From the IMG/VR virus record IMGVR_UViG_3300031456_000215, positions 1 through 51,592 of that record: DNA of 51,592 nt. One strand, written 5' to 3'. The notes below the pieces were generated by a model that was not told where the DNA came from, did not search any database, and saw nothing but the letters and a program-made list of their open reading frames with translations. Source of the stretch: a virus. Made by a program: the position numbers and the translations under genes. Shown in pieces: positions 1 through 51,592 of the stretch. Position 1 is the stretch's first letter. Every line of letters starts with the position of its first letter.

Positions 1-507
1 TCATCGCGACCGTGCGAGTTCGGGCCGGAGTGCTGCCAGGGAGGGCGGGAGTAGGCGGAACTGGAAATCTTGGACCGCGAACGCGGCTTCCCGCCCGTTC
101 GGGGCGGCAGCCATGACTTGCCAGGCGATGCGGTCGAGCAGATCAGTTAGGACGAGGCAGGCGTGGACGGCGGCCTCGGTGCCGCTGAGCGCCAAGGGGA
201 CCGAGGCGTGGACGGCTTCGAGGAGCGGGTCCGGCGCGAGCCGCTGGACTCTGACTCCCGTGGCGAGGGCGGCGTACTCACACAGCCAGGAGCGGGAGAC
301 GGCGGCGGTCCCGCGGACCTCGATCTCGGTGCGCCCGATGGCGTCGCTGGTCTTGCGGCTGTAGTCGATGCAGGCGCGCAGGGCCGCCGCGAGAGCGGCC
401 TTGTTCTCACTCTCGCAGCGGTAGCTGTTGGCGTCCACGCCGCGGGCGGCGTCTTCGACGGCTTGGACGAGTGGATCAGTGGAGGCGAGGCGTTGGGGTA
501 TCGGCAT
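1..507 (-). CDS. Hypothetical protein, 168 aa, immediately upstream of integrase if the molecule is circular
   Basis: I do not recognise this protein. It is helix-rich and alanine/leucine-rich, without obvious catalytic motifs, membrane segments or a signal peptide. The ATG at 507 is preceded on the minus strand by an AAGGA-type ribosome site about 9 nt away. Its stop codon occupies the first three bases of the window. If the sequence is circular, the integrase start codon at the other end would follow with no spacer, so the two genes could be translationally coupled. A regulator or partner of integration is therefore possible, but that is inference only. Confidence 0.55.
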   Translation of the reverse strand: MPIPQRLASTDPLVQAVEDAARGVDANSYRCESENKAALAAALRACIDYSRKTSDAIGRTEIEVRGTAAVSRSWLCEYAALATGVRVQRLAPDPLLEAVHASVPLALSGTEAAVHACLVLTDLLDRIAWQVMAAAPNGREAAFAVQDFQFRLLPPSLAALRPELARSR

Positions 508-1091
508 GTAGTGAGTCCTTCAAGGGTCGCTAGCACATCAGTGGGTGGGAACTGTCGGATAGCTGACAGCAGTGTACGACTATCCGTGATGCAATGGACT
601 GTTTCGGTGACGTAGGCGACAGCGGTGGCATCACAGCAATATTCGCTTGAACTTTCACGTATCCCCTGCTTGCGATTGTGGGTGTGCGCTCATTTTGGAC
701 ATTCCGAGGGCCGCTAGTAGCGGTAGCGTGATTGTTGCGCTACATGACTTATGTGGCTCCTGGTGACTATGAGACAACTTGTTGTTGAAGTGTGAGAAGC
801 ATCACGAAAAACATTCACACAGCCCCAGGGGTATCCACAAAGCACATTGATCTTGCTGGCAGCGGGCGCGCCGAACGAAGGTGAATACGGTTTCATCCCT
901 ACGCCATGTTCACGGTAACCAGGGGTGAAGGGGCCGAATTGGACTGCTCGGGGATGCCGCTCATGATCAAATCGTTGTTCACTTGTCAGTAGTCGCCGGG
1001 TTACCCACCCGGTGATGACAGCTTGCGGGGATTACTGCCACGGTGCGCAGCCGCAACGTCCGACTGCTGTGTCCTCTGAGGAGAACGCCCC
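508..1091. other. Intergenic region between divergent genes
   Basis: No convincing gene is seen. This is the divergent control region between the minus-strand gene ending at 1 and the rightward replication operon. It holds short inverted repeats: CTGTC/GACAG near 547-566, GCCGCTA/TAGCGG near 710-722, and CCGGGT/ACCCGG near 997-1013. A TATCCACA near 832 resembles part of a DnaA box. A ribosome site GAGGAG lies just before 1092. No promoter could be assigned with confidence. Confidence 0.4.
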
Positions 1092-1943
1092 ATGACGATC
1101 GTTGATCCCCCGCCCGAAGTTCCCACGGCCGCGGCTTCCGCGCCTGACGGCCACCGCTCATACTCGCAGCTCGCTTCTTATGAGCGCTGCGCCTACGCGT
1201 ACTACCTGACCCGGCTGCGCGACGACATCGAGGAGCGGCCTGACGCCTGGCGTCCCCACGGCAAGGCGCTCCATGCCGCAGCCGAATTCTGGGAGCGTTC
1301 CGGACGCGCCAAGAGCCGCACCGACGTTCAAGAAGAGTTCCTCCGCGTCTACACGATCGAAATCGACGCTGAGATGACGCGCGTCCCGAACCTCGATTTC
1401 TGGGCGTCGTCCGGCGAGCACCGGGCCAAGGACGACATCCCGCGCCGCCGAGCGCTCGGCCTGGAGCAAGCCGGGTCCTATGTCGACTACTACCAGGCCA
1501 ATCCCGACCAGGTGCCATGGACGACGCCCGACGGCGAACCCGCAATCGAGCACCGCCTTGAGGTCGTACTCGGCGGCGTGCTCGTCGTCTCCATTGTCGA
1601 CATGATCCTGTTGCACCCCACGCACGGGATCATCGTGCGCGACAACAAGATCACGCGCCCCCCGCCCGGCGCGCACCAGTTGTGCGTGTACGCCGCCGTC
1701 GTCAACGAGGCGTACGACACCGAGATCAGCCTCGGGGACTACTGGATCGGCGACCGTGGCCGTCCGGGGCGCATCCGCCACCTCGCCGGACGCGGCGGCG
1801 AGCAGTGCACCCCTGAGTATCTCGCGGAACGATTCGCCTGGCTGGACGCCCAGATCACTGCCGGGAATTTCCCCGCGTCGCCGAGCCGTGAGACCTGCCG
1901 GTCCTGCTCGGTGAACTCGTTCTGCTCGTTCCGCGCGGTCTGA
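1092..1943 (+). CDS. RecB/Cas4-like PD-(D/E)XK nuclease with probable Fe-S cluster
   Basis: This 283-residue protein has the build of RecB-family single-domain exonucleases. The N-terminus SYSQLASYERCAYAYYL supplies a tyrosine/serine motif and one cysteine. The central part carries the acidic and lysine motifs of the PD-(D/E)XK fold, with an aspartate in VDMILL and then the DNK segment. The C-terminus CRSCSVNSFC gives three cysteines that, with the N-terminal one, match the 4Fe-4S arrangement of Cas4/AddB-type nucleases. It probably processes DNA ends during phage recombination or replication. The ATG at 1092 follows GAGGAG. It opens the rightward early operon that continues with the antirepressor and helicase. 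Confidence 0.85.
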   Translation: MTIVDPPPEVPTAAASAPDGHRSYSQLASYERCAYAYYLTRLRDDIEERPDAWRPHGKALHAAAEFWERSGRAKSRTDVQEEFLRVYTIEIDAEMTRVPNLDFWASSGEHRAKDDIPRRRALGLEQAGSYVDYYQANPDQVPWTTPDGEPAIEHRLEVVLGGVLVVSIVDMILLHPTHGIIVRDNKITRPPPGAHQLCVYAAVVNEAYDTEISLGDYWIGDRGRPGRIRHLAGRGGEQCTPEYLAERFAWLDAQITAGNFPASPSRETCRSCSVNSFCSFRAV

Positions 1944-2102
1944 GCCTTCCTACAGGCATCCGGCCTGGCTCCCGCGCGGCGCTTCTCCTACCTACCGAGC
2001 TTTGAGCCGTACGGCTCTGTGCACGTTTACAGCGGTCCCGGCACGCCCGCTCCTGCTGACCTCACTAACCGCGGTGGATTCCTGACAAGGAGTTTGTACA
2101 AA

Positions 2103-3023
2103 ATGGATAGAGACCTGACCTTTCCGACCGAGTCTGAACGAGCGTTCAGGCCAGAGGTGTTCGTGCCCTTCGCTGTCGAAGTCGCCGAGCCTGAACCCCA
2201 GCCGGGAGCGGTCGCGGACTTTACCTTCCCGCCGACCGGCACGCACGTCCGCGTCGTCAACGGCGGTGCCGACGACGACGGGCCGTGGTTCGTCGCCACC
2301 GACCTGGCGAAAGCGCTCGGATACCGCGACGCGACAAACCTGGTGCGCGGCCTCGACAGTGACGAAAAGGGTACTCACATTGTGAGTACCCCTGGTGGTG
2401 ACCAGCGAATTCGGGTCATCTCAGTCGCGGGCCTGTACTCGGCGATCCTCGCCAGCCGTGTCCCGGAGGCGAAGGCGTTCAAACGCTGGGTCACACACGA
2501 TGTGCTCCCGGCCGTGCTGCATACCGGCTCGTACGACATCAACGCGCCCGAGGCGCGGACGGCCGAACTCGCCCAGCTCCGCCGGGCGTTCACGATCGTC
2601 CAGTCCGAGAGTGTGGAGTGGGAGGCCGAGGCGTACCGCCTGGAGGAGCGCTGTGACCAGCTCGGGCCCAGGGCGGTCGGGGCCATCAGCGACGAGGACC
2701 GCTACGGCGGCCAGCCGCTGTGGAACGTCCGCGCCTCACTGTCCACCTCGCTCGAAGTCGGGCTCCGAGAGGTGATGGGACGCCTGGTGGACCTGGGCGT
2801 GCTCGTCCGCGAGCGCCCGAACGCCTTCAGCGTCCAGACCGGCTGGCGTGACCTCGTGTTCTGCGTCAAGACCTCCAAGCGCAAGGAGAGTGTCACCCTC
2901 CACTCCGTGGTCGAGATCGGCACACCGATGATCCACCCCGGCCTCCAGGACGCTTTCCTGGAGCGCATCGCCGAGGCCCAGGCCGACCGCCGCCGCCGCC
3001 ACCCGCGCCGGGACGCGGCCTAG
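2103..3023 (+). CDS. BRO-family phage antirepressor
   Basis: The 306-residue product has a BRO N-terminal domain at about residues 35-150. Recognisable pieces are WFVATDLAKALGY, a DEKGT...STPGGDQ block and GLYSAILASRVPEAKAFKRW. The C-terminal half is a less typical DNA-binding or regulatory region. BRO antirepressors counter phage repressors during induction. I chose the ATG at 2103, not the upstream in-frame codon at 2019, because AAGGAG lies about 10 nt before it and homology begins after it. The stop is followed directly by the helicase start. A near-perfect 23-bp palindrome sits inside this coding sequence (2369-2391) and recurs at 29490. Confidence 0.85.
   Translation: MDRDLTFPTESERAFRPEVFVPFAVEVAEPEPQPGAVADFTFPPTGTHVRVVNGGADDDGPWFVATDLAKALGYRDATNLVRGLDSDEKGTHIVSTPGGDQRIRVISVAGLYSAILASRVPEAKAFKRWVTHDVLPAVLHTGSYDINAPEARTAELAQLRRAFTIVQSESVEWEAEAYRLEERCDQLGPRAVGAISDEDRYGGQPLWNVRASLSTSLEVGLREVMGRLVDLGVLVRERPNAFSVQTGWRDLVFCVKTSKRKESVTLHSVVEIGTPMIHPGLQDAFLERIAEAQADRRRRHPRRDAA
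2369..2391. promoter_or_regulatory. 23-bp perfect palindrome inside the antirepressor gene, copy 1
   Basis: The arms GGGTACTCACA and TGTGAGTACCC (11 bp each) flank one central base. The same 23 bp plus four further bases occur in the opposite orientation at 29490-29512, next to a strong promoter. A repressor operator is likely at the second copy. This copy also encodes part of the conserved BRO motif, so its regulatory use here is unproven. Confidence 0.6.
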
Positions 3024-4073
3024 TTGTACTCCCTGCTCACTGCGCGTCGCGCCGGAGCATCTGACGGGGTGCCGCTCCCAACCGTGTTCAACTCCCTGGC
3101 ACGGTTGGGGGCCCGGCATTACCGCGGGCAGCTCTCGCTCTACACAGGCGCGGCAGGCACCGGGAAAAGCGCCCTCGCCCTGGCGACCGCGCTCCGCTCC
3201 GGCGTCTCGGTCCTCTACCTCTCCGCCGACTCCGACCCCCACGTCCAGACCAGTCGGGTCATCTCGATCCTGACCGGATCGACACTGGAGGAGTCGAAGG
3301 AGTGGATGCGGTCCGAGACCTATCCGGAGGCCGTACAAGAAGCCCTCCAGGGCAATCCGTACTTTCGCTGGGACTTCACCCCATCGCCTACTTTGGACAA
3401 TGTTGAAGCGGCTGTGGAGTGTTACTATGAGATATACGGCGAACACCCGCACTTGATCGTGGTCGACAATGTTACGAACGTCCGGGGCAGCTCCCAAGCG
3501 AACGCCGATGACCCGTTCTCAGGGCTCGAATCCCTGATGGACTACCTCTCCTCAATGGCCCGCGAGACGGGCGCGCATGTTCTCGGCCTCCATCATGCGA
3601 CAGCCGGGTACAACGACTCAAACAAGCCCATTCCCCTCTCGGGTGTGAAGGGCCAGATCTCACGGGTTCCCGCGATGATCATCACACTCCACAAAGCCGG
3701 GGAAAGGCTTCTCGGCGCTTCCCTCGTCAAAAACCGGAACGGCCGCGCATCGGCCGATGGCTCGCTCATGGTCGAGCTGGAATGCGATCTCTCCAGGATG
3801 GTGATCAATGACCCCCCCTACGGGTACACGACCGCGAAATGGGCGGTCGGTCAAGCAAATGGGTTACAACTTCGAGGTGCACGTTCTGGAGCGCCTCAAG
3901 GACATCGACCCGGACGCGAAGCGCAACGGCAGTGTCTACGGGTCCAAGGACCGCGGCGATCTCGACGTGCCCGGCCTGGACCTGATCGTCCAGTGCAAGA
4001 ACACCAAGAACCAGGGCGTTCTCAACGTCCTGGATGCCGCGAAGGCCCAAGCGGGCGAAGCGGAACGCTCTGA
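3024..4073 (+). CDS. DnaB-like replicative helicase (RecA-fold ATPase) with an overrunning C-terminus
   Basis: Residues 1-275 read as the RecA-fold domain of a DnaB-type helicase. Walker A is GAAGTGKSA at residues 42-50, followed by a Walker B hydrophobic strand LIVVDN near 145 and a GLHHA segment near 190. The DnaB N-terminal domain is absent, as in many small phage helicases. The start is a TTG touching the previous stop. After the PPYGYTTAKW segment the product becomes arginine/glycine-rich, because the frame stays open for over 200 nt beneath the next gene in the +1 register. A run of seven C precedes this point at 3811-3817. It may be a natural overlap, a +1 frameshift joining the two genes, or a sequence error. 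Confidence 0.8.
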   Translation: MYSLLTARRAGASDGVPLPTVFNSLARLGARHYRGQLSLYTGAAGTGKSALALATALRSGVSVLYLSADSDPHVQTSRVISILTGSTLEESKEWMRSETYPEAVQEALQGNPYFRWDFTPSPTLDNVEAAVECYYEIYGEHPHLIVVDNVTNVRGSSQANADDPFSGLESLMDYLSSMARETGAHVLGLHHATAGYNDSNKPIPLSGVKGQISRVPAMIITLHKAGERLLGASLVKNRNGRASADGSLMVELECDLSRMVINDPPYGYTTAKWAVGQANGLQLRGARSGAPQGHRPGREAQRQCLRVQGPRRSRRARPGPDRPVQEHQEPGRSQRPGCREGPSGRSGTL

Positions 4074-4320
4074 CTGGGCGGTCGTCCACCGCTACCGGCG
4101 CGGCAACGCCTACGGCTCCCACGACCGCAACCCGTGGACGTTCGAAGAGGACTTCGCGCTCGAACTCCTCAACCTGTGGGGATTGTGGAAAGCGGGGGTC
4201 GTGCTGTACCGGGAACCGGAGCACTCGAATGCCGCTACCAGCGATTTACACGGCCCTCTCCTACTACTACCCCGCATGGGAACAACCGCGCACCGTGGCC
4301 GACCGGTGGAATCCGTGTAA
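3859..4320 (+). CDS. PD-(D/E)XK endonuclease, Holliday-junction-resolvase-like
   Basis: The product is 153 residues from the ATG at 3859 (170 from an in-frame ATG at 3808, which has a modest AGGA upstream). It begins GYNFEVHVLERLKD and carries GDLDVPGLDLIVQCKN, the D...QxK signature of the restriction-endonuclease-like fold. WAVVHRY follows, as in phage resolvases. It likely resolves or trims replication intermediates alongside the helicase and primase. It lies in the +1 register to the helicase, overlapping it by 215 bp. Its own last 30 residues overlap the next gene and look unconserved. The start is uncertain. Confidence 0.7.
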   Translation: MGYNFEVHVLERLKDIDPDAKRNGSVYGSKDRGDLDVPGLDLIVQCKNTKNQGVLNVLDAAKAQAGEAERSDWAVVHRYRRGNAYGSHDRNPWTFEEDFALELLNLWGLWKAGVVLYREPEHSNAATSDLHGPLLLLPRMGTTAHRGRPVESV

Positions 4321-4624
4321 ATGCCCGGTCCACGAGGACACGAACCCCAGTGCCTCAGTCCATCCCACGAGAAACGCCTACCGCTGCCATTCGTGCGGCG
4401 TGAGTGGCGACCTCATTTCCCTCATCCGCGAACAGGAAGGAGTCGGATTCAACGATGCTGTCACTAGAGCAGAGGACTTTGCTCCTGGATGCAGCCAGGA
4501 GCTACTCGGAACAGATCGAGGATTCACCGGCCGCCCGATATTTGGCGAAACGCGGCATCACCGACAACAAACTGATCAAACGCCTCGGCCTCGGCTGGGT
4601 CGGCGATCCTTCGGCGAGTCATGA
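4229..4624 (+). CDS. Primase zinc-finger (CHC2-type) protein
   Basis: The N-terminal ~85 residues are a CHC2 zinc-binding domain: CKCPVHEDTNPSASV, then YRCHSCGVSGDLISLI, with the cysteine/histidine spacing of bacterial and phage DnaG zinc fingers that read template sequence. The following GFNDAVTRAEDF helix is typical of the end of this domain. The remaining ~45 residues overlap the Toprim gene by 170 bp in another frame and look like an unconserved tail. Together with the next gene it would form a two-protein primase. The ATG at 4229 lacks a strong ribosome site, so translation may depend on coupling to the nuclease gene. Confidence 0.8.
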   Translation: MPLPAIYTALSYYYPAWEQPRTVADRWNPCKCPVHEDTNPSASVHPTRNAYRCHSCGVSGDLISLIREQEGVGFNDAVTRAEDFAPGCSQELLGTDRGFTGRPIFGETRHHRQQTDQTPRPRLGRRSFGES

Positions 4625-5126
4625 ACGCTATGCGGGAATGCTCTCCATCCCGTACCTGCGGTACGGGTACTCCGGCCCGAACGTCGCCACGATCCGCTTC
4701 CGCTGCATTGTGGACGACTGCGCCCACGAGCACCACGGGAAAATCAACTCGCTGCCGGGCCACGGCTCGCGCCTGTACAACACGCGCGTGCTGTTGGCCC
4801 CGGTCGATGAGGTGGCGATCTGCGAAGGCGAGTTCGACACCATCACCGCGAGCATGTACGGGCTCCACCCGGTGGGCGTCCCCGGCGTCGAAGCCTGGAA
4901 GAAGTACATGGGCTCGGCGTTCGCCGGATACAAGCGGGTGCGCATCTTCGCGCAGCGGGACGACAAGGGCCAGGGCCTCAAGTGGGCCGAAGCCCTGGCT
5001 GCGCAGCTCCCTAACGCCCTCATCCAGCCGTGCCCGCACGGCCACGACGTGAACTCCGCCCACCTCGCCGGACTCGCGCAGGCGTTCCTCAAGGGCCCGA
5101 AAGCGGCGGTGTCGGCCGGTGTCTGA
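4455..5126 (+). CDS. Primase catalytic subunit with Toprim domain
   Basis: This 223-residue protein has an N-terminal helical region (SPAARYLAKRGI) common before Toprim domains. A zinc-ribbon-like segment follows (C..DDCAHEHHGK, NSLPGHGSRLYNT). The Toprim core is VAICEGEFD with its catalytic glutamate, then a RDDKGQG acidic loop. It would synthesise RNA primers when partnered with the separate zinc-finger protein. The start at 4455 follows GGAAGGAG and excludes the out-of-frame upstream extension. The stop overlaps the GTG of the next small gene. Confidence 0.82.
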   Translation: MLSLEQRTLLLDAARSYSEQIEDSPAARYLAKRGITDNKLIKRLGLGWVGDPSASHERYAGMLSIPYLRYGYSGPNVATIRFRCIVDDCAHEHHGKINSLPGHGSRLYNTRVLLAPVDEVAICEGEFDTITASMYGLHPVGVPGVEAWKKYMGSAFAGYKRVRIFAQRDDKGQGLKWAEALAAQLPNALIQPCPHGHDVNSAHLAGLAQAFLKGPKAAVSAGV

Positions 5127-5280
5127 GACCGCAGTCCCGAGCGCCGACGAGCGCGAGTGGATCGAGTACCTGGTCCGCCATTTCGGTCTCGAAGCAGGCC
5201 CCCACCCCGGCGGGTGGGACGAATGCCTGTGCTGCCCGCTCCCCGACGACAACGAGATCGAGACCCCCCATGCCGACTAG
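5119..5280 (+). CDS. Small cysteine-containing protein, 53 aa
   Basis: This short gene starts with GTG overlapping the Toprim stop (start 5119, stop 5126) and ends overlapping the next start at 5270. The product has an acidic amphipathic start (ERE-WIEYLVRHFGLE), a GGWDECLCC motif and an acidic end. The CxCC cluster could bind metal. Compact coupling on both sides and codon bias typical of the region support it being real. Function unknown. Confidence 0.6.
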   Translation: MSETAVPSADEREWIEYLVRHFGLEAGPHPGGWDECLCCPLPDDNEIETPHAD

Positions 5281-5893
5281 CACCCTTCAGCCCCGTGCTG
5301 CCGCCGCTCTCGCCGCCGCCGCGAGCATCACCGACGCCGAGTGGGAACAGCTCCGCCTCCTCACCGACCGGGCCGCGAAAGCCCAGGTGCGGCACCTGCC
5401 GCCCGGCTACGTCGAAGCCGCCGACATCGCCGCTTCAGTGATGCTCGCGTTCACCCAGCGGCCCGTCCACACCCGCGTCCTGCTCGACCGGTACTCCACC
5501 GAGCACCTCCAGGCGATCCTCCACGACGAGGCGCGTCGACGCGTCGGCATGGCCCGCGACGCCTACCGCCGGGCCCACGGCGAAGACGGATACTCCGCGA
5601 TCCGCGTCCGTGACCTGCTCGAATGCGGGGTGCTCCTCGATCCGGCGATCTGGACCGAGGACAACGAGCCGTACATCATGGACGCCGAGCGGGCCGACAT
5701 CGGCCGGGCCTTCGACCATCTGCCGACGATCCACCGCGAACGGCTCGGAGCCGTCTGGGGACCCGAGGCCGGGCCCACCACCCCCCAGCCCTCACCCGCG
5801 CAGATCGCCAACGCCATCAAGCGCCTCACCCAGATTCTCAATTCGGGCACCGACCAGGCCCGACGCGAGGCCGCGACCAAGCTCCGCAGCTAA
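5270..5893 (+). CDS. Putative sigma-like or helix-turn-helix DNA-binding protein, 207 aa
   Basis: The ATG at 5270 overlaps the preceding small gene. The product is mostly helical. The last third has DIGRAFDHLPTIHRERLGAVWG and then a helix pair with PAQIANAIKRLTQIL, reminiscent of a sigma-70 region 4 helix-turn-helix. A transcriptional role, possibly switching to later phage genes, is plausible but not established. No catalytic motif is visible. Equally it could be a structural replication protein. Confidence 0.55.
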   Translation: MPTSTLQPRAAAALAAAASITDAEWEQLRLLTDRAAKAQVRHLPPGYVEAADIAASVMLAFTQRPVHTRVLLDRYSTEHLQAILHDEARRRVGMARDAYRRAHGEDGYSAIRVRDLLECGVLLDPAIWTEDNEPYIMDAERADIGRAFDHLPTIHRERLGAVWGPEAGPTTPQPSPAQIANAIKRLTQILNSGTDQARREAATKLRS

Positions 5894-5916
5894 CCACCAG
5901 CAAAGCCACCCGGACG

Positions 5917-5950
5917 CGTCTGTCCACGTTTCACCAAATCGTCTGTCCAC
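5917..5950 (+). repeat. Two 11-bp direct repeats resembling DnaA boxes
   Basis: CGTCTGTCCAC occurs at 5917-5927 and 5940-5950, in the 92-bp gap before the next gene. The second copy reads CTGTCCACA, one base from the actinomycete DnaA-box form TTGTCCACA. Host DnaA binding or a local operator are both possible. Confidence 0.35.
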
Positions 5951-5985
5951 AGAGCACATACGTGCTCGTCTCCTTGGAGTACCCC

Positions 5986-6534
5986 GTGTCTGATGACCTG
6001 TGGGCCACCGAGCCCGCCACCGCACCCCCGCAGATCCCACCAACACCCGCACCGGTCGCCGCCGCACCGGCCGTGCCCTCGGCGATCATGCGCCTGACCC
6101 TCAAAGAGGACGGCGTCCCGTGGTTGACGATCGAGTCCGACTCCGCCGCCGACCTCAACGCCATCATGGACGACAAGACGGCGATCGGCGGCGTCCTCAA
6201 ACGCGCCAGTGCGATCTCGGCCTACTGGCGCAACCTCGGGGCCCAGAACGCCCACCAGGCGACCGCGACCGCCCTCCCCGCCGCACCCCAGGCCGCGCCG
6301 CAGGTGCAGGCGTCGTATGGAGTGCCGGGCCCGCAGACCGCGCCCGGCGGCGAACGCCGGTTCTGCCCGCACGGCGAGATGCCGTTCAAAGCGGGCGTCT
6401 CCAGGAAGACGGGCAAGCCGTATGCCATGTGGGTGTGCTCGCACCCCAACCAGGCGCAGCAGTGCCGCCCGCAGAACCCCGGCGACCCCGTCCAGCAGGC
6501 CGCCCCGGCGGCCTATGACGCGCCCCCGTTCTAA
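5986..6534 (+). CDS. Hypothetical protein with C-terminal zinc-binding-like motif, 182 aa
   Basis: A GTG start at 5986 sits after TTGGAGT. The N-terminus is rich in proline and alanine. A compact domain follows (residues ~35-85: MRLTLKEDG, WLTIESDSAADLNAIMDD, then an ISAYWRNLGAQ helix), and after a linker comes a CPHGEMPFKAGVS...YAMWVCSHP...CRPQ motif that could bind zinc. It lies between replication genes and an RNA ligase, so nucleic-acid binding is a reasonable guess. I do not recognise a named family. Confidence 0.6.
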   Translation: MSDDLWATEPATAPPQIPPTPAPVAAAPAVPSAIMRLTLKEDGVPWLTIESDSAADLNAIMDDKTAIGGVLKRASAISAYWRNLGAQNAHQATATALPAAPQAAPQVQASYGVPGPQTAPGGERRFCPHGEMPFKAGVSRKTGKPYAMWVCSHPNQAQQCRPQNPGDPVQQAAPAAYDAPPF

Positions 6535-6559
6535 CCCCGCCCTCGAAAGGAGCATCTCC

Positions 6560-7246
6560 ATGACCATGTCCGTTCTCAACCCGCCGCGCCAACAGCTCCC
6601 GATCGTCCGCGCCGCACACGCCAAGTGGCCGAAGACCCCAAGGCTTTCCGCGGCCTGGCTCATCACGGAGAAAATCGACGGCACCAACTCGTGCCTGGCG
6701 ATCTCCCGCCTGGACAAGGGCGGTCACGAACTCTCCGCCGCCGACCTCGATTTCCCCTCTCCCACAGGCGTCCGCGTGGTCTTCACCCCGGACGGGGTCT
6801 ACGCCCTGCGCGCTGCCTCCCGTAACCGGTGGATCACGCCCGACCCCAAGAGCGACAATTTCGGGTTCGCCGCCTGGGTCCATGCCAACGCCGAAGCCCT
6901 TGCGGGCCTTGGTGAGGGCCGCCATTACGGGGAGTGGTACGGCCAGGGCATCCAACGCACGTACGGCCTGGCAGAGCGCCGCTGGGCGCTGTTCGCCGAA
7001 CGGTGGCGATTCAACCTGCCCCAGGATCTGGCCGGGATCGGTGTGGAGGTCGTTCCGCAGATCGCCACCGCCGCAGGCCAAGAGCTGAACGAGCGTGTGG
7101 TGTGGGCGCTCGAACAACTCGACCAGCACGGCTCGCACGCCGTGCCCGGCAAGAGGGCTGAGGGCGTCGTCGTCACCCACCTCCAGGACCCCACCAAGAA
7201 GTTCAAGGCTCTCGGAGACGAGGTCGTCTGGATGGAAGTCCAGTGA
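6560..7246 (+). CDS. RNA ligase family protein
   Basis: The product (228 aa) shows the covalent nucleotidyltransferase motifs. Motif I is EKIDGTNS with the adenylated lysine at about residue 38, an intermediate glutamate lies in HYGEWYGQG, motif IV is AEGVVV, and motif V is KKFKAL near the C-terminus. These define a minimal Rnl2-like ligase core that joins RNA ends using ATP. Phage RNA ligases repair tRNAs or other RNAs cut by host defences; that role here is inference. The ATG at 6560 follows GAAAGGAG. Confidence 0.85.
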   Translation: MTMSVLNPPRQQLPIVRAAHAKWPKTPRLSAAWLITEKIDGTNSCLAISRLDKGGHELSAADLDFPSPTGVRVVFTPDGVYALRAASRNRWITPDPKSDNFGFAAWVHANAEALAGLGEGRHYGEWYGQGIQRTYGLAERRWALFAERWRFNLPQDLAGIGVEVVPQIATAAGQELNERVVWALEQLDQHGSHAVPGKRAEGVVVTHLQDPTKKFKALGDEVVWMEVQ

Positions 7247-7290
7247 CCCCGAACCGCCACAACGAAACCAACCACGAGAAGGAGCACCCC

Positions 7291-7560
7291 GTGAACGAGA
7301 CCGCATACAGCTACCCCGATGACGAGTTCCGGCCCTGGAACTACCTCACCGAGGCGCGAGGCCGGATCGAGCGCGACATGCGCCACGACGCCATCAAGAA
7401 GACCCTCACTGAACTCGTGGAGGTGTGGGGCTTCATGATCGACGCCTCAACCGAGGTCCAGACCGCCGCCCGCGCCGCGGGCTACAGCAACGACGGCGCG
7501 GAGGAGATCGCCTTGGGCTTTGTCCTCAAGGTCACCGCCGGGGCCACCTCGGGTGCCTGA
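7291..7560 (+). CDS. Hypothetical protein, 89 aa
   Basis: GTG at 7291 follows AGAAGGAG. An in-frame GTG overlapping the ligase stop at 7243 is possible but less well placed. The product is acidic and helical (EARGRIERDMRHDAIKKTL, then ELVEVWGFMIDAST), with no known motif. The stop overlaps the GTG of the next gene, so the pair is coupled. Confidence 0.6.
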   Translation: MNETAYSYPDDEFRPWNYLTEARGRIERDMRHDAIKKTLTELVEVWGFMIDASTEVQTAARAAGYSNDGAEEIALGFVLKVTAGATSGA

Positions 7561-7801
7561 CGGAAAGCCTCCGGCCACAACCCAGGTCGTGACCGTGACC
7601 CTCATCAAGGGCCCGAAGCTCGTCTTCCGTAACCCGGCCGCGTACGGCCTCTCCGGGAGCGTCCTGGAGATCTGGGCGAACGAGACCGAACACGATTTCC
7701 CGCTCACGTCGGTCCTGTATTGGCGGGTCGACTACGAGCCCGACCCCCGCTCGGTTGAAGCGGTCCGGTTCCTTCCAGTCCGCGAATTCGCAGCCGCATA
7801 A
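7553..7801 (+). CDS. Hypothetical protein, 82 aa
   Basis: It starts with a GTG overlapping the previous stop. The product is predicted to be mainly beta-structured (VTVTLIKGPKLVFRNP, then SVLYWRVDYEP). It is the last gene of the early rightward run and is followed by a strong hairpin. No family recognised. Confidence 0.6.
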   Translation: MPDGKPPATTQVVTVTLIKGPKLVFRNPAAYGLSGSVLEIWANETEHDFPLTSVLYWRVDYEPDPRSVEAVRFLPVREFAAA

Positions 7802-7819
7802 CCGAACCCTGGAAACGAC

Positions 7820-7847
7820 GAAGGCCCCCGCCGCGGCGGGGGCCTTC
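7820..7847. terminator. Bidirectional terminator hairpin
   Basis: GAAGGCCCCCGCC pairs with GGCGGGGGCCTTC around a short GC loop, between two convergent genes. Confidence 0.85.
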
Positions 7848-7855
7848 TGCATGTC

Positions 7856-8089
7856 CTAGTACCGGGGCTCGGGGAGCGTCTCCAGGTACTCCAGCCACAC
7901 CTTCACGGCTTTGGATGCGGCGTGGTTCGTGCCGCCCTGTATGACCTCGGTGAATTCGCGGCTCTCCAGACCCCGCCACTCCTCCAGGGTGTGCAACTCC
8001 TGGGGGTCCGCGTAGGTCTTGCCGTTTCCGTCCTCGCTCCACGTCCAGAACTGGGGGCGCTCGGGGATCTGCTTGTTCTTGCTGCTCAT
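7856..8089 (-). CDS. Hypothetical protein, 77 aa
   Basis: ATG at 8089 follows GGAGACTCC-type sequence on the minus strand (GGAG about 7 nt upstream). The product is charged, with a WTWSEDGNGKTYADPQEL start and a C-terminal helix (KAVKVWLEYLETL). No known domain. It shares a terminator with the convergent early operon. Confidence 0.55.
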   Translation of the reverse strand: MSSKNKQIPERPQFWTWSEDGNGKTYADPQELHTLEEWRGLESREFTEVIQGGTNHAASKAVKVWLEYLETLPEPRY

Positions 8090-8147
8090 GGGAGTCTCCT
8101 TGCTCGATGGAATGTTACGCCTGGCAGGCGTAGGAATCTGGTGATGG

Positions 8148-8852
8148 TCAGGCCGCGGCCGGGGCAGTCGCCCGGCCGAGTTCGAGGTTCTCGCGCCAGC
8201 CGGTGCGGGCCCGCTGGATGGTCTTGGGCGAGTGCCCGGTCTTGGCGGCGACCTTGCTGTGCGGGGCTTTGAGGTCGTTCACCACCGCGGCCATTACCTC
8301 CTCGTAAGTCTCCTGGTGCATGTCTTTCGGTGTGGGCCCGAACGGGAGGCCGGGCCGTTCGTCGGCGGCGGGCTCGATCTCGGCCGGGCCGAGGGTGTCC
8401 AGGGCTTCCGGCGAGTCCGGCACGACGACGACCGGCGCGGCCGGGGCCGCGGGGGCGGTCCGCTGGCGACGCTTCCGCTTGGCCTTCTTCGGCTTCCGCG
8501 GGATCAGGAGCATGTGGACGCGCCATCCCACGATGATGACGATGCCGGAGCCCGCGGAGAGCACGACGGGGTTCATTTCGATCATGCCCGCCGCCGCCAA
8601 GTGGGCGGCGATGTTCACCGCGAGCTTGAGGACGATCGTGGTCGCGATGTCCGCACTCCGGTGCGACCAGTAGGCCCCGATGGCGTGGGCGTCAAGGAGG
8701 ACCGGGTACGCCCAGGCGACGAGCGGGGCCCAGTGGAGGGCCACCGCGAACTCGTACTCCGTGGGCATGGTGAGCAGGGTCGCGGCGCAGAGCGCGACCC
8801 ACGGGAGGGCGCGGATGAGACCGGGGGGCTGGGTAGGCTGGGAGGAACGCAT
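8148..8852 (-). CDS. DUF2637/SpdB-like membrane protein with C-terminal helix-turn-helix
   Basis: The ATG at 8852 follows AAGGAG by six bases. The 234-residue protein has about four hydrophobic segments in its first 115 residues (around 15-30, 40-58, 70-90, 95-112). A very basic stretch follows (PRKPKKAKRKRRQR), then a proline/alanine linker, and a terminal helix-turn-helix-like segment (HSKVAAKTGHSPKTIQRA). This layout is common in Streptomyces plasmids, integrative elements and some phages, where related proteins help plasmid spreading or are of unknown role. A TCCTATACCG box lies just upstream. Confidence 0.65.
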   Translation of the reverse strand: MRSSQPTQPPGLIRALPWVALCAATLLTMPTEYEFAVALHWAPLVAWAYPVLLDAHAIGAYWSHRSADIATTIVLKLAVNIAAHLAAAGMIEMNPVVLSAGSGIVIIVGWRVHMLLIPRKPKKAKRKRRQRTAPAAPAAPVVVVPDSPEALDTLGPAEIEPAADERPGLPFGPTPKDMHQETYEEVMAAVVNDLKAPHSKVAAKTGHSPKTIQRARTGWRENLELGRATAPAAA

Positions 8853-8870
8853 GATGCTCCTTGCTTTGAT

Positions 8871-8880
8871 TCCTATACCG
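8871..8880 (-). promoter_or_regulatory. TCCTATACCG box, copy upstream of the membrane-protein gene
   Basis: Read on the minus strand it is CGGTATAGGA, 18 nt before the start codon at 8852. The identical box recurs upstream of minus-strand genes near 24.0, 24.5, 25.8 and 26.2 kb. Here no terminator hairpin precedes it, which favours a promoter or start-associated role for the box itself. Confidence 0.55.
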
Positions 8881-8975
8881 GGTTGATGCTGGATTCGTTG
8901 CGTGAGGCCCCGAGGCCGGTGGTCGCACACCGGCTAAGGGGCCGCCTTTCGTTGAGGGTCAACCTGACAACCAAA

Positions 8976-9018
8976 AGTGTAACCTAGTTATATTTTAAGA
9001 TTACACTGGGGTACACTT
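8976..9018 (+). promoter_or_regulatory. AT-rich promoter/operator region of the antitoxin-like gene
   Basis: Inverted repeats AGTGTAA (8976-8982) and TTACACT (9001-9007) flank an AT-rich core containing TTATATTTTAA. A further TACACT follows at 9012-9017. This arrangement suggests an autoregulatory operator, as is usual for PhD/YefM genes. Confidence 0.5.
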
Positions 9019-9024
9019 CATGGC

Positions 9025-9363
9025 ATGGATGAGGACAACATCGTTGACGTGCCCCTCAAGGAGGCCCGTGGGCCGCTCGGCCAGATCGCGAGGGCTGCCG
9101 CCGAGTCGGGCGAGATCACCCGTCTGACCGACCGGGGTAAGCCGATCGCCGCCATCGTGCCCTTGGAGGTCATGGAGGCGGGTCGGGCGACACTACAGCT
9201 GCCACACGACCAGGAGGCCGCCCTCAAGGAGGAACAGCTACTCCTCGGTGCTCGGATCATGGAAATGTTCAATGACCATGAACGCGAGACGCGGGCGCGG
9301 CGTGCGAAGCAAGAACGGGAGTACTGGAAGGAGCGCGAGGCGGAGAACCGCGGGGACTCCTAG
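9025..9363 (+). CDS. PhD/YefM-type antitoxin-like protein
   Basis: The first ~55 residues match the Phd/YefM DNA-binding fold: VDVPLKEARGPLGQIARAA, then GEITRLTDRGKPIAAIVPLE. The rest is a long acidic/basic helix (KQEREYWKERE), longer than a typical toxin-binding tail. No recognisable RelE, Doc or PIN toxin follows, only a possible 29-residue ORF, so it may be an orphan regulator or an anti-toxin-antitoxin factor. Upstream repeats suggest autoregulation. No strong ribosome site is seen, so a short-leader transcript is possible. Confidence 0.75.
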   Translation: MDEDNIVDVPLKEARGPLGQIARAAAESGEITRLTDRGKPIAAIVPLEVMEAGRATLQLPHDQEAALKEEQLLLGARIMEMFNDHERETRARRAKQEREYWKEREAENRGDS

Positions 9364-9365
9364 GC

Positions 9366-9455
9366 TTGGTCGAGCGCTGGGAGGCGGAGAAGGCCCACAT
9401 GACCAAACTCCGCCGGGAGCGGCAGGGGCGGGACGCCGAGGGCCACGGGGAGTAG
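9366..9455 (+). CDS. Possible 29-aa protein after the antitoxin
   Basis: A TTG-started frame begins two bases after the antitoxin stop and encodes a highly charged helix (ERWEAEKAHMTKLRRER). It is adjacent to the antitoxin and ends before a terminator. It is too short to assign and could be chance. Confidence 0.25.
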   Translation: MVERWEAEKAHMTKLRRERQGRDAEGHGE

Positions 9456-9461
9456 AGATCA

Positions 9462-9485
9462 GGCGGGCCGGGAAACCGGCCCGCC
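9462..9485. terminator. Terminator hairpin between convergent genes
   Basis: GGCGGGCCGG pairs perfectly with CCGGCCCGCC around a GAAA loop. It separates the antitoxin gene from the hemC operon. Confidence 0.8.
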
Positions 9486-9491
9486 CTTCTA

Positions 9492-10415
9492 GTGTTCGAT
9501 GGCGGCGATCACGCCGCGCGCACCCTGGCGGACGAGAGAGAGGGCCACGGCCGTACCAAGGTCGGCGGGCTCCAGGGCCCCCGCGGTCTCGACGGCTTCG
9601 AGCACCTGCGTCCCGTCCGAGGAGTACACCGCACCGCGGAGGACGAGTTCCCCATCCACTTCTTGCGCGTGCCCGGCAATCGGGGACCCGCAGTGTCCTT
9701 GAAGGACGTGAAGCATGGTGCGCTCTGCAACGGTCGTACGGCGGGTTGCCGGGTCGTCCAGGGCGGCAAGCAGGTTCAGGGTGTCCTTGTCGTCCTCACG
9801 GCATTGAAGGGCCAGGACACCCGCGCCGACCGGAGACAGGATCGCATCGGGCCCGAACACCTCGGTGATGTCGCTGGCGTGGCCGATGCGCTCCAGACCA
9901 GAGACGGCAAGGACTGCGGCGTCTACTTCCCCGGCGAAGAGCTTCTCCAACCTGCGGTTCACGTTGCCGCGGAACAGGACGTATTCGAGGTCGGACCGGA
10001 GGCGCGCGAGCTGGGCGCGGCGGCGCACCGAGGAGGTGCCGACGCGGGCTCCGGTCGGGAGTTGCTCGAAGGTGAGCCCGGTCGGGCTCACCAGTGCGTC
10101 TCGAACGTCGTCGCGTTCGAGGTAGGCGGCGATCACCATGCCCGCGGGCAAAGGCACGTCACCGGGCATGTCCTTGACGCAGTGCACCGCAACGTCGGCC
10201 GAGCCCCCGGCGAGAACGGCGTCTACTTCTTTGATGAAGTGGCCTTTACCGCCCAGCTCCACCAGGGCCCCGGTCCACTTGTCCGCAGTAGTGGTGATCG
10301 GGACGACCTCGGTGTCCAGGTCGGGCTCGATCTTGGCGAGCAGGGCCCGGAGCCGTTCGACTTGGGCGAGCGCCATCGGCGACGAGCGGGACACGATCCG
10401 CAGGAGTCGGCTCAT
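9492..10415 (-). CDS. hemC: Hydroxymethylbilane synthase (porphobilinogen deaminase) paralogue 1
   Basis: This 307-residue protein aligns along the whole HemC family. It has the N-terminal [14 protein letters not shown], the GGKGHFIKE loop, AVHCVKDMP with catalytic aspartate 82, [11 protein letters not shown] for substrate carboxylates, FRGNV, and a cofactor cysteine at residue 242. The family enzyme joins four porphobilinogens into the linear tetrapyrrole of heme/B12 synthesis. The cofactor loop is unusual: [13 protein letters not shown] replaces the common EGGCQVPIG form. ATG at 10415 lies 68 bp after the NUDIX stop. No other tetrapyrrole gene is present, so the role on a phage is unclear. 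Confidence 0.9.
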
Positions 10416-10483
10416 CCTCGCAGGGTAGTCCCACGCTGGGCCTGGGTCGCAGGGCCACGCGGGCACCATCGCCGCCGTCACTC

Positions 10484-10942
10484 CTACGGGCCTGGGGCCG
10501 ACTCGACGTATCCCAGAGCGGCCCCTTCGCTCCAGGCCCGGAGACGTTCGGACGCGTCGGGGTGAAGGAGCCGCAAGGCGTCGGCGGGCTCGGCCCAGGT
10601 CCAAGCGTCAAGCTCGGCCTCTTGCAGCCGGATCTGATCGGCGAGGCGCTCGTGGAAGTGGACACCGAGGTCAAAGACGAACGTGAACCTAGCGCGGGAG
10701 CCCTCGCGCTTCGGCGGGTTCCATCCGACAACGAGGAGCCCAACCGGTTCGAGGTCGATCCCAAGTTCCTCGCGGACTTCGCGGCGGCACGCTGCGGCCG
10801 GGGACTCGCCTGCCTCGATCAGGCCCCCTGGTATATGCCACCAGCGGCCGTCCCCGGTCGGGCGGACGATCAGCCACCGGCCACGGCGGTCGCGGGCGAG
10901 GCCGCGCGCCGTGGCCGGGTGCGCGGGAGCTGGGCGCTTCAC
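10484..10942 (-). CDS. NUDIX hydrolase between two hemC paralogues
   Basis: The 152-residue protein carries an intact NUDIX box (residues ~40-62): G, five residues, E, seven residues, then REVREELGI. Its first strand is [16 protein letters not shown] and the approach to the box is [18 protein letters not shown] enzymes hydrolyse nucleoside diphosphates linked to another group; the substrate cannot be read here. A GTG start overlaps the stop of the upstream hemC by four bases, so the two are translationally coupled. NUDIX genes also occur on Streptomyces integrative elements, for example pif of pSAM2, where one gives transfer immunity. Confidence 0.88.
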
Positions 10943-11925
10943 TTCTTGGTGGAGGCGATCAGGCGGCGGGCTCCTTGCTGGAGCAGGTCAGCGGCCACGA
11001 CCGCGCCGAGCGTGTTCGGATCGTCGGCCGGGCCCCACGCTTGCGCCCGGACCCACCGGCTTCCGTCTCGGTTGAACACCATACCGAACAGCGAGAGCTT
11101 CCCGTCGAGCGTGGTGTGGCAGTGACCGGCTATCGGGGAATTGCAATGCCCTTGGAGCATGTGGAGCATCATGCGCTCGGCCGTGATGAGCTGGGCAGTC
11201 TGGTCGTGGTTGATCTCGGCGAGGGCGCGCATCACCGACTCGTCAGCGCTGCGGGCCTGGACGGCGATGACGGCTGCACCCACCGCCGGGGCGATCACGG
11301 GCCGCCCTTCCGCGGCCTCCATCGTCGGAAGGACTTCGGTGATCCGGTCGTCCAGTCCGATGCGCTCCAAGCCGGTGCGGGCGAGCACGATCGCGTCATA
11401 CTCCCCGGCGTCGAGCTTCCCCACCCGCGCGTCGATGCCACCGCGGATGTACTCGATCTCCAGGTCCGGCCGCCACAGGTGGAGCTGTGCGCGGCGGCGC
11501 ACCGCCGAAGTGCCGATCTTCGCCCCTTCGGTCAAGTCGGCGATCTGGACGCCCTCACGGGCGATCACGACATCGTGCACGTCCCCGCGCTCAAGGAACG
11601 CCCCGAACTCGGTGCCCGTGGGCAAGGGCACATCACCGGGAACGTCCTTCATGGAGTGAACGGCGAGGTCGATGCGCCCAGCCAGCAACTGCTGGTCGAT
11701 CTCCTTCGTGAAGTTGCCCTTCCCGCCGAGCTTGGCGAGTTCCCCGGTCCACAAGTCCGCGGAAGTCTTGATGCCCACGGTCTCGACTTCGAGTCCAGGG
11801 ACGATCGCTTTGAGGGCGTTGATGACGCGCTCGGTCTGGGCGAGGGCGAGAGGGGTGGTTCTGGTACCGATGCGCAACGGGGCACCATTCAGACGCTCGG
11901 TGAGGCTGCTTGCGATCAGGTTCAT
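10939..11925 (-). CDS. hemC: Hydroxymethylbilane synthase paralogue 2, diverged
   Basis: At 328 residues it is the first gene of the hemC-NUDIX-hemC operon. It keeps the HemC framework: IGTRTTPLALAQTE, GGKGNFTKE, AVHSMKDVP (aspartate 94), GTSAVRRRAQL, and a cysteine in LQGHCNSPIAGHC at residue 261. Two departures stand out. The RGNV segment reads RGGI, and the usual C-terminal-domain ECR triplet reads QAR. It may be a regulatory or altered-specificity relative. ATG at 11925 follows AAAGGAG about 10 nt upstream. The sequence differs strongly from copy 1, so this is not a recent duplication. Confidence 0.88.
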   Translation of the reverse strand: MNLIASSLTERLNGAPLRIGTRTTPLALAQTERVINALKAIVPGLEVETVGIKTSADLWTGELAKLGGKGNFTKEIDQQLLAGRIDLAVHSMKDVPGDVPLPTGTEFGAFLERGDVHDVVIAREGVQIADLTEGAKIGTSAVRRRAQLHLWRPDLEIEYIRGGIDARVGKLDAGEYDAIVLARTGLERIGLDDRITEVLPTMEAAEGRPVIAPAVGAAVIAVQARSADESVMRALAEINHDQTAQLITAERMMLHMLQGHCNSPIAGHCHTTLDGKLSLFGMVFNRDGSRWVRAQAWGPADDPNTLGAVVAADLLQQGARRLIASTKK

Positions 11926-12228
11926 GGGGTGTTGTGCTCCTTTGTGTGGCAGTCGATCACATCAGGTTGCGGCGGGGATCGGTGTCGGCAAGCCGACAAG
12001 ACTCGGGTGGGGCAGCCGCACCGAGTGAAAACACCTCGCATATCCAATGGATATGACGGTTCGATGCGACTGCCCCAGGGAGCGAGAGGATTGCGGACTC
12101 CGCACACTCCCCGCTGGTGGCCGCCGCTTCCTGCGGCGGTGGCGGTTATGGAGTTGTGGGGGTGGGGCCGCCGCCAGTGGGAGGCACGGGCGGCGGCCCC
12201 GTTCGGGGAGGACGGGCTCCTCCCCGGT
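11926..12228. other. Control region upstream of the hemC operon
   Basis: About 300 bp without a convincing gene, between the small-protein operon and the hemC operon, both on the minus strand. It contains GTCGGCAAGCCGAC near 11986-11999, a perfect hairpin of 6-bp arms that could serve as an operator or terminator, and a TATCCAATGGATA palindrome at 12040-12052. Neither was tied to a promoter. Confidence 0.4.
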
Positions 12229-12480
12229 CTATGGCTGCCGCTGGGCGGTCAGCGATATGAGGTGCTCGGCCTGATCGGCGATCCACTCCTGAACCGCGTC
12301 GTGGTCGACCGCGGCATCAGAGGCGATGCCCCCGTATCCCAACAGACGCCCGGTCGCCTCGTAGACCTCGAACTCGGCGACCACTACCTCCTCACCGGAC
12401 ATCAGGGTCCGGGCCTGGTAGGCATTCGGCTTGGAGTCGGGTTCGATCCCGAGCCACAGCAATCCCGCATCGAAGGCCAT
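12229..12480 (-). CDS. Hypothetical protein, 83 aa
   Basis: This is the last gene of the minus-strand small-protein operon. The ATG at 12480 shares one base with the stop of the membrane-protein gene. The product has a beta-rich start (MAFDAGLLWLGIEPD, then VVVAEFEVYEATG) and a C-terminal helix. No family recognised. Confidence 0.6.
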   Translation of the reverse strand: MAFDAGLLWLGIEPDSKPNAYQARTLMSGEEVVVAEFEVYEATGRLLGYGGIASDAAVDHDAVQEWIADQAEHLISLTAQRQP

Positions 12481-12944
12481 CAGACCGCCTCCCCAAGCGC
12501 ATTCCCGATCGCGCACCCGCCGACGAGAACCGTGGTCACGATCGCGGTCAGGGACAAGACCATTCGACGCGGCGTTGAGGTCCGCGGGGTCGAAGTGTTT
12601 CCGGTCAGCAGGATCGCCGATCCGGCGATGATGGCGACCAGACCGGCGAGGACGCCGGGCCCGGCTTGGGCCGGGGCGAGGAGTAGGTACGGGCTGAAAT
12701 GCATCTCGGCGGCAATCCCCGAGATGATGGCGAGGGTTGAGAAGAGGATGCGCCGGGCTTGCTTTCCGGCCTTGATTCGGTCGATCCAACGCTGAATGTC
12801 GAAGTTCGCGCCGAAGGCGTAGACCGCCAACATCTGAATACCGATGAAGATGACGAGGAGCACGGCGAGGGAGACGCCCACGTTGCGGAGGATTTCGAGG
12901 ATCGGGTCCCACAGTTCCGCGGTGACGTTGCGGTTCTCGTTCAT
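12480..12944 (-). CDS. Four-helix membrane protein, 154 aa
   Basis: Hydrophobic segments lie at about residues 22-42 (SLAVLLVIFIGIQMLAVYAF), 65-82, 92-112 and 127-147. A basic cytoplasmic-looking loop (RIKAGKQARR) follows the first and a threonine/serine-rich loop precedes the last. ATG at 12944 is preceded by GGAGG at 10 nt; an in-frame ATG at 12953 is possible. It is coupled to the upstream gene by ATGA and to the downstream gene by TGATG. It may be the membrane effector or anchor of this operon, but no known superinfection-exclusion family is recognisable. Confidence 0.65.
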   Translation of the reverse strand: MNENRNVTAELWDPILEILRNVGVSLAVLLVIFIGIQMLAVYAFGANFDIQRWIDRIKAGKQARRILFSTLAIISGIAAEMHFSPYLLLAPAQAGPGVLAGLVAIIAGSAILLTGNTSTPRTSTPRRMVLSLTAIVTTVLVGGCAIGNALGEAV

Positions 12945-13336
12945 GACCTCCATACCTCCAGGTCTTCCACCTCGAAGTCGTACCGGCACGCCGGGTCCTT
13001 GACGAACCCGTGGTCAGCGGGGAGAAAATTGCCCTCGGTGATAGATCGGGCGAGGGCCTTAAGGCATTTGATGATGCCGCCATCCACGAGGTTGTATTGC
13101 CTGATGCCGATGTCGTGCGCGGCAGGCAGCCAGCGCCGGATCGGGCCGCCGGTGGCGGGGATGATGACGGCTCCGAGTTCGTTCGACTCATTGCCGTCGA
13201 CGGCGGTGAACTCGAACCGGATACCGCTGGCCTCGTCGGCATCGTGCCTGATGTGGAGATTCCGGTTATTGCGCCGGATGGTGCCGAGCCGGACAATGCC
13301 GGTTATCTCGTCTGTGTCCGGGTTGATGGTGTCCAT
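12941..13336 (-). CDS. Hypothetical protein, 131 aa
   Basis: The product begins MDTINPDTDEITGI and has alternating strands and turns (TIRRNNRNLHIRHD, then GIRFEFTAVDG), with an RRWLPAAHDIGIRQYNL segment. ATG 13336 is chosen; a GTG at 13357 in frame is possible. It overlaps the membrane-protein gene by four bases. No motif recognised. Confidence 0.55.
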   Translation of the reverse strand: MDTINPDTDEITGIVRLGTIRRNNRNLHIRHDADEASGIRFEFTAVDGNESNELGAVIIPATGGPIRRWLPAAHDIGIRQYNLVDGGIIKCLKALARSITEGNFLPADHGFVKDPACRYDFEVEDLEVWRS

Positions 13337-13404
13337 TGGCGGGGTGTGAGTCCTCACTACATATTGATGATCATAATTGTCCTATGTGGTGTGTGATGTG
13401 GTGA

Positions 13405-13478
13405 CCGGGTGCGGCGCGGGGCAGACGGCCCGGCACGGGATTCAGGCCGCCGAAACAGGGTCCCCACGCCGCACCCGG
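13405..13478. terminator. Long imperfect hairpin with 17-bp arms
   Basis: The left arm 13405-13421 (CCGGGTGCGGCGCGGGG) pairs with the right arm 13462-13478 (CCCCACGCCGCACCCGG) with one mismatch, around a 40-nt loop that can itself fold. It lies just beyond the stop at 13483 on the minus strand and may terminate or attenuate transcription inside the operon. Confidence 0.5.
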
Positions 13479-13482
13479 AGTC

Positions 13483-13788
13483 TTACGGAGTCGGCTCGGC
13501 CTGCTGGGTCGCGCCGGGGCGCGGCACGTAGACGCGGCGGGCCGCTTCGCGAATGGCCGGGCGGGTCTTGTTCCCGCGCGGGTCGCGGTCGTCCGCGCCG
13601 ATCCGATCGTGATAGGCGAAGTTGGGGTAGAGGAGCGGGCCGTGCTCATGCTCGAAATTGAAGGCATTCGCCGCCCAGGTCTCACCAGGCATTTCGTGGA
13701 TCTGGACCAATCCTGGGTCAGCCTGCTGGAACCGCAGCCGCATTCCGGCAATCTCGACCTCAATGGGCCCGCTCGCTACCTCCGCCAT
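13483..13788 (-). CDS. Hypothetical protein, 101 aa
   Basis: ATG at 13788 lies two bases after the preceding gene's stop. The product starts MAEVASGPIEVEIAGMRLRF, continues with an aromatic/histidine-rich middle (FNFEHEHGPLLYPNFAYHD) and ends proline-rich. The histidines may bind metal, but there is no family assignment. Confidence 0.55.
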   Translation of the reverse strand: MAEVASGPIEVEIAGMRLRFQQADPGLVQIHEMPGETWAANAFNFEHEHGPLLYPNFAYHDRIGADDRDPRGNKTRPAIREAARRVYVPRPGATQQAEPTP

Positions 13789-13790
13789 GG

Positions 13791-14090
13791 CTAGGCTCGC
13801 TTTTCCGCAGGCCGCTTCAACTGCAACGCCTTGTCCACAGCGGCCTGCTTGGCGTCCCCGCTCCAATCATCGGGGCACAGCTCCCAAACCGGTGCCTCCG
13901 AGTCCAGGCCCGTCACGAGGGCGACACCGGGTCGCATCTCGGGGTGGACGCTGGAATAGCTCACCCGGTTTGCTGTGTGGTCCGCCTTGCCGGGCTGGGC
14001 GGGGTCGACGGGGAGGTACGCGCGGAGCTGTCCAACGCCTTTCACCACGATTTCCCCGATGCATACCCACGTGTCAGTCTCGGTCGTCAT
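13791..14090 (-). CDS. Hypothetical protein, 99 aa
   Basis: ATG at 14090 overlaps the previous stop by four bases. The sequence is mixed alpha/beta (TDTWVCIGEIVVKGVGQLRA, then VWELCPDDWSGDAK) with a basic C-terminus. Unknown function. Tight spacing on both sides marks it as part of the operon. Confidence 0.55.
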   Translation of the reverse strand: MTTETDTWVCIGEIVVKGVGQLRAYLPVDPAQPGKADHTANRVSYSSVHPEMRPGVALVTGLDSEAPVWELCPDDWSGDAKQAAVDKALQLKRPAEKRA

Positions 14091-14461
14091 GACTGGTCCT
14101 CTCGCATGTCGTTGCTCTGCTTGATTTCCCACAGGGACCCGTACGCGTCGTACAAGGCGAGCGCGTACCCCATAAGGAAATTCGATTGGGCAGGGGGGCT
14201 GAGGCGGTCCTGGTAGCTGGGGGCGGCCTGGAGGCCCCCGTCGCGGCCGGAGAACTGCGCGGTGGCACATGGGGCATCACTGCGGACCCCGAGGTCGTAG
14301 AACAACACGTTCTCGTCACCGGCCCGCACCAGAGCACGGAACCGGACCAGTTGACCCGCTGCGTCCGCCATCGAGAAGTTGCCCACGCCGACACCGCGCA
14401 TGAGCAGGGAACCAGCAATCTTGGTGGTCGAGGCCGTGACCCGTTTGATTCTGCGTTTCAT
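14087..14461 (-). CDS. Hypothetical protein, 124 aa
   Basis: The N-terminus is basic (MKRRIKRVTASTTK). A compact domain follows with GNFSMADAAGQLVRFRALVR and FYDLGVRSDAPCATAQF, and the C-terminal helix region contains FLMGYALALYDAYGSLWEI. It overlaps both neighbours by four bases. Not recognised. Confidence 0.58.
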   Translation of the reverse strand: MKRRIKRVTASTTKIAGSLLMRGVGVGNFSMADAAGQLVRFRALVRAGDENVLFYDLGVRSDAPCATAQFSGRDGGLQAAPSYQDRLSPPAQSNFLMGYALALYDAYGSLWEIKQSNDMREDQS

Positions 14462-14760
14462 CGCGTTCCCTCAGTCATGTAGTGCTCCGGGTGGTGCTGC
14501 CGGTAGAAAGCGACGGCCGCCATCGTGACGGCATCGCTGGCCTCGTGGAGGCCGGGGATGAGGGTGTTGTCGAAGATTTGGAGTCGCGGTGCCTGGATGG
14601 TGCCGTTGTCGATCCGATCGACTTCGCCCGCGCGCGGGCTTGCCGCGCCGCGGCGGGAGAGGTACACCCGCGAGTCACCTAGGAGCGCGGTCAACCGCAT
14701 GGGCAGGTCAGCAACCGTGGTGTCTATGGAGCGCACGTCGCCCCGGCTCGGCAGACCCAT
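14458..14760 (-). CDS. Hypothetical protein, 100 aa
   Basis: The start at 14760 (MGLPSRGDVRSID) lies two bases after the upstream stop; longer in-frame extensions run into the neighbour and are not credible. The middle is beta-rich (RLTALLGDSRVYLSRRG) and a helix ends AAVAFYRQHHPEHY. Unknown function. Confidence 0.55.
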   Translation of the reverse strand: MGLPSRGDVRSIDTTVADLPMRLTALLGDSRVYLSRRGAASPRAGEVDRIDNGTIQAPRLQIFDNTLIPGLHEASDAVTMAAVAFYRQHHPEHYMTEGTR

Positions 14761-14762
14761 CG

Positions 14763-15080
14763 TTAGACCCGCCCCGGTTGCCGCAGGTTCAACCGCTGGG
14801 CGATCTGGGCGAGCAGGACCTTCTCGGCCCACCCGTGGATGTAACAGGTCCCGTAGTTGCTCCACAGGGGCATCAGGGCCCCGTCGTAGCGGATCAGGAC
14901 CGTTCCCAGGCGGACCACGGCCCGTTTCGGGGTGAGGCCGCGGCATTCGAGCAGGTTCCGGCTGGTCCAGGTGGTCTTGCCGGTCTTGCTGATGGGCTCG
15001 AACTTTGGGAAGTCGAACCTCGCGGAGACAAGCAGGCTCCCGGCGACCGCACTCATGTCGATCACATTCGGGCTGCTCAT
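14763..15080 (-). CDS. Hypothetical protein, 105 aa
   Basis: The protein reads as a small beta-rich domain (SLLVSARFDFPKFEP, WTSRNLLECRGLTPKRAVV, TVLIRYDGALMPLWSNY) with a terminal helix (AEKVLLAQIAQRLNL). ATG at 15080 overlaps the upstream gene by four bases. No family recognised. Confidence 0.58.
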   Translation of the reverse strand: MSSPNVIDMSAVAGSLLVSARFDFPKFEPISKTGKTTWTSRNLLECRGLTPKRAVVRLGTVLIRYDGALMPLWSNYGTCYIHGWAEKVLLAQIAQRLNLRQPGRV

Positions 15081-15592
15081 GCCGCCACCGGTTCTATCGG
15101 CTGGGGCCGCCGCTGATGCGGTACCACGCCCGCTGTGGGGGCAAGCTCGCGGATGGTCTCGTGCGTCCCGGTCGGGTCGACCAGGCCCCAGAACGCGGCT
15201 GTCGCCGGATCGGGATAGGGGTCTTGCCAGATGATCGCTTCCCCTGCTGCTGCCCACTCCCGCTCGCTGCGTACGCGCATCGCCTCAACCTGCGCGTTCT
15301 TACTGCACGCATCGGCCGCGGAAATCTGCTCGTGCTCGGCGGTGGTGAACAGGTGGGGATGATTTTTCAGGTCTTCGGCGCGGGCTTCCGGAGTCGAGAC
15401 CTGGAGATACGTCTGCATCTTCTCGATGTGGGCGGAGCACCCGTATTTAGTCCAGGGCTCGCCGCAGGTGTCGCAGCGGCGGCGGCCGAGACCGAACCAG
15501 CCGCGGTGCTGGGTGCTGTGCATGTCGAGAACGACCTTGGCCGGGCCGATCTGCGGGTCGTAAGATGGCTGGTACGCCAGTGATTTCATCAT
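15077..15592 (-). CDS. Hypothetical zinc-finger-like protein, first gene of the small-protein operon, 171 aa
   Basis: A CDTCGEPWTKYGCSAH motif near residue 45 looks like a small zinc-binding knuckle. The rest is a helical, charged region and a proline-rich tail. Two adjacent ATGs at 15592/15589 are the likely starts, although no good ribosome site is present and a TTG at 15646 is possible. It appears to open the operon that runs leftward to 12229. Its position suggests it could bind nucleic acid or regulate, but this is inference. Confidence 0.55.
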   Translation of the reverse strand: MMKSLAYQPSYDPQIGPAKVVLDMHSTQHRGWFGLGRRRCDTCGEPWTKYGCSAHIEKMQTYLQVSTPEARAEDLKNHPHLFTTAEHEQISAADACSKNAQVEAMRVRSEREWAAAGEAIIWQDPYPDPATAAFWGLVDPTGTHETIRELAPTAGVVPHQRRPQPIEPVAA

Positions 15593-16099
15593 GGAGAGCC
15601 GTAATCTCTCTGTGCTGCGCTGGTGGAGCGGCACGTCCGAGACCAAGTTTCCAGACCGGTGTCTCAGGCGTGCCGCCGTTTTTGTACCCAGCGGCGGTGC
15701 GGATAGATGGTGTGAAGTTGTGGCCCGCCCGCCTCATCGTCTGTGTGACCAACGTCCGAGGCGGGCGGGCTGTGGGCTGCCCTGCGGAGGGAGCGCCAGC
15801 CGGGAAGACCCCCTTCGACCGGCTGGCGCTTAGAGCACCTGCCGATCCCGCAGCCCAGAATCAAGCTTGTTTGCCCTGATAGCGCCTGCTTGGCAGACGT
15901 GTCACAGAACTTGTGTCCGCCACCTGTGGCGACTGACACCCTAAGATCATGTCACAAGGTGCCAGGGATCGCAATGTATCATCACGGTGGCACACGGAAA
16001 AATTTCGAGGCGCGTAACAAGTGATTGAGGTAGAATCCGGGGCGTCAAGTCGCGGTGGTAGGTACAGATACCCTGGTCATCTAAAGGAAGGGTGTGCGC
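15593..16099. promoter_or_regulatory. Divergent control region with several inverted repeats
   Basis: No credible gene is seen. Perfect 12-bp arms AGCGCCAGCCGG (15792-15803) and CCGGCTGGCGCT (15819-15830) form a 15-nt-loop hairpin. GCCACCTGTGGC at 15919-15930 and repeated TGTCAC/TGTGTC-type words around 15898-15957 look like operators. A TAGAAT at about 16030 could be a -10 box for the rightward regulator gene. The region would control both the leftward small-protein operon and the rightward XRE gene. Confidence 0.45.
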
Positions 16100-16963
16100 A
16101 TGGACGAAGTTGGCAAACAACCGACCATCAGGGCTCGATGGCTCGGTAAAGAGCTGCAAGAGCATCGAAAAGCGGCGGGTGTCGAGGTTCAGGCGGTCGC
16201 CGAGTTCTTGGGCAAGCAACGCGCCGTGGTCTCCAGGTTCGAGCGAGGCGAGTTCCCGATCTCGATCGATGACCTTCCGGGCCTGCTCAATCTCTATCGC
16301 GTCAGTGACCTCAGAACGCGCGCGAACCTCCTCAAACTCGCCCAAGAAGTCACCCAGCGAGGTTGGGCGGACGGCTATGGGATCGGTAGCGGCCTCGCGA
16401 ATTTGATTTGGTTGGAGGAGAACGCACAGAGGATGCTCATTCTGAGCACGGGCGTCGTGTCCGGCCTGTTCCAGACGTCTGACTACGCTCGTGCGCTTTT
16501 CGACGTGTGGTCCGACGAAGAAGATGCCGAGCGGGCGAGTCGCTGGCTGGAAACCCGGCAAATCCGAGGAGCGCTGATTCAGGGCACAGGTGGTCCCGTT
16601 GTGCGTGTTCTGATGCTGGAGACCGTTCTCGACCATCACGTTGGCGGTGACACTGTAATGGCAGGTCAGATCAGTCACCTGATCAACACTGCTGAGCTTC
16701 CCCAGGTCGAGCTGAGGGTGCTTCCCCGTGGCATCTGGAAGCACATCGGATTGGGTGTCGAGGCAGGTTTTGCGCTGTTCGAGATGCGAAACGACTGGCC
16801 GACCGTTGTAGCGACCAACAGCACCGCCGGGACAGTCTATGCGGAATCGCCTGACATAGACTGGATCGGAAAGGGATTCGAGTCCCTCTGGAACAGTGAG
16901 GCTCTGGATGAAGCCCAGAGCACCGATCTCCTTAAGGCTAAGTTGAAGGACGTGACGAAATGA
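16100..16963 (+). CDS. XRE-family helix-turn-helix regulator with DUF5753
   Basis: An N-terminal XRE helix-turn-helix (LGKELQEHRKAAGVEVQAVA, then AVVSRFERGE) is followed by a DUF5753-type ligand-binding-like domain containing LIWLEENAQRMLILST, VVSGLFQTSDYARAL and LPQVELRVLPRG. This two-domain build is abundant in Streptomyces and relatives (WhiJ-like proteins), usually beside a DUF397 gene, as here. ATG at 16100 follows AAGGAAGGG. The gene overlaps its partner by four bases (ATGA). It is probably a regulator of this element or of host genes. Confidence 0.88.
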   Translation: MDEVGKQPTIRARWLGKELQEHRKAAGVEVQAVAEFLGKQRAVVSRFERGEFPISIDDLPGLLNLYRVSDLRTRANLLKLAQEVTQRGWADGYGIGSGLANLIWLEENAQRMLILSTGVVSGLFQTSDYARALFDVWSDEEDAERASRWLETRQIRGALIQGTGGPVVRVLMLETVLDHHVGGDTVMAGQISHLINTAELPQVELRVLPRGIWKHIGLGVEAGFALFEMRNDWPTVVATNSTAGTVYAESPDIDWIGKGFESLWNSEALDEAQSTDLLKAKLKDVTK

Positions 16964-17193
16964 CCAGCCACAGCACAGAGGGCACGCGAGCGCTCCAGGC
17001 TGGCGAAGGATGGCGCAAGAGCAGCCGTAGCGGTGACAACGGCAACGGCGGCAACTGCGTCGAAGCTCGCCCGGCCGGTGAAGGTTTCGAGCTTCGAGAC
17101 TCCAAACTCGGGACAGAGTCGCCTCGCTTCCCCCTGTCCGCCAGTGCTTTTGGTGTCTTGCTCACCGGGATTAAGTCCGGCGAGATCGCCTAG
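16960..17193 (+). CDS. DUF397 protein, partner of the XRE regulator
   Basis: This is a 77-residue protein with the DUF397 signature: GEGWRKSSRSGDNGNGGNCVE, FELRDSKLG, and a terminal ...FGVLLTGIKSGEI. In actinomycetes these small proteins are encoded beside DUF5753 regulators and modulate them, in a relation sometimes compared to toxin-antitoxin pairs. Translational coupling to the upstream gene supports that pairing. Confidence 0.88.
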   Translation: MTSHSTEGTRALQAGEGWRKSSRSGDNGNGGNCVEARPAGEGFELRDSKLGTESPRFPLSASAFGVLLTGIKSGEIA

Positions 17194-17295
17194 CCCGCCC
17201 CCAAACTTCGGGGCGCGCTCTCTCTTAGGGGGGTGCGTCTTTGCCTATCCCCAGGTGTCCACGCCCTCGTTGAGGGCCGCAAGCATCTTGTTCAG

Positions 17296-17317
17296 CCCGG
17301 CGGTTACGACCGCCGGG
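17296..17317 (+). terminator. Terminator hairpin after the XRE/DUF397 pair
   Basis: CCCGGCGGT and ACCGCCGGG form a perfect 9-bp stem with a TACG loop, followed by TTTCTGCT. Confidence 0.65.
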
Positions 17318-17360
17318 TTTCTGCTGCCTCCAGCGATGATCACACGCAAGGCATGAAGAA

Positions 17361-17382
17361 GCCCCCGACCGGAGTCGGGGGC
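17361..17382 (-). terminator. Terminator hairpin downstream of the HTH gene
   Basis: GCCCCCGAC and GTCGGGGGC pair around CGGA. It lies just beyond the minus-strand gene that ends at 17388, with a TTC-rich continuation. Confidence 0.65.
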
Positions 17383-17387
17383 GGGGT

Positions 17388-17834
17388 TCAAACCAGCTTC
17401 CGGCGCTTGGTGCCTCGCGTCTGGTCGTGCGCCGCCCGGCATTCGGGGCAGCGGCATCGGAATTTGCGGTAGGTGTGAGCTGTACCATGGTTCAGGCTCG
17501 GGTCACGTCCAGTCGTCAGAGCGGTGTCAACCCTGTTGGCCCACAACTCGTCCCAGTGGCGGCGGGCATGGATTGCCGCGACCGATACACCTGCCGTCTC
17601 AGCGGCGTCTCGCAGCGGCACACCGGAGGAGAGGTCGGCGATCAGTCGGCCCTCTACGGGGCGGAACATCGCCAGCATCAGGCCGCGCCTGTATGCGAGG
17701 GTCTCGCGGCTGTGGGCCTGTCGGGGGATTTCAGCGCGGTCGCCGTAGCGGTACTGCGTCTCTGGGGCAAGAGCCTCATAGGGCATCTGGGGTTTTGGCC
17801 GATTGTGGACGCGGGTCCGGTTTCGATTGGTCAC
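17388..17834 (-). CDS. Helix-turn-helix protein with C-terminal cysteine knuckle, 148 aa
   Basis: The middle has a typical helix-turn-helix (GVPLRDAAETAGVSVAAIHA, then RHWDELWANR). The C-terminus FRCRCPECRAAHDQTRG resembles a small zinc knuckle common in actinophage DNA-binding proteins. The GTG at 17834 has GGAG 8 nt upstream, but that GGAG forms the right arm of a hairpin (17842-17859), so translation may be structure-controlled. Confidence 0.65.
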   Translation of the reverse strand: MTNRNRTRVHNRPKPQMPYEALAPETQYRYGDRAEIPRQAHSRETLAYRRGLMLAMFRPVEGRLIADLSSGVPLRDAAETAGVSVAAIHARRHWDELWANRVDTALTTGRDPSLNHGTAHTYRKFRCRCPECRAAHDQTRGTKRRKLV

Positions 17835-17841
17835 GTTTCAT

Positions 17842-18247
17842 CTCCACATGCGTGGGGAGCATCAGTCTGCGGTCGCGGGCCTGAAAACTCCAGTATGGCA
17901 GGCAGGCACCAGGATGGGTGTCCCTTGGGAATCCCCGCGTTGGCGGGGACAAAACCCGAACCCTCATCGAGAGCGTGAGGTGGGTGACCTCCATGTAAGT
18001 GGAGAACATGACAACCAGTTGCTTGACAATCTGGTGCCGTTGGCTTACCCCCGCGGTGGCGGGGAGGGCTTCAACCGTTGATACAACAGCGGCTCATCCT
18101 CGCGTGAGCGAGGAAATGACTGCCGGTAAATCTTGACCTGATCGCCCAGTTCAAATGGTGTAACCGCAATGAGGACCGGCAGCCGGAACCGACGTTACCC
18201 CTTCACGGTTGGCCGGTCAAGGAGTCGTCACCTCCCCAAGTGAGGAG
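17842..18247. repeat. Cluster of six related short hairpins resembling degenerate type I-E CRISPR repeats
   Basis: Stem-loops occur at 17842-17859, 17932-17949, 17989-18004, 18049-18064, 18097-18114 and 18232-18247. Typical cores are TCCCCGCGTTGGCGGGGA, CCCCGCGGTGGCGGGG and TCCTCGCGTGAGCGAGGA. Several left flanks resemble CTCAT and right flanks GGAG plus CAT/AA. Stem changes are compensated on the other arm. Centre spacings are about 90, 56, 60, 49 and 134 bp, so only some approach the 61-bp CRISPR period, and there is no cas gene. I call it a repeat cluster, not a working CRISPR. A 42-codon frame at 18008 with GGAG before it is probably chance. Confidence 0.5.
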
Positions 18248-18294
18248 CCGCTGGGTTGCTCGTAGCGTCCAGGGCCGCAAGATGAGTGACCTGT

Positions 18295-20106
18295 TCAGCC
18301 ATCGGTTTCGGTCTCCTTCGAGGTGGGGGTGTGCTCGGCTCGCCACACGTTGACCTTCGGTTTACGCGGCATCATCGGGGACCCCGCAGGGCCCTTGATA
18401 TAGGCGTCCACCACGATCCACTTCCGCTGCCCGCGTTTGGGTCCATACGCCTGGTTGCGGCGATGCGGCTCGACCCACCACTGATGCTGGTAGACCCGCC
18501 CGGACTTGTCCTTCTCTACTCGGCGCGGGTTGGCGGGCCGGTCGACGTTGACGAGCCGCACCTCAGGCAGCGGGCGTTCGGGCCCTGCCGGCCCGCCCTT
18601 CTTCCGCGTCTGCTTCTTGTGCGCTTTCGGGGCGGCCACGGTCGATTGCGCAATGTAGGACGAGGTCCGCATGGCAGTGAACGCAGAGCCGAGAATCGCG
18701 AGGATGGCGCCGCCCGCGCGGGCGCCGTGGGTGAGGTCGCCGCGGGTGGTGTGGATGGTCTCGGGAAGGGTGCCGGTGGTGGCGGGCACGATCTTGGTCT
18801 CATAGTCGGTCTTGAACCGGTAGCGGGTGCGGTGGCACCACAGCACCACCTGGAAGGTGCCGTCACGGGAGGAGCGGCCCCAGGAGATCGCGTCGAAAGC
18901 CGCATCCGAGTACAACGACGGGATACCGCCCTCGAAGTACATGAAGCCGGAGCGGCTGTCGAGTTCGGCCAGGTCCACTTGTTCGGCCCCGGCCGCGAGG
19001 GTGGCGACCATGTCCGTTGACTCCCGCGAGAGCCACCAGAGCCGGTCATGATTGAGGGTGTCGCGGACCTTGAACATGATCTCGGGCAGCATCGACTGGT
19101 TGCGGATCTGGTCGATTTTGAGAGCGGTCTCGGTGATGTCGGCAATGGCCTTGGGGAGCATCCGCGGCTCGATCACGATGTTCCACGGGATCGTGTAGTC
19201 AATGCCCATGTCCCCGTCGCCGTCGAGGTTCGCTCCCTCGATCTCGTGATACGTGGCGACACCGGTAACGCGCGAGGCCACGATGTCGTCGCCGGAGAGG
19301 TCGGTGAGGACTGGCACCCGGTGGTCGGCGACGTAGAGGCTCACGGACTGGTCGGTTCGGGCGGCTTCGGCCCATGCCGGGTCGTGGATTTTGACCGGGG
19401 CGAGGTCGAACGGCAGCCCTGAGACCTTGAATTCGGTGCCGTTGGAGATCACGACCACGTTCTTGCTGGGTTGACCGGGCGGGCCCAGCAGGGCGGTGAG
19501 TTGGGCGTCGGTGCCTTTGACCATGCCGCGCAGTTCCGCGGGGAAGACGAGGCCAGCTCGCGGGCCGCCGTCAGTGTCGATAACGGCGGCGAGGACCGGC
19601 ATGGGCCGGGACCGGAGGTAATCGCCCCATTCGGGGAAGGTCAAGAACATGACATCCCAGACGGGGAACATCCCGATCCTGAGCATAGGGACGCTGACCC
19701 GCTGTCCCGGTTCGCCGTTCTCGGCGCGCTGCTTGAGCGCGTCCATGTCGGCCTCGTGGACGAATCCGGCGCAGACCGCACAGGCGCTCCACGGGCTGTC
19801 GAGCTTATCGAACTCGTAGGCGAGGTTATCGTCTTGGTCCAGGAGGCCCGCGGCGACCGCGCCCTTGACGGGGGTGAAGATCTCCACAATCGGTTTCGCG
19901 GAGCAGAAGTCACAGACTTGGGAGATCTTGGAGTCGTCGGTGGGTCGGTCGATGGGGACGAGGCTCGCGCACGCGGCGTCGTCTTCGGGGGTGACGTGCT
20001 CCCATTCGGTGACCGTGGCTCCGGGCTGGCGAATGCTGCGCAGTGGCCTGCGGCAGGTCGCGCAGATCTTCTGCCCGGCGAGAGCTGCGTCTTGCCTCTT
20101 GCTCAT
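18295..20106 (-). CDS. Large zinc-ribbon protein of unknown function, 603 aa
   Basis: The N-terminus carries zinc-ribbon pairs: ICATC early, CDFC near residue 60 and CAVC near 105. A long central region has no known fold I can name. The C-terminal ~80 residues contain VEPHRRNQAYGPKRGQRKW and VDAYIKGPAGSP. A similar ending (HWVRPH-like, RNQAYG, GP-G-P) recurs in my memory in proteins of actinomycete plasmids and phages, and in relatives labelled AcrVA2-like. That link is weak and from memory. ATG at 20106 follows CAGGAGC. It lies next to the CRISPR-like hairpin cluster. Confidence 0.6.
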   Translation of the reverse strand: MSKRQDAALAGQKICATCRRPLRSIRQPGATVTEWEHVTPEDDAACASLVPIDRPTDDSKISQVCDFCSAKPIVEIFTPVKGAVAAGLLDQDDNLAYEFDKLDSPWSACAVCAGFVHEADMDALKQRAENGEPGQRVSVPMLRIGMFPVWDVMFLTFPEWGDYLRSRPMPVLAAVIDTDGGPRAGLVFPAELRGMVKGTDAQLTALLGPPGQPSKNVVVISNGTEFKVSGLPFDLAPVKIHDPAWAEAARTDQSVSLYVADHRVPVLTDLSGDDIVASRVTGVATYHEIEGANLDGDGDMGIDYTIPWNIVIEPRMLPKAIADITETALKIDQIRNQSMLPEIMFKVRDTLNHDRLWWLSRESTDMVATLAAGAEQVDLAELDSRSGFMYFEGGIPSLYSDAAFDAISWGRSSRDGTFQVVLWCHRTRYRFKTDYETKIVPATTGTLPETIHTTRGDLTHGARAGGAILAILGSAFTAMRTSSYIAQSTVAAPKAHKKQTRKKGGPAGPERPLPEVRLVNVDRPANPRRVEKDKSGRVYQHQWWVEPHRRNQAYGPKRGQRKWIVVDAYIKGPAGSPMMPRKPKVNVWRAEHTPTSKETETDG

Positions 20107-20198
20107 GGGGTAATTTTGCTCCTGTCTAGAGTCTTCTGCGATTCGGACAGGCGGCCTCGGGGAATCGTTGTGGAAGTTCCCGAGGCCGCATTGGTGTG

Positions 20199-20477
20199 TC
20201 AGGCGCGGATACCGTTCGTTCGGAGTGCCTCGGTCCAACGCCGATAGGCCGCGCGTTCTGCGGCCGAGGCTTCTATGCCCTGGCCTCCCTCGAAGGCCCA
20301 CATGCGGTCGGTCAGGTCAAGCAATTCGTCGGCGGTGCCGCGGACCCGCAGCGATCCGGCCCGGCCGCGTTCGGTGGCAACGTCGGTCAGGGCGTCGCCG
20401 TCTTGCAATGCTTCCGCGAGCACGCCGGGAAGCGTCACGGTGTAAGTGGGCAAAGGTTGCTTGTCAGTCTGGTCCAT
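20199..20477 (-). CDS. Hypothetical protein, 92 aa
   Basis: ATG at 20477 follows GAAGGGAA. The product begins MDQTDKQPLPTYTVTLPG and is a small alpha/beta protein (VLAEALQDGDALTDVA, then GTADELLDLTDRMWAFEGG). It sits upstream of the 603-residue protein on the same strand, with a 92-bp gap. No family recognised. Confidence 0.58.
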   Translation of the reverse strand: MDQTDKQPLPTYTVTLPGVLAEALQDGDALTDVATERGRAGSLRVRGTADELLDLTDRMWAFEGGQGIEASAAERAAYRRWTEALRTNGIRA

Positions 20478-20556
20478 TCGTTGTTTCCCTTCAGTTTCGG
20501 GCAATGGGGTAATGGAGTTTGGCCTGGTAGCGGCTGAGGGGTTTCGCGGACAACGA

Positions 20557-20586
20557 AGGCCCCGGCTGGCGTACCGGCCGGGGCCT
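20557..20586. terminator. Terminator hairpin
   Basis: AGGCCCCGGC (20557-20566) pairs with GCCGGGGCCT (20577-20586). It lies between the HTH gene ending at 20676 and the next minus-strand gene. Confidence 0.75.
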
Positions 20587-20675
20587 GGTGCCCGCAGGAG
20601 CGGGCAGACGGTTGAACCGCGCCAGTCGCTGAAATGGTTAGCGGATCGCCTCAAAGGCTACCGGCTTCAGCCAGG

Positions 20676-21278
20676 TCAGGAGGTCTTGTCACCGGGTAGC
20701 GTTGCGGGAATGCGCCAGACGCGGCGGCGCTCGGGCGTCCACCAGGCCGGGGCCGGGACGCGAATCAGCGAGTCCCCGTCTGTGGCTTCGCGTTCGAGGT
20801 AGTGGAATCCGCCCTCTTTCACCCGCCAAGGCGTCGGCTCGGCGCTGGGATCGTAGGCGAGGACTTCGCGATTTTCGATCAGGGTTGAGAGCCATCCGCG
20901 CAACCGGCGAAGCCGCTCGGGGGTGAACTCGCTCGTGCCTTCGAGGACTGTGCGCAGGTAGTCACGAGACCAGGTGTAGGGCCCGGAGTTGATATGTCGC
21001 GAGGCGACTTCCCAGGGCCAAAACGGGTCGATCACGCTGCGGGTCGGCATCGGGGCGTCGGGGTCTTTCAGCCACCGGCTGATAGTCGCCGGGCCTTTGC
21101 CTTTCCGGCGCGCGAGTTCGCGGACGCTGATCTCGCCGGAGCGGTAGGCGGCCAGCTCGGCGGGCGTGAACCGCGGTTCGGCCACTGATTCCCCCCTTTT
21201 CCGCCTCGGTACCGCCCGAGGATACCCAGTGTGGGGCAGCGCCGGAGGGGCTGGAGGCAGGGTCAGGAGATCGCTCAT
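20676..21278 (-). CDS. Helix-turn-helix DNA-binding protein, 200 aa
   Basis: Residues ~40-75 form a helix-turn-helix (RFTPAELAAYRSGEISVREL, then ARRKGKGPATISRWLKD). The rest is an arginine- and tryptophan-rich domain (PFWPWEVASRHIN, RLRRLRGWLSTLIENREVL). ATG at 21278 is 11 bp from a perfect palindrome (21289-21308) that spans the gap to the divergent HNH gene, making autoregulation through that site likely. The same palindrome recurs at 26930. Confidence 0.65.
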   Translation of the reverse strand: MSDLLTLPPAPPALPHTGYPRAVPRRKRGESVAEPRFTPAELAAYRSGEISVRELARRKGKGPATISRWLKDPDAPMPTRSVIDPFWPWEVASRHINSGPYTWSRDYLRTVLEGTSEFTPERLRRLRGWLSTLIENREVLAYDPSAEPTPWRVKEGGFHYLEREATDGDSLIRVPAPAWWTPERRRVWRIPATLPGDKTS

Positions 21279-21288
21279 AGAAATGACA

Positions 21289-21308
21289 ATACAGGACTGG
21301 TCCTGTAT
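21289..21308. promoter_or_regulatory. 20-bp palindromic operator, copy 1
   Basis: ATACAGGAC and GTCCTGTAT flank a central TG. It fills the divergent gap between the HTH gene and the HNH gene and covers the first two bases of the HNH start codon. An identical 20-mer lies at 26930-26949. Confidence 0.7.
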
Positions 21309-21645
21309 GAAACACAGGGAGATGTCTGTTTTGTATTCGGGCTGGTCACAACGCCCATCGGGGCGCAATGAGGAGCTGCCGGAGGACTGGCCGCAACGGT
21401 GCCGGGCGGTCATGGTCCGCGACGGGCGGCGGTGCCGGTGGCTCCGTGCTGACACCGGGGGGCCGTGCGGGCTCCCGGCTTCCGATGTGGACCACATCAG
21501 GGCGGGCGGGGACCATTCGCTGTCGAATCTCCAGGCCCTGTGCCGACACCACCACAACCGGAAGACGGGGGGCGAAACCCACGGGGCCCGGCCGCCGCGG
21601 GCCCGCCCCGCTACGCGGCACCCTGGGCTCCTCGATCCGGGGTAG
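21307..21645 (+). CDS. HNH endonuclease
   Basis: The 112-residue protein has the HNH fold: RAVMVRDGRRCRWL at the first zinc/strand region, DVDHIRAGGDHSLSNLQALC, and CRHHHNRKTGGE at the end. Phage HNH nucleases often assist terminase in cutting packaging sites. This one lies 12 kb from terminase, so its role may differ. ATG 21307 overlaps the upstream palindrome; a second ATG at 21322 is possible. Confidence 0.85.
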   Translation: MKHREMSVLYSGWSQRPSGRNEELPEDWPQRCRAVMVRDGRRCRWLRADTGGPCGLPASDVDHIRAGGDHSLSNLQALCRHHHNRKTGGETHGARPPRARPATRHPGLLDPG

Positions 21646-21649
21646 GTGT

Positions 21650-21735
21650 CCGGGGCAGGGTGCCCAGGGGAGGGGGGTGTGGGGAGGGGTGGAGTCCGGG
21701 GTGGGGTGCCTCGGGGAGGGGTCTCCCCGGAAACC
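21650..21735 (+). other. G-run-rich intergenic stretch with G-quadruplex potential
   Basis: The plus strand has many runs of three to six G separated by one to five bases (for example GGGGAGGGGGGTGTGGGGAG), then a GGTCTCCCCGGAAACC hairpin. It lies between the HNH gene and the next rightward gene. No gene fits here. Confidence 0.5.
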
Positions 21736-21753
21736 GGGCCCTATCATGGGCGG

Positions 21754-22110
21754 ATGGACTCCCCTTGGCACACCGCGACGATGCGCCACCACATTGAGCA
21801 ACGTCAGATCGAGCCGCTGATCTCACCGCCGCTTCCCGATCGGGTCATCGCCCGCCTGGCGGTCCAACAATTCCTGGACGGGACGGCCGCTTTGGCGCCC
21901 GACCTCACGGCGATTGCCGAGCTGTGGCGCGAAGGCGCGGAAGCTGACCGCGCGGACTTCGGTGAGCTGTCCTGGTCGATCTTCGAGTGTCGCGGCACTT
22001 CGTGTCGCACTGCGGTTCAGGAGTTTCTCAACGGCTGGGCCGCCCAGATCGAGGCGGCGACCGGCGCGGCTTTCGCGGTGCCGCGCTACGAGCCCGGCCA
22101 GCAGGCGTGA
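21754..22110 (+). CDS. Hypothetical protein, 118 aa
   Basis: ATG at 21754 (MDSPWHTATMRHH). The product is helical (RVIARLAVQQFLDGTAALAP, then LTAIAELWREGAEA) with a SIFECRGTSCRTAVQEFLNG segment. It is the last rightward gene of this block. No family recognised and no clear ribosome site beyond a G-rich leader. Confidence 0.5.
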   Translation: MDSPWHTATMRHHIEQRQIEPLISPPLPDRVIARLAVQQFLDGTAALAPDLTAIAELWREGAEADRADFGELSWSIFECRGTSCRTAVQEFLNGWAAQIEAATGAAFAVPRYEPGQQA

Positions 22111-22500
22111 GAACCGGCCAGGTTCACCACCGGCTAGCCTGAGAACCGGCTCGTGCGCGCCCTATAAGCGGCCCGTGCCCGCGCGGGACCCTCCCGGCCC
22201 TGAACCTCCAGGTCCCAAATGCACCATAAGTACCTTCTATAACATATGCTACATATATACCTTTAATCACCATATGGTCTATAGATCACGATTAGCACCT
22301 TCATCACGATTGCCGTAATCATGACGATATGTCCGCTTTCAGGATCGGTTCATAGCCTCTGACCAGGTAAGACGCTCTCAGTTGCCCCGTGTGCCTCTCA
22401 AATTTTGGTACCCTTACCTGGTTATGGTCACGTCATTCGTGCCTCTCAGATTGGCCACTAGGCCGCTCTGTCGACGTTTTGGCAGGTAGTTCTAGGCAAC

Positions 22501-22536
22501 AGCCAACCCGCACGGTGGGCACCGTGCGGGTTGGCT
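22501..22536. terminator. Very stable hairpin
   Basis: 16-bp perfect stem with a GGGC loop; likely a bidirectional terminator. Confidence 0.75.
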
Positions 22537-22615
22537 CGTTCAGGTCGCTATCTGCTGTGGGCCCACAAGAGAACGGGCCCGCGGAACGCGCTCACGCGCT
22601 CCCTGGACAACGCAA

Positions 22616-22643
22616 AACCCGCACCGGTCACCCGGTGCGGGTT
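22616..22643 (-). terminator. Terminator of the leftward orphan-gene block
   Basis: 12-bp perfect stem located 28 nt beyond the stop codon at 22671 on the minus strand. Confidence 0.75.
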
Positions 22644-22670
22644 GCGTCATGTTCGGCCTGTGCGGGCCCG

Positions 22671-23102
22671 CTAGCGCTCCTCGTACTCCGTGGCGAACGC
22701 GCTGAAACGCTCGTACTCGGATTCGAGGAATCCGCGCGCTTCGTCGTCGTACTTGATGCCTTCCGCTTCCGCGTCCGAGTAGTCGCCTGCGAGGCTGGCG
22801 CGGTAGAGGATCTCGCCATCGTTCGCGAGGAACGTTGCGAGCGTGCGCGTCATGCTCTCGTGAGTGCCTGGGGTCGCGTTGCTGCGGAGATCTTTACCCG
22901 AAATCAAGAGGTCGCCGTCCACGTAGACGCCGTACAGCCAATCGTTGTCCGCGTACGCCTCTCTGATCGTGCCTCCCCCAACCGCAGCCATCTTGATGAT
23001 GATCTGCGCTTCCGGCTCAATTGTGTTTCCTCCGTACTGAGTCGGAATTTCAATTTCGTATTCCGACTCAGTACGGTAAGCTCCGAAGTAATCCGTTGCC
23101 AT
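22671..23102 (-). CDS. Hypothetical acidic protein, 143 aa
   Basis: ATG at 23102 (MATDYFGAYRTESEYEIEIP). The protein is strongly acidic, with beta-strands early (AQIIIKMAAVGGG, WLYGVYVDGDLLISGKD) and a helical glutamate-rich end. Base and codon use is AT-richer than in the replication and structural genes. No family recognised. Its leader contains CTGGGATAGGGG, a diverged form of the block's recurring box. Confidence 0.6.
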   Translation of the reverse strand: MATDYFGAYRTESEYEIEIPTQYGGNTIEPEAQIIIKMAAVGGGTIREAYADNDWLYGVYVDGDLLISGKDLRSNATPGTHESMTRTLATFLANDGEILYRASLAGDYSDAEAEGIKYDDEARGFLESEYERFSAFATEYEER

Positions 23103-23180
23103 GAATGATTCCCTATCTCGCGTCACGCCTGCCATGATTTTAGCAGGCACTGAGATAACCCCTATCCCAGATAAAAGCCT

Positions 23181-23206
23181 ACGGGCCCGCAATTGCGCGG
23201 GCCCGT
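23181..23206 (-). terminator. Terminator hairpin
   Basis: ACGGGCCCGC and GCGGGCCCGT pair around AATTGC, just after the stop at 23222 on the minus strand. Confidence 0.75.
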
Positions 23207-23221
23207 GAGCCAATAACCGAG

Positions 23222-23416
23222 CTAGCAGACCTCTATTGACCCGCTAAGAGACATTCTTTCTACTACCTCCATAGTCTCAATTTCTATGACACTCCCGTAC
23301 ATGTGAGCCGGAAGCGCGAATATCAGCAATTTATGTGCCTCCATTTGCGTCATGCGCTTGAGTCCGGCGATATTGGGTCTATATTCGTGAGAGAATGAGA
23401 CAACGAAATTTTTCAC
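23222..23416 (-). CDS. Hypothetical protein, 64 aa
   Basis: The GTG at 23416 follows AAAGGGG at 7 nt. The product begins with VKNFVVSFSHEYRP and has a long strand/helix pair (HKLLIFALPAHMYG, then VIEIETMEVVERM). It is framed by a terminator on each side, which supports it as an independent small gene. Unknown function. Confidence 0.5.
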   Translation of the reverse strand: MKNFVVSFSHEYRPNIAGLKRMTQMEAHKLLIFALPAHMYGSVIEIETMEVVERMSLSGSIEVC

Positions 23417-23442
23417 TGCATACCCCTTTCCAGATAAAAGCC

Positions 23443-23470
23443 AATGGGAGCGGCGTAGGCCGCTCCCATT
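23443..23470 (-). terminator. Terminator hairpin
   Basis: AATGGGAGCGGC and GCCGCTCCCATT form a perfect 12-bp stem with a GTAG loop, 13 nt after the stop at 23484. Confidence 0.8.
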
Positions 23471-23483
23471 AACCAACATCCGC

Positions 23484-23819
23484 CTAGGACTTGTTGAAAG
23501 CCTTAATGACTTCCGCGCACTCAGCATCCGTGAAACCTTGGAACTTGATATAGACACGGGAGGTGTACGTGCGTCCCATGCCGTTGATATTCCATCCGAA
23601 ATGCTGTTGCTCGTAACTCCCATCCGCATCGAAGAGCAATTGCGCGGAATGCGGAGTGTTGAACTTGACAGCTTCAATGAGTCCATCTTCCGCAATGTCC
23701 GCATCGGGAATTTCGTAATCGTCGTAAACCTCATCGAAAGTGATTTCTTCCGGGAACTCTTCGTATTCTCCCTCATCTTCAATGTACGACTTGAATTCGC
23801 GAACGATGATCTTCCGCAT
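23484..23819 (-). CDS. Hypothetical acidic protein, 111 aa
   Basis: The N-terminal half is extremely acidic (SYIEDEGEYEEFPEEITFDE, then VYDDYEIPDADIAED). The C-terminal half is mixed (RVYIKFQGFTDAECAEVIKA). Acidity of this kind is seen in DNA-mimic inhibitors, but no specific match is claimed. ATG at 23819 shares one base with the upstream stop (TAATG). Confidence 0.6.
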   Translation of the reverse strand: MRKIIVREFKSYIEDEGEYEEFPEEITFDEVYDDYEIPDADIAEDGLIEAVKFNTPHSAQLLFDADGSYEQQHFGWNINGMGRTYTSRVYIKFQGFTDAECAEVIKAFNKS

Positions 23820-24007
23820 TACTTCACATCCTTGATATCGAAGAAATTCAACCCGTGCGCGTTGCTGGTTTCGATCATTTCCGCCACGTGCTCGCGGATT
23901 TCACGCCGGATATATGCGGAATCAGACGACCCCAGCTCGTACTTTTCCACGTAAGCCTTGACCTGCTCTGGCGTCATTTCGAGACTAACCGTCACCCGGA
24001 TTTTCAT
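23819..24007 (-). CDS. Hypothetical protein, 62 aa
   Basis: The start MKIRVTVSLEMTPEQVKAYV is preceded by GAGGGGAG. The short strand followed by two helices suggests a ribbon-helix-helix-like or small regulatory fold, but this is not certain. It is coupled to the acidic protein downstream. A TCCTATACCG box and terminator lie upstream. Confidence 0.58.
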   Translation of the reverse strand: MKIRVTVSLEMTPEQVKAYVEKYELGSSDSAYIRREIREHVAEMIETSNAHGLNFFDIKDVK

Positions 24008-24033
24008 TGCAACTCCCCTCTATCTTGCTTCGG

Positions 24034-24073
24034 TCCTATACCGGAAGCGCGACACGGGACTAGGGCCCGTGTC
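24034..24073 (-). promoter_or_regulatory. Intergenic module: terminator hairpin plus TCCTATACCG box
   Basis: The hairpin GACACGGG (24051-24058)/CCCGTGTC (24066-24073) ends the upstream gene. The box at 24034-24043 then lies 26 nt before the ATG at 24007. It is one of several like modules in this block. Confidence 0.6.
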
Positions 24074-24095
24074 CGCTCTCAACTACAGGAACGCG

Positions 24096-24470
24096 CTACA
24101 GGATGTCGTACGACAAATGCTGCGCCACAAGCCGCAACGCGTGGGTTTGCAGCGCCGCCACGGCGGCGGGTGCCAGTGGGCCCGACTCTTTCCAGTCCTG
24201 CCCGTACCCCATGCCGATTGCGATTTCACACAATCCTTGAATGAAACGCTTTTCGGCATTGATGAGGCACAGCCGTTGCCCACGGAAGGTATGCACGATA
24301 CGCGACTCACCTTCAATCTCAAGCGTTGCTTTGAACTCGCCCCACTTGATCGGGTCGAAAGCGCTCATGTCATGAGGCGCGTTCAGGCACTCGACACGGA
24401 CCGTGATTCGCTTTTTCTTGTCATTAAGGAAATTGGGAATTTCATCCTCAACCCAAGCAAAATCAGTCAT
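24096..24470 (-). CDS. Hypothetical protein, 124 aa
   Basis: ATG at 24470 follows AAAGGAGA. The product begins with an acidic aromatic stretch (MTDFAWVEDEIPNFLNDKKK). A beta-rich core follows (RITVRVECLNAP, EFKATLEIEGESRIVHTF) and a helical end (AAVAALQTHALRLVAQHL). No family recognised. Confidence 0.58.
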   Translation of the reverse strand: MTDFAWVEDEIPNFLNDKKKRITVRVECLNAPHDMSAFDPIKWGEFKATLEIEGESRIVHTFRGQRLCLINAEKRFIQGLCEIAIGMGYGQDWKESGPLAPAAVAALQTHALRLVAQHLSYDIL

Positions 24471-24495
24471 TGCAAATCTCCTTTCATACTCTCTT

Positions 24496-24539
24496 TCCTA
24501 TACCGAGATGAGGACACGGGCCCGTAAGGGCCCGTGTCC
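24496..24539 (-). promoter_or_regulatory. Intergenic module: terminator hairpin plus TCCTATACCG box
   Basis: The hairpin GGACACGGGCCC (24512-24523)/GGGCCCGTGTCC (24528-24539) has a perfect 12-bp stem and lies after the stop at 24549. The box at 24496-24505 lies 25 nt before the ATG at 24470. Confidence 0.65.
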
Positions 24540-24548
24540 CGCTCTCAC

Positions 24549-25262
24549 CTATAGGAAATTGCTTAGGATTCTTCGCCAAGCGTCGTCCGGAATGTCGCCG
24601 TTGGTTACCGAATAGGTAACCGGCACTCTGTCGAGCCGCGTCCACCACGTACCGACCAATTCACCCGGGGCACCATTAGCCCAACTAGTGGACGGCGACG
24701 CGGAATTAGTAATCGACAGGACGGCACTAAGTACCGTCATATCCAAAGGGAGACTATCCGCTTTCACGCGCGAGACGGTTTCGTCCTCACCCTGTACGCG
24801 TCGAATCGTGAATTCGTACGGCTCACGGCCGACGACTTTAACGTCATGCGGTGGAATAACCCGCATACGCTCTAGGTCGCTGGTGAGCTTAAAGATTTCA
24901 TCGCGTGTACTCTGCGATTCCGAATCGAGCGCGCCATTGCAAAGTTCCGTCACATGGCCCGATACCGCGATAGTCGCGACAAACCAATACGTCCCCATTG
25001 CCGCGAGTGACTTTCCGCCGTTGTTGCACGAGTGCGCGAAAAGCCACCCGTTGAAGCTCTCGTAGACTTCGATTTCGAACGGCTCTAGTGCGTGGGCCAT
25101 GACGTCGGCCGCCTTATGCGGGCAGTGTCGGTCACGTCCGTACGTGCACGAACCGTCCTTACATGCGATCCCGTCTCCGATTACGATTCGGTCCCGGATT
25201 TCCTGCGCGACCTTATAAACGCCGTAAGCGATATTCTGTCGCTGCTTGTCGTTTTCAGACAT
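24549..25262 (-). CDS. Hypothetical protein with cysteine/histidine motif, 237 aa
   Basis: ATG at 25262 follows GAGGAG. Near residue 35-55 it has CKDGSCTYGRDRHCPHKAAD, a possible metal site. A hydrophobic core (YWFVATIAVSGHVTELC) and a C-terminal beta domain follow (WWTRLDRVPVTYSVTNGD). It is the longest gene of the orphan block. Unknown function. Confidence 0.58.
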   Translation of the reverse strand: MSENDKQRQNIAYGVYKVAQEIRDRIVIGDGIACKDGSCTYGRDRHCPHKAADVMAHALEPFEIEVYESFNGWLFAHSCNNGGKSLAAMGTYWFVATIAVSGHVTELCNGALDSESQSTRDEIFKLTSDLERMRVIPPHDVKVVGREPYEFTIRRVQGEDETVSRVKADSLPLDMTVLSAVLSITNSASPSTSWANGAPGELVGTWWTRLDRVPVTYSVTNGDIPDDAWRRILSNFL

Positions 25263-25280
25263 GCATTTCTCCTCTCGTAT

Positions 25281-25328
25281 TCCTAAATCGGATTGAGACA
25301 CGGGCACTCAAAGAGTGTGGTTCCCGTG
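25281..25328 (-). promoter_or_regulatory. Intergenic module with diverged box TCCTAAATCG
   Basis: CACGGG/CCCGTG arms (25299-25304 and 25323-25328) enclose an inner CACTC/GAGTG hairpin. The diverged box at 25281-25290 is 18 nt before the ATG at 25262. Confidence 0.5.
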
Positions 25329-25339
25329 CCGGAATCCGA

Positions 25340-25771
25340 CTAGGTTTTACGCCCGTCTTCCCAGTGCTTAAGCACGTGCAAACCGAAATCATGGAAGATT
25401 TCTTTCAAGCGATCTTGTGCGGCGTACGCCAACTCAAGTCCAGTCGTGCATCCGACCGCTTCGCCTTCCGTGTATCGGACTGGCTTAAATCTCACCCCGT
25501 CTAGTTCCATGACTGCGATGATTGCCGACTCATTCCGCGGGATAGACTCACTTACCGCCGTGCGGAGATACAGCGCGTGGTTAGCCGAGATTGACTCGTC
25601 TGGAATCCAACTCGCATTGACTGTGTTCTCTGTGAATTCGATTAGCTTGAGAAACCCCAAGTATGCGGGCCCGTGAATCGACAACGTGTGCCAATCATCG
25701 GTATAGCGCCGCTTTTCAAGCCACCCGGTAAGACACCAGGGTTTCAACTCGAATTGCTTTGACTCTGACAC
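25340..25771 (-). CDS. Hypothetical protein, 143 aa
   Basis: The GTG at 25771 follows GTGGAGC at about 6 nt; the longer in-frame extension upstream crosses the regulatory box and is rejected. The product has beta-rich segments (FELKPWCLTGWLEKRRYTDD, AIIAVMELDGVRFKPVRYTE) and a helical end (AAQDRLKEIFHDFGLHVLK). No family recognised. Confidence 0.55.
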   Translation of the reverse strand: MSESKQFELKPWCLTGWLEKRRYTDDWHTLSIHGPAYLGFLKLIEFTENTVNASWIPDESISANHALYLRTAVSESIPRNESAIIAVMELDGVRFKPVRYTEGEAVGCTTGLELAYAAQDRLKEIFHDFGLHVLKHWEDGRKT

Positions 25772-25791
25772 TAGAGCTCCACTCTTCCGGT

Positions 25792-25840
25792 CCCTATACC
25801 GGATGAAAACGCACGCGCCCACTATTTGACCCGTGCGCCA
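25792..25840 (-). promoter_or_regulatory. Intergenic module with box CCCTATACCG
   Basis: A CACG/CGTG-armed imperfect hairpin within 25810-25838 (GCACGCGCC against GACCCGTGCGCC) lies after the stop at 25858. The box at 25792-25801 lies 20 nt before the GTG at 25771. Confidence 0.5.
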
Positions 25841-25857
25841 TCATTGGAATAGGCGGA

Positions 25858-26220
25858 CTATTTCGGCTCCAAACGAGCGTCCGGCCCCACCCACATGACC
25901 GCTGAATTGTCGGGAAGCGAGGCGGCATAGCCGACCGTGATTCCCTCAGCATCGGTAATAAGCGGAAACTTGCGTTTGAGCTGGAATACAGCCCAAGTAC
26001 GCCAATGCGGCGTACCGTAGTGATCGCTAATCGCGTGCTCGATAGCCTGAGTAACTCCAGACTCCCAACTTGCATAAGCGAGAATCTGAAACGTCGTCTC
26101 CCAATCCAACGTGATAAGACACGTTGCCTTGTAGGCGAAATCTTCAATGTCGTATGAACGCGACATGTCGCGCTTTCCGCCAGACATGTAAGTGAACAGT
26201 TCGTATTTCATAAACTGCAT
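25858..26220 (-). CDS. Hypothetical protein, 120 aa
   Basis: ATG at 26220 with GGAAAGAG before it; a second ATG at 26211 is possible. The product includes SRSYDIEDFAYKATCLITLD, a helical QAIEHAISDHYG and a C-terminal strand region. It is AT-richer than average. Unknown function. Confidence 0.55.
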   Translation of the reverse strand: MQFMKYELFTYMSGGKRDMSRSYDIEDFAYKATCLITLDWETTFQILAYASWESGVTQAIEHAISDHYGTPHWRTWAVFQLKRKFPLITDAEGITVGYAASLPDNSAVMWVGPDARLEPK

Positions 26221-26234
26221 ATCTCTTTCCGTAA

Positions 26235-26281
26235 TCCTATACCGACAACTAGGGAACGGGCCCGCTATATGACCCGTTCCC
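26235..26281 (-). promoter_or_regulatory. Intergenic module: terminator hairpin plus TCCTATACCG box
   Basis: GGGAACGGG (26252-26260) pairs with CCCGTTCCC (26273-26281). The box at 26235-26244 is only 14 nt before the ATG at 26220, leaving a very short leader if it is a -10 element. Confidence 0.6.
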
Positions 26282-26301
26282 CGTTATCCGGAATAGGCGG
26301 A

Positions 26302-26478
26302 TTACTGGAATTCGCCCATCAATCGGAGTGCTTTCCTACGCGCGTTATCCGCCTTGCGAACCTCCGAATACAGTTCAGCGGCACCATGCTTGAGAGCACA
26401 AAACCACTTACCGCACTCGCAGATCTCCGTACGCGTCAACTCGCGTAGCGAGCGCTCCGGTAGGATCGCGTGGTTCAC
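26302..26478 (-). CDS. Small protein with cysteine motif, 58 aa
   Basis: The GTG at 26478 overlaps the upstream gene's stop by four bases and follows GGGGAGGG. The product contains RTEICECGKWFCALKHG, a CxC...C...H arrangement that may bind zinc, followed by a basic helix (EVRKADNARRKALRLMGE). It is a likely small nucleic-acid-binding protein. Confidence 0.6.
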   Translation of the reverse strand: MNHAILPERSLRELTRTEICECGKWFCALKHGAAELYSEVRKADNARRKALRLMGEFQ

Positions 26479-26804
26479 CTTCCCTCCCCTTGTGGGTCAG
26501 GCTGGTGACGTTGGGACCGGTCGCTTGCGTCCGTCAAAACCTCGCGACCGGTCCGCCACTGCATAACCAGCATCGGACGTGACTTCTCGACTTGCGTCGG
26601 GAAGTAATCACTCCAGTACCAATGTGATGTGTCGTCAATCGGCACGCCTTGCAGCGCTGCCAACGTTGCTTGCGCAACGAGCGTGTCTCGCACGGGACGT
26701 GTGACCTGGTAACCCAGCTCAACGATCCGAGCGTCAACATGACGTGCCAGACGCACATGCAACGGAACTGGCGCGTACGCCCAATGCTGCCCATGATCGG
26801 ACAT
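26475..26804 (-). CDS. Hypothetical protein, 109 aa
   Basis: ATG at 26804 follows AGGGAG at 7 nt. The product has a helical middle (VRLARHVDARIVELGYQVT, then DTLVAQATLAALQG) and an aromatic segment HWYWSDYFP. It is the first gene of the leftward orphan block and coupled to the 58-residue gene. No family recognised. Confidence 0.58.
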   Translation of the reverse strand: MSDHGQHWAYAPVPLHVRLARHVDARIVELGYQVTRPVRDTLVAQATLAALQGVPIDDTSHWYWSDYFPTQVEKSRPMLVMQWRTGREVLTDASDRSQRHQPDPQGEGR

Positions 26805-26929
26805 AGGCAATCTCCCTAGCGTTTCGGCTGGTCAAACACTCTATGAAGCTTTCAAACAACACGCCCTAGTCCGCCACTTGCACGACCCCGGGGCCGTCCG
26901 GTCATCCAACCGAACACAGCAAGTGTTTC

Positions 26930-26949
26930 ATACAGGACTGGTCCTGTAT
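26930..26949. promoter_or_regulatory. 20-bp palindromic operator, copy 2
   Basis: Identical to the site at 21289-21308. Here the palindrome extends by one base pair on each side. It lies upstream of the leftward orphan block. Confidence 0.65.
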
Positions 26950-27647
26950 GAGGCGCCCTCGGGTCTAGGCTCCCTGCTCGTATTGACCAGCGGATACGCC
27001 GCGCCCATGCCGCGGCCCTGGTGACCCTCTCTCGCCTTCCCTACTAGGCGGGTGGGAATACCAGGCGGACGCGCTTAGGAGCGCGGCACAGTGTCACCAG
27101 GGCCCGCAGCGGCACACCAGGGAGCAACACGCGGCCGTCACGCGGCCTACGCGCGCGCCTCGACACCTACCTATAGAGGGCGCGTGGGAGGTGGAGCGGG
27201 GGGAGTCTCAGAACGTCACCAGGGAGCGCAGCGGGGGCGACAACGGGCCCAACCGCAAGGGGGTCACACCGTAAGGGGGGCGTATGCAAGGGCCATGCAA
27301 GGGGGTCACCCTATATACACCCATATGTCCAACAGCACGACTACTGATACACCAGTAAACTAATGATGATAATGATGCGAACATATAACAATGACTTATT
27401 AATGATGAATAACAACCATTCAACACGATAAACAATAAAACAATTGTCAATGCACCATTCAAACATATTCGCAATGAATTATATTTCTTTATACAATTCA
27501 ACAGCATTCACAACATAATCACAGCATACAAGCCTCAATGAATGCTTATGTCCCATTCATGCCTCAGGGGTGGGGTATGCCCCCATTTCTAATTCGTTCC
27601 CTACCGCAGCGGGATAGCGAAACACTTTCTACCTGGAGTTTCGTTTC

Positions 27648-27674
27648 ACCGGGGTAAGCAAGGTTTACCCCGGT
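27648..27674. terminator. Hairpin in the non-coding region
   Basis: ACCGGGGTAA pairs with TTACCCCGGT; possible terminator or structural element. Confidence 0.5.
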
Positions 27675-27805
27675 CCCACCTGCGGAAACAGGCGATTCTC
27701 GCGCGCGGGCGCGAGCGAACAGCACAAGCAGGTTGTCAAACATTGTCAAACGCTTTACCGCAATACACACTTACGACCGCGGACTTGATGGGTTTTCATT
27801 AGGGG

Positions 27806-28024
27806 ATGAACTTCCCCGCCGTCAGCCCCTGGATCGCCCTGGGTCTCATCGTTCCGGCCGTCGTCATCGCATTCGTCGCCGCCCTCGCTCTTCGTGGCGC
27901 GCAGCCGGAGCACCGGGCCGAGATTCTCCGTGCCCTCGCGGTTCTCGCGCTCGCGCTTCTCGCTCGGCGTTCGGTCACCAGATCGAGACCGCAGCGGAAG
28001 GGCCAGAACGGGCCTGCGGGTTAG
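27806..28024 (+). CDS. Small membrane protein, 72 aa
   Basis: Two hydrophobic segments (about residues 9-30, WIALGLIVPAVVIAFVAAL, and 42-55) are followed by a basic tail (RRSVTRSRPQRKGQ). The start is close to AGGGG. Its end overlaps the convergent next gene by four bases. Function unknown. Confidence 0.5.
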   Translation: MNFPAVSPWIALGLIVPAVVIAFVAALALRGAQPEHRAEILRALAVLALALLARRSVTRSRPQRKGQNGPAG

Positions 28025-28575
28025 AGGTTCGGATGTTGCCCGGCAAACATGATGAACCACCCTTCGATTTCAGCGAGTTCTTCGTTCTCGTCCAAGGTCG
28101 GTAGATCTTCGCCTCTTATAGCCGCGGCGACCACCTGATATGCATCATCGAGGACCATTGCCTCAAGGCGGACCTCAGTGGTTCCGATCGCTTGAAGCTC
28201 CTCTACAAGTTGTTCCGAGACTTCGCCATTCCCAGAGTGCCAGTGCAAGGGGCTGATGATGTCGAGCGTCCTCAGTCGGCTCCGAAGACCCTGGCGACTG
28301 CTCTGGCAAAGCAGGTCGTTGATCAGACTGTGGACTTCGCTGTTTGCTCTAAACCACTCCGACTGGTCATCCGAATACCCGTGGTCGGGCTGCTCCTTGA
28401 TCCGCGCCGACGAGATCGCCAACAGGAGGTCCTTCAGGATCTGGCGTTGTTCCGAAGCCCGCGCAGACCTCCGACCGAGCTGGTAACCGATCCACGGCCC
28501 AAGGACCGCCAAAACGGCTACGCCGCCCCAAGCCCACACCTGACCGGGCATCAGGTCTCCGAGGAAGGTCCACAT
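28021..28575 (-). CDS. Membrane-anchored hypothetical protein, 184 aa
   Basis: A single N-terminal membrane segment (VWAWGGVAVLAVLGPWIGYQ) is followed by a basic RRSARASEQR stretch and a cytosolic helical domain with acidic C-terminal part (EDLPTLDENEELAEIEGW). No catalytic motif. ATG 28575 is preferred to 28584. Its role is unclear. Confidence 0.6.
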   Translation of the reverse strand: MWTFLGDLMPGQVWAWGGVAVLAVLGPWIGYQLGRRSARASEQRQILKDLLLAISSARIKEQPDHGYSDDQSEWFRANSEVHSLINDLLCQSSRQGLRSRLRTLDIISPLHWHSGNGEVSEQLVEELQAIGTTEVRLEAMVLDDAYQVVAAAIRGEDLPTLDENEELAEIEGWFIMFAGQHPNL

Positions 28576-28688
28576 GTGTCTCATCGTATTTCGCGATGTC
28601 TTCGCTGTTCGGGCCGCCCTTCGGCGGTACCCGCCGGGCCCGGTCCTTTCACTTATAGCGAAGCCGTGAGCGTCTCACCATGCGGCAA

Positions 28689-28712
28689 GGGGTACCGGCT
28701 GCGCAGTACCCC
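28689..28712 (-). terminator. Terminator hairpin
   Basis: GGGGTAC and GTACCCC pair around a 10-nt loop just past the stop at 28714. Confidence 0.55.
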
Positions 28713-28713
28713 A

Positions 28714-28977
28714 CTATTTTTCGATCGGATATCGGGCTTCGGTGTAGCCCTTGAATTCGTAGACGAGTTCGCCCGTATCCAGCCGGTACGGCAGGTTCAT
28801 CGTCCCGTTCCGGAGGTAGTAGTCCGCCGAGCGGGGTGCCTCGTCGGGCTCGGCGTCCAGGCACGGTTTCGCGATGACGGGCAGGCGGATCGCCCGCGGC
28901 GGGTCCGCGGCGATCTGGCGTATCTCGGAGTTGAACGGCCCACCGACGAGGAAGGCGGTTTCGCTTTCATCGAGCAT
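28714..28977 (-). CDS. Hypothetical protein, 87 aa
   Basis: ATG 28977 has GGAGG at 8 nt; the in-frame ATG at 28983 is too close to it. The product begins MLDESETAFLVGGPFNSEIR and is beta-rich, ending GELVYEFKGYTEARYPIEK. It lies just downstream of the next gene on the same strand. No family recognised. Confidence 0.55.
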   Translation of the reverse strand: MLDESETAFLVGGPFNSEIRQIAADPPRAIRLPVIAKPCLDAEPDEAPRSADYYLRNGTMNLPYRLDTGELVYEFKGYTEARYPIEK

Positions 28978-29007
28978 CGTCATGACCTCCGGTCATGTCG
29001 TCGGCAA

Positions 29008-29472
29008 TCACGACGCGAACTCCTCCAGCTCCGCGGCGGTCTGGTCCATCCAGGAGGCAGCGGAAGCGTCGACCACCGCGGGGTCGTCTTGCAAGCGGTG
29101 GAAGTCCACCCTGTTGTCGAGCTGAGTTTGGAGCAGGCGGAGCAGCTCGGCGGCGATGAACGGGCGGGGACCGACGCCCGTCAGTTCGTAGGTCCAGGTG
29201 TCAGGCTGCCGCTCCGGCAACAGTCGGACCTCCTTGACTCCGGTGATGCGGCATACGAGGTCCAGGGCCCGCCCGCGGGCTTCGAGCCCGGCACCGGCCA
29301 GGGTCACCTCCGAAGCCTCCAGCTCCTCCCCGCGGACCGTGACGGCGCAGTACTTCGAAGCGATCTCGACCAGTTCCCAGCGGGACGGCGACAGGGCGAC
29401 GCCGGGAAGTTCGTCCATTGCTAGGACGTGGTCGACCAGCCTCGGGAAATCGCGAACGGTGAAGGGGCGCAT
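29008..29472 (-). CDS. Hypothetical protein, 154 aa
   Basis: The start MRPFTVRDFPRLVDHVLAMD lies downstream, on its strand, of the palindrome at 29490-29512 and diverges from the HTH gene at 29590. The product is helical at both ends with a beta-rich middle (AVTVRGEELEASEVTLAGAG). No recognised motif. In-frame codons upstream read through the palindrome as THIVSTPG, matching the BRO gene's reading of its copy. It is probably regulated by that site. Confidence 0.58.
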   Translation of the reverse strand: MRPFTVRDFPRLVDHVLAMDELPGVALSPSRWELVEIASKYCAVTVRGEELEASEVTLAGAGLEARGRALDLVCRITGVKEVRLLPERQPDTWTYELTGVGPRPFIAAELLRLLQTQLDNRVDFHRLQDDPAVVDASAASWMDQTAAELEEFAS

Positions 29473-29489
29473 CAACCCAGCATATCCAG

Positions 29490-29544
29490 GGGTACTCACA
29501 ATGTGAGTACCCTCTTGACGGCATACAAGTTTTGCTTGTAGGAT
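29490..29544 (+). promoter_or_regulatory. Strong promoter with two palindromic operators
   Basis: TTGACG (29515-29520) and TAGGAT (29539-29544) are separated by 18 bp, a good actinomycete promoter for the gene at 29590. A 23-bp palindrome (29490-29512) abuts the -35 box. A second inverted repeat, ACAAG (29525-29529)/CTTGT (29535-29539), fills the spacer and touches the -10 box. The larger palindrome is identical, in reverse, to that at 2369-2391. Confidence 0.75.
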
Positions 29545-29589
29545 ACGAGCAGCAATCACATCTCATCTTCACCGAAGAGGACACCCCCA

Positions 29590-30303
29590 ATGGACGAAAC
29601 CCCGATCAAGACCCGCGACGGCCTCACCCTCTACCTCATCACCAACGCGACCATCAGTTACGACTTCGACGGCACCGCCGCCTCCGTCAGCGGTGGCTGG
29701 TCCGTGCTCCAGGCGTTCTCGGTCGAGAGCTGGGGTGTCGGTAATGGGCGTGGCTGGGACGACGCGCCCGCTTCTGCAATGTGGACGAAGCAAACCTCCG
29801 ACCTGCCCTATGCGTCCCAGGCCGTTGCAGGGTTCGACGCCACCGACGCCGCTGCCGTTGATGCCGCGGTCGAGTACATCGCCGAATTCGAGCGCCGCCG
29901 CCTCGCCGACGCCTCCGCACGTCGCGCGTTGGAGAAGACCGAGCGAACCTCCGCGACCGCCGCCATTGGACGGCTCGACAACAAAGCCGCCATGAAGGGC
30001 GACATCGGATGGAAGGCCGTGCAGCAACGGAAAGAACTGCACCAGCTCCTCATCGCCCGTGGTCTGCTTCCCTTCGAGGAGATCACGGCCTTGACCGGCA
30101 TCGCGACTTCGCACGATGACGCTACAGGGCAGGGCACCCAACAGCCGCCGATCATGTACGGCCGAAAAGAGGTCGCGATCCGCGCCGGGGTTCAGATCGG
30201 CACGGTTGACCGATACCGGCATGAGGGGCGCTTGCCCCTGGAGGATCAGGCTGGCCTGTGGTGGCCTGAGACGATCGAAGCGTGGCTCAAGGCCCGTCAA
30301 TAA
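29590..30303 (+). CDS. Regulatory protein with C-terminal MerR/excisionase-like helix-turn-helix, 237 aa
   Basis: The last 55 residues form a helix-turn-helix of the MerR/AlpA type (GRKEVAIRAGVQIGTVDRY, then a short beta-wing and WWPETIEAWLKARQ). The N-terminal part is a separate domain with a glycine/tryptophan-rich stretch and a long helix (EYIAEFERRRLADASARRAL). The gene has its own promoter with two operator-like palindromes and its own terminator, suiting a repressor or lysogeny switch protein. An excisionase-like role is the alternative. Confidence 0.65.
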   Translation: MDETPIKTRDGLTLYLITNATISYDFDGTAASVSGGWSVLQAFSVESWGVGNGRGWDDAPASAMWTKQTSDLPYASQAVAGFDATDAAAVDAAVEYIAEFERRRLADASARRALEKTERTSATAAIGRLDNKAAMKGDIGWKAVQQRKELHQLLIARGLLPFEEITALTGIATSHDDATGQGTQQPPIMYGRKEVAIRAGVQIGTVDRYRHEGRLPLEDQAGLWWPETIEAWLKARQ

Positions 30304-30314
30304 CGCTGCGGTTC

Positions 30315-30340
30315 GGGGGTCCTCACTGATGAGGACCCCC
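30315..30340 (+). terminator. Rho-independent terminator
   Basis: GGGGGTCCTCA and TGAGGACCCCC form a perfect 11-bp stem with a CTGA loop, followed by GTTTTCGTT. Confidence 0.9.
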
Positions 30341-30359
30341 GTTTTCGTTCCAGGCAGTC

Positions 30360-30390
30360 AAAGGGGTGCGGAGTAGCTCCGCACCCCTTT
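30360..30390 (-). terminator. Terminator for the convergent gene
   Basis: AAAGGGGTGCGGAG and CTCCGCACCCCTTT form a perfect 14-bp stem with a TAG loop, touching the stop at 30389. Confidence 0.85.
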
Positions 30391-30763
30391 ACGCGGCGTC
30401 GACCACGGTGTAGGTGAGGGCGACCCAGCCGCCGCGGTGCTCGGGGGTCTCGTCGTCGGGGAGCAGGGCCGCTATCGCCGGGCCGAAGCGCTCGGCGACA
30501 TGGTTGTCTGCGATGTCGAAGCCTTCGACCGGATGCTCCTGGCACCGGCCGAGATCGTCCAAGTTCCAGTGATGGCAGGTCGAGCGGACCTCGATCTCGT
30601 AATGCGCCTCCTGCCGCCCGCGGCGGCCGTACAGCTCCGCCCAGTCACCAGCCCGAAGCCGGATAGCCCAATGGTGTTTCGAGGCGTCCAGGACGGCCTG
30701 ACGGACGCGGATACCTGGGCCGTGAATCTGCTTCGGAATAGTAAATCCGGGGGTTTCGCTCAT
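30389..30763 (-). CDS. Hypothetical protein, 124 aa
   Basis: The product starts MSETPGFTIPKQIHGPGIRV. It is a small beta-rich protein with HHWAIRLRAGDWAELYG and a CHHWNLDDLGRCQEHP motif that may bind metal. The start is uncertain because GAGGG is very close; an upstream in-frame ATG at 30874 exists. It faces the HTH gene and shares its terminator region. Confidence 0.55.
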   Translation of the reverse strand: MSETPGFTIPKQIHGPGIRVRQAVLDASKHHWAIRLRAGDWAELYGRRGRQEAHYEIEVRSTCHHWNLDDLGRCQEHPVEGFDIADNHVAERFGPAIAALLPDDETPEHRGGWVALTYTVVDAA

Positions 30764-31454
30764 GCCCTCGAATAGTAGTTTCCCGGCCCTGGAATGGGCC
30801 GGATCAACACGCCGGACCCCCGATATCGGGGCACTCCGAGCTTCCCCATCCTGTCTCACATGACGGGATTTCACCGCCTTCGTGGAATCTGGTGACGGCC
30901 GTCACTTTTCACCATTTGGCTACTGAACTGCGAATATAGGATTTCACGCCTATGACCTTCCTCACTCACTTTCGATTTCCGGGATTTTCAACCGGGTTGC
31001 TAAACGACTCCTTCCACAAGGGGAAGGGGGGATTAAGGGGGGTTAGGGTCCAAGCGAGCCGCTAGGCGAGCCTGGGGCTTCAACTTACAACTTAATCAAC
31101 TTACTTATTAAGCCATCCCCTTAGGGATGGCCTGAATAAGAAGACAACCTCATTAACTTATTAACTGACCCCCTTAGGGGTCAGTCTTAATAATCTAATA
31201 ACGCGCGTATGCGCGGAATTCACTTCACCGAAGCAAAAAGACCCGGCTTCCGCCGGGCGGAGTTCTTCACCGATGTGATAACCGCTCCGGCTCCTGGCCG
31301 GAGCAGAAATTACTTCTCCGGTGCTCACGGTCTGCTGCCGTCGTCTTATGCCCCTCCGCTTCGCTCCGGGGCATTGCTCGCTCCGTCGCTGCGAATCCCA
31401 AGCGCTCCGCGCTTGGCCTTCTCCGCTCCGTCGCTCGCCCTGGAGGCCCGCATA
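30764..31454. promoter_or_regulatory. Non-coding region with a G-rich tract and a series of hairpins before the late operon
   Basis: No gene is seen. A TATAGGAT at about 30935-30942 may be a rightward -10 element. Four or more G-runs lie at 31019-31048. Short repeats of AACTTA follow at 31081-31105. Hairpins with identical CTTA loops occur at 31112-31131 (GCCATCCC/GGGATGGC) and 31165-31184 (CTGACCCC/GGGGTCAG). Others are CCCGGC/GCCGGG at 31231-31246, GCTCCGG/CCGGAGC at about 31286-31306, GCCCC/GGGGC near 31349-31371 and CCAAGCGC/GCGCTTGG at about 31398-31416. It precedes the late genes, so leader regulation, packaging or both are possible. Confidence 0.55.
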
Positions 31455-31943
31455 TTGATTGCCGTCGATACGATTCCTGATCTGAATGTCGACTCGATCG
31501 ACCTCGACTCGGCCTCCGAGGCGGCCCAGCTTATTGCCGCCCGACTGGAGTCCCGCGACCTGATCACCGCGTTCGCGGCGGTCGACGCCTCGGGCGTCGT
31601 TCACGGCCTGGCGCTCCTGGCCGACCACGACCCCGAGTGCGAGGTTTCGGCGCTCATGGCGCTGGGCACCCCCGGCTCGGTGAAGCTCCTCCTCGAAACC
31701 ATCACCACCGCGGCCCGCATCGCGGGCTACGGCGCGATCTGGCTCGACGGCCGCGAAGCGGACTACACGATCGGCCAGACCCTCTGCGACGCCGCCTCCG
31801 CCCTCGGCTGGACGGCCGTCCATCACCGCCCCAGCCTCGCCGTAGGCGTCTCCTCCACCTGTTGGTGGACTCTCGACCTCAGGCCCACTCCCGACCCCAC
31901 AGAGGGGCGCTCAACGCCCCTCGACGCCGATTGCGGCGTCTGA
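31455..31943 (+). CDS. Hypothetical protein, 162 aa, first gene of the late operon
   Basis: I chose the TTG at 31455 because GGAGG lies 8 nt before it and because upstream in-frame sequence is hairpin-rich non-coding DNA. The product has an alpha/beta layout (LIAVDTIPDLNVDSIDLDSA, VVHGLALLADHDPECEV, VKLLLETITTAARIAGYGA). It vaguely resembles an acetyltransferase-like fold but without a clear cofactor motif. Function unknown. Confidence 0.55.
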   Translation: MIAVDTIPDLNVDSIDLDSASEAAQLIAARLESRDLITAFAAVDASGVVHGLALLADHDPECEVSALMALGTPGSVKLLLETITTAARIAGYGAIWLDGREADYTIGQTLCDAASALGWTAVHHRPSLAVGVSSTCWWTLDLRPTPDPTEGRSTPLDADCGV

Positions 31944-32345
31944 TCCTCGCGGCCGGTTCTGAACGCCCACAGAGGCGTTCAGGCCGCCGCAGCTTAATCG
32001 GGAATGACCCCTCACGGGGCCCGGCCTGCGCCCGTGGGGGCGGTGGCGGGGCCGGGCCCCGGCCCCCACTTCATCAGCCCTGCTCGGGCCAAGGGTGGGC
32101 CTCCATGCCCACCCCTCCCAAGTCTTGCGACGGCCATGCGTCGACTGCTGGCCGCCACATCGCCGCGCCCGGTGCCCTCCCCCCTCGGGGGCATCGGATC
32201 AGCACGCGGCTAGCGCCAGTCCGGTTCTGGGCGTGACTGCCTGCCAGTGAGCAGGCGAAGCCGGACAACCCCGGCGCGGGGCTTGCGCTCCTTTCACCCG
32301 CGCCGGGGCCTCTTCCCCTCACCTCGACCCCTCAGAGGTTCCCCC
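31944..32345. other. Intergenic region with hairpins before the endolysin
   Basis: No convincing gene. CTGAACGCC/GGCGTTCAG at 31959-31982, inside outer GCGGCC/GGCCGC arms, forms a strong terminator-like hairpin. The 12-bp arms CCCCGGCGCGGG (32269-32280) and CCCGCGCCGGGG (32297-32308) form another just before the endolysin. Confidence 0.55.
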
Positions 32346-33116
32346 TTGACCTTCGCCCCAGACACCCTCGAAGACCTCCGCGACTATCTCAAGACCCCGA
32401 CCGGCCTCACGGCCGTCTCCCTCGGCATCACCGGGGACGCTGCCCACCGCGGCGGCTACCACTGCGGCAAGGACCGGACGACCTCCGGCGACTACTCCGT
32501 GGACGAGTCCGCGCGCGATAAGGCGGGCCTGTCCCTGGCCGCCTCCGCCATCGACATCGGCGGCTTCTCCAAGGGCGGCAAGAGCCTCCGCGCGCTCTCG
32601 CTCTGGCTGGTCGAGCAGTGCAAGGCCGGTGCCGCTGGCACGGCCGATATCCGGGAGATCATCTACAGCCCGGACGGCAAGAACGTCAAGCGCTGGGACC
32701 GCCTCGGCGTCCGCTCTTCGGGCGACTCCTCGCACCTGTGGCACACCCACATCAGTTTCTTCCGCGACGCCGAGCACCGCGACAAGCGCGCGATCTTCCG
32801 CGCCTACTTCGAGGGCACCCCCGCCCCGACCACCCCGGCCAAGCCCGCTACCCCCTCGACCGATTGGACGGACACCCTCATCATGGCTCTCCCCACCCTC
32901 GAAAAGGGCGACAAGGGCTCCGCCGTCCGGCGGCTCCAGGGCCTCATCCTCGCCTACGGCGGCGACGCCGCCGCCAAGCTCCGCGCCGCTGGCGGCATTG
33001 ACGGGAACTTCGGCGACGGCACCACGGCCGCCGTGAAGCTCTTCCAGAAGGCCAAGGGCCTCGTGGTCGATGCGATTCCGGGCCCGAAGACGTGGGCCCG
33101 CCTCATCAAGGGGTGA
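32346..33116 (+). CDS. Endolysin: M15-type peptidase plus peptidoglycan-binding domain
   Basis: Residues ~1-160 have the zinc peptidase pattern of the VanY/M15 group: HRGGYHCGKDR, SAIDIGGFSKGG and SSHLWHTHISF with the paired histidines. After a proline/threonine linker, residues ~180-256 form a PG_binding_1 domain (LEKGDKGSAVRRLQGLIL, FGDGTTAAVKLFQKAKGL, GPKTWARL). It would cut cell-wall peptides at lysis. The TTG start at 32346 follows AGAGG. There is no signal peptide, so release depends on a holin. Confidence 0.88.
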   Translation: MTFAPDTLEDLRDYLKTPTGLTAVSLGITGDAAHRGGYHCGKDRTTSGDYSVDESARDKAGLSLAASAIDIGGFSKGGKSLRALSLWLVEQCKAGAAGTADIREIIYSPDGKNVKRWDRLGVRSSGDSSHLWHTHISFFRDAEHRDKRAIFRAYFEGTPAPTTPAKPATPSTDWTDTLIMALPTLEKGDKGSAVRRLQGLILAYGGDAAAKLRAAGGIDGNFGDGTTAAVKLFQKAKGLVVDAIPGPKTWARLIKG

Positions 33117-33122
33117 GAGCCC

Positions 33123-33362
33123 ATGCCCGATGACCTCGGGACCGTGACCATCGGCGCGCGCGAGATTTACGACCAGGTGGTCAGCCTGCGGTCCGACCTC
33201 GGCCGCATGTCGGCCTCCGACCAGGCCACGCGCGAGACCCTGACCGACCACGAAGACCGGCTTCGCCAGACCGAGCGGCGGCTATGGGCGATCCCCACAG
33301 CCGCAACGCTTCTCGCGGTCGGCTCCCTCGTGGTCGCGATCGTGGCCCTGGTGACGAGATGA
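33123..33362 (+). CDS. Holin-like membrane protein with coiled coil, 79 aa
   Basis: An N-terminal coiled coil (REIYDQVVSLRSDLGRM through the helix ending RQTERRLW) is followed by one membrane segment near the C-terminus (TAATLLAVGSLVVAIVALV). It lies six bases after the endolysin and overlaps the next gene by four. This layout is typical of actinophage holins or accessory lysis proteins. A second holin is at the far end of the late operon. Confidence 0.7.
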   Translation: MPDDLGTVTIGAREIYDQVVSLRSDLGRMSASDQATRETLTDHEDRLRQTERRLWAIPTAATLLAVGSLVVAIVALVTR

Positions 33363-33781
33363 CCCACCCCAAGCCCGAAGGCGGCAAGCTCGGCAGACAC
33401 GAGAGCCTCGCCCAAGCCGCGGCCGTCGAGCTGGCCCAGGCCCCGAACTACCGCGATGAGTGGGACTTCGGGGACTTGGGCCGCCTCAAATCCCGCACCC
33501 GGCAATGGCTGATCAGCGTCATGTCCGCCCCGCAGGCGGCCGTCTACCTGATCACCGATATCCAGCGCATCCGTGACCTGCTGCCGTTGAAAGACGCGTA
33601 CTACTCCACGAGCGAGCCAGAATTGCTGATCAAACTGGCGAGAGTCATTAAGCCCCTTGAAGACTCGCTTCTTTTCTCCCATGTGGACAGGTCGAAGGTC
33701 GGTCTTCGCATTCAGCCCGTGATCGAGGGCGAAGCCATCGAATCCGGCCCTGACGCCGACGTGGACGCCGCCTTCTCCTAA
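33359..33781 (+). CDS. Probable terminase small subunit, 140 aa
   Basis: The assignment is by position directly before the large terminase and by size. The product has a basic start (MTHPKPEGGKLGRHESLAQA), helical middle segments (VYLITDIQRIRDLLPLK, LIKLARVIKPLEDSLLF) and an acidic C-terminal tail. No clear helix-turn-helix is visible, so another packaging or accessory role is possible. ATGA overlap couples it to the holin-like gene. Confidence 0.5.
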   Translation: MTHPKPEGGKLGRHESLAQAAAVELAQAPNYRDEWDFGDLGRLKSRTRQWLISVMSAPQAAVYLITDIQRIRDLLPLKDAYYSTSEPELLIKLARVIKPLEDSLLFSHVDRSKVGLRIQPVIEGEAIESGPDADVDAAFS

Positions 33782-33802
33782 CCCCCTCGGAGCACCCCCG
33801 CC

Positions 33803-35443
33803 GTGGCAACCGTCCAGGTGGGCAATCTGCCCACCCAGCGGCCCCGTGACCTCGGCTGGTCAGAGATGGTCGGCCTGGCCGTCATCGACTGGGCCCACAA
33901 GCACCTCAGAAACCCCGAGAACAGCGATCTCCCTTGGCGTTTCACCGCTGAGCAGATCCGTCTGATTCTCCACTGGTATGCCACCGACCCGGCCAAGTCG
34001 CACCGTTGGGTGTGGCGACGTGCCATCTTCATGCGTGTTAAGGGGGCGGGGAAGGGCCCGCTAGCTGCGGCTTTGTCGCTCGTGGAGCTGCTCGGGCCCT
34101 GCCGCCCCAAGTGGGATGCCAAGCGCCGCAAGTGGACTGTTGTCCGCGCTGATGCGGCCTGGGTCCAGCTCGCCGCCGTCAGCCTCGACCAGACCGCGAA
34201 CACCTTCGACATGGCGCGGGGGATGATCGGCGACCGGACCGAGATCGACGGCATGGCCGTCGACTGCGGCCAGACCCGTATTCTCGCCGGGCCCACCAAG
34301 AGCCGCCGCCTCGCGCCGGTCAGCTCCGAGGCGAAGACCCTGGAGGGCTCCCGGCCGACGTTCATCGTCGCGGACGAGACCCACTTGTGGACCTCTTCAG
34401 ACGGCGGCCACCGCCTCGCCGCCGTCTGCAAGCGCAACCTCGGCAAGTCCCGCAACGGCATGGCCCGGATGCTGGTCACGACCAACGCACACGTACCAGG
34501 GATGGACAGCGTCGCCGAGCGCGACTACGAGGCGTTCCAGGCCCAGCAAGAGGGCCGGTCGCGGACGACCGGCATCCTGCTCGACTCCATCGAATCCAGT
34601 CTCCCGGTCCTCGACCTGGCCGACGAGGACGAGCTTCGCCACGCCCTCGCGGACTGCCGCGGTGACGCGATCTGGCTCGACATCGACCGCATCGTCGCCG
34701 AGATCTACGACCTCACGGTCACTGTGGACGAAGCGCGCAGATTCTACTTGAACCAGGTTGTGGCCCATAGTGATTCATGGGCTGAACCGCATCAGGTGGA
34801 CGCTGCTTGCACTGATGAGCAGATCCAAGACGGCAGAATCGTCGCCCTCGGATTCGACGGGAGCAAAAGCCAAGACGCAACCGCGCTCGTCGCGGTCGAC
34901 GTAGCAACCGGCCTCGCAGAGCTGCTCGGCGTCTGGGAGCGACCGGACATGCCCGGCCATGACGACTGGGCCGTTCCCAAGCCTGAGGTCCAGGCCGCCG
35001 TCGCGAAGGCGTTCCGCCGCTTCCGCGTCGCCGCAATGGCTTGTGACATGTCCTATTGGGAGCCTTACGTGGAGATCTGGGCGGAGACCTACCGCGACCA
35101 GATTTTCACCGGCATGGGCCCTAAGGGCATCTTCAACTTCGATATGAGAAGCACGAGGCGACTCGCGGAGTTCACGGCCCAAGCTGAGGCGACCGTGACC
35201 GGATTCGAGACCGGCACTATCCGCATCAGCCGACACCCGGCGCTGATCCGCCATTTGAAAAACGCGCGCCGCCGTCCGAATCAGTACGGCATCGGCATCG
35301 GCAAAGAAAGCCGCCAGTCGACGCACAAGATCGACGCCGCTGTCGCGATGGTGATTGCGCTCTACGCCCGGCATGTCGCCCTTGAAAAGGGCGTGCTCGC
35401 CAAATGGAAGAAGCGCTCCGGTGTGCTGATCGGTCTCAACTGA
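33803..35443 (+). CDS. Terminase large subunit
   Basis: This 546-residue DNA-packaging motor has an N-terminal ATPase and a C-terminal nuclease. A Walker-A-like RVKGAGKGPLAA lies at residues 78-89 and the Walker B pair in FIVADETHLW at about 188-196. An RNase-H-type nuclease region contains LGFDGSKSQDATALVAV near 350-368 and HKIDAAVAMVIALYA near the end. It cuts phage DNA and pumps it through the portal. The GTG start at 33803 follows a GGAG. The next gene is the portal. Confidence 0.92.
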   Translation: MATVQVGNLPTQRPRDLGWSEMVGLAVIDWAHKHLRNPENSDLPWRFTAEQIRLILHWYATDPAKSHRWVWRRAIFMRVKGAGKGPLAAALSLVELLGPCRPKWDAKRRKWTVVRADAAWVQLAAVSLDQTANTFDMARGMIGDRTEIDGMAVDCGQTRILAGPTKSRRLAPVSSEAKTLEGSRPTFIVADETHLWTSSDGGHRLAAVCKRNLGKSRNGMARMLVTTNAHVPGMDSVAERDYEAFQAQQEGRSRTTGILLDSIESSLPVLDLADEDELRHALADCRGDAIWLDIDRIVAEIYDLTVTVDEARRFYLNQVVAHSDSWAEPHQVDAACTDEQIQDGRIVALGFDGSKSQDATALVAVDVATGLAELLGVWERPDMPGHDDWAVPKPEVQAAVAKAFRRFRVAAMACDMSYWEPYVEIWAETYRDQIFTGMGPKGIFNFDMRSTRRLAEFTAQAEATVTGFETGTIRISRHPALIRHLKNARRRPNQYGIGIGKESRQSTHKIDAAVAMVIALYARHVALEKGVLAKWKKRSGVLIGLN

Positions 35444-35474
35444 CCCCCTTCACCTCCCTCGGAGGGACACCCTT

Positions 35475-36989
35475 ATGGCCCTTCCGGGCGAACTCAAAGA
35501 CGTACTCCACCGCAGCCTTGCTCGATTCAGTGATGAGCGGGCGCATTTCGCGCACCTCGAACGGTATTCGATCGGCGTGCAGTCGCCGCCGTACATGCCC
35601 AAACACGCGCACCGCGAGTACGAGGCATTGGCGCAGCGGTCGGTACTCAATTTCCTGCCGCTCATCATTGACGCTGTCGCGCAGCAACTCTACGTCGAAG
35701 GCTACCGCCTACCGGATTCCCCGGATGACGCTTCCGCATGGGAGTTCTGGGATGCCAACGGATTGGACGCCTGGCAGCACTCCGTGCACCGCGACGCCCT
35801 CACCTACGGCGTGTCCTATGTGCGGGTCCTGCCCGGTAAGAAGACGATCCCGCAGATCAGGCCCATCTCACCGCTGTCCATGACCGCCCTGTACCGGGAC
35901 CCGATCCACGACGAGTGGCCCGAGTGGGCGCTGCATGTGGACATGGACTACACGACCGGTGAGAAGCGCTGCCGGGCAACGCTCCTGGACGCGGAGAGCG
36001 TGTATACGTTCCTCGGCGAGTATTTCACCGACACCCCGGACCTGGACTCTTTCACGCTGACGACGACCGAAACACACGGTCTCGGCGTCTGCCCGATCGT
36101 ACGTTTCCGCAATTCCCTGACCACGTCCCCGAATGTGCCGCCCCGCGGCGATATCGAAGCGTTGATTCCCGCGCAAGACCGCTTGAACAACCTGATCCTG
36201 ACCGCCAGTTTGATTGCGCAGTTCGCTTCTTTCAGGCAGCGCTGGGCCTCCGGGCTCGTTATTCCGCGCGATCCCGAGACCGGCAAAGCTATCGAGGACT
36301 TCAACAGCGCGGTTAATCGTGTCTGGTTGGCCCCCGATCCTGATGTGAAATTCGGGGAGTTCTCCGAGTCCGATATCTCGAAGATCCTCAATGCGATCTC
36401 CGAGACGATCAAGCACATGTCGGCCATTTCCCAAGTGCCGCCCGTGTACTTGCTCGGTGAAATTGCGAATCTGTCGGCTGAGGCATTGGCCGCGGCCGAA
36501 GCCGGACTCCAGCGCAAGACCTCTGAAAAGCGCACTGTTTTCGGGGTCTCCTGGAATCAGGTGTTTCGCCTGTCTATTGCCGCTTCGACTCGCGAAGCCC
36601 TTCCCGATGACGCGTATCGCAATCGGATCATCTGGCGCGACACCGAAGCCCGAAGCCTGGCATCCACCGTGGACGCGCTCGGCAAGTTGTCGCAGATGCT
36701 CATGGTCCCGCCCGAGGCGCTCTGGGAGCGGATTCCGGGAGTCAACTCCTCGGATGTCGCGTCCTGGAAGGCCATGGCGGAGGACGCCAACGCGTTCGGG
36801 AACCTAGTCGGGATGCTCCAGGCCGAGACCGGCCGCGCGGGCGTCGAGAAGACGAACGCCGAAGCGAAGGGCGCGGACAACGCCAAGGGCGGCGTCAACG
36901 TCGCCGGAACCCCCACGACCTCCAAAGACGGTTACGGCACCCCGAGCCGCAAGAGCGCCCCGGCTGCGAAGCCGAAGGCGGCCAAGTGA
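35475..36989 (+). CDS. Portal protein (SPP1 gp6-like)
   Basis: The 504-residue product has the classical portal features: LPLIIDAVAQQLYVEGYRL, a YGVSYVRVLPGK strand, a central stem and a C-terminal helical crown (QVPPVYLLGEIANLSAEALA). The tail is alanine/lysine-rich. It forms the ring at the capsid vertex for DNA entry and head-tail joining. ATG at 35475 follows GGAGGG. The following gene overlaps its stop. Confidence 0.9.
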   Translation: MALPGELKDVLHRSLARFSDERAHFAHLERYSIGVQSPPYMPKHAHREYEALAQRSVLNFLPLIIDAVAQQLYVEGYRLPDSPDDASAWEFWDANGLDAWQHSVHRDALTYGVSYVRVLPGKKTIPQIRPISPLSMTALYRDPIHDEWPEWALHVDMDYTTGEKRCRATLLDAESVYTFLGEYFTDTPDLDSFTLTTTETHGLGVCPIVRFRNSLTTSPNVPPRGDIEALIPAQDRLNNLILTASLIAQFASFRQRWASGLVIPRDPETGKAIEDFNSAVNRVWLAPDPDVKFGEFSESDISKILNAISETIKHMSAISQVPPVYLLGEIANLSAEALAAAEAGLQRKTSEKRTVFGVSWNQVFRLSIAASTREALPDDAYRNRIIWRDTEARSLASTVDALGKLSQMLMVPPEALWERIPGVNSSDVASWKAMAEDANAFGNLVGMLQAETGRAGVEKTNAEAKGADNAKGGVNVAGTPTTSKDGYGTPSRKSAPAAKPKAAK

Positions 36990-37717
36990 CCACGGCCGAG
37001 AAGGAGGTCACTGACGAGTTCTTGAAGCTCGTCCGATCCGAGTCCGCCGCGTCGACCCTCGATCTGATCGAGGTGTGGCCGCTCCTGGACCCCGAGAACC
37101 TGACCGGCAGTTTCGACCGCTACGCGACCGGCGCGCAACTCGTCATCCAGGCCCACAAGCCCAAAGTGCTTGCTGCGACGGACGACTTCTATGCGGCGCT
37201 GCGCGAGCTGGCCGGGGCCGCAGGCGACTGGACCCCCACCGCCCGCCAGATCGAACAGGCCCTAGCCGAACTGCTTCAGCAACTGCTCTTGTCCGGCCCC
37301 GTCGCGGCCAAGGTCGCGATCTCCAAGGGCTACACGATCGAGAAGGCGATGGATCTGGCCCTGGTCCTTTCCTCGGGGGTCGTTCAGAAGTGGGTCATCG
37401 ACGCGGGCCGCGCCCGGATGATGGACCACGTCTGGTCCGATCAGACCGCACTCGGCTGGTCCCGCGCCTCCGCCTCCGCCAAACCGTGCGCGTGGTGCCG
37501 GATGCTCATCAGTCGCGGCGCGACCTACAAGTACAACTCCGAGAAGACGGCCAGCTTCAAGGCCCATCGGCACTGCAAGTGCTTCTCCGTCCCGGTCTTC
37601 GAGATGACCGACGCGCAGTCCGCCCAGGCGGCGGACTACTACGCCGAATACTCCGGCTCCCGCGGCGATCTCAATGCGCTGCGCCGCGACGACTACGCGA
37701 ACACCCCGCGCCAGTAA
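36986..37717 (+). CDS. MuF-like minor head protein
   Basis: This 243-residue protein contains the MuF C-terminal motif: a W-containing segment, then AKPCAWCRMLISRGATYK, followed by HRHCKCFSVPVFE. The CxxC and HxxCxC cysteines/histidines are diagnostic. MuF-type proteins sit on the portal and may be injected or aid head assembly. Translation begins at GTG 36986 overlapping the portal stop. Confidence 0.82.
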   Translation: MTTAEKEVTDEFLKLVRSESAASTLDLIEVWPLLDPENLTGSFDRYATGAQLVIQAHKPKVLAATDDFYAALRELAGAAGDWTPTARQIEQALAELLQQLLLSGPVAAKVAISKGYTIEKAMDLALVLSSGVVQKWVIDAGRARMMDHVWSDQTALGWSRASASAKPCAWCRMLISRGATYKYNSEKTASFKAHRHCKCFSVPVFEMTDAQSAQAADYYAEYSGSRGDLNALRRDDYANTPRQ

Positions 37718-37773
37718 CACCCTTCAGGCCGCCAGGTGCGGCCGACACCCCCACGCCCAGGAGGCGAACCCCC

Positions 37774-38304
37774 TTGCCCGACCCCACCCCTGTGCCTGCC
37801 GTCGTGCCCGCAGTCGACCCCGCCCCGGAGACGGCCGAGACCGACGCCCCCGGCACCCCCGCCGAACCCGCGGCCGACATCTCCGGCCTGCCGGAGGCCG
37901 CACAGACCCAGATCCGCGCCCTCCGTGCGGAGGCCGCCAAGTACCGCACCCGCGCGAAGTCCCTTGAGGATGCGAACAAGAGCGAGCTTCAGAAGGCGCT
38001 GGACGCTCTTGAGGCGTCCAAGACCGAGCTGAACCAGACGCGGACCGAGTTGTCCCGCAACAAGGTCATGGCCGAGCACGGGCTTACCCCTGACCTCGCC
38101 GAGTTCCTCTCCGGCGATGAGACCGCGATGCGGGCCGCGGCCGAGAAGCTGGCGAAGCTCGCGGCCGTCGACAAGGGCGCTGCCCTCCATGCCGCGCCCG
38201 TCGCGGCCCTCCAGTCCGGCGCGGCAGCCCCCGCCGCCGCCGAGTTCGAGGATCTCGACCCCGCAGAGATCGCCCGCCGGGTGCGGGCCATCACCACGTA
38301 CTAG
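37774..38304 (+). CDS. Scaffolding protein
   Basis: The gene lies directly before the major capsid gene. The 176-residue product begins with a proline/alanine-rich linker, then a long charged coiled coil (AKYRTRAKSLEDANKSELQK, ALEASKTELNQTRTELSRN) and an alanine-rich C-terminus. This is the usual composition of phage scaffolds that guide capsid assembly. The TTG at 37774 follows AGGAGG at 10 nt. Confidence 0.8.
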   Translation: MPDPTPVPAVVPAVDPAPETAETDAPGTPAEPAADISGLPEAAQTQIRALRAEAAKYRTRAKSLEDANKSELQKALDALEASKTELNQTRTELSRNKVMAEHGLTPDLAEFLSGDETAMRAAAEKLAKLAAVDKGAALHAAPVAALQSGAAAPAAAEFEDLDPAEIARRVRAITTY

Positions 38305-38370
38305 CCGCGCGTCCCAGGCGGACCGGCACCCCTCACCCCTTGACCTTCTCCCCTCGAAGGACCCCTTTTC

Positions 38371-39420
38371 ATGGTCGTTTCCTATCCCGGTTACCGCGAT
38401 CCCGGTGTGCTGGTCCAGGCGAACGCGTTCGCCGCCACCTCGATCGAACTCCTCCTTGACCAGCTCGTGCTCCCCGCCCTGTTCGACCGCCAGGCCGAAG
38501 CCGAATTCGTCGGCAACATGGGCGACACCATCAACGTCAAGCGCCCCAGCTGGATTGTCGGCAAGGACCCCCTGCCGATGCGCAAGGACCGCTCCGCGTA
38601 CCCCACGGGTGCGGTCAACGCCTCCGGTTCCGCGGTCGGCTACCTCGACTCGAAGCTGAACGAATACACCATCCCTGTCAAGATCGACAAGGATCTGTAC
38701 AGCTCGATGAAGCTGACAGACGAGATGCTCCGTCTCGACATCATCTCCTATGGGGCGCAGGTACTCACCCCGCAGACGCGGGCCATCGCCGAAAAATACG
38801 AGTCCATTGTGGCTACGGCGATGCGGACCAGCTTCCAGGTCTACGACTACGCGGACACGGCCGGTACCGGCGTCGTCTCGATCGGCGGCGACGACCTGGA
38901 GACCGCCTCGGCCAAGATCCGCGGCCTGATCCTGATCATGAGGAAGACCCTCAACGACCGCAACGTCCCGGCGGGTGGCCGTCACCTGCTCATCGGCTCC
39001 GCGGTCGAAAGCGTGCTGCTCCAGGACCCGAACCTGATCCGCGCGGACTGGGCGGGCGACGCGAACGCGCTGCGCAACGCCAGCATTGGCCGCATCTACG
39101 GCTTCAACGTCGTGACCGTGGCGACGATCGGTGAGGACGAGGTCTTCGCGTTCCACCCCTCCGCGCTCCGCCTCATCTCGATGGCCCCGGCCGTCCCCCT
39201 CGGCGTCGCCTTCGCCTCTTCCCTTGGCGCGCACGGCCTCGCGCTGCGGATGATCCGCGACTACGACTACGCGTGGGCCCAGGACCGCAGCCTTCTGAAT
39301 GTCTACTTCGGATTCGGTGAGGTCAAGGACTACGCCACCGCGATCGAGCAGACCGCGGCCGACGAGACCAAGCTGCGCCAGTACCGCGGTCTCAAGGCCA
39401 CGGTCGACTTCACGGCGTAG
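38371..39420 (+). CDS. Major capsid protein
   Basis: A 349-residue capsid protein of the P22-coat/gp5-like HK97-fold group, as found in many actinophages. Its start is ATSIELLLDQLVLPALFDRQ, followed by NMGDTINVKRPSW, typical of the N-arm. A central segment reads PAGGRHLLIGSAVESVLLQD and an end segment reads GLALRMIRDYDY. It lies between scaffold and connector. The ATG at 38371 has GAAGGA upstream. Confidence 0.9.
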   Translation: MVVSYPGYRDPGVLVQANAFAATSIELLLDQLVLPALFDRQAEAEFVGNMGDTINVKRPSWIVGKDPLPMRKDRSAYPTGAVNASGSAVGYLDSKLNEYTIPVKIDKDLYSSMKLTDEMLRLDIISYGAQVLTPQTRAIAEKYESIVATAMRTSFQVYDYADTAGTGVVSIGGDDLETASAKIRGLILIMRKTLNDRNVPAGGRHLLIGSAVESVLLQDPNLIRADWAGDANALRNASIGRIYGFNVVTVATIGEDEVFAFHPSALRLISMAPAVPLGVAFASSLGAHGLALRMIRDYDYAWAQDRSLLNVYFGFGEVKDYATAIEQTAADETKLRQYRGLKATVDFTA

Positions 39421-39423
39421 CCG

Positions 39424-39855
39424 ATGGCGTTCGCAACCGCTGACGAGCTGGCCGCCCGACTCGGTCTCACCCTCACCCCTGGTGAGATCGAGCGGGCCGG
39501 GGCCCTCCTGGTCGACGTGTCGGCCCTGATGCTGATCGAGCTGGGCTGGTCGACCGAACCCGAAGAGCTGGAAGAGCCCCGTTGGCCGCTGCTGCGGCTC
39601 GTCGCCCTCCAGGTCGCGGGCCGCTGGTGGACCAACCCCAACGCGATTGCCTCCGAGGTCATCGGCGACTACTCCTACCGCCTCGACCGGTCGCAGATGA
39701 CGGGCCTCGATTTCAACGAGGCCGAACGCAAACTCCTGCAACGCATCTCGGGACGCGGAGTGATCACCTCCGTCCGCGTCGCGGGCGGCATCGGCCCCGC
39801 CGACTCCATCGAATGGTCGGAGTTCATCGCGCCGGGCTGGAGCGGCTACCGATGA
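39424..39855 (+). CDS. Head-tail connector (adaptor) protein
   Basis: The first gene after the capsid. The product is 143 residues, with an N-terminal helical bundle typical of gp15/gp6-type adaptors (FATADELAARLGLTLTPGE, PLLRLVALQVAGRWWTNPN) and a GDYSYRLDRS strand. It binds beneath the portal. The stop overlaps the next start. Confidence 0.8.
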   Translation: MAFATADELAARLGLTLTPGEIERAGALLVDVSALMLIELGWSTEPEELEEPRWPLLRLVALQVAGRWWTNPNAIASEVIGDYSYRLDRSQMTGLDFNEAERKLLQRISGRGVITSVRVAGGIGPADSIEWSEFIAPGWSGYR

Positions 39856-40187
39856 AGGCCACCCCTGGCGTGATGTGCCATGACATCGCGATCCGCCGCG
39901 CCGTGGCGGGCACCGACCCCTACGGCAACCCCGTCAGTACCTTCGCGCCTGCCGTCGTCTACAGGGGCCGGGCCTGGATGACCGCCGCCCGCGAGGAGGA
40001 CAAGTTCAGGGATACCACGGTCGAAACCTGGTGGGTGATCCTCCCGCCCGAAGCCCATCTCACCCCGCGCGACCGGATCGAGCACGAGGGCCGCAGTTAC
40101 GACGTGGAAGCCGTCATGCCCCGCCTGGCGTTCGGGGCCGTCCATCACCTCACGGTCCGTATGAGCTATGTGGAGGGATACACCTGA
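39852..40187 (+). CDS. Head closure (stopper) protein
   Basis: The 111-residue protein has the beta-barrel pattern of SPP1 gp16-like stoppers: IRRAVAGTDPYGNPV, VVYRGRAWMTA, a central LTPRDRIEHEGRSYDVEAV and LTVRMSYVEG at the end. Order and size support the call. ATGA-type overlap couples it on both sides. Confidence 0.78.
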   Translation: MKATPGVMCHDIAIRRAVAGTDPYGNPVSTFAPAVVYRGRAWMTAAREEDKFRDTTVETWWVILPPEAHLTPRDRIEHEGRSYDVEAVMPRLAFGAVHHLTVRMSYVEGYT

Positions 40188-40504
40188 TGGCCCGCGTCAT
40201 CGTCCACCAGGCCGCCATCCGGCGTTTCCTGTTCTCCGAGGCCGTGTACGGCCTCCTGGCCGACCACATGGACCGGGTCCTCGTCGCCTGCCAGAGCACA
40301 GCCCCGACCGGCAAGACCGGCCGCTACAAGCGCTCGTTCTTCATGGAGCGCAGCGGGTTCCGCCACCCCCGGAGCACCGGACCGGCCGCGGCCATGCTCG
40401 TCGGCTCCACGGACCCGGCTGCCGCACACATCGAGTGGGGCACGCGCAACGGCCGGGCGCATCACACGATGGCCGCCGCGTTCTGGTCGAGCGCGCGCCC
40501 ATGA
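40187..40504 (+). CDS. Tail completion protein, HK97 gp10-like
   Basis: The 105-residue protein is helical at the start (IVHQAAIRRFLFSEAVYGLL) and carries the characteristic APTGKTGRYKRSF, AAHIEWGTRNGRAHHTM and AAAFW pattern of neck/tail-completion proteins. It lies in the conserved order between stopper and terminator. Confidence 0.78.
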   Translation: MARVIVHQAAIRRFLFSEAVYGLLADHMDRVLVACQSTAPTGKTGRYKRSFFMERSGFRHPRSTGPAAAMLVGSTDPAAAHIEWGTRNGRAHHTMAAAFWSSARP

Positions 40505-40929
40505 GCACACTCACCCCGCCCCAATGGGGCGACGCCGAGTTGTCGGTCCTGGACTACCTCTCCCGCCGCATGACCCCCTGGTCCGGGTCGACCGATTTCC
40601 CCGAGGCCACCCCCGCCACCCCGCATCTGGTGGTGCGCCGCTACGGCGGCAACTACCGGCCCCCCGCGATCGACTATGCGCGCTGCTCGATCGAGACGTG
40701 GTGTGCCAGCCGGTTCGACGGCCAGGCCGCCCTCCAGGAAGCGCTCGGACACCTCCTCGTCGGCGGCCACAACGACACCACCCCCCGCACCTCCGCGGGC
40801 GGGGTCAGGCTCCCGCGGATCACGAAGTGCTTCGTGGAGAGCGGCCCCCAGTTCTTCCCCGACCGCGTCAGCGACTGTCCACGGTGGATATCCACGGTGG
40901 CGGTGTACCTGCGTTCGCTCGACGGCTGA
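40501..40929 (+). CDS. Tail terminator protein
   Basis: The 142-residue product occupies the tail-terminator position just before the major tail protein. It has an early helix (AELSVLDYLSRRM), strands in the middle (HLVVRRYGGNYRPPAID) and a QAALQEALGHLL helix. It ends the tail tube and joins head to tail. Assignment rests on order and general fold. Confidence 0.7.
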   Translation: MSTLTPPQWGDAELSVLDYLSRRMTPWSGSTDFPEATPATPHLVVRRYGGNYRPPAIDYARCSIETWCASRFDGQAALQEALGHLLVGGHNDTTPRTSAGGVRLPRITKCFVESGPQFFPDRVSDCPRWISTVAVYLRSLDG

Positions 40930-40982
40930 CCAGCCCGAGCACCCCTTACCCTCTCGCCTCACCCCTCAGAGGTAGCCCCAAC

Positions 40983-41630
40983 ATGCCGTACGAATTCAAT
41001 AACTCCGCCGTCCGCGTCGCGACTTCCGGCGCGTTCTACTACTGCGAGGACGACTTGGGGGTCATCTACCCCACGGTCAAGGCCCAGCTCGAAGACCCCG
41101 CCATCGACATCGACACCATCACCGCCGCGACGTTCCTCCAGTGCGGGCTCCTCTCAGAGGACGCGATCGAGCACGAGATGGCCGACGAGACCGAGGACAT
41201 CACGAGCTGGCAGCGCGGCGTGGTCCGCACGCTCATCACCTCGCGCGCCGCCAGTTTCACGCTCTCCAGTCTGGAGACCAACAGGCCCAGCCTGGAGCTG
41301 TTCTACGGCGCGATCATGTCGCTGCCTTCGGCCGGTGTCGGCCGGATCGGCGTCCAGTCGAGCGTCGCCCGCAAGAAGATGATCGCCATCGTGGAATTCA
41401 TCGACGGCACCTTGGCAGACGGGATCACCCCCAAGCGCTTCCGCATCATCATGCCCAGCGCCCAGGTGACCGAACTGGAGTCTCCTAGCTTCACCTCAGC
41501 TACGGCGGTGGCCTGGGGCTTCACCATCCAGGCCCTCGGCGGCAGCGGTGACCTGCTCACCCTCATCACCAACGACCCGATCGTCACGGGCGCGGCCACG
41601 GCCATCACGTCGGTCATCGAAGCCGAGTAG
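40983..41630 (+). CDS. Major tail protein
   Basis: A 215-residue tail-tube protein: MPYEFNNSAVRVATSGAFYY at the start, beta-strand segments around ARKKMIAIVEFIDG, and a C-terminus with TSATAVAWGFTIQALG. It follows the tail terminator and precedes the assembly chaperones, the standard siphovirus order. ATG at 40983 follows AGAGGTA. Confidence 0.85.
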   Translation: MPYEFNNSAVRVATSGAFYYCEDDLGVIYPTVKAQLEDPAIDIDTITAATFLQCGLLSEDAIEHEMADETEDITSWQRGVVRTLITSRAASFTLSSLETNRPSLELFYGAIMSLPSAGVGRIGVQSSVARKKMIAIVEFIDGTLADGITPKRFRIIMPSAQVTELESPSFTSATAVAWGFTIQALGGSGDLLTLITNDPIVTGAATAITSVIEAE

Positions 41631-41690
41631 CCGCCCCGCTTCGGTCGCCCTCCCCTCGCTTGACACCTCTTCTAAAAGGAGCACCCCTTC

Positions 41691-42023
41691 ATGCCCAAGA
41701 CCGCCGCCGACGTGCCCGCTGTGCCCGAGCTGCCCACGTACGAGATCGAGACCCTCCGCCAGGGCGGCACCGGCCGCCCGATCCGCCTCAAGGCAGGCGA
41801 AGGGACCTTCGAGATCCCGCCCGTGGAGCTGTGGCCGGACGAGGCCCTTGAAGCGCTTCCCGACCAGGGCGAGAACCTCAGCCCGAAGGTGATCGTCGGC
41901 CTGGCCCGCGGCCTGCTCGGCGCGGAGTACGCCGCGTTCCGCGAGGCCGGAGGCCGGGCGATGGACATCATGTCCGCGCTCAACGCCGACGCTGCCGCGC
42001 AGGGGCTTGACCTGGGGGAATGA
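41691..42023 (+). CDS. Tail assembly chaperone, first frame
   Basis: The 110-residue product lies before the tape-measure gene. It has a short beta domain (RPIRLKAGEGTFEIPPVELW) and a helical end (RGLLGAEYAAFREAGGRAMD). The last codons CTG GGG GAA TGA contain a run of five G that allows -1 slippage into the next frame, the usual route to a G-GT fusion. ATG follows AAAAGGAG. Confidence 0.8.
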   Translation: MPKTAADVPAVPELPTYEIETLRQGGTGRPIRLKAGEGTFEIPPVELWPDEALEALPDQGENLSPKVIVGLARGLLGAEYAAFREAGGRAMDIMSALNADAAAQGLDLGE

Positions 42024-42433
42024 TCGGGCTCGCAGCCCTCCTGCGAGCCCATACCGCCGACATCGACGCGGACATGCTCTCCCACTACGGGATCGACATC
42101 GCCGACCTCGGCTCCCCGCGTCTGCCCTGGGCGCGCTTCCGCGCCCTGCTGCTGCGCCTGCCCGCGCATTCCCGGTCGCTGCGGGCGATCGGCCATCGCG
42201 TCGACCACTGGGACGAGCCCACGCACCTCGCCGCCGCCCAGCTCGACACCACGCGCCAGACGAATTTCCTGCTCGGCGCGCTGCTCACCGCCCACGGGGC
42301 CAAGAAGAACCCCGTCCCCAAGCCCGAGCCGATCCCCAGGCCCGGCGCGGACTCCTCGAAGTCGAAGCGCCGCAAGGGCTTCAGGCATCTCTTTGAAACC
42401 TACGGCACGCATGTGAGGTCATCTGGTGGCTAG
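42020..42433 (+). CDS. Tail assembly chaperone, second frame (-1 frameshift extension)
   Basis: The 137-residue ORF overlaps the first chaperone by four bases in the -1 frame. It can be made from its own ATG or as a fusion after slippage on the G run at 42014-42018. It is helical (RFRALLLRLPAHSRSLRAIG, LDTTRQTNFLLGALLT) with a lysine-rich tail, like T-domain proteins that recruit the tube protein. The tape-measure start overlaps its end. Confidence 0.75.
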   Translation: MIGLAALLRAHTADIDADMLSHYGIDIADLGSPRLPWARFRALLLRLPAHSRSLRAIGHRVDHWDEPTHLAAAQLDTTRQTNFLLGALLTAHGAKKNPVPKPEPIPRPGADSSKSKRRKGFRHLFETYGTHVRSSGG

Positions 42434-45400
42434 CGGCGGCGGCGCGAAATTCGCGACCGGCTTTGTCGAACTGTCGATCCTGGACAGTTCGATGGTCAAG
42501 CGCGCCCACCAGATGACCGCGCAAGTCGCCGGGTCGATCGAATCGCAGATCAACTCGAAACTGGCGAAGTCCTTCGACCACATCGGGAACCGACTCCAGT
42601 CGCTCGGCTTCGAGGCGTCAATAGCGTTCGCAGGCGTGTCATTGGTTGTCGGCAACATTGTCGCCGACGGCTGGGAAATGGCTAAAAGCGTCTCCTCGGC
42701 TCGGAACATCTTCCACCAGTTCGGTATGGAAGCCAATGAGGCGACCGCATTTGTCGATGAACTGTACGACAAGTCGAATGCGTGGGGCACCAGCTTTAAC
42801 ACCATGCTCGAATCGAGCATTAAGCTCTGGCCCGCCTTCGGCGGCAACGTCGATGAGATCCGCTATGCCATGGAGGGCTTGTACAACATCACCGGCAAGT
42901 ACCACCTCTCGGCGGAGGCGGTCAACGGTGTGATGCGGGCGTTTGTGCAGATCAGCCAGAAGGGGAAGATCCAGGCTGAGGAAATGCTCCAGATCAGTGA
43001 GTGGGGTGTGGACTCCTGGGGGCTCTTCTCCCGCGCCCTCGGAATCTCGACTGAGGAACTCAGGCTCATGTCGCAGTCCGGGAAGCTCCTCGCCGAAGAC
43101 GTACTCCCGAAAATCTACGACTACCTGAACCAGAATCCTGAGTTCGCGGGCATGGCGGTCGCGCAGACCGCGACATTGTCCGGCCAATTGCAGATTCTCT
43201 CAAACCGGCTGGCGATGCTGTTCGGCGGTCCACTCGCGGACAACAACGACGCCCTAGTCGCGGCGTTCAAGAACCTGAACATCGCCATCGAGAAACTCAA
43301 TGACTCGGGGTTTGTCTCCGAATTCCTCATCCCCATCATCAACGCCTTCGCGAAATTCACTGCATGGCTCGCGACTGTCGACGGCGGGACCCTCGCCATG
43401 ATCGCCGGTTTCGTCGCCTTGGCCGCCGTCATCGGGCCCCTCCTCGTCATCCTCGGGTCGGTCTTCGACCATGTGGGCGAAGGCGTGGGCGCTTTGACGC
43501 GCTTCAATAACCGCATCGGCGAGACCGCGAAGAGCGTAGGCGGCGGCGCGGTGAAGGCGTTCCGCTACTTCCGAGGCGTCGTCCAGAACACGGGCACGTC
43601 AATCGGGCCGTTCGCGCAGCTCGTGAACCGGGTCGGCCGAGCCGTCATCAACCTGGGCACCAACCTCCTGTACCCGCGCTCCACCCTGCGGTCCCTCACC
43701 GACCAGATCAAGCGCGCTGCAACGAATGTCGCCACCTTCGGCCGAGCCGTGGGCACCGGCATCGTCCGGGCCGTGAGAGCGGTCCCCGGCGCTCTGGTGA
43801 CCGCGGTCAATGCGGTCTCCCGGTTCGGCACCGGCATCGTCAACTCGGTCCACAGGGCACAAGCGACGCTCCTGGACTTCGCCAACAACACCGGGGCGTA
43901 CATGCGCCGCTTCGGCCAGGGCATCAAGACCGGGGCCGTCGCAGGCTTCCGGGCCCTCGTCTCGGGGGCGCGGAGCGTCCGCGACGCGATGGAGCGCGGC
44001 CTGATCCGCGCGGTCTCGGGGACGGCGGCAGCCATCAACCGGATGGGCGCGATCTGCACCCGCGTCGCCCGCGACGGCCTCAACGCGTTGGGCCGCAACG
44101 CGGGCCGCCTCGCCAAGGGCGGCCTGAACGCCCTCAAGTACGGCCTGATCGGCGCGGCCCTCTCCGCCGGGATGCTGCTCGCCTCCGGCGCGGCCATCGG
44201 GCCCGCGATCGAGGACGCCGGAAACCAGATCATCAGCGTCATTCAGGCGCTTCCCGCACTCGCGCAAGCGCTCGGCGCGCAACTGCCCGGATTGATCGCC
44301 GAGATCGTCGCGACCCTCGGCGAGATCTTCCCCGAACTCATCAGCGCCATCGAGACCGGCGCTCCGGCGATCCTCGGCGCGGTCGTCGCCGCCCTCCCGA
44401 TCCTCGCCAATGCCTTGGCCGCCTCCCTCCCGCAGCTCCTCACCCTCGCCGTGAACCTCATCCAGCAACTCGCGGACGGCCTCGCGGCGAACATGCCCGC
44501 CGCGATCGAGCAGTTCAAGACATTGTTCCCGGCGCTCATCGGTGCCGTCGTCACGGCCATCCCCGGCCTGATCACGGCGATCATCGGCCTCGTACCGCCC
44601 CTGCTGAACGCGCTCGTCGCCGCCATCCCCGTCATCGTGACCGGGTTCGTTGAACTGTTCCCGGCCCTGATCACCGCGATTCTCACCGCCCTGCCCTTGT
44701 TGATCGAGTCGATCATGACCGCGATCCCCATGCTGATCGAGAAGCTGGTGGAGGCCATCCCCACCATCATCGAAACCGTGATCTCGATGATCCCGGCGAT
44801 CATCGAAACCCTCATCCCGATGCTCCCCGAGATCGTCCTGGCGTTCCTGCTGCTCATCCCGCAACTGCTGATAGCGATCGTCAAGGCGATCCCCGACATT
44901 GTCACGGCCGTCATCAAGATGATTCCGCAGATCGCCGGGGCCCTGATCAAGGCGATCCCCGAAGCCGTCGATGCTTTCATGGAGCTGCTCCCCAAGATCA
45001 AGGACGCCTGGGCAGGCGCGTATGAGGAGTTCAAAGACCTCGGCCGCGAGCTGATCGAGAAGATCAAGGATGGCCTCTCGGCCGCCTGGGACTCGGTGTC
45101 CTCCTGGGTCTCCGACAAGGTCTCCTCGATCGACCTGAATCCTTTCTCCACTGTGGATGCTTCGGGCACGGTCAGCCTGTCCGCCGACACCTCGGCCGTG
45201 GACGCGGCGCTCGCCCCGCTCGCCTCCACGTTCAGCATGGCCGACGCCGCCTCTGCCGTCGCCGCCTTCGACGCGGCGGCGTTCTCCTCGGCCGCGACCT
45301 CCCTGGGCTCGTTCGAGGTCAACGCCTCAGCGTCGGTCCCGATGGTCGACGTGCGGGTCTACCTCGGCGACACCGAGTTGACCGACATCGTGCGCACCGA

Positions 45401-45455
45401 GATCCGCTACGCCGACGACCACGACCGCCGCCTTGCCGCGGCCGGTGCCCTCTAA
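42426..45455 (+). CDS. Tape measure protein
   Basis: At 1009 residues this is the longest gene. The N-terminus resembles the tape-measure domain (KSVSSARNIFHQFGMEAN, VNGVMRAFVQISQKGKIQAE, QISEWGVDSWGLFSRALGIS). A basic middle region follows. Residues ~600-855 form a long hydrophobic array of imperfect 11-residue repeats of the type xxIxxAIPxLI. The protein sets tail length and probably enters the cell membrane during DNA delivery. The GTG at 42426 overlaps the preceding gene by eight bases. Confidence 0.9.
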   Translation: MASGGGAKFATGFVELSILDSSMVKRAHQMTAQVAGSIESQINSKLAKSFDHIGNRLQSLGFEASIAFAGVSLVVGNIVADGWEMAKSVSSARNIFHQFGMEANEATAFVDELYDKSNAWGTSFNTMLESSIKLWPAFGGNVDEIRYAMEGLYNITGKYHLSAEAVNGVMRAFVQISQKGKIQAEEMLQISEWGVDSWGLFSRALGISTEELRLMSQSGKLLAEDVLPKIYDYLNQNPEFAGMAVAQTATLSGQLQILSNRLAMLFGGPLADNNDALVAAFKNLNIAIEKLNDSGFVSEFLIPIINAFAKFTAWLATVDGGTLAMIAGFVALAAVIGPLLVILGSVFDHVGEGVGALTRFNNRIGETAKSVGGGAVKAFRYFRGVVQNTGTSIGPFAQLVNRVGRAVINLGTNLLYPRSTLRSLTDQIKRAATNVATFGRAVGTGIVRAVRAVPGALVTAVNAVSRFGTGIVNSVHRAQATLLDFANNTGAYMRRFGQGIKTGAVAGFRALVSGARSVRDAMERGLIRAVSGTAAAINRMGAICTRVARDGLNALGRNAGRLAKGGLNALKYGLIGAALSAGMLLASGAAIGPAIEDAGNQIISVIQALPALAQALGAQLPGLIAEIVATLGEIFPELISAIETGAPAILGAVVAALPILANALAASLPQLLTLAVNLIQQLADGLAANMPAAIEQFKTLFPALIGAVVTAIPGLITAIIGLVPPLLNALVAAIPVIVTGFVELFPALITAILTALPLLIESIMTAIPMLIEKLVEAIPTIIETVISMIPAIIETLIPMLPEIVLAFLLLIPQLLIAIVKAIPDIVTAVIKMIPQIAGALIKAIPEAVDAFMELLPKIKDAWAGAYEEFKDLGRELIEKIKDGLSAAWDSVSSWVSDKVSSIDLNPFSTVDASGTVSLSADTSAVDAALAPLASTFSMADAASAVAAFDAAAFSSAATSLGSFEVNASASVPMVDVRVYLGDTELTDIVRTEIRYADDHDRRLAAAGAL

Positions 45456-45471
45456 CCCCCTGGAGCCCTTC

Positions 45472-46326
45472 GTGGATTTGGAGATCACCGTGGCCGCCGA
45501 CGCCACCCGGCGCGCGGCCCTCATCCACCTCGTCAACGCCCTCCCCGACACGCCCACGATCGCCCTCGCCTCCGTCGCGGACCTGTCCGAGTTCGCGCCC
45601 GACCTCGAAGTCACCCGCGCGGTGGGTTCGTACACCGTGGACACGGGCGGCGTGATCGTCATCGACTACACGCCGCCCCTGGGCGTCCCCGTCACCTACA
45701 CGGCGACAGCCGGAACCACCGTAGTCGCCTCCGCGACAACGGTAATCAGCCATGGCGAATATGTGTGGGTCAAGTCGAAGCGGTACTCCGATCAGCCCAT
45801 CGGGTTGCTGTTGAAGTCCGCACCGAGCTTCACCTTCAATTCGGAAACGAATGTCTTCTACGGACTCTCGGAGACAACGAAGGGACTCGGCTACGGACAA
45901 GCCGGTGTCCGGAGGCCCGGCCAGGTGGAGATGACGTTCTACTCCTGGACGTTCGAGGAAGCCTCCCGGCTTCGCAATCTCATCAGAGACAACCCCTTGT
46001 GTGTGCAATGGCCCGGTGTCGTTGACGAGGACATTCAGATAGCGCCCTGGTATCTGCTCCAGGACGTGTCCCGGACCGCGATCGGGCCACCCAGTCAAGG
46101 ACTGTTCGAGTGGACGTGGGTCTTGTCCCCGGTCCATGCGACCGAGGGCGTGTTCACCGCGAAGACCCCCACGTATAAGACCGTGCTCGCAGGCGGGTGG
46201 GATTCGTACGCGGACATGGAAGCCGACGAAGCGGTCATCACCTACACCCATGCGCAGATGGCCGCCGTAACCCACGGCGGGCCCCCGCTGCCCGAAGGCG
46301 AGAGCGGGGCGACGTTCATTGTCTGA
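45472..46326 (+). CDS. Distal tail protein
   Basis: The 284-residue product directly follows the tape measure, the standard place for the distal tail (Dit) protein. It has an N-terminal beta domain and a segment with VWVKSKRYSDQPIGLLLKSA, PGQVEMTFYSWTFEEASRLR and FEWTWVLSPVHATEG. It forms the hub ring linking tail tube and tip. GTG 45472 follows TGGAGCCC. Confidence 0.72.
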   Translation: MDLEITVAADATRRAALIHLVNALPDTPTIALASVADLSEFAPDLEVTRAVGSYTVDTGGVIVIDYTPPLGVPVTYTATAGTTVVASATTVISHGEYVWVKSKRYSDQPIGLLLKSAPSFTFNSETNVFYGLSETTKGLGYGQAGVRRPGQVEMTFYSWTFEEASRLRNLIRDNPLCVQWPGVVDEDIQIAPWYLLQDVSRTAIGPPSQGLFEWTWVLSPVHATEGVFTAKTPTYKTVLAGGWDSYADMEADEAVITYTHAQMAAVTHGGPPLPEGESGATFIV

Positions 46327-47455
46327 CCCCGCCTTCGCCGCCTGGATCGCTGGCACCCAGCTCGACCTGGAATTCTGGGCCACCGTCAGGGATCAGGGCA
46401 CGGTCGTCGCCGATCAAGTCCCCGTCTCCGGCGAACTCGTCTGGACCCGCCCCGAAGCGGTCGTCCGGACCGGTGACGTGGTGTTTTCCACGCTCAAGCC
46501 GAAATGGCTCGCGGCCGGGCTGGACCGCGGCTGGACCGCGGACCTGTGGGTCTCGGTCCGCCAGGGCAGCACCGTGTCCGAGGTCCAGCTGGGCCGCTAC
46601 CGTGCATTGTCGACTGAGTGGTACCCCGGCGCTCCGGCCGTCGCCGCGCAACTCGCCGACGAGATCACCCTCATCAATGACGCCCGCTTTTTCAAGCCCT
46701 ACACGGCACGCAAAGGCTGGACCTACTATGCGGCGATCCGCCGTGTGGCAACGACACTCGGCATTCCATCGTCAAGCGACGGGTACGCCACCATCGTTGA
46801 CGACACGCGGTGGGGCAGCATCCCGACAACGCTGATCCGCGCCCCGATCACGGTCGACCGGGAACGACTGGAGTTGTTCCAGATCCTCAATGAGCGCCTC
46901 CACACGCAGGTGTTCTTTTCCAGGACTGGACAACTGTTGTCCCGCATTGACCCCGCCTATTACTACCGGAAGTCAGCCAACCGGATCAAAGCCGATCACG
47001 CCCTTACTGATCCGGCCCTGTTCCGTGTCGAAGCCGTCAAGTTCGAGCGCGAGGGACAATCCAATGCGCTCGTTGTCCAGCCGGGCGAGACTGACGAAAC
47101 GTTCTGGTACTCATGGCGTCCGGTCCTCGGCGGCGACTACTACTACGGGCCGCGGTTCGGCAGTAAACCAGCGTTCTACTCCAGCGACTTGTTGGACACG
47201 AAGGCGCTCGCTGAGGCCGCCATTGATGCGATGTTGCCCGACTACGCCGACCCGGCCAAGACCTTGACGATCACGACGCCGCCGTGGTGGTGGATCGAGG
47301 CCGGTCAGGTCATCGCCCTCCCCGGCGCAGCCGCCACCCCGCCCCGTTACGTCATCGCCGCCCTCCGCCTCCCCCTCGGCCTGGGAGACATGACTATCGA
47401 CCTGGAGTCCATTGATGCCGAGCAGTACGAGGTCCCGGAGTACGGCGACGCTTAG
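46319..47455 (+). CDS. Tail-tip/baseplate hub protein
   Basis: The TTG start overlaps the Dit stop. The 378-residue protein resembles Tal-type hub proteins: an early SGELVWTRPEAVVRTGDVVF beta region, RYRALSTEWYPGAP, a middle KGWTYYAAIRRVATTLGIP helix and ITVDRERLELFQILNERL. It likely contacts the host surface. The assignment is by order and size. Confidence 0.68.
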   Translation: MSDPAFAAWIAGTQLDLEFWATVRDQGTVVADQVPVSGELVWTRPEAVVRTGDVVFSTLKPKWLAAGLDRGWTADLWVSVRQGSTVSEVQLGRYRALSTEWYPGAPAVAAQLADEITLINDARFFKPYTARKGWTYYAAIRRVATTLGIPSSSDGYATIVDDTRWGSIPTTLIRAPITVDRERLELFQILNERLHTQVFFSRTGQLLSRIDPAYYYRKSANRIKADHALTDPALFRVEAVKFEREGQSNALVVQPGETDETFWYSWRPVLGGDYYYGPRFGSKPAFYSSDLLDTKALAEAAIDAMLPDYADPAKTLTITTPPWWWIEAGQVIALPGAAATPPRYVIAALRLPLGLGDMTIDLESIDAEQYEVPEYGDA

Positions 47456-47699
47456 GCGTCGCGTCCTCCCGATCCGCCGCCGCCCCCGGCGGCCCTTCCC
47501 CCGGCCGCTGCAAGAGAACACGTACCGGTTCGCTCTCGCCGCCGCTCCGAGCGGCGGGTATGTGGAGCTGACCGTGACCGGCGAGAGCGACACCCTCACC
47601 GCCCGCGTCCCCGCCTACCTCGGCAGCCCCGGCACCCTGGCGGGCGCTCTGGTGCACTTCACCGAGACCTCCGTGCGCGTCGCCGGGTGGGTGGCCTGA
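47415..47699 (+). CDS. Small tail-associated protein, 94 aa
   Basis: ATG 47415 has GGAG at 7 nt and overlaps the hub gene by 41 bp. The first ~30 residues are arginine/proline-rich from the overlap. The core (YRFALAAAPSGGYVELTVTG, GTLAGALVHFTETSVRVAG) is beta-rich and credible. The next gene begins directly at its stop. Function unknown, probably minor tail. Confidence 0.5.
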   Translation: MPSSTRSRSTATLRRRVLPIRRRPRRPFPRPLQENTYRFALAAAPSGGYVELTVTGESDTLTARVPAYLGSPGTLAGALVHFTETSVRVAGWVA

Positions 47700-48323
47700 A
47701 TGGCTGCCACCACCCGCTACGGCATCCGCCACCCCCTCAAATCCGATGAGTTCGCCCCCCATACGGACATGACGAACCTCGCGGGCGATGTCGAGACCGC
47801 GCTACTGGGCGTCGAAGCGCTCGGCCTGCCCTCCGCGCCCTGGGCCGGGACGAGCCCGGACCTGCGCTGGGACTCAGGGACATCAACCGGGATCGTCCTC
47901 GATGAGGCCACCTCGTGGTGCCGCTGGCGCTCCCACCACATCATCGCCCAAGTCACCCTCAGCGCCCGCTTCACGACGGCCCTGCCGACCGGCACCGGCT
48001 ACGGCCGGTTCCGGGTCGTCCCCTCAGGCGGCCTCACCTGGAACGGGTTCATCATCGCTTCCGCGTACCGGCTCACGGCAGCGGGCGTCATGACCGCGGT
48101 CGCGGTGGCCCCCACCGCCGACACGGCCGCCGTCAACGGTTTCGCCATCGCCAACGTCCCGTGGGTCGCGGGGGACACGTTGATGCTCTCCGCGGAGTTC
48201 GAGCCCGCCGCCGCAGCGATCACGGCAACCGCCGTGGCTGAGGAGGTCCTCATGGACGAGGAGGCAGGGGAGCCCGAGACTCCCGAGCCCGAGGAGGAAA
48301 CGACGGAGGCGGCCGGTGAGTGA
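47700..48323 (+). CDS. Minor tail protein, 207 aa
   Basis: ATG 47700 abuts the previous stop. The product has an N-terminal RYGIRHPLKSDEFAPHTDMT segment, common in tail-fibre or minor-tail proteins of actinophages, then a beta-rich body and an acidic glutamate/proline tail. The next gene's GTG overlaps the end. Receptor contact is possible. Confidence 0.62.
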   Translation: MAATTRYGIRHPLKSDEFAPHTDMTNLAGDVETALLGVEALGLPSAPWAGTSPDLRWDSGTSTGIVLDEATSWCRWRSHHIIAQVTLSARFTTALPTGTGYGRFRVVPSGGLTWNGFIIASAYRLTAAGVMTAVAVAPTADTAAVNGFAIANVPWVAGDTLMLSAEFEPAAAAITATAVAEEVLMDEEAGEPETPEPEEETTEAAGE

Positions 48324-48864
48324 CCGCATCATCACCAGGCCCGCGGCCTGGTCGGCGGACTTCGTGACCGACCTGGGCCGCATGGCCTCCGAAGCGGAGG
48401 CGTGGACGGGCGAGATTGAGGACACCCAGACCGCACAGACCGCCCCGTGGGCCGCTTACCTCCCCGGCATCATCGTCGCTCTCACCGCCGCCGAGTACGC
48501 GGCAGGGACCGGCACCGGCCTCGCCGCGAACCTGACTGCTGCTGTCGCCCTCACCCACGGCTCCCTCCTCGTCAAGTACGCACTCGTCCGCGCCGAGACG
48601 TTCTATGCGATCACGCTGACGCTGCCCTCGGAATGCCGCTGGCCGCCGTGCCTGAGCTACGCCGCCCGCTCGGGCGGCGTCCAGATCCCCACCAAGGGCA
48701 GCTCGACCACGGTCACCATCGGCCCCAACACGGACGGCTCGCTGCTGGCGGCCGACATGTACGTGCTCTCGGTCCGCTACCCCGACGCCGGTGCCCCCGA
48801 AACCGGGGACTGGCTCCTGGAGAACGCGGACTACGGCCTGGACCTCAACACCATCGCCACCTAG
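48316..48864 (+). CDS. Minor tail protein, 182 aa
   Basis: It starts with a GTG overlapping the previous gene. The product has a helical N-terminus (WSADFVTDLGRMASEAEAW) and a beta-rich C-terminal part with repeated hydroxyl residues (IPTKGSSTTVTIGPNTDGSL). Placed among tail-tip genes; no named family. Confidence 0.58.
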   Translation: MSDRIITRPAAWSADFVTDLGRMASEAEAWTGEIEDTQTAQTAPWAAYLPGIIVALTAAEYAAGTGTGLAANLTAAVALTHGSLLVKYALVRAETFYAITLTLPSECRWPPCLSYAARSGGVQIPTKGSSTTVTIGPNTDGSLLAADMYVLSVRYPDAGAPETGDWLLENADYGLDLNTIAT

Positions 48865-48888
48865 CCCACCCCTGAGGAGCCCCTCCCT

Positions 48889-49428
48889 ATGGCTGGTGCC
48901 ATCCCCACCGCCCCCGCGTCTTTCACCGCAGGCGAACGCGTCACCGCCGCGAAGCTCAACTCCCTTACGGCTCTTGCGAACTGGTCGACCGATGCGCCGA
49001 TGTTCCACGTCTACCTCTCGGCCGCCGTCGACCTCTCCGGGTCCAGCTCCGTCACCTGGAGCGCGAACCTGTCCTCCCTGTCGAACATGTCCCTCACCTT
49101 GCCCGCCGCGTACATCCCCATCCCGTACACCGGCATCTGGGAGGTGCAGTACCAGGTGGGCGTCGCTACCAACGTGATCGACACCAGCGCGTTCTACTGG
49201 TACACGTACCTCTCCTCCGACACCGCTTCGACCGGGTCCCGGATCGCCACCGGCACCGGCCACCGCCACACCGCAGGCACGGCCCATTATTTCTCGACCA
49301 CGGCGCGGGTCTCGATCACCGCCGGGCAGTACCTGCTCGCCCGCGTCACCAGCGCTGCGGACGGCCGCTCGCTCGCCGCAGGCAGCCGCGACACCTTCTT
49401 TTCGGGCCGCCTCATCGCCCGCCTCTAA
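48889..49428 (+). CDS. Tail-fibre-like protein, 179 aa
   Basis: ATG 48889 follows GAGGAG. The N-terminus AGERVTAAKLNSLTALANW is typical of tail-fibre/needle proteins of Streptomyces phages. The remainder is a serine/threonine-rich beta domain (YLSAAVDLSGSSSVTWSANL) with paired aromatic residues. It may be the receptor-binding head of the fibre. Confidence 0.65.
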   Translation: MAGAIPTAPASFTAGERVTAAKLNSLTALANWSTDAPMFHVYLSAAVDLSGSSSVTWSANLSSLSNMSLTLPAAYIPIPYTGIWEVQYQVGVATNVIDTSAFYWYTYLSSDTASTGSRIATGTGHRHTAGTAHYFSTTARVSITAGQYLLARVTSAADGRSLAAGSRDTFFSGRLIARL

Positions 49429-49470
49429 CCCCTCAAGAAACCCCTCAACAGCAAGGAGAACACCACCCCT

Positions 49471-49707
49471 ATGTGGACCCCTGAGTTCTGGAAGGACGCC
49501 GCAGAGCGCGCCCTCAAGACCGCCGCACAGGTCGCCCTCGCGATCGTCACCGCGACCGCGGGTCTGGGCGTGACCGATATCGACTGGGCCACTACCGCCT
49601 CGGTCGTCGGCCTCGCCACCCTCGCCTCGGTCCTGACCTCGATCATCTCCGCGGGCGTCGGCCCGACCGGTACTCCCTCGGTCGTCACCGAGCCCGCCAC
49701 CGCCTAA
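49471..49707 (+). CDS. r1t-type holin
   Basis: The 78-residue product begins MWTPEFWKDAAERALKTAAQ, the hallmark of r1t-like phage holins, followed by two hydrophobic segments (VALAIVTATAGLGV and TASVVGLATLASVLTSIIS). It would open the membrane for the endolysin. It is the last gene of the late operon, 16 kb from the endolysin. ATG 49471 follows AAGGAG. Confidence 0.88.
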   Translation: MWTPEFWKDAAERALKTAAQVALAIVTATAGLGVTDIDWATTASVVGLATLASVLTSIISAGVGPTGTPSVVTEPATA

Positions 49708-49721
49708 CCCCAGACAAGACG

Positions 49722-49759
49722 AAGCCCCCGCCGCAGATCCCCAAACGCGGCGGGGGCTT
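49722..49759. terminator. Terminator between the late operon and the integrase gene
   Basis: AAGCCCCCGCCGC and GCGGCGGGGGCTT form a 13-bp perfect stem with a 12-nt loop, followed by TT and CCTATG. It separates convergent transcripts. Confidence 0.9.
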
Positions 49760-49801
49760 TCCTATGCCCTGCTCAAGCCTCAAGGGCGAGCGGCAACATG
49801 A

Positions 49802-51592
49802 TCATTCCACGTCCAGCGCCATCTTGGTGTCCATGTCGGCTTGAAGCTCCTCGCGCGTCTCGTACGGGTGGGAAAGCTCCACACCGCATTTGGCGGCGTG
49901 CGCGATCTGTGCCAAGCGGGTCGCGGTTTCCTCTACGCCGCCTTCCACGCTCGGCAGGAGGCGGCCCGTGAAGTCGTAGAGGTGCACCCAGTGCTCCACC
50001 GGAGGCGTGTAGAACTTCCCCCGCCCCTGCGACTGCGCCAGAGCCGGAAACACGCGGATGGTGGGGAACACCCGTTTGAGGGCCTTCTTCTTCGCGCTGA
50101 TCTCCAAGCCATCCCACTGCTCTTCGATCACGGTCCAGGGGATCTCGCTCCGTTCGAGGTCGGGGACAGGCAGATCGGTGATAGCGAGGCCGGAGAGTTC
50201 CTTGGTGATGCGCTCCTCGGCGTCGACCAGGACGGACAAGCTGATCCTGCCCAGGGCGAACGCCTCGGCCAGTTCGGCGCGGCGGCCTTCAAGGACGTGG
50301 CGCTGGCGTGCGGCGGCGACGTGAGCCGGTTCGGCGACCGCCTTGGCGGTCTGGTCCGCCGTCGCCGCGGAGAACGCGTCGAACTGCTTGGGGTCCCTCA
50401 GGTAGACCTTCAACTGTTCCACCACGTACGCGTCCACCACGTCGGCTTTGACGTGGGCGTGGACCTCGCCGCACCGGTCGCCATGGCACCCGTAATAGCG
50501 GATCTTCTGACCCTTCTGCGTGCCGATGCGCGAACGCAGCGGCTTGTGCTCGGTCCCCACACCGCACTCGTAGACGCCCGCACCGAGGTGCCGGGCCGCG
50601 TTGCCGACCTTCTGTCGCGTCGCGGTCAGCATGAGCTTCAGCGTCTCGTACCGGGTCGGGTCGATGACCGGGGTCCAGTTCCCCGGCGTGGTCTCCGCCT
50701 TCCACGACTCGACCGGCTTCGTCTTGGTCTCGTACAGGTAGGTGTGGCGCTGATAGGCCCTTCGGCCGATCATGGCCGGGTTGAGAAGCACGTCTTTCAC
50801 TGCGCGCCAGCGCCACGGGTTGCCCAGGCGGTTAGTGATCCCGGCCGCGTTCCAGCGGCGGGCGACCTCGGCGAGCGTTGAGCCTTCGATGTCGATCAGG
50901 TAATCGACGGCCTCAAGGATGACCTTGGTTTCCTCCGTGACGTGGTGGTAAGTGGAGCGGTCTTTGCTGTGCGCCAGCCCGAACGGGGCCGGTGTCGTTG
51001 CGGCCATGCCGCGCTTGACTCGCTCCAACTCTCCGAGGTTGCGCCGCTCGGCAAGTCGCTCGACCTCTTGGCGGTTGACCGCGGCCTTGATGCGTGCTTG
51101 CATCCGCCCGCCCGAGGTGGTCAAGTCGTTGTAGGCGTCATGCGTGTAGTAGACCGGCATGTCCTTGCCCACCAGGAGGTTGATGGACAGCTCGCGCTCG
51201 ATCGGGCTACGCAGGAACCGCTCATCAGAGCGGCTAATGACCTCCATGAGCTTCCCCGCTTCGATGTCGTCCATGAGCCGCCGGAACGCTTCACGAGGCT
51301 TCGCCGGGTTCGACGCGGACCGGTCCTGGTCGATGTAGAGCACGATCCGCGTCCGCTTGTGCTGGACGCCCCATTCGAGGCCGTTCGTGAGCTGGTTGTC
51401 GATCGTGACCTCGTCGCGGTCCTTGCTGGTCGGGGAGCGACGGGCATAGATGGCGGTGATGTCCTGAGTTTCCTCGACACTCAATCCGCCCAGGTCGGAG
51501 AGGATTTCGAGGGAATCGAAGCCGCCGATGAGGGCGGCATGATCAGCGAGACGAGTGCTCACCGCATGTGCCTGGGTGGTTTTACGAGGCAT
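49802..51592 (-). CDS. int: Large serine integrase
   Basis: This is a 596-residue serine recombinase. The N-terminal resolvase domain has IYARRSPTSK with the nucleophilic serine at residue 53, followed by a conserved arginine region SRSDERFLRSP. A recombinase domain spans ~195-330. A zinc-ribbon-like part has cysteines at about 343, 369 and 374; the expected second cysteine of the first knuckle is glycine (ECGVGTEH). A coiled-coil region ends near 500. It would integrate the phage at a host att site. The start codon is the last base triplet of the window; no attP core was identified. Confidence 0.93.
   Translation of the reverse strand: MPRKTTQAHAVSTRLADHAALIGGFDSLEILSDLGGLSVEETQDITAIYARRSPTSKDRDEVTIDNQLTNGLEWGVQHKRTRIVLYIDQDRSASNPAKPREAFRRLMDDIEAGKLMEVISRSDERFLRSPIERELSINLLVGKDMPVYYTHDAYNDLTTSGGRMQARIKAAVNRQEVERLAERRNLGELERVKRGMAATTPAPFGLAHSKDRSTYHHVTEETKVILEAVDYLIDIEGSTLAEVARRWNAAGITNRLGNPWRWRAVKDVLLNPAMIGRRAYQRHTYLYETKTKPVESWKAETTPGNWTPVIDPTRYETLKLMLTATRQKVGNAARHLGAGVYECGVGTEHKPLRSRIGTQKGQKIRYYGCHGDRCGEVHAHVKADVVDAYVVEQLKVYLRDPKQFDAFSAATADQTAKAVAEPAHVAAARQRHVLEGRRAELAEAFALGRISLSVLVDAEERITKELSGLAITDLPVPDLERSEIPWTVIEEQWDGLEISAKKKALKRVFPTIRVFPALAQSQGRGKFYTPPVEHWVHLYDFTGRLLPSVEGGVEETATRLAQIAHAAKCGVELSHPYETREELQADMDTKMALDVE

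Follow-up and report, generated by a model that had tools for sequence, protein, structure and literature searches.

What is a cluster of CRISPR-like hairpins doing on a phage genome that carries no cas genes? The window analyzed here (the whole stretch of 51,592 bases, a virus record with terminase, portal, and tape measure, and a serine-recombinase gene at its right end) raises this question through six short stem-loops, which a sequence-only reading had described as CRISPR-like, in part similar to actinomycete type I-E repeats, and interpretable as a decayed or mini array, a structured RNA, or a protein-binding region. Because the ends of the window coincide with gene ends, it looks like a trimmed provirus.

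Identity, strand, and setting of the hairpins

Read on the minus strand, six hairpins were counted across 17841-18248, within 408 bp, with core spacings of 91, 56, 60, 49, and 134 nt from h1 to h6 (Table 1). A scan of 17776-18310 for stems with a pyrimidine left arm and a purine right arm, at least 6 pairs, and a 4-nt loop found 7 (h6 being counted twice, in two registers), whereas dinucleotide shuffles of the same range (n = 2000) contained a mean of 0.34 stems and a maximum of 4, with 0/2000 reaching 7, which confirms the presence of the hairpins. Standard pairs occupy 39 of the 42 positions across the six stems; when the 3′ arms were re-dealt among the hairpins, the mean was 34.5 and 39 was reached in 7/2000 deals, which bears out the proposal that the stems vary yet stay paired, under selection on structure. 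Among 200 shuffles, those folding as well as the hairpin numbered 19 for h1, 33 for h3, and 12 for h6.

Type I-E CRISPR repeats have a 7-bp stem, T-CCCCGC / GCGGGG-A, with a 4-nt loop, in a 7-4-7 register followed by a TGANCC-like handle. All six hairpins share a minus-strand register of 7 paired positions, a 4-nt loop, and 7 paired positions; h1-h5 are in register with the I-E stem, and h6 has a G-G first pair. The handle behind the stem scores 5/5 in h5 and h4, 4/5 in h1 and h3, 3/5 in h6, and below 3 in h2 on this strand, and register and handle occur together on one strand in five of the six. When both the 7-4-7 register and the handle were required, as a stricter I-E-like definition, these six were the only matches in the window, and the sister phage G001, the one long relative, had none.

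A covariance model, R1, was built from 40 repeats taken from arrays in other phages, with the window excluded, and the T-CCCCGC / GCGGGG-A stem was re-derived from these 40 repeats. In an unfiltered R1 search of the 51.6-kb window, the top four matches were h4, h5, h2, and h1, all on the minus strand (Table 1), whereas h3 and h6, which are weak hairpins, were absent from the matches at E ≤ 10; a search of G001 gave nothing below E 0.21. The I-E resemblance is thus upheld, and a repeat family is matched where the sequence-only reading had allowed that none might be. R1 scored h4 at 28.9 bits on the minus strand versus 14.4 on the plus strand, and h5 at 24.8 versus 8.1 bits, so that the reading strand is minus; on strand and function, the earlier account was off or incomplete. 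The degenerate I-E pattern is matched exactly by h5. An Rfam scan of the window returned 0 families, and cse1 and cas6e (PF09481 and PF08798) were absent from it, in agreement with the claim that the hairpins lack cas genes. The locus is nonetheless no ordinary I-E array, as it has no regular 61-nt period (134, 49, 60, 56, and 91), its stems differ, and it has no cas genes. The proposed spacings near 61 are present at 60 and 56, and the diagnostic spacing is instead 49.

Table 1. Hairpins, spacers, and neighboring features of the locus, from upstream to downstream on the minus strand
Feature	Positions	Core (plus coordinates)	Strand	R1 match
668-aa ORF, upstream of array	18295..20301		-	
h6, weak I-E-like repeat GCTCCTC-actt-GGGGAGG + tgacgac; outlier	18231..18248	18231-18248	-	not recovered
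Promoter-like TTGACC-N17-TAACGT, between h6 and h5	18192..18220		-	
h5, best-formed repeat: catt TCCTCGC tcac GCGAGGA tgagccg	18090..18118	18097-18114	-	E 6.2e-5
Spacer h5-h4, 20 nt, period 49 (canonical short-spacer unit)	18070..18089		-	
h4 repeat: gccc TCCCCGC cacc GCGGGGG taagcca	18041..18069	18048-18065	-	E 4.4e-6
Spacer h4-h3, 31 nt, period 60	18010..18040		-	
h3 repeat: atgt TCTCCAC ttac ATGGAGG tcaccca; C-A mismatch by loop	17981..18009	17988-18005	-	missed
Spacer h3-h2, 27 nt, period 56	17954..17980		-	
h2, likely terminal repeat: perfect stem, degenerate handle ttcccaa	17925..17953	17932-17949	-	E 7.7e-4
h1 repeat: atgc TCCCCAC gcat GTGGAGA tgaaacg	17834..17862	17841-17858	-	E 4.3e-3
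148-aa ORF, downstream of array	17388..17834		-	

The array is flanked by two ORFs, and h6 lies 47 nt past the stop of the 668-aa ORF. The C-terminal part of the latter resembles phrog_15934 (unknown function) and had 2 weak C-terminal matches in 296 class-level genomes; the 148-aa ORF has weak HNH and integrase PHROG matches at a C-terminal Cys/His motif and no Pfam match. Neither ORF, used as bait in viral contigs, found relatives, and the DNA of 17380-20301 had no direct relatives among named phages. A PADLOC defense-gene scan of 10 window ORFs gave three marginal matches only. The promoter-like site between h6 and h5 was not recovered by a stricter sigma-70 scan, and a TTGAC/TANNNT promoter was rejected as a class feature (1/81 other arrays, 1/405 random 130-nt windows). 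The right arm of h1 contains GGAG (17842-17845), the ribosome-binding site of the 148-aa ORF, ahead of its start, and Cas6e binding or cutting at h1 could control this gene. Elsewhere in the window, 22001-28000 has a G+C content of ~0.55 versus ~0.65 in the remainder and looks like a later acquired block.

The portal of G001 is 78% identical to that of the window, and its counterpart of 17252-20725 is ~1 kb of other DNA, which indicates that an exchangeable cassette carries the array. Disappearance of the stems from related phages had been named as evidence against the sequence-only reading; G001 does lack them, but it has other DNA throughout this interval, so that the whole cassette is absent there, rather than its stems decayed. 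Used as a query for the host, the window portal matched 27/394 genomes at a best identity of ~41%, with no close kin.

Short-period arrays and their targets

Searches of viral contigs with one degenerate I-E-like repeat and with two I-E-like repeats 38-54 nt apart returned 27 and at least 119 stretches, respectively, and yielded 141 loci among the matches listed. Neighbor spacings of strict hairpins in these 141 loci were 49 (51 cases), 50 (35), 43-44 (18), and 61 (59), the last being ordinary arrays; the two-repeat search spanned 38-54 by design, the genome-scan loci described below were searched at 49/50 only and bias any period count that includes them, and the 141-locus tally is the one to use. 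A period of 49-50 instead of 61 leaves spacers of ~20 nt. One Cas7 subunit holds ~6 nt of guide; the periods move in steps of ~6 nt, or one Cas7 stretch, so that a period of 49 corresponds to two subunits fewer than in a normal Cascade.

Handle-bearing short-period arrays number 81, in 78 of the 141 loci listed, a count that leaves out handle-less inverted CCCCCGC pairs (e.g., L043, L048, L055, and L058), which are probably not CRISPR. Terminator-like stems occur at most 75 nt past the last repeat in 62/80 arrays versus 112/405 random windows, and the handle score averages 2.67 in last repeats versus 4.72 in the others, as expected if only the stem of a last repeat is needed for cutting. The virus records of 49 hand-picked loci (of the 141) contained no cse1 (0/49). 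One cultured phage, Streptomyces phage ZL12 (GQ919031.1 82613-85050, L352), carries an unannotated three-repeat I-E-like array with periods of 61 and 49 and a terminator behind it. Four loci (L068, L084, L164, and L218) have a period of 43-44, spacers of 14-15 nt, and a common seed, GCTTGnTACTT, for which a target search found none. In Streptomyces phages SF1 and SF3 (L353 and L354), a 44-nt stretch is identical to the DNA just behind the L101 array, and no repeats were found in these stretches.

Bacterial genomes provided the hosts in which targets could be sought. When 84,980 species genomes were searched for a handle-bearing 49/50 unit, 64 stretches came up, and of their loci 44, spread over 43 genomes, were chosen; cse1 is present in 25/43 of these genomes, against backgrounds of 73/394 (the class of one host) and 83/199 (the genus Streptomyces). 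The own-host test required AAG, AAC, or AAT plus 10/10 seed letters (positions 1-5 and 7-11) between 6.5 kb upstream of and 0.5 kb inside the cse1 of the same genome, and covered 33 usable units in hosts with cse1, spacers with N being dropped. Such a match was found for 10/13 cas-adjacent units and for 5/20 units away from cse1 (15/20 being without one), whereas a swapped-host control gave 1/792 (Fisher p 3e-8 for 5/20). Some units of the short-spacer class thus match the cas promoter of their own host. The five non-adjacent matching units are L167 (Pantoea), L183 (Corynebacterium), L188 (Pectobacterium), L192, and L203. A prophage setting is clear for two of them, L167 (DnaB, O-like) and L188 (integrase, spanin, NinG); L183 has phage families of unknown function only, L192 one structural match, and L203 acetyltransferase-like matches only.

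In Pectobacterium, the phage spacer, AGTATTTCGGAAGTGCTCCA, and the cas-adjacent spacer of the host, AGTATCTCGGAAGTGCTTCA, share one target, AAG-AGTATTTCGGATGTG, ~385 nt before cse1. The two spacers differ solely at positions 6 and 18, the kink positions, at which Cascade flips the guide base outward. Pantoea and Corynebacterium likewise contain a host unit and a look-alike. PHROG families 3626 and 12690 (unknown function) occur near the array in both the Pantoea (L167:1367-1933) and the Pectobacterium (L188:1638-2144) prophage, and one of these proteins may be a partner gene product. When the search was restricted to the cse1 upstream region, a Streptomyces prophage seed, AGCCTNAGGGG, had a target with AAC in another Streptomyces, 319 nt ahead of its cse1; used as a genome-wide pattern, the conserved Streptomyces prophage seed was rejected (matches in 7/199 genomes, a number not above that of the reversed control, and never next to cas genes). 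Two gammaproteobacterial MAGs (L171 and L207) each have, immediately before cse1, a unit with the same 20-nt spacer; its promoter match is led by AAG in one MAG and by AAA in the other. When any of 110 cas-upstream regions was allowed as the target, and spacers with N were again dropped, 25/147 short units matched, versus 3 to 8 for shuffled spacers and 127/1471 for ordinary 61-nt spacers; given the last figure, this test is weak, and the own-host test was relied on.

The window itself contributes one exact unit of this class, h5-h4, with a period of 49, a 20-nt spacer, a full handle, and CreR-like short-spacer geometry. It departs from the class in its irregular periods, in the two repeats missed by the model, and in having no clear terminator behind h2; h6, at 134 nt, and h1, at 91 nt, are outliers. 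The degenerate handle of h2 makes it read as the terminal repeat, and RNA past h2 may run into the 148-aa gene. The spacer seeds are CTGTTnTATCA (h5), ACGGCnCCAGA (h4), and CCTCAnGCTCT (h3). No PAM with a full seed for the window spacers was found in the 110 cas-upstream regions, among which its host may not be represented; the h5 pattern had no target in 384 actinomycete genomes, and elsewhere in the 51.6-kb window none of the six spacers has a match with 10/10 seed letters. Matching the inter-hairpin segments to phages, as the sequence-only reading had envisaged, gave chance-like results for the two spacers compared with viral contigs, h5-h4 and h4-h3, neither of which had a match above chance with a PAM in a phage of like G+C: the former matched 20/20 in a viral contig of 42% GC with CTG at the PAM place, and the latter at most 23/31. 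As no target was found for these spacers, the cas-promoter reading of the window draws on the class, not on a target of its own.

Explanations of the locus

The locus is not a protein-binding oddity; it is real and informative, and both the mini array and the structured RNA were rightly named among its candidate identities. It is very probably an I-E repeat array of phage origin that depends on host Cas proteins. Whether it works by silencing host cas genes we judge, from the analysis of the class, to be evenly balanced, and on balance we favor the reading of the locus as a phage-borne set of cas-silencing guide RNAs, a CreR mimic that is partly decayed or diversified. CreR is reportedly the cas-regulating RNA of modulatory mini-CRISPRs. 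Under this reading, a minus-strand transcript of h5-h4-h3-h2 would be cut behind each stem by the Cas6e of the host, giving RNAs that start with the handle ATGAGCCG and end at the next stem; these would be short crRNAs, normal in their 8-nt 5′ handle but with spacers of 20-31 nt instead of 32. Loaded into host Cascade, guides of the class would send it to the host's own cas promoter by means of a PAM and an 11-nt seed with its 6th base flipped out. As pairing past the seed is predicted to be poor, Cascade would bind without a full R-loop, such that the cas genes would be repressed rather than cut. Bacteria reportedly repress their own cas genes with CreR in this manner, and phages appear to have copied it. 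The variation of the window repeats suggests either decay or a fit to the I-E systems of more than one host.

It is unlikely, if far from negligible, that the hairpins are instead RNA anti-CRISPR (Racr) decoys, I-E repeat mimics that would sequester Cas6e and Cas7 in inactive complexes and whose spacers would be irrelevant. I-E Racrs are experimentally known, according to PMC10651486, and the variation and uneven spacing of the window repeats are what solitary units might show, with h1 and h6 standing apart by 91 and 134 nt; the lack of targets for the window spacers in the window and the 110 cas regions, for the h5 pattern in the 384 actinomycete genomes, and for two spacers in the viral contigs fits decoys as well. 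Decoys would, however, need neither periods that cluster at 43-44 and 49-50 nor handles that are kept except in the last repeat, and short-spacer seeds are constrained across phages: pairs from different loci share at least 9/10 seed letters in 55/10676 cases for short spacers versus 17/174419 for long ones (a sample of 600 spacers), a sharing that can reflect common ancestry as well as a common target. A decayed ordinary mini-array, once aimed at rival phages and now non-functional, would account for the periods of 56 and 60 (near 61), for the diverged repeats, and for the two repeats missed by the model, and viral mini-arrays against related viruses are described in the review PMC11656645. 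We nevertheless consider such decay quite unlikely, as pairing was kept through change (39/42, a level reached by 7/2000 re-dealt sets), the 49-nt unit fits a widespread short-spacer class, and the two scanned spacers have no viral protospacer beyond chance.

Chance resemblance of an unrelated structured RNA or of protein-binding sites to I-E repeats would explain the poor matches of h3 and h6, as well as the overlap of h1 with a ribosome-binding site, but it is very unlikely given the exact 7-4-7 register and handle in 5/6 hairpins on one strand and the blind recovery of four of them by a model built from other phages. The guides could also act as a CreA-like antitoxin, repressing a toxin gene on the prophage itself; CreTA and CrePA, in which Cascade and a crRNA-like RNA repress a toxin, provide the precedent (PMC13131331 and PMC12737573), whereas the six spacers have no 10/10 seed match elsewhere in the window, which makes this role extremely unlikely.

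A more elaborate form of the CreR mimic, distinctly improbable in our estimate, would combine multiple guides, silencing the cas genes of several host strains, with h1 as a switch operated by Cas6e. The diversified repeats would then let one phage command the I-E Cascade of several strains; host Cas6e would bind or cut h1 and turn the 148-aa gene off, and silent cas genes would turn it on. If this were true, the cassette would not only suppress the host system but also serve as a readout of it.

Relation to known Cascade-guided RNAs

PMC13131331, PMC12737573, and PMC12948488 describe host CreR and cite Liu et al. 2023. Under our preferred reading, as a CreR mimic, the locus would share with it the crRNA-like unit, the partial cas-promoter match, and Cascade-mediated cas repression (PMC13131331), and the cas-adjacent short-spacer units fit CreR in their 10/13 own-promoter matches. 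Units of our class differ in residing on phages, away from cas operons, with several spacers per array and, for the window, a target that is putative. CreA (in CreTA and CrePA) is alike in that limited pairing guides Cascade to repression, but its target is a toxin gene, for which the window has no counterpart (PMC12737573).

PMC10651486 reports RNA anti-CRISPRs, two of them of type I-E, which, like the window hairpins, are phage-encoded RNA mimics of CRISPR repeats; Racrs are solitary there, whereas the window has six units in 408 bp and the class has seed-conserved spacers. The finder described in that source drops full matches at most 100 bp apart as arrays, so that clusters like that of the window would have been discarded. 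Viral mini-arrays, in turn, are also Cas-less, borne on viruses, and reliant on host Cas proteins, but they have host-identical repeats and spacers mostly against related viruses, according to PMC11656645; the short-spacer class has ~20-nt spacers, with members that match host cas promoters. CreR-like arrays carried by phages were not described in the open-licence literature that we searched, a scope outside which most subscription journals and preprints fall, and such an absence is weak evidence of novelty.

The phage uses of CRISPR named in PMC11656645 are decoy repeats and mini-arrays against related viruses. Our findings suggest a third phage use of CRISPR parts, in which truncated guides would steer host Cascade to silence the host's own cas genes. 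Support for it comes from the 5/20 own-host versus 1/792 swapped-host matches and from the Pectobacterium phage spacer, which differs from that of the host at the two kink positions only. The class offers a simple signature, namely I-E repeats at a period of 49 nt with a terminator behind them, and cas silencing by truncated guides would explain why phages keep guides that are too short for cutting.
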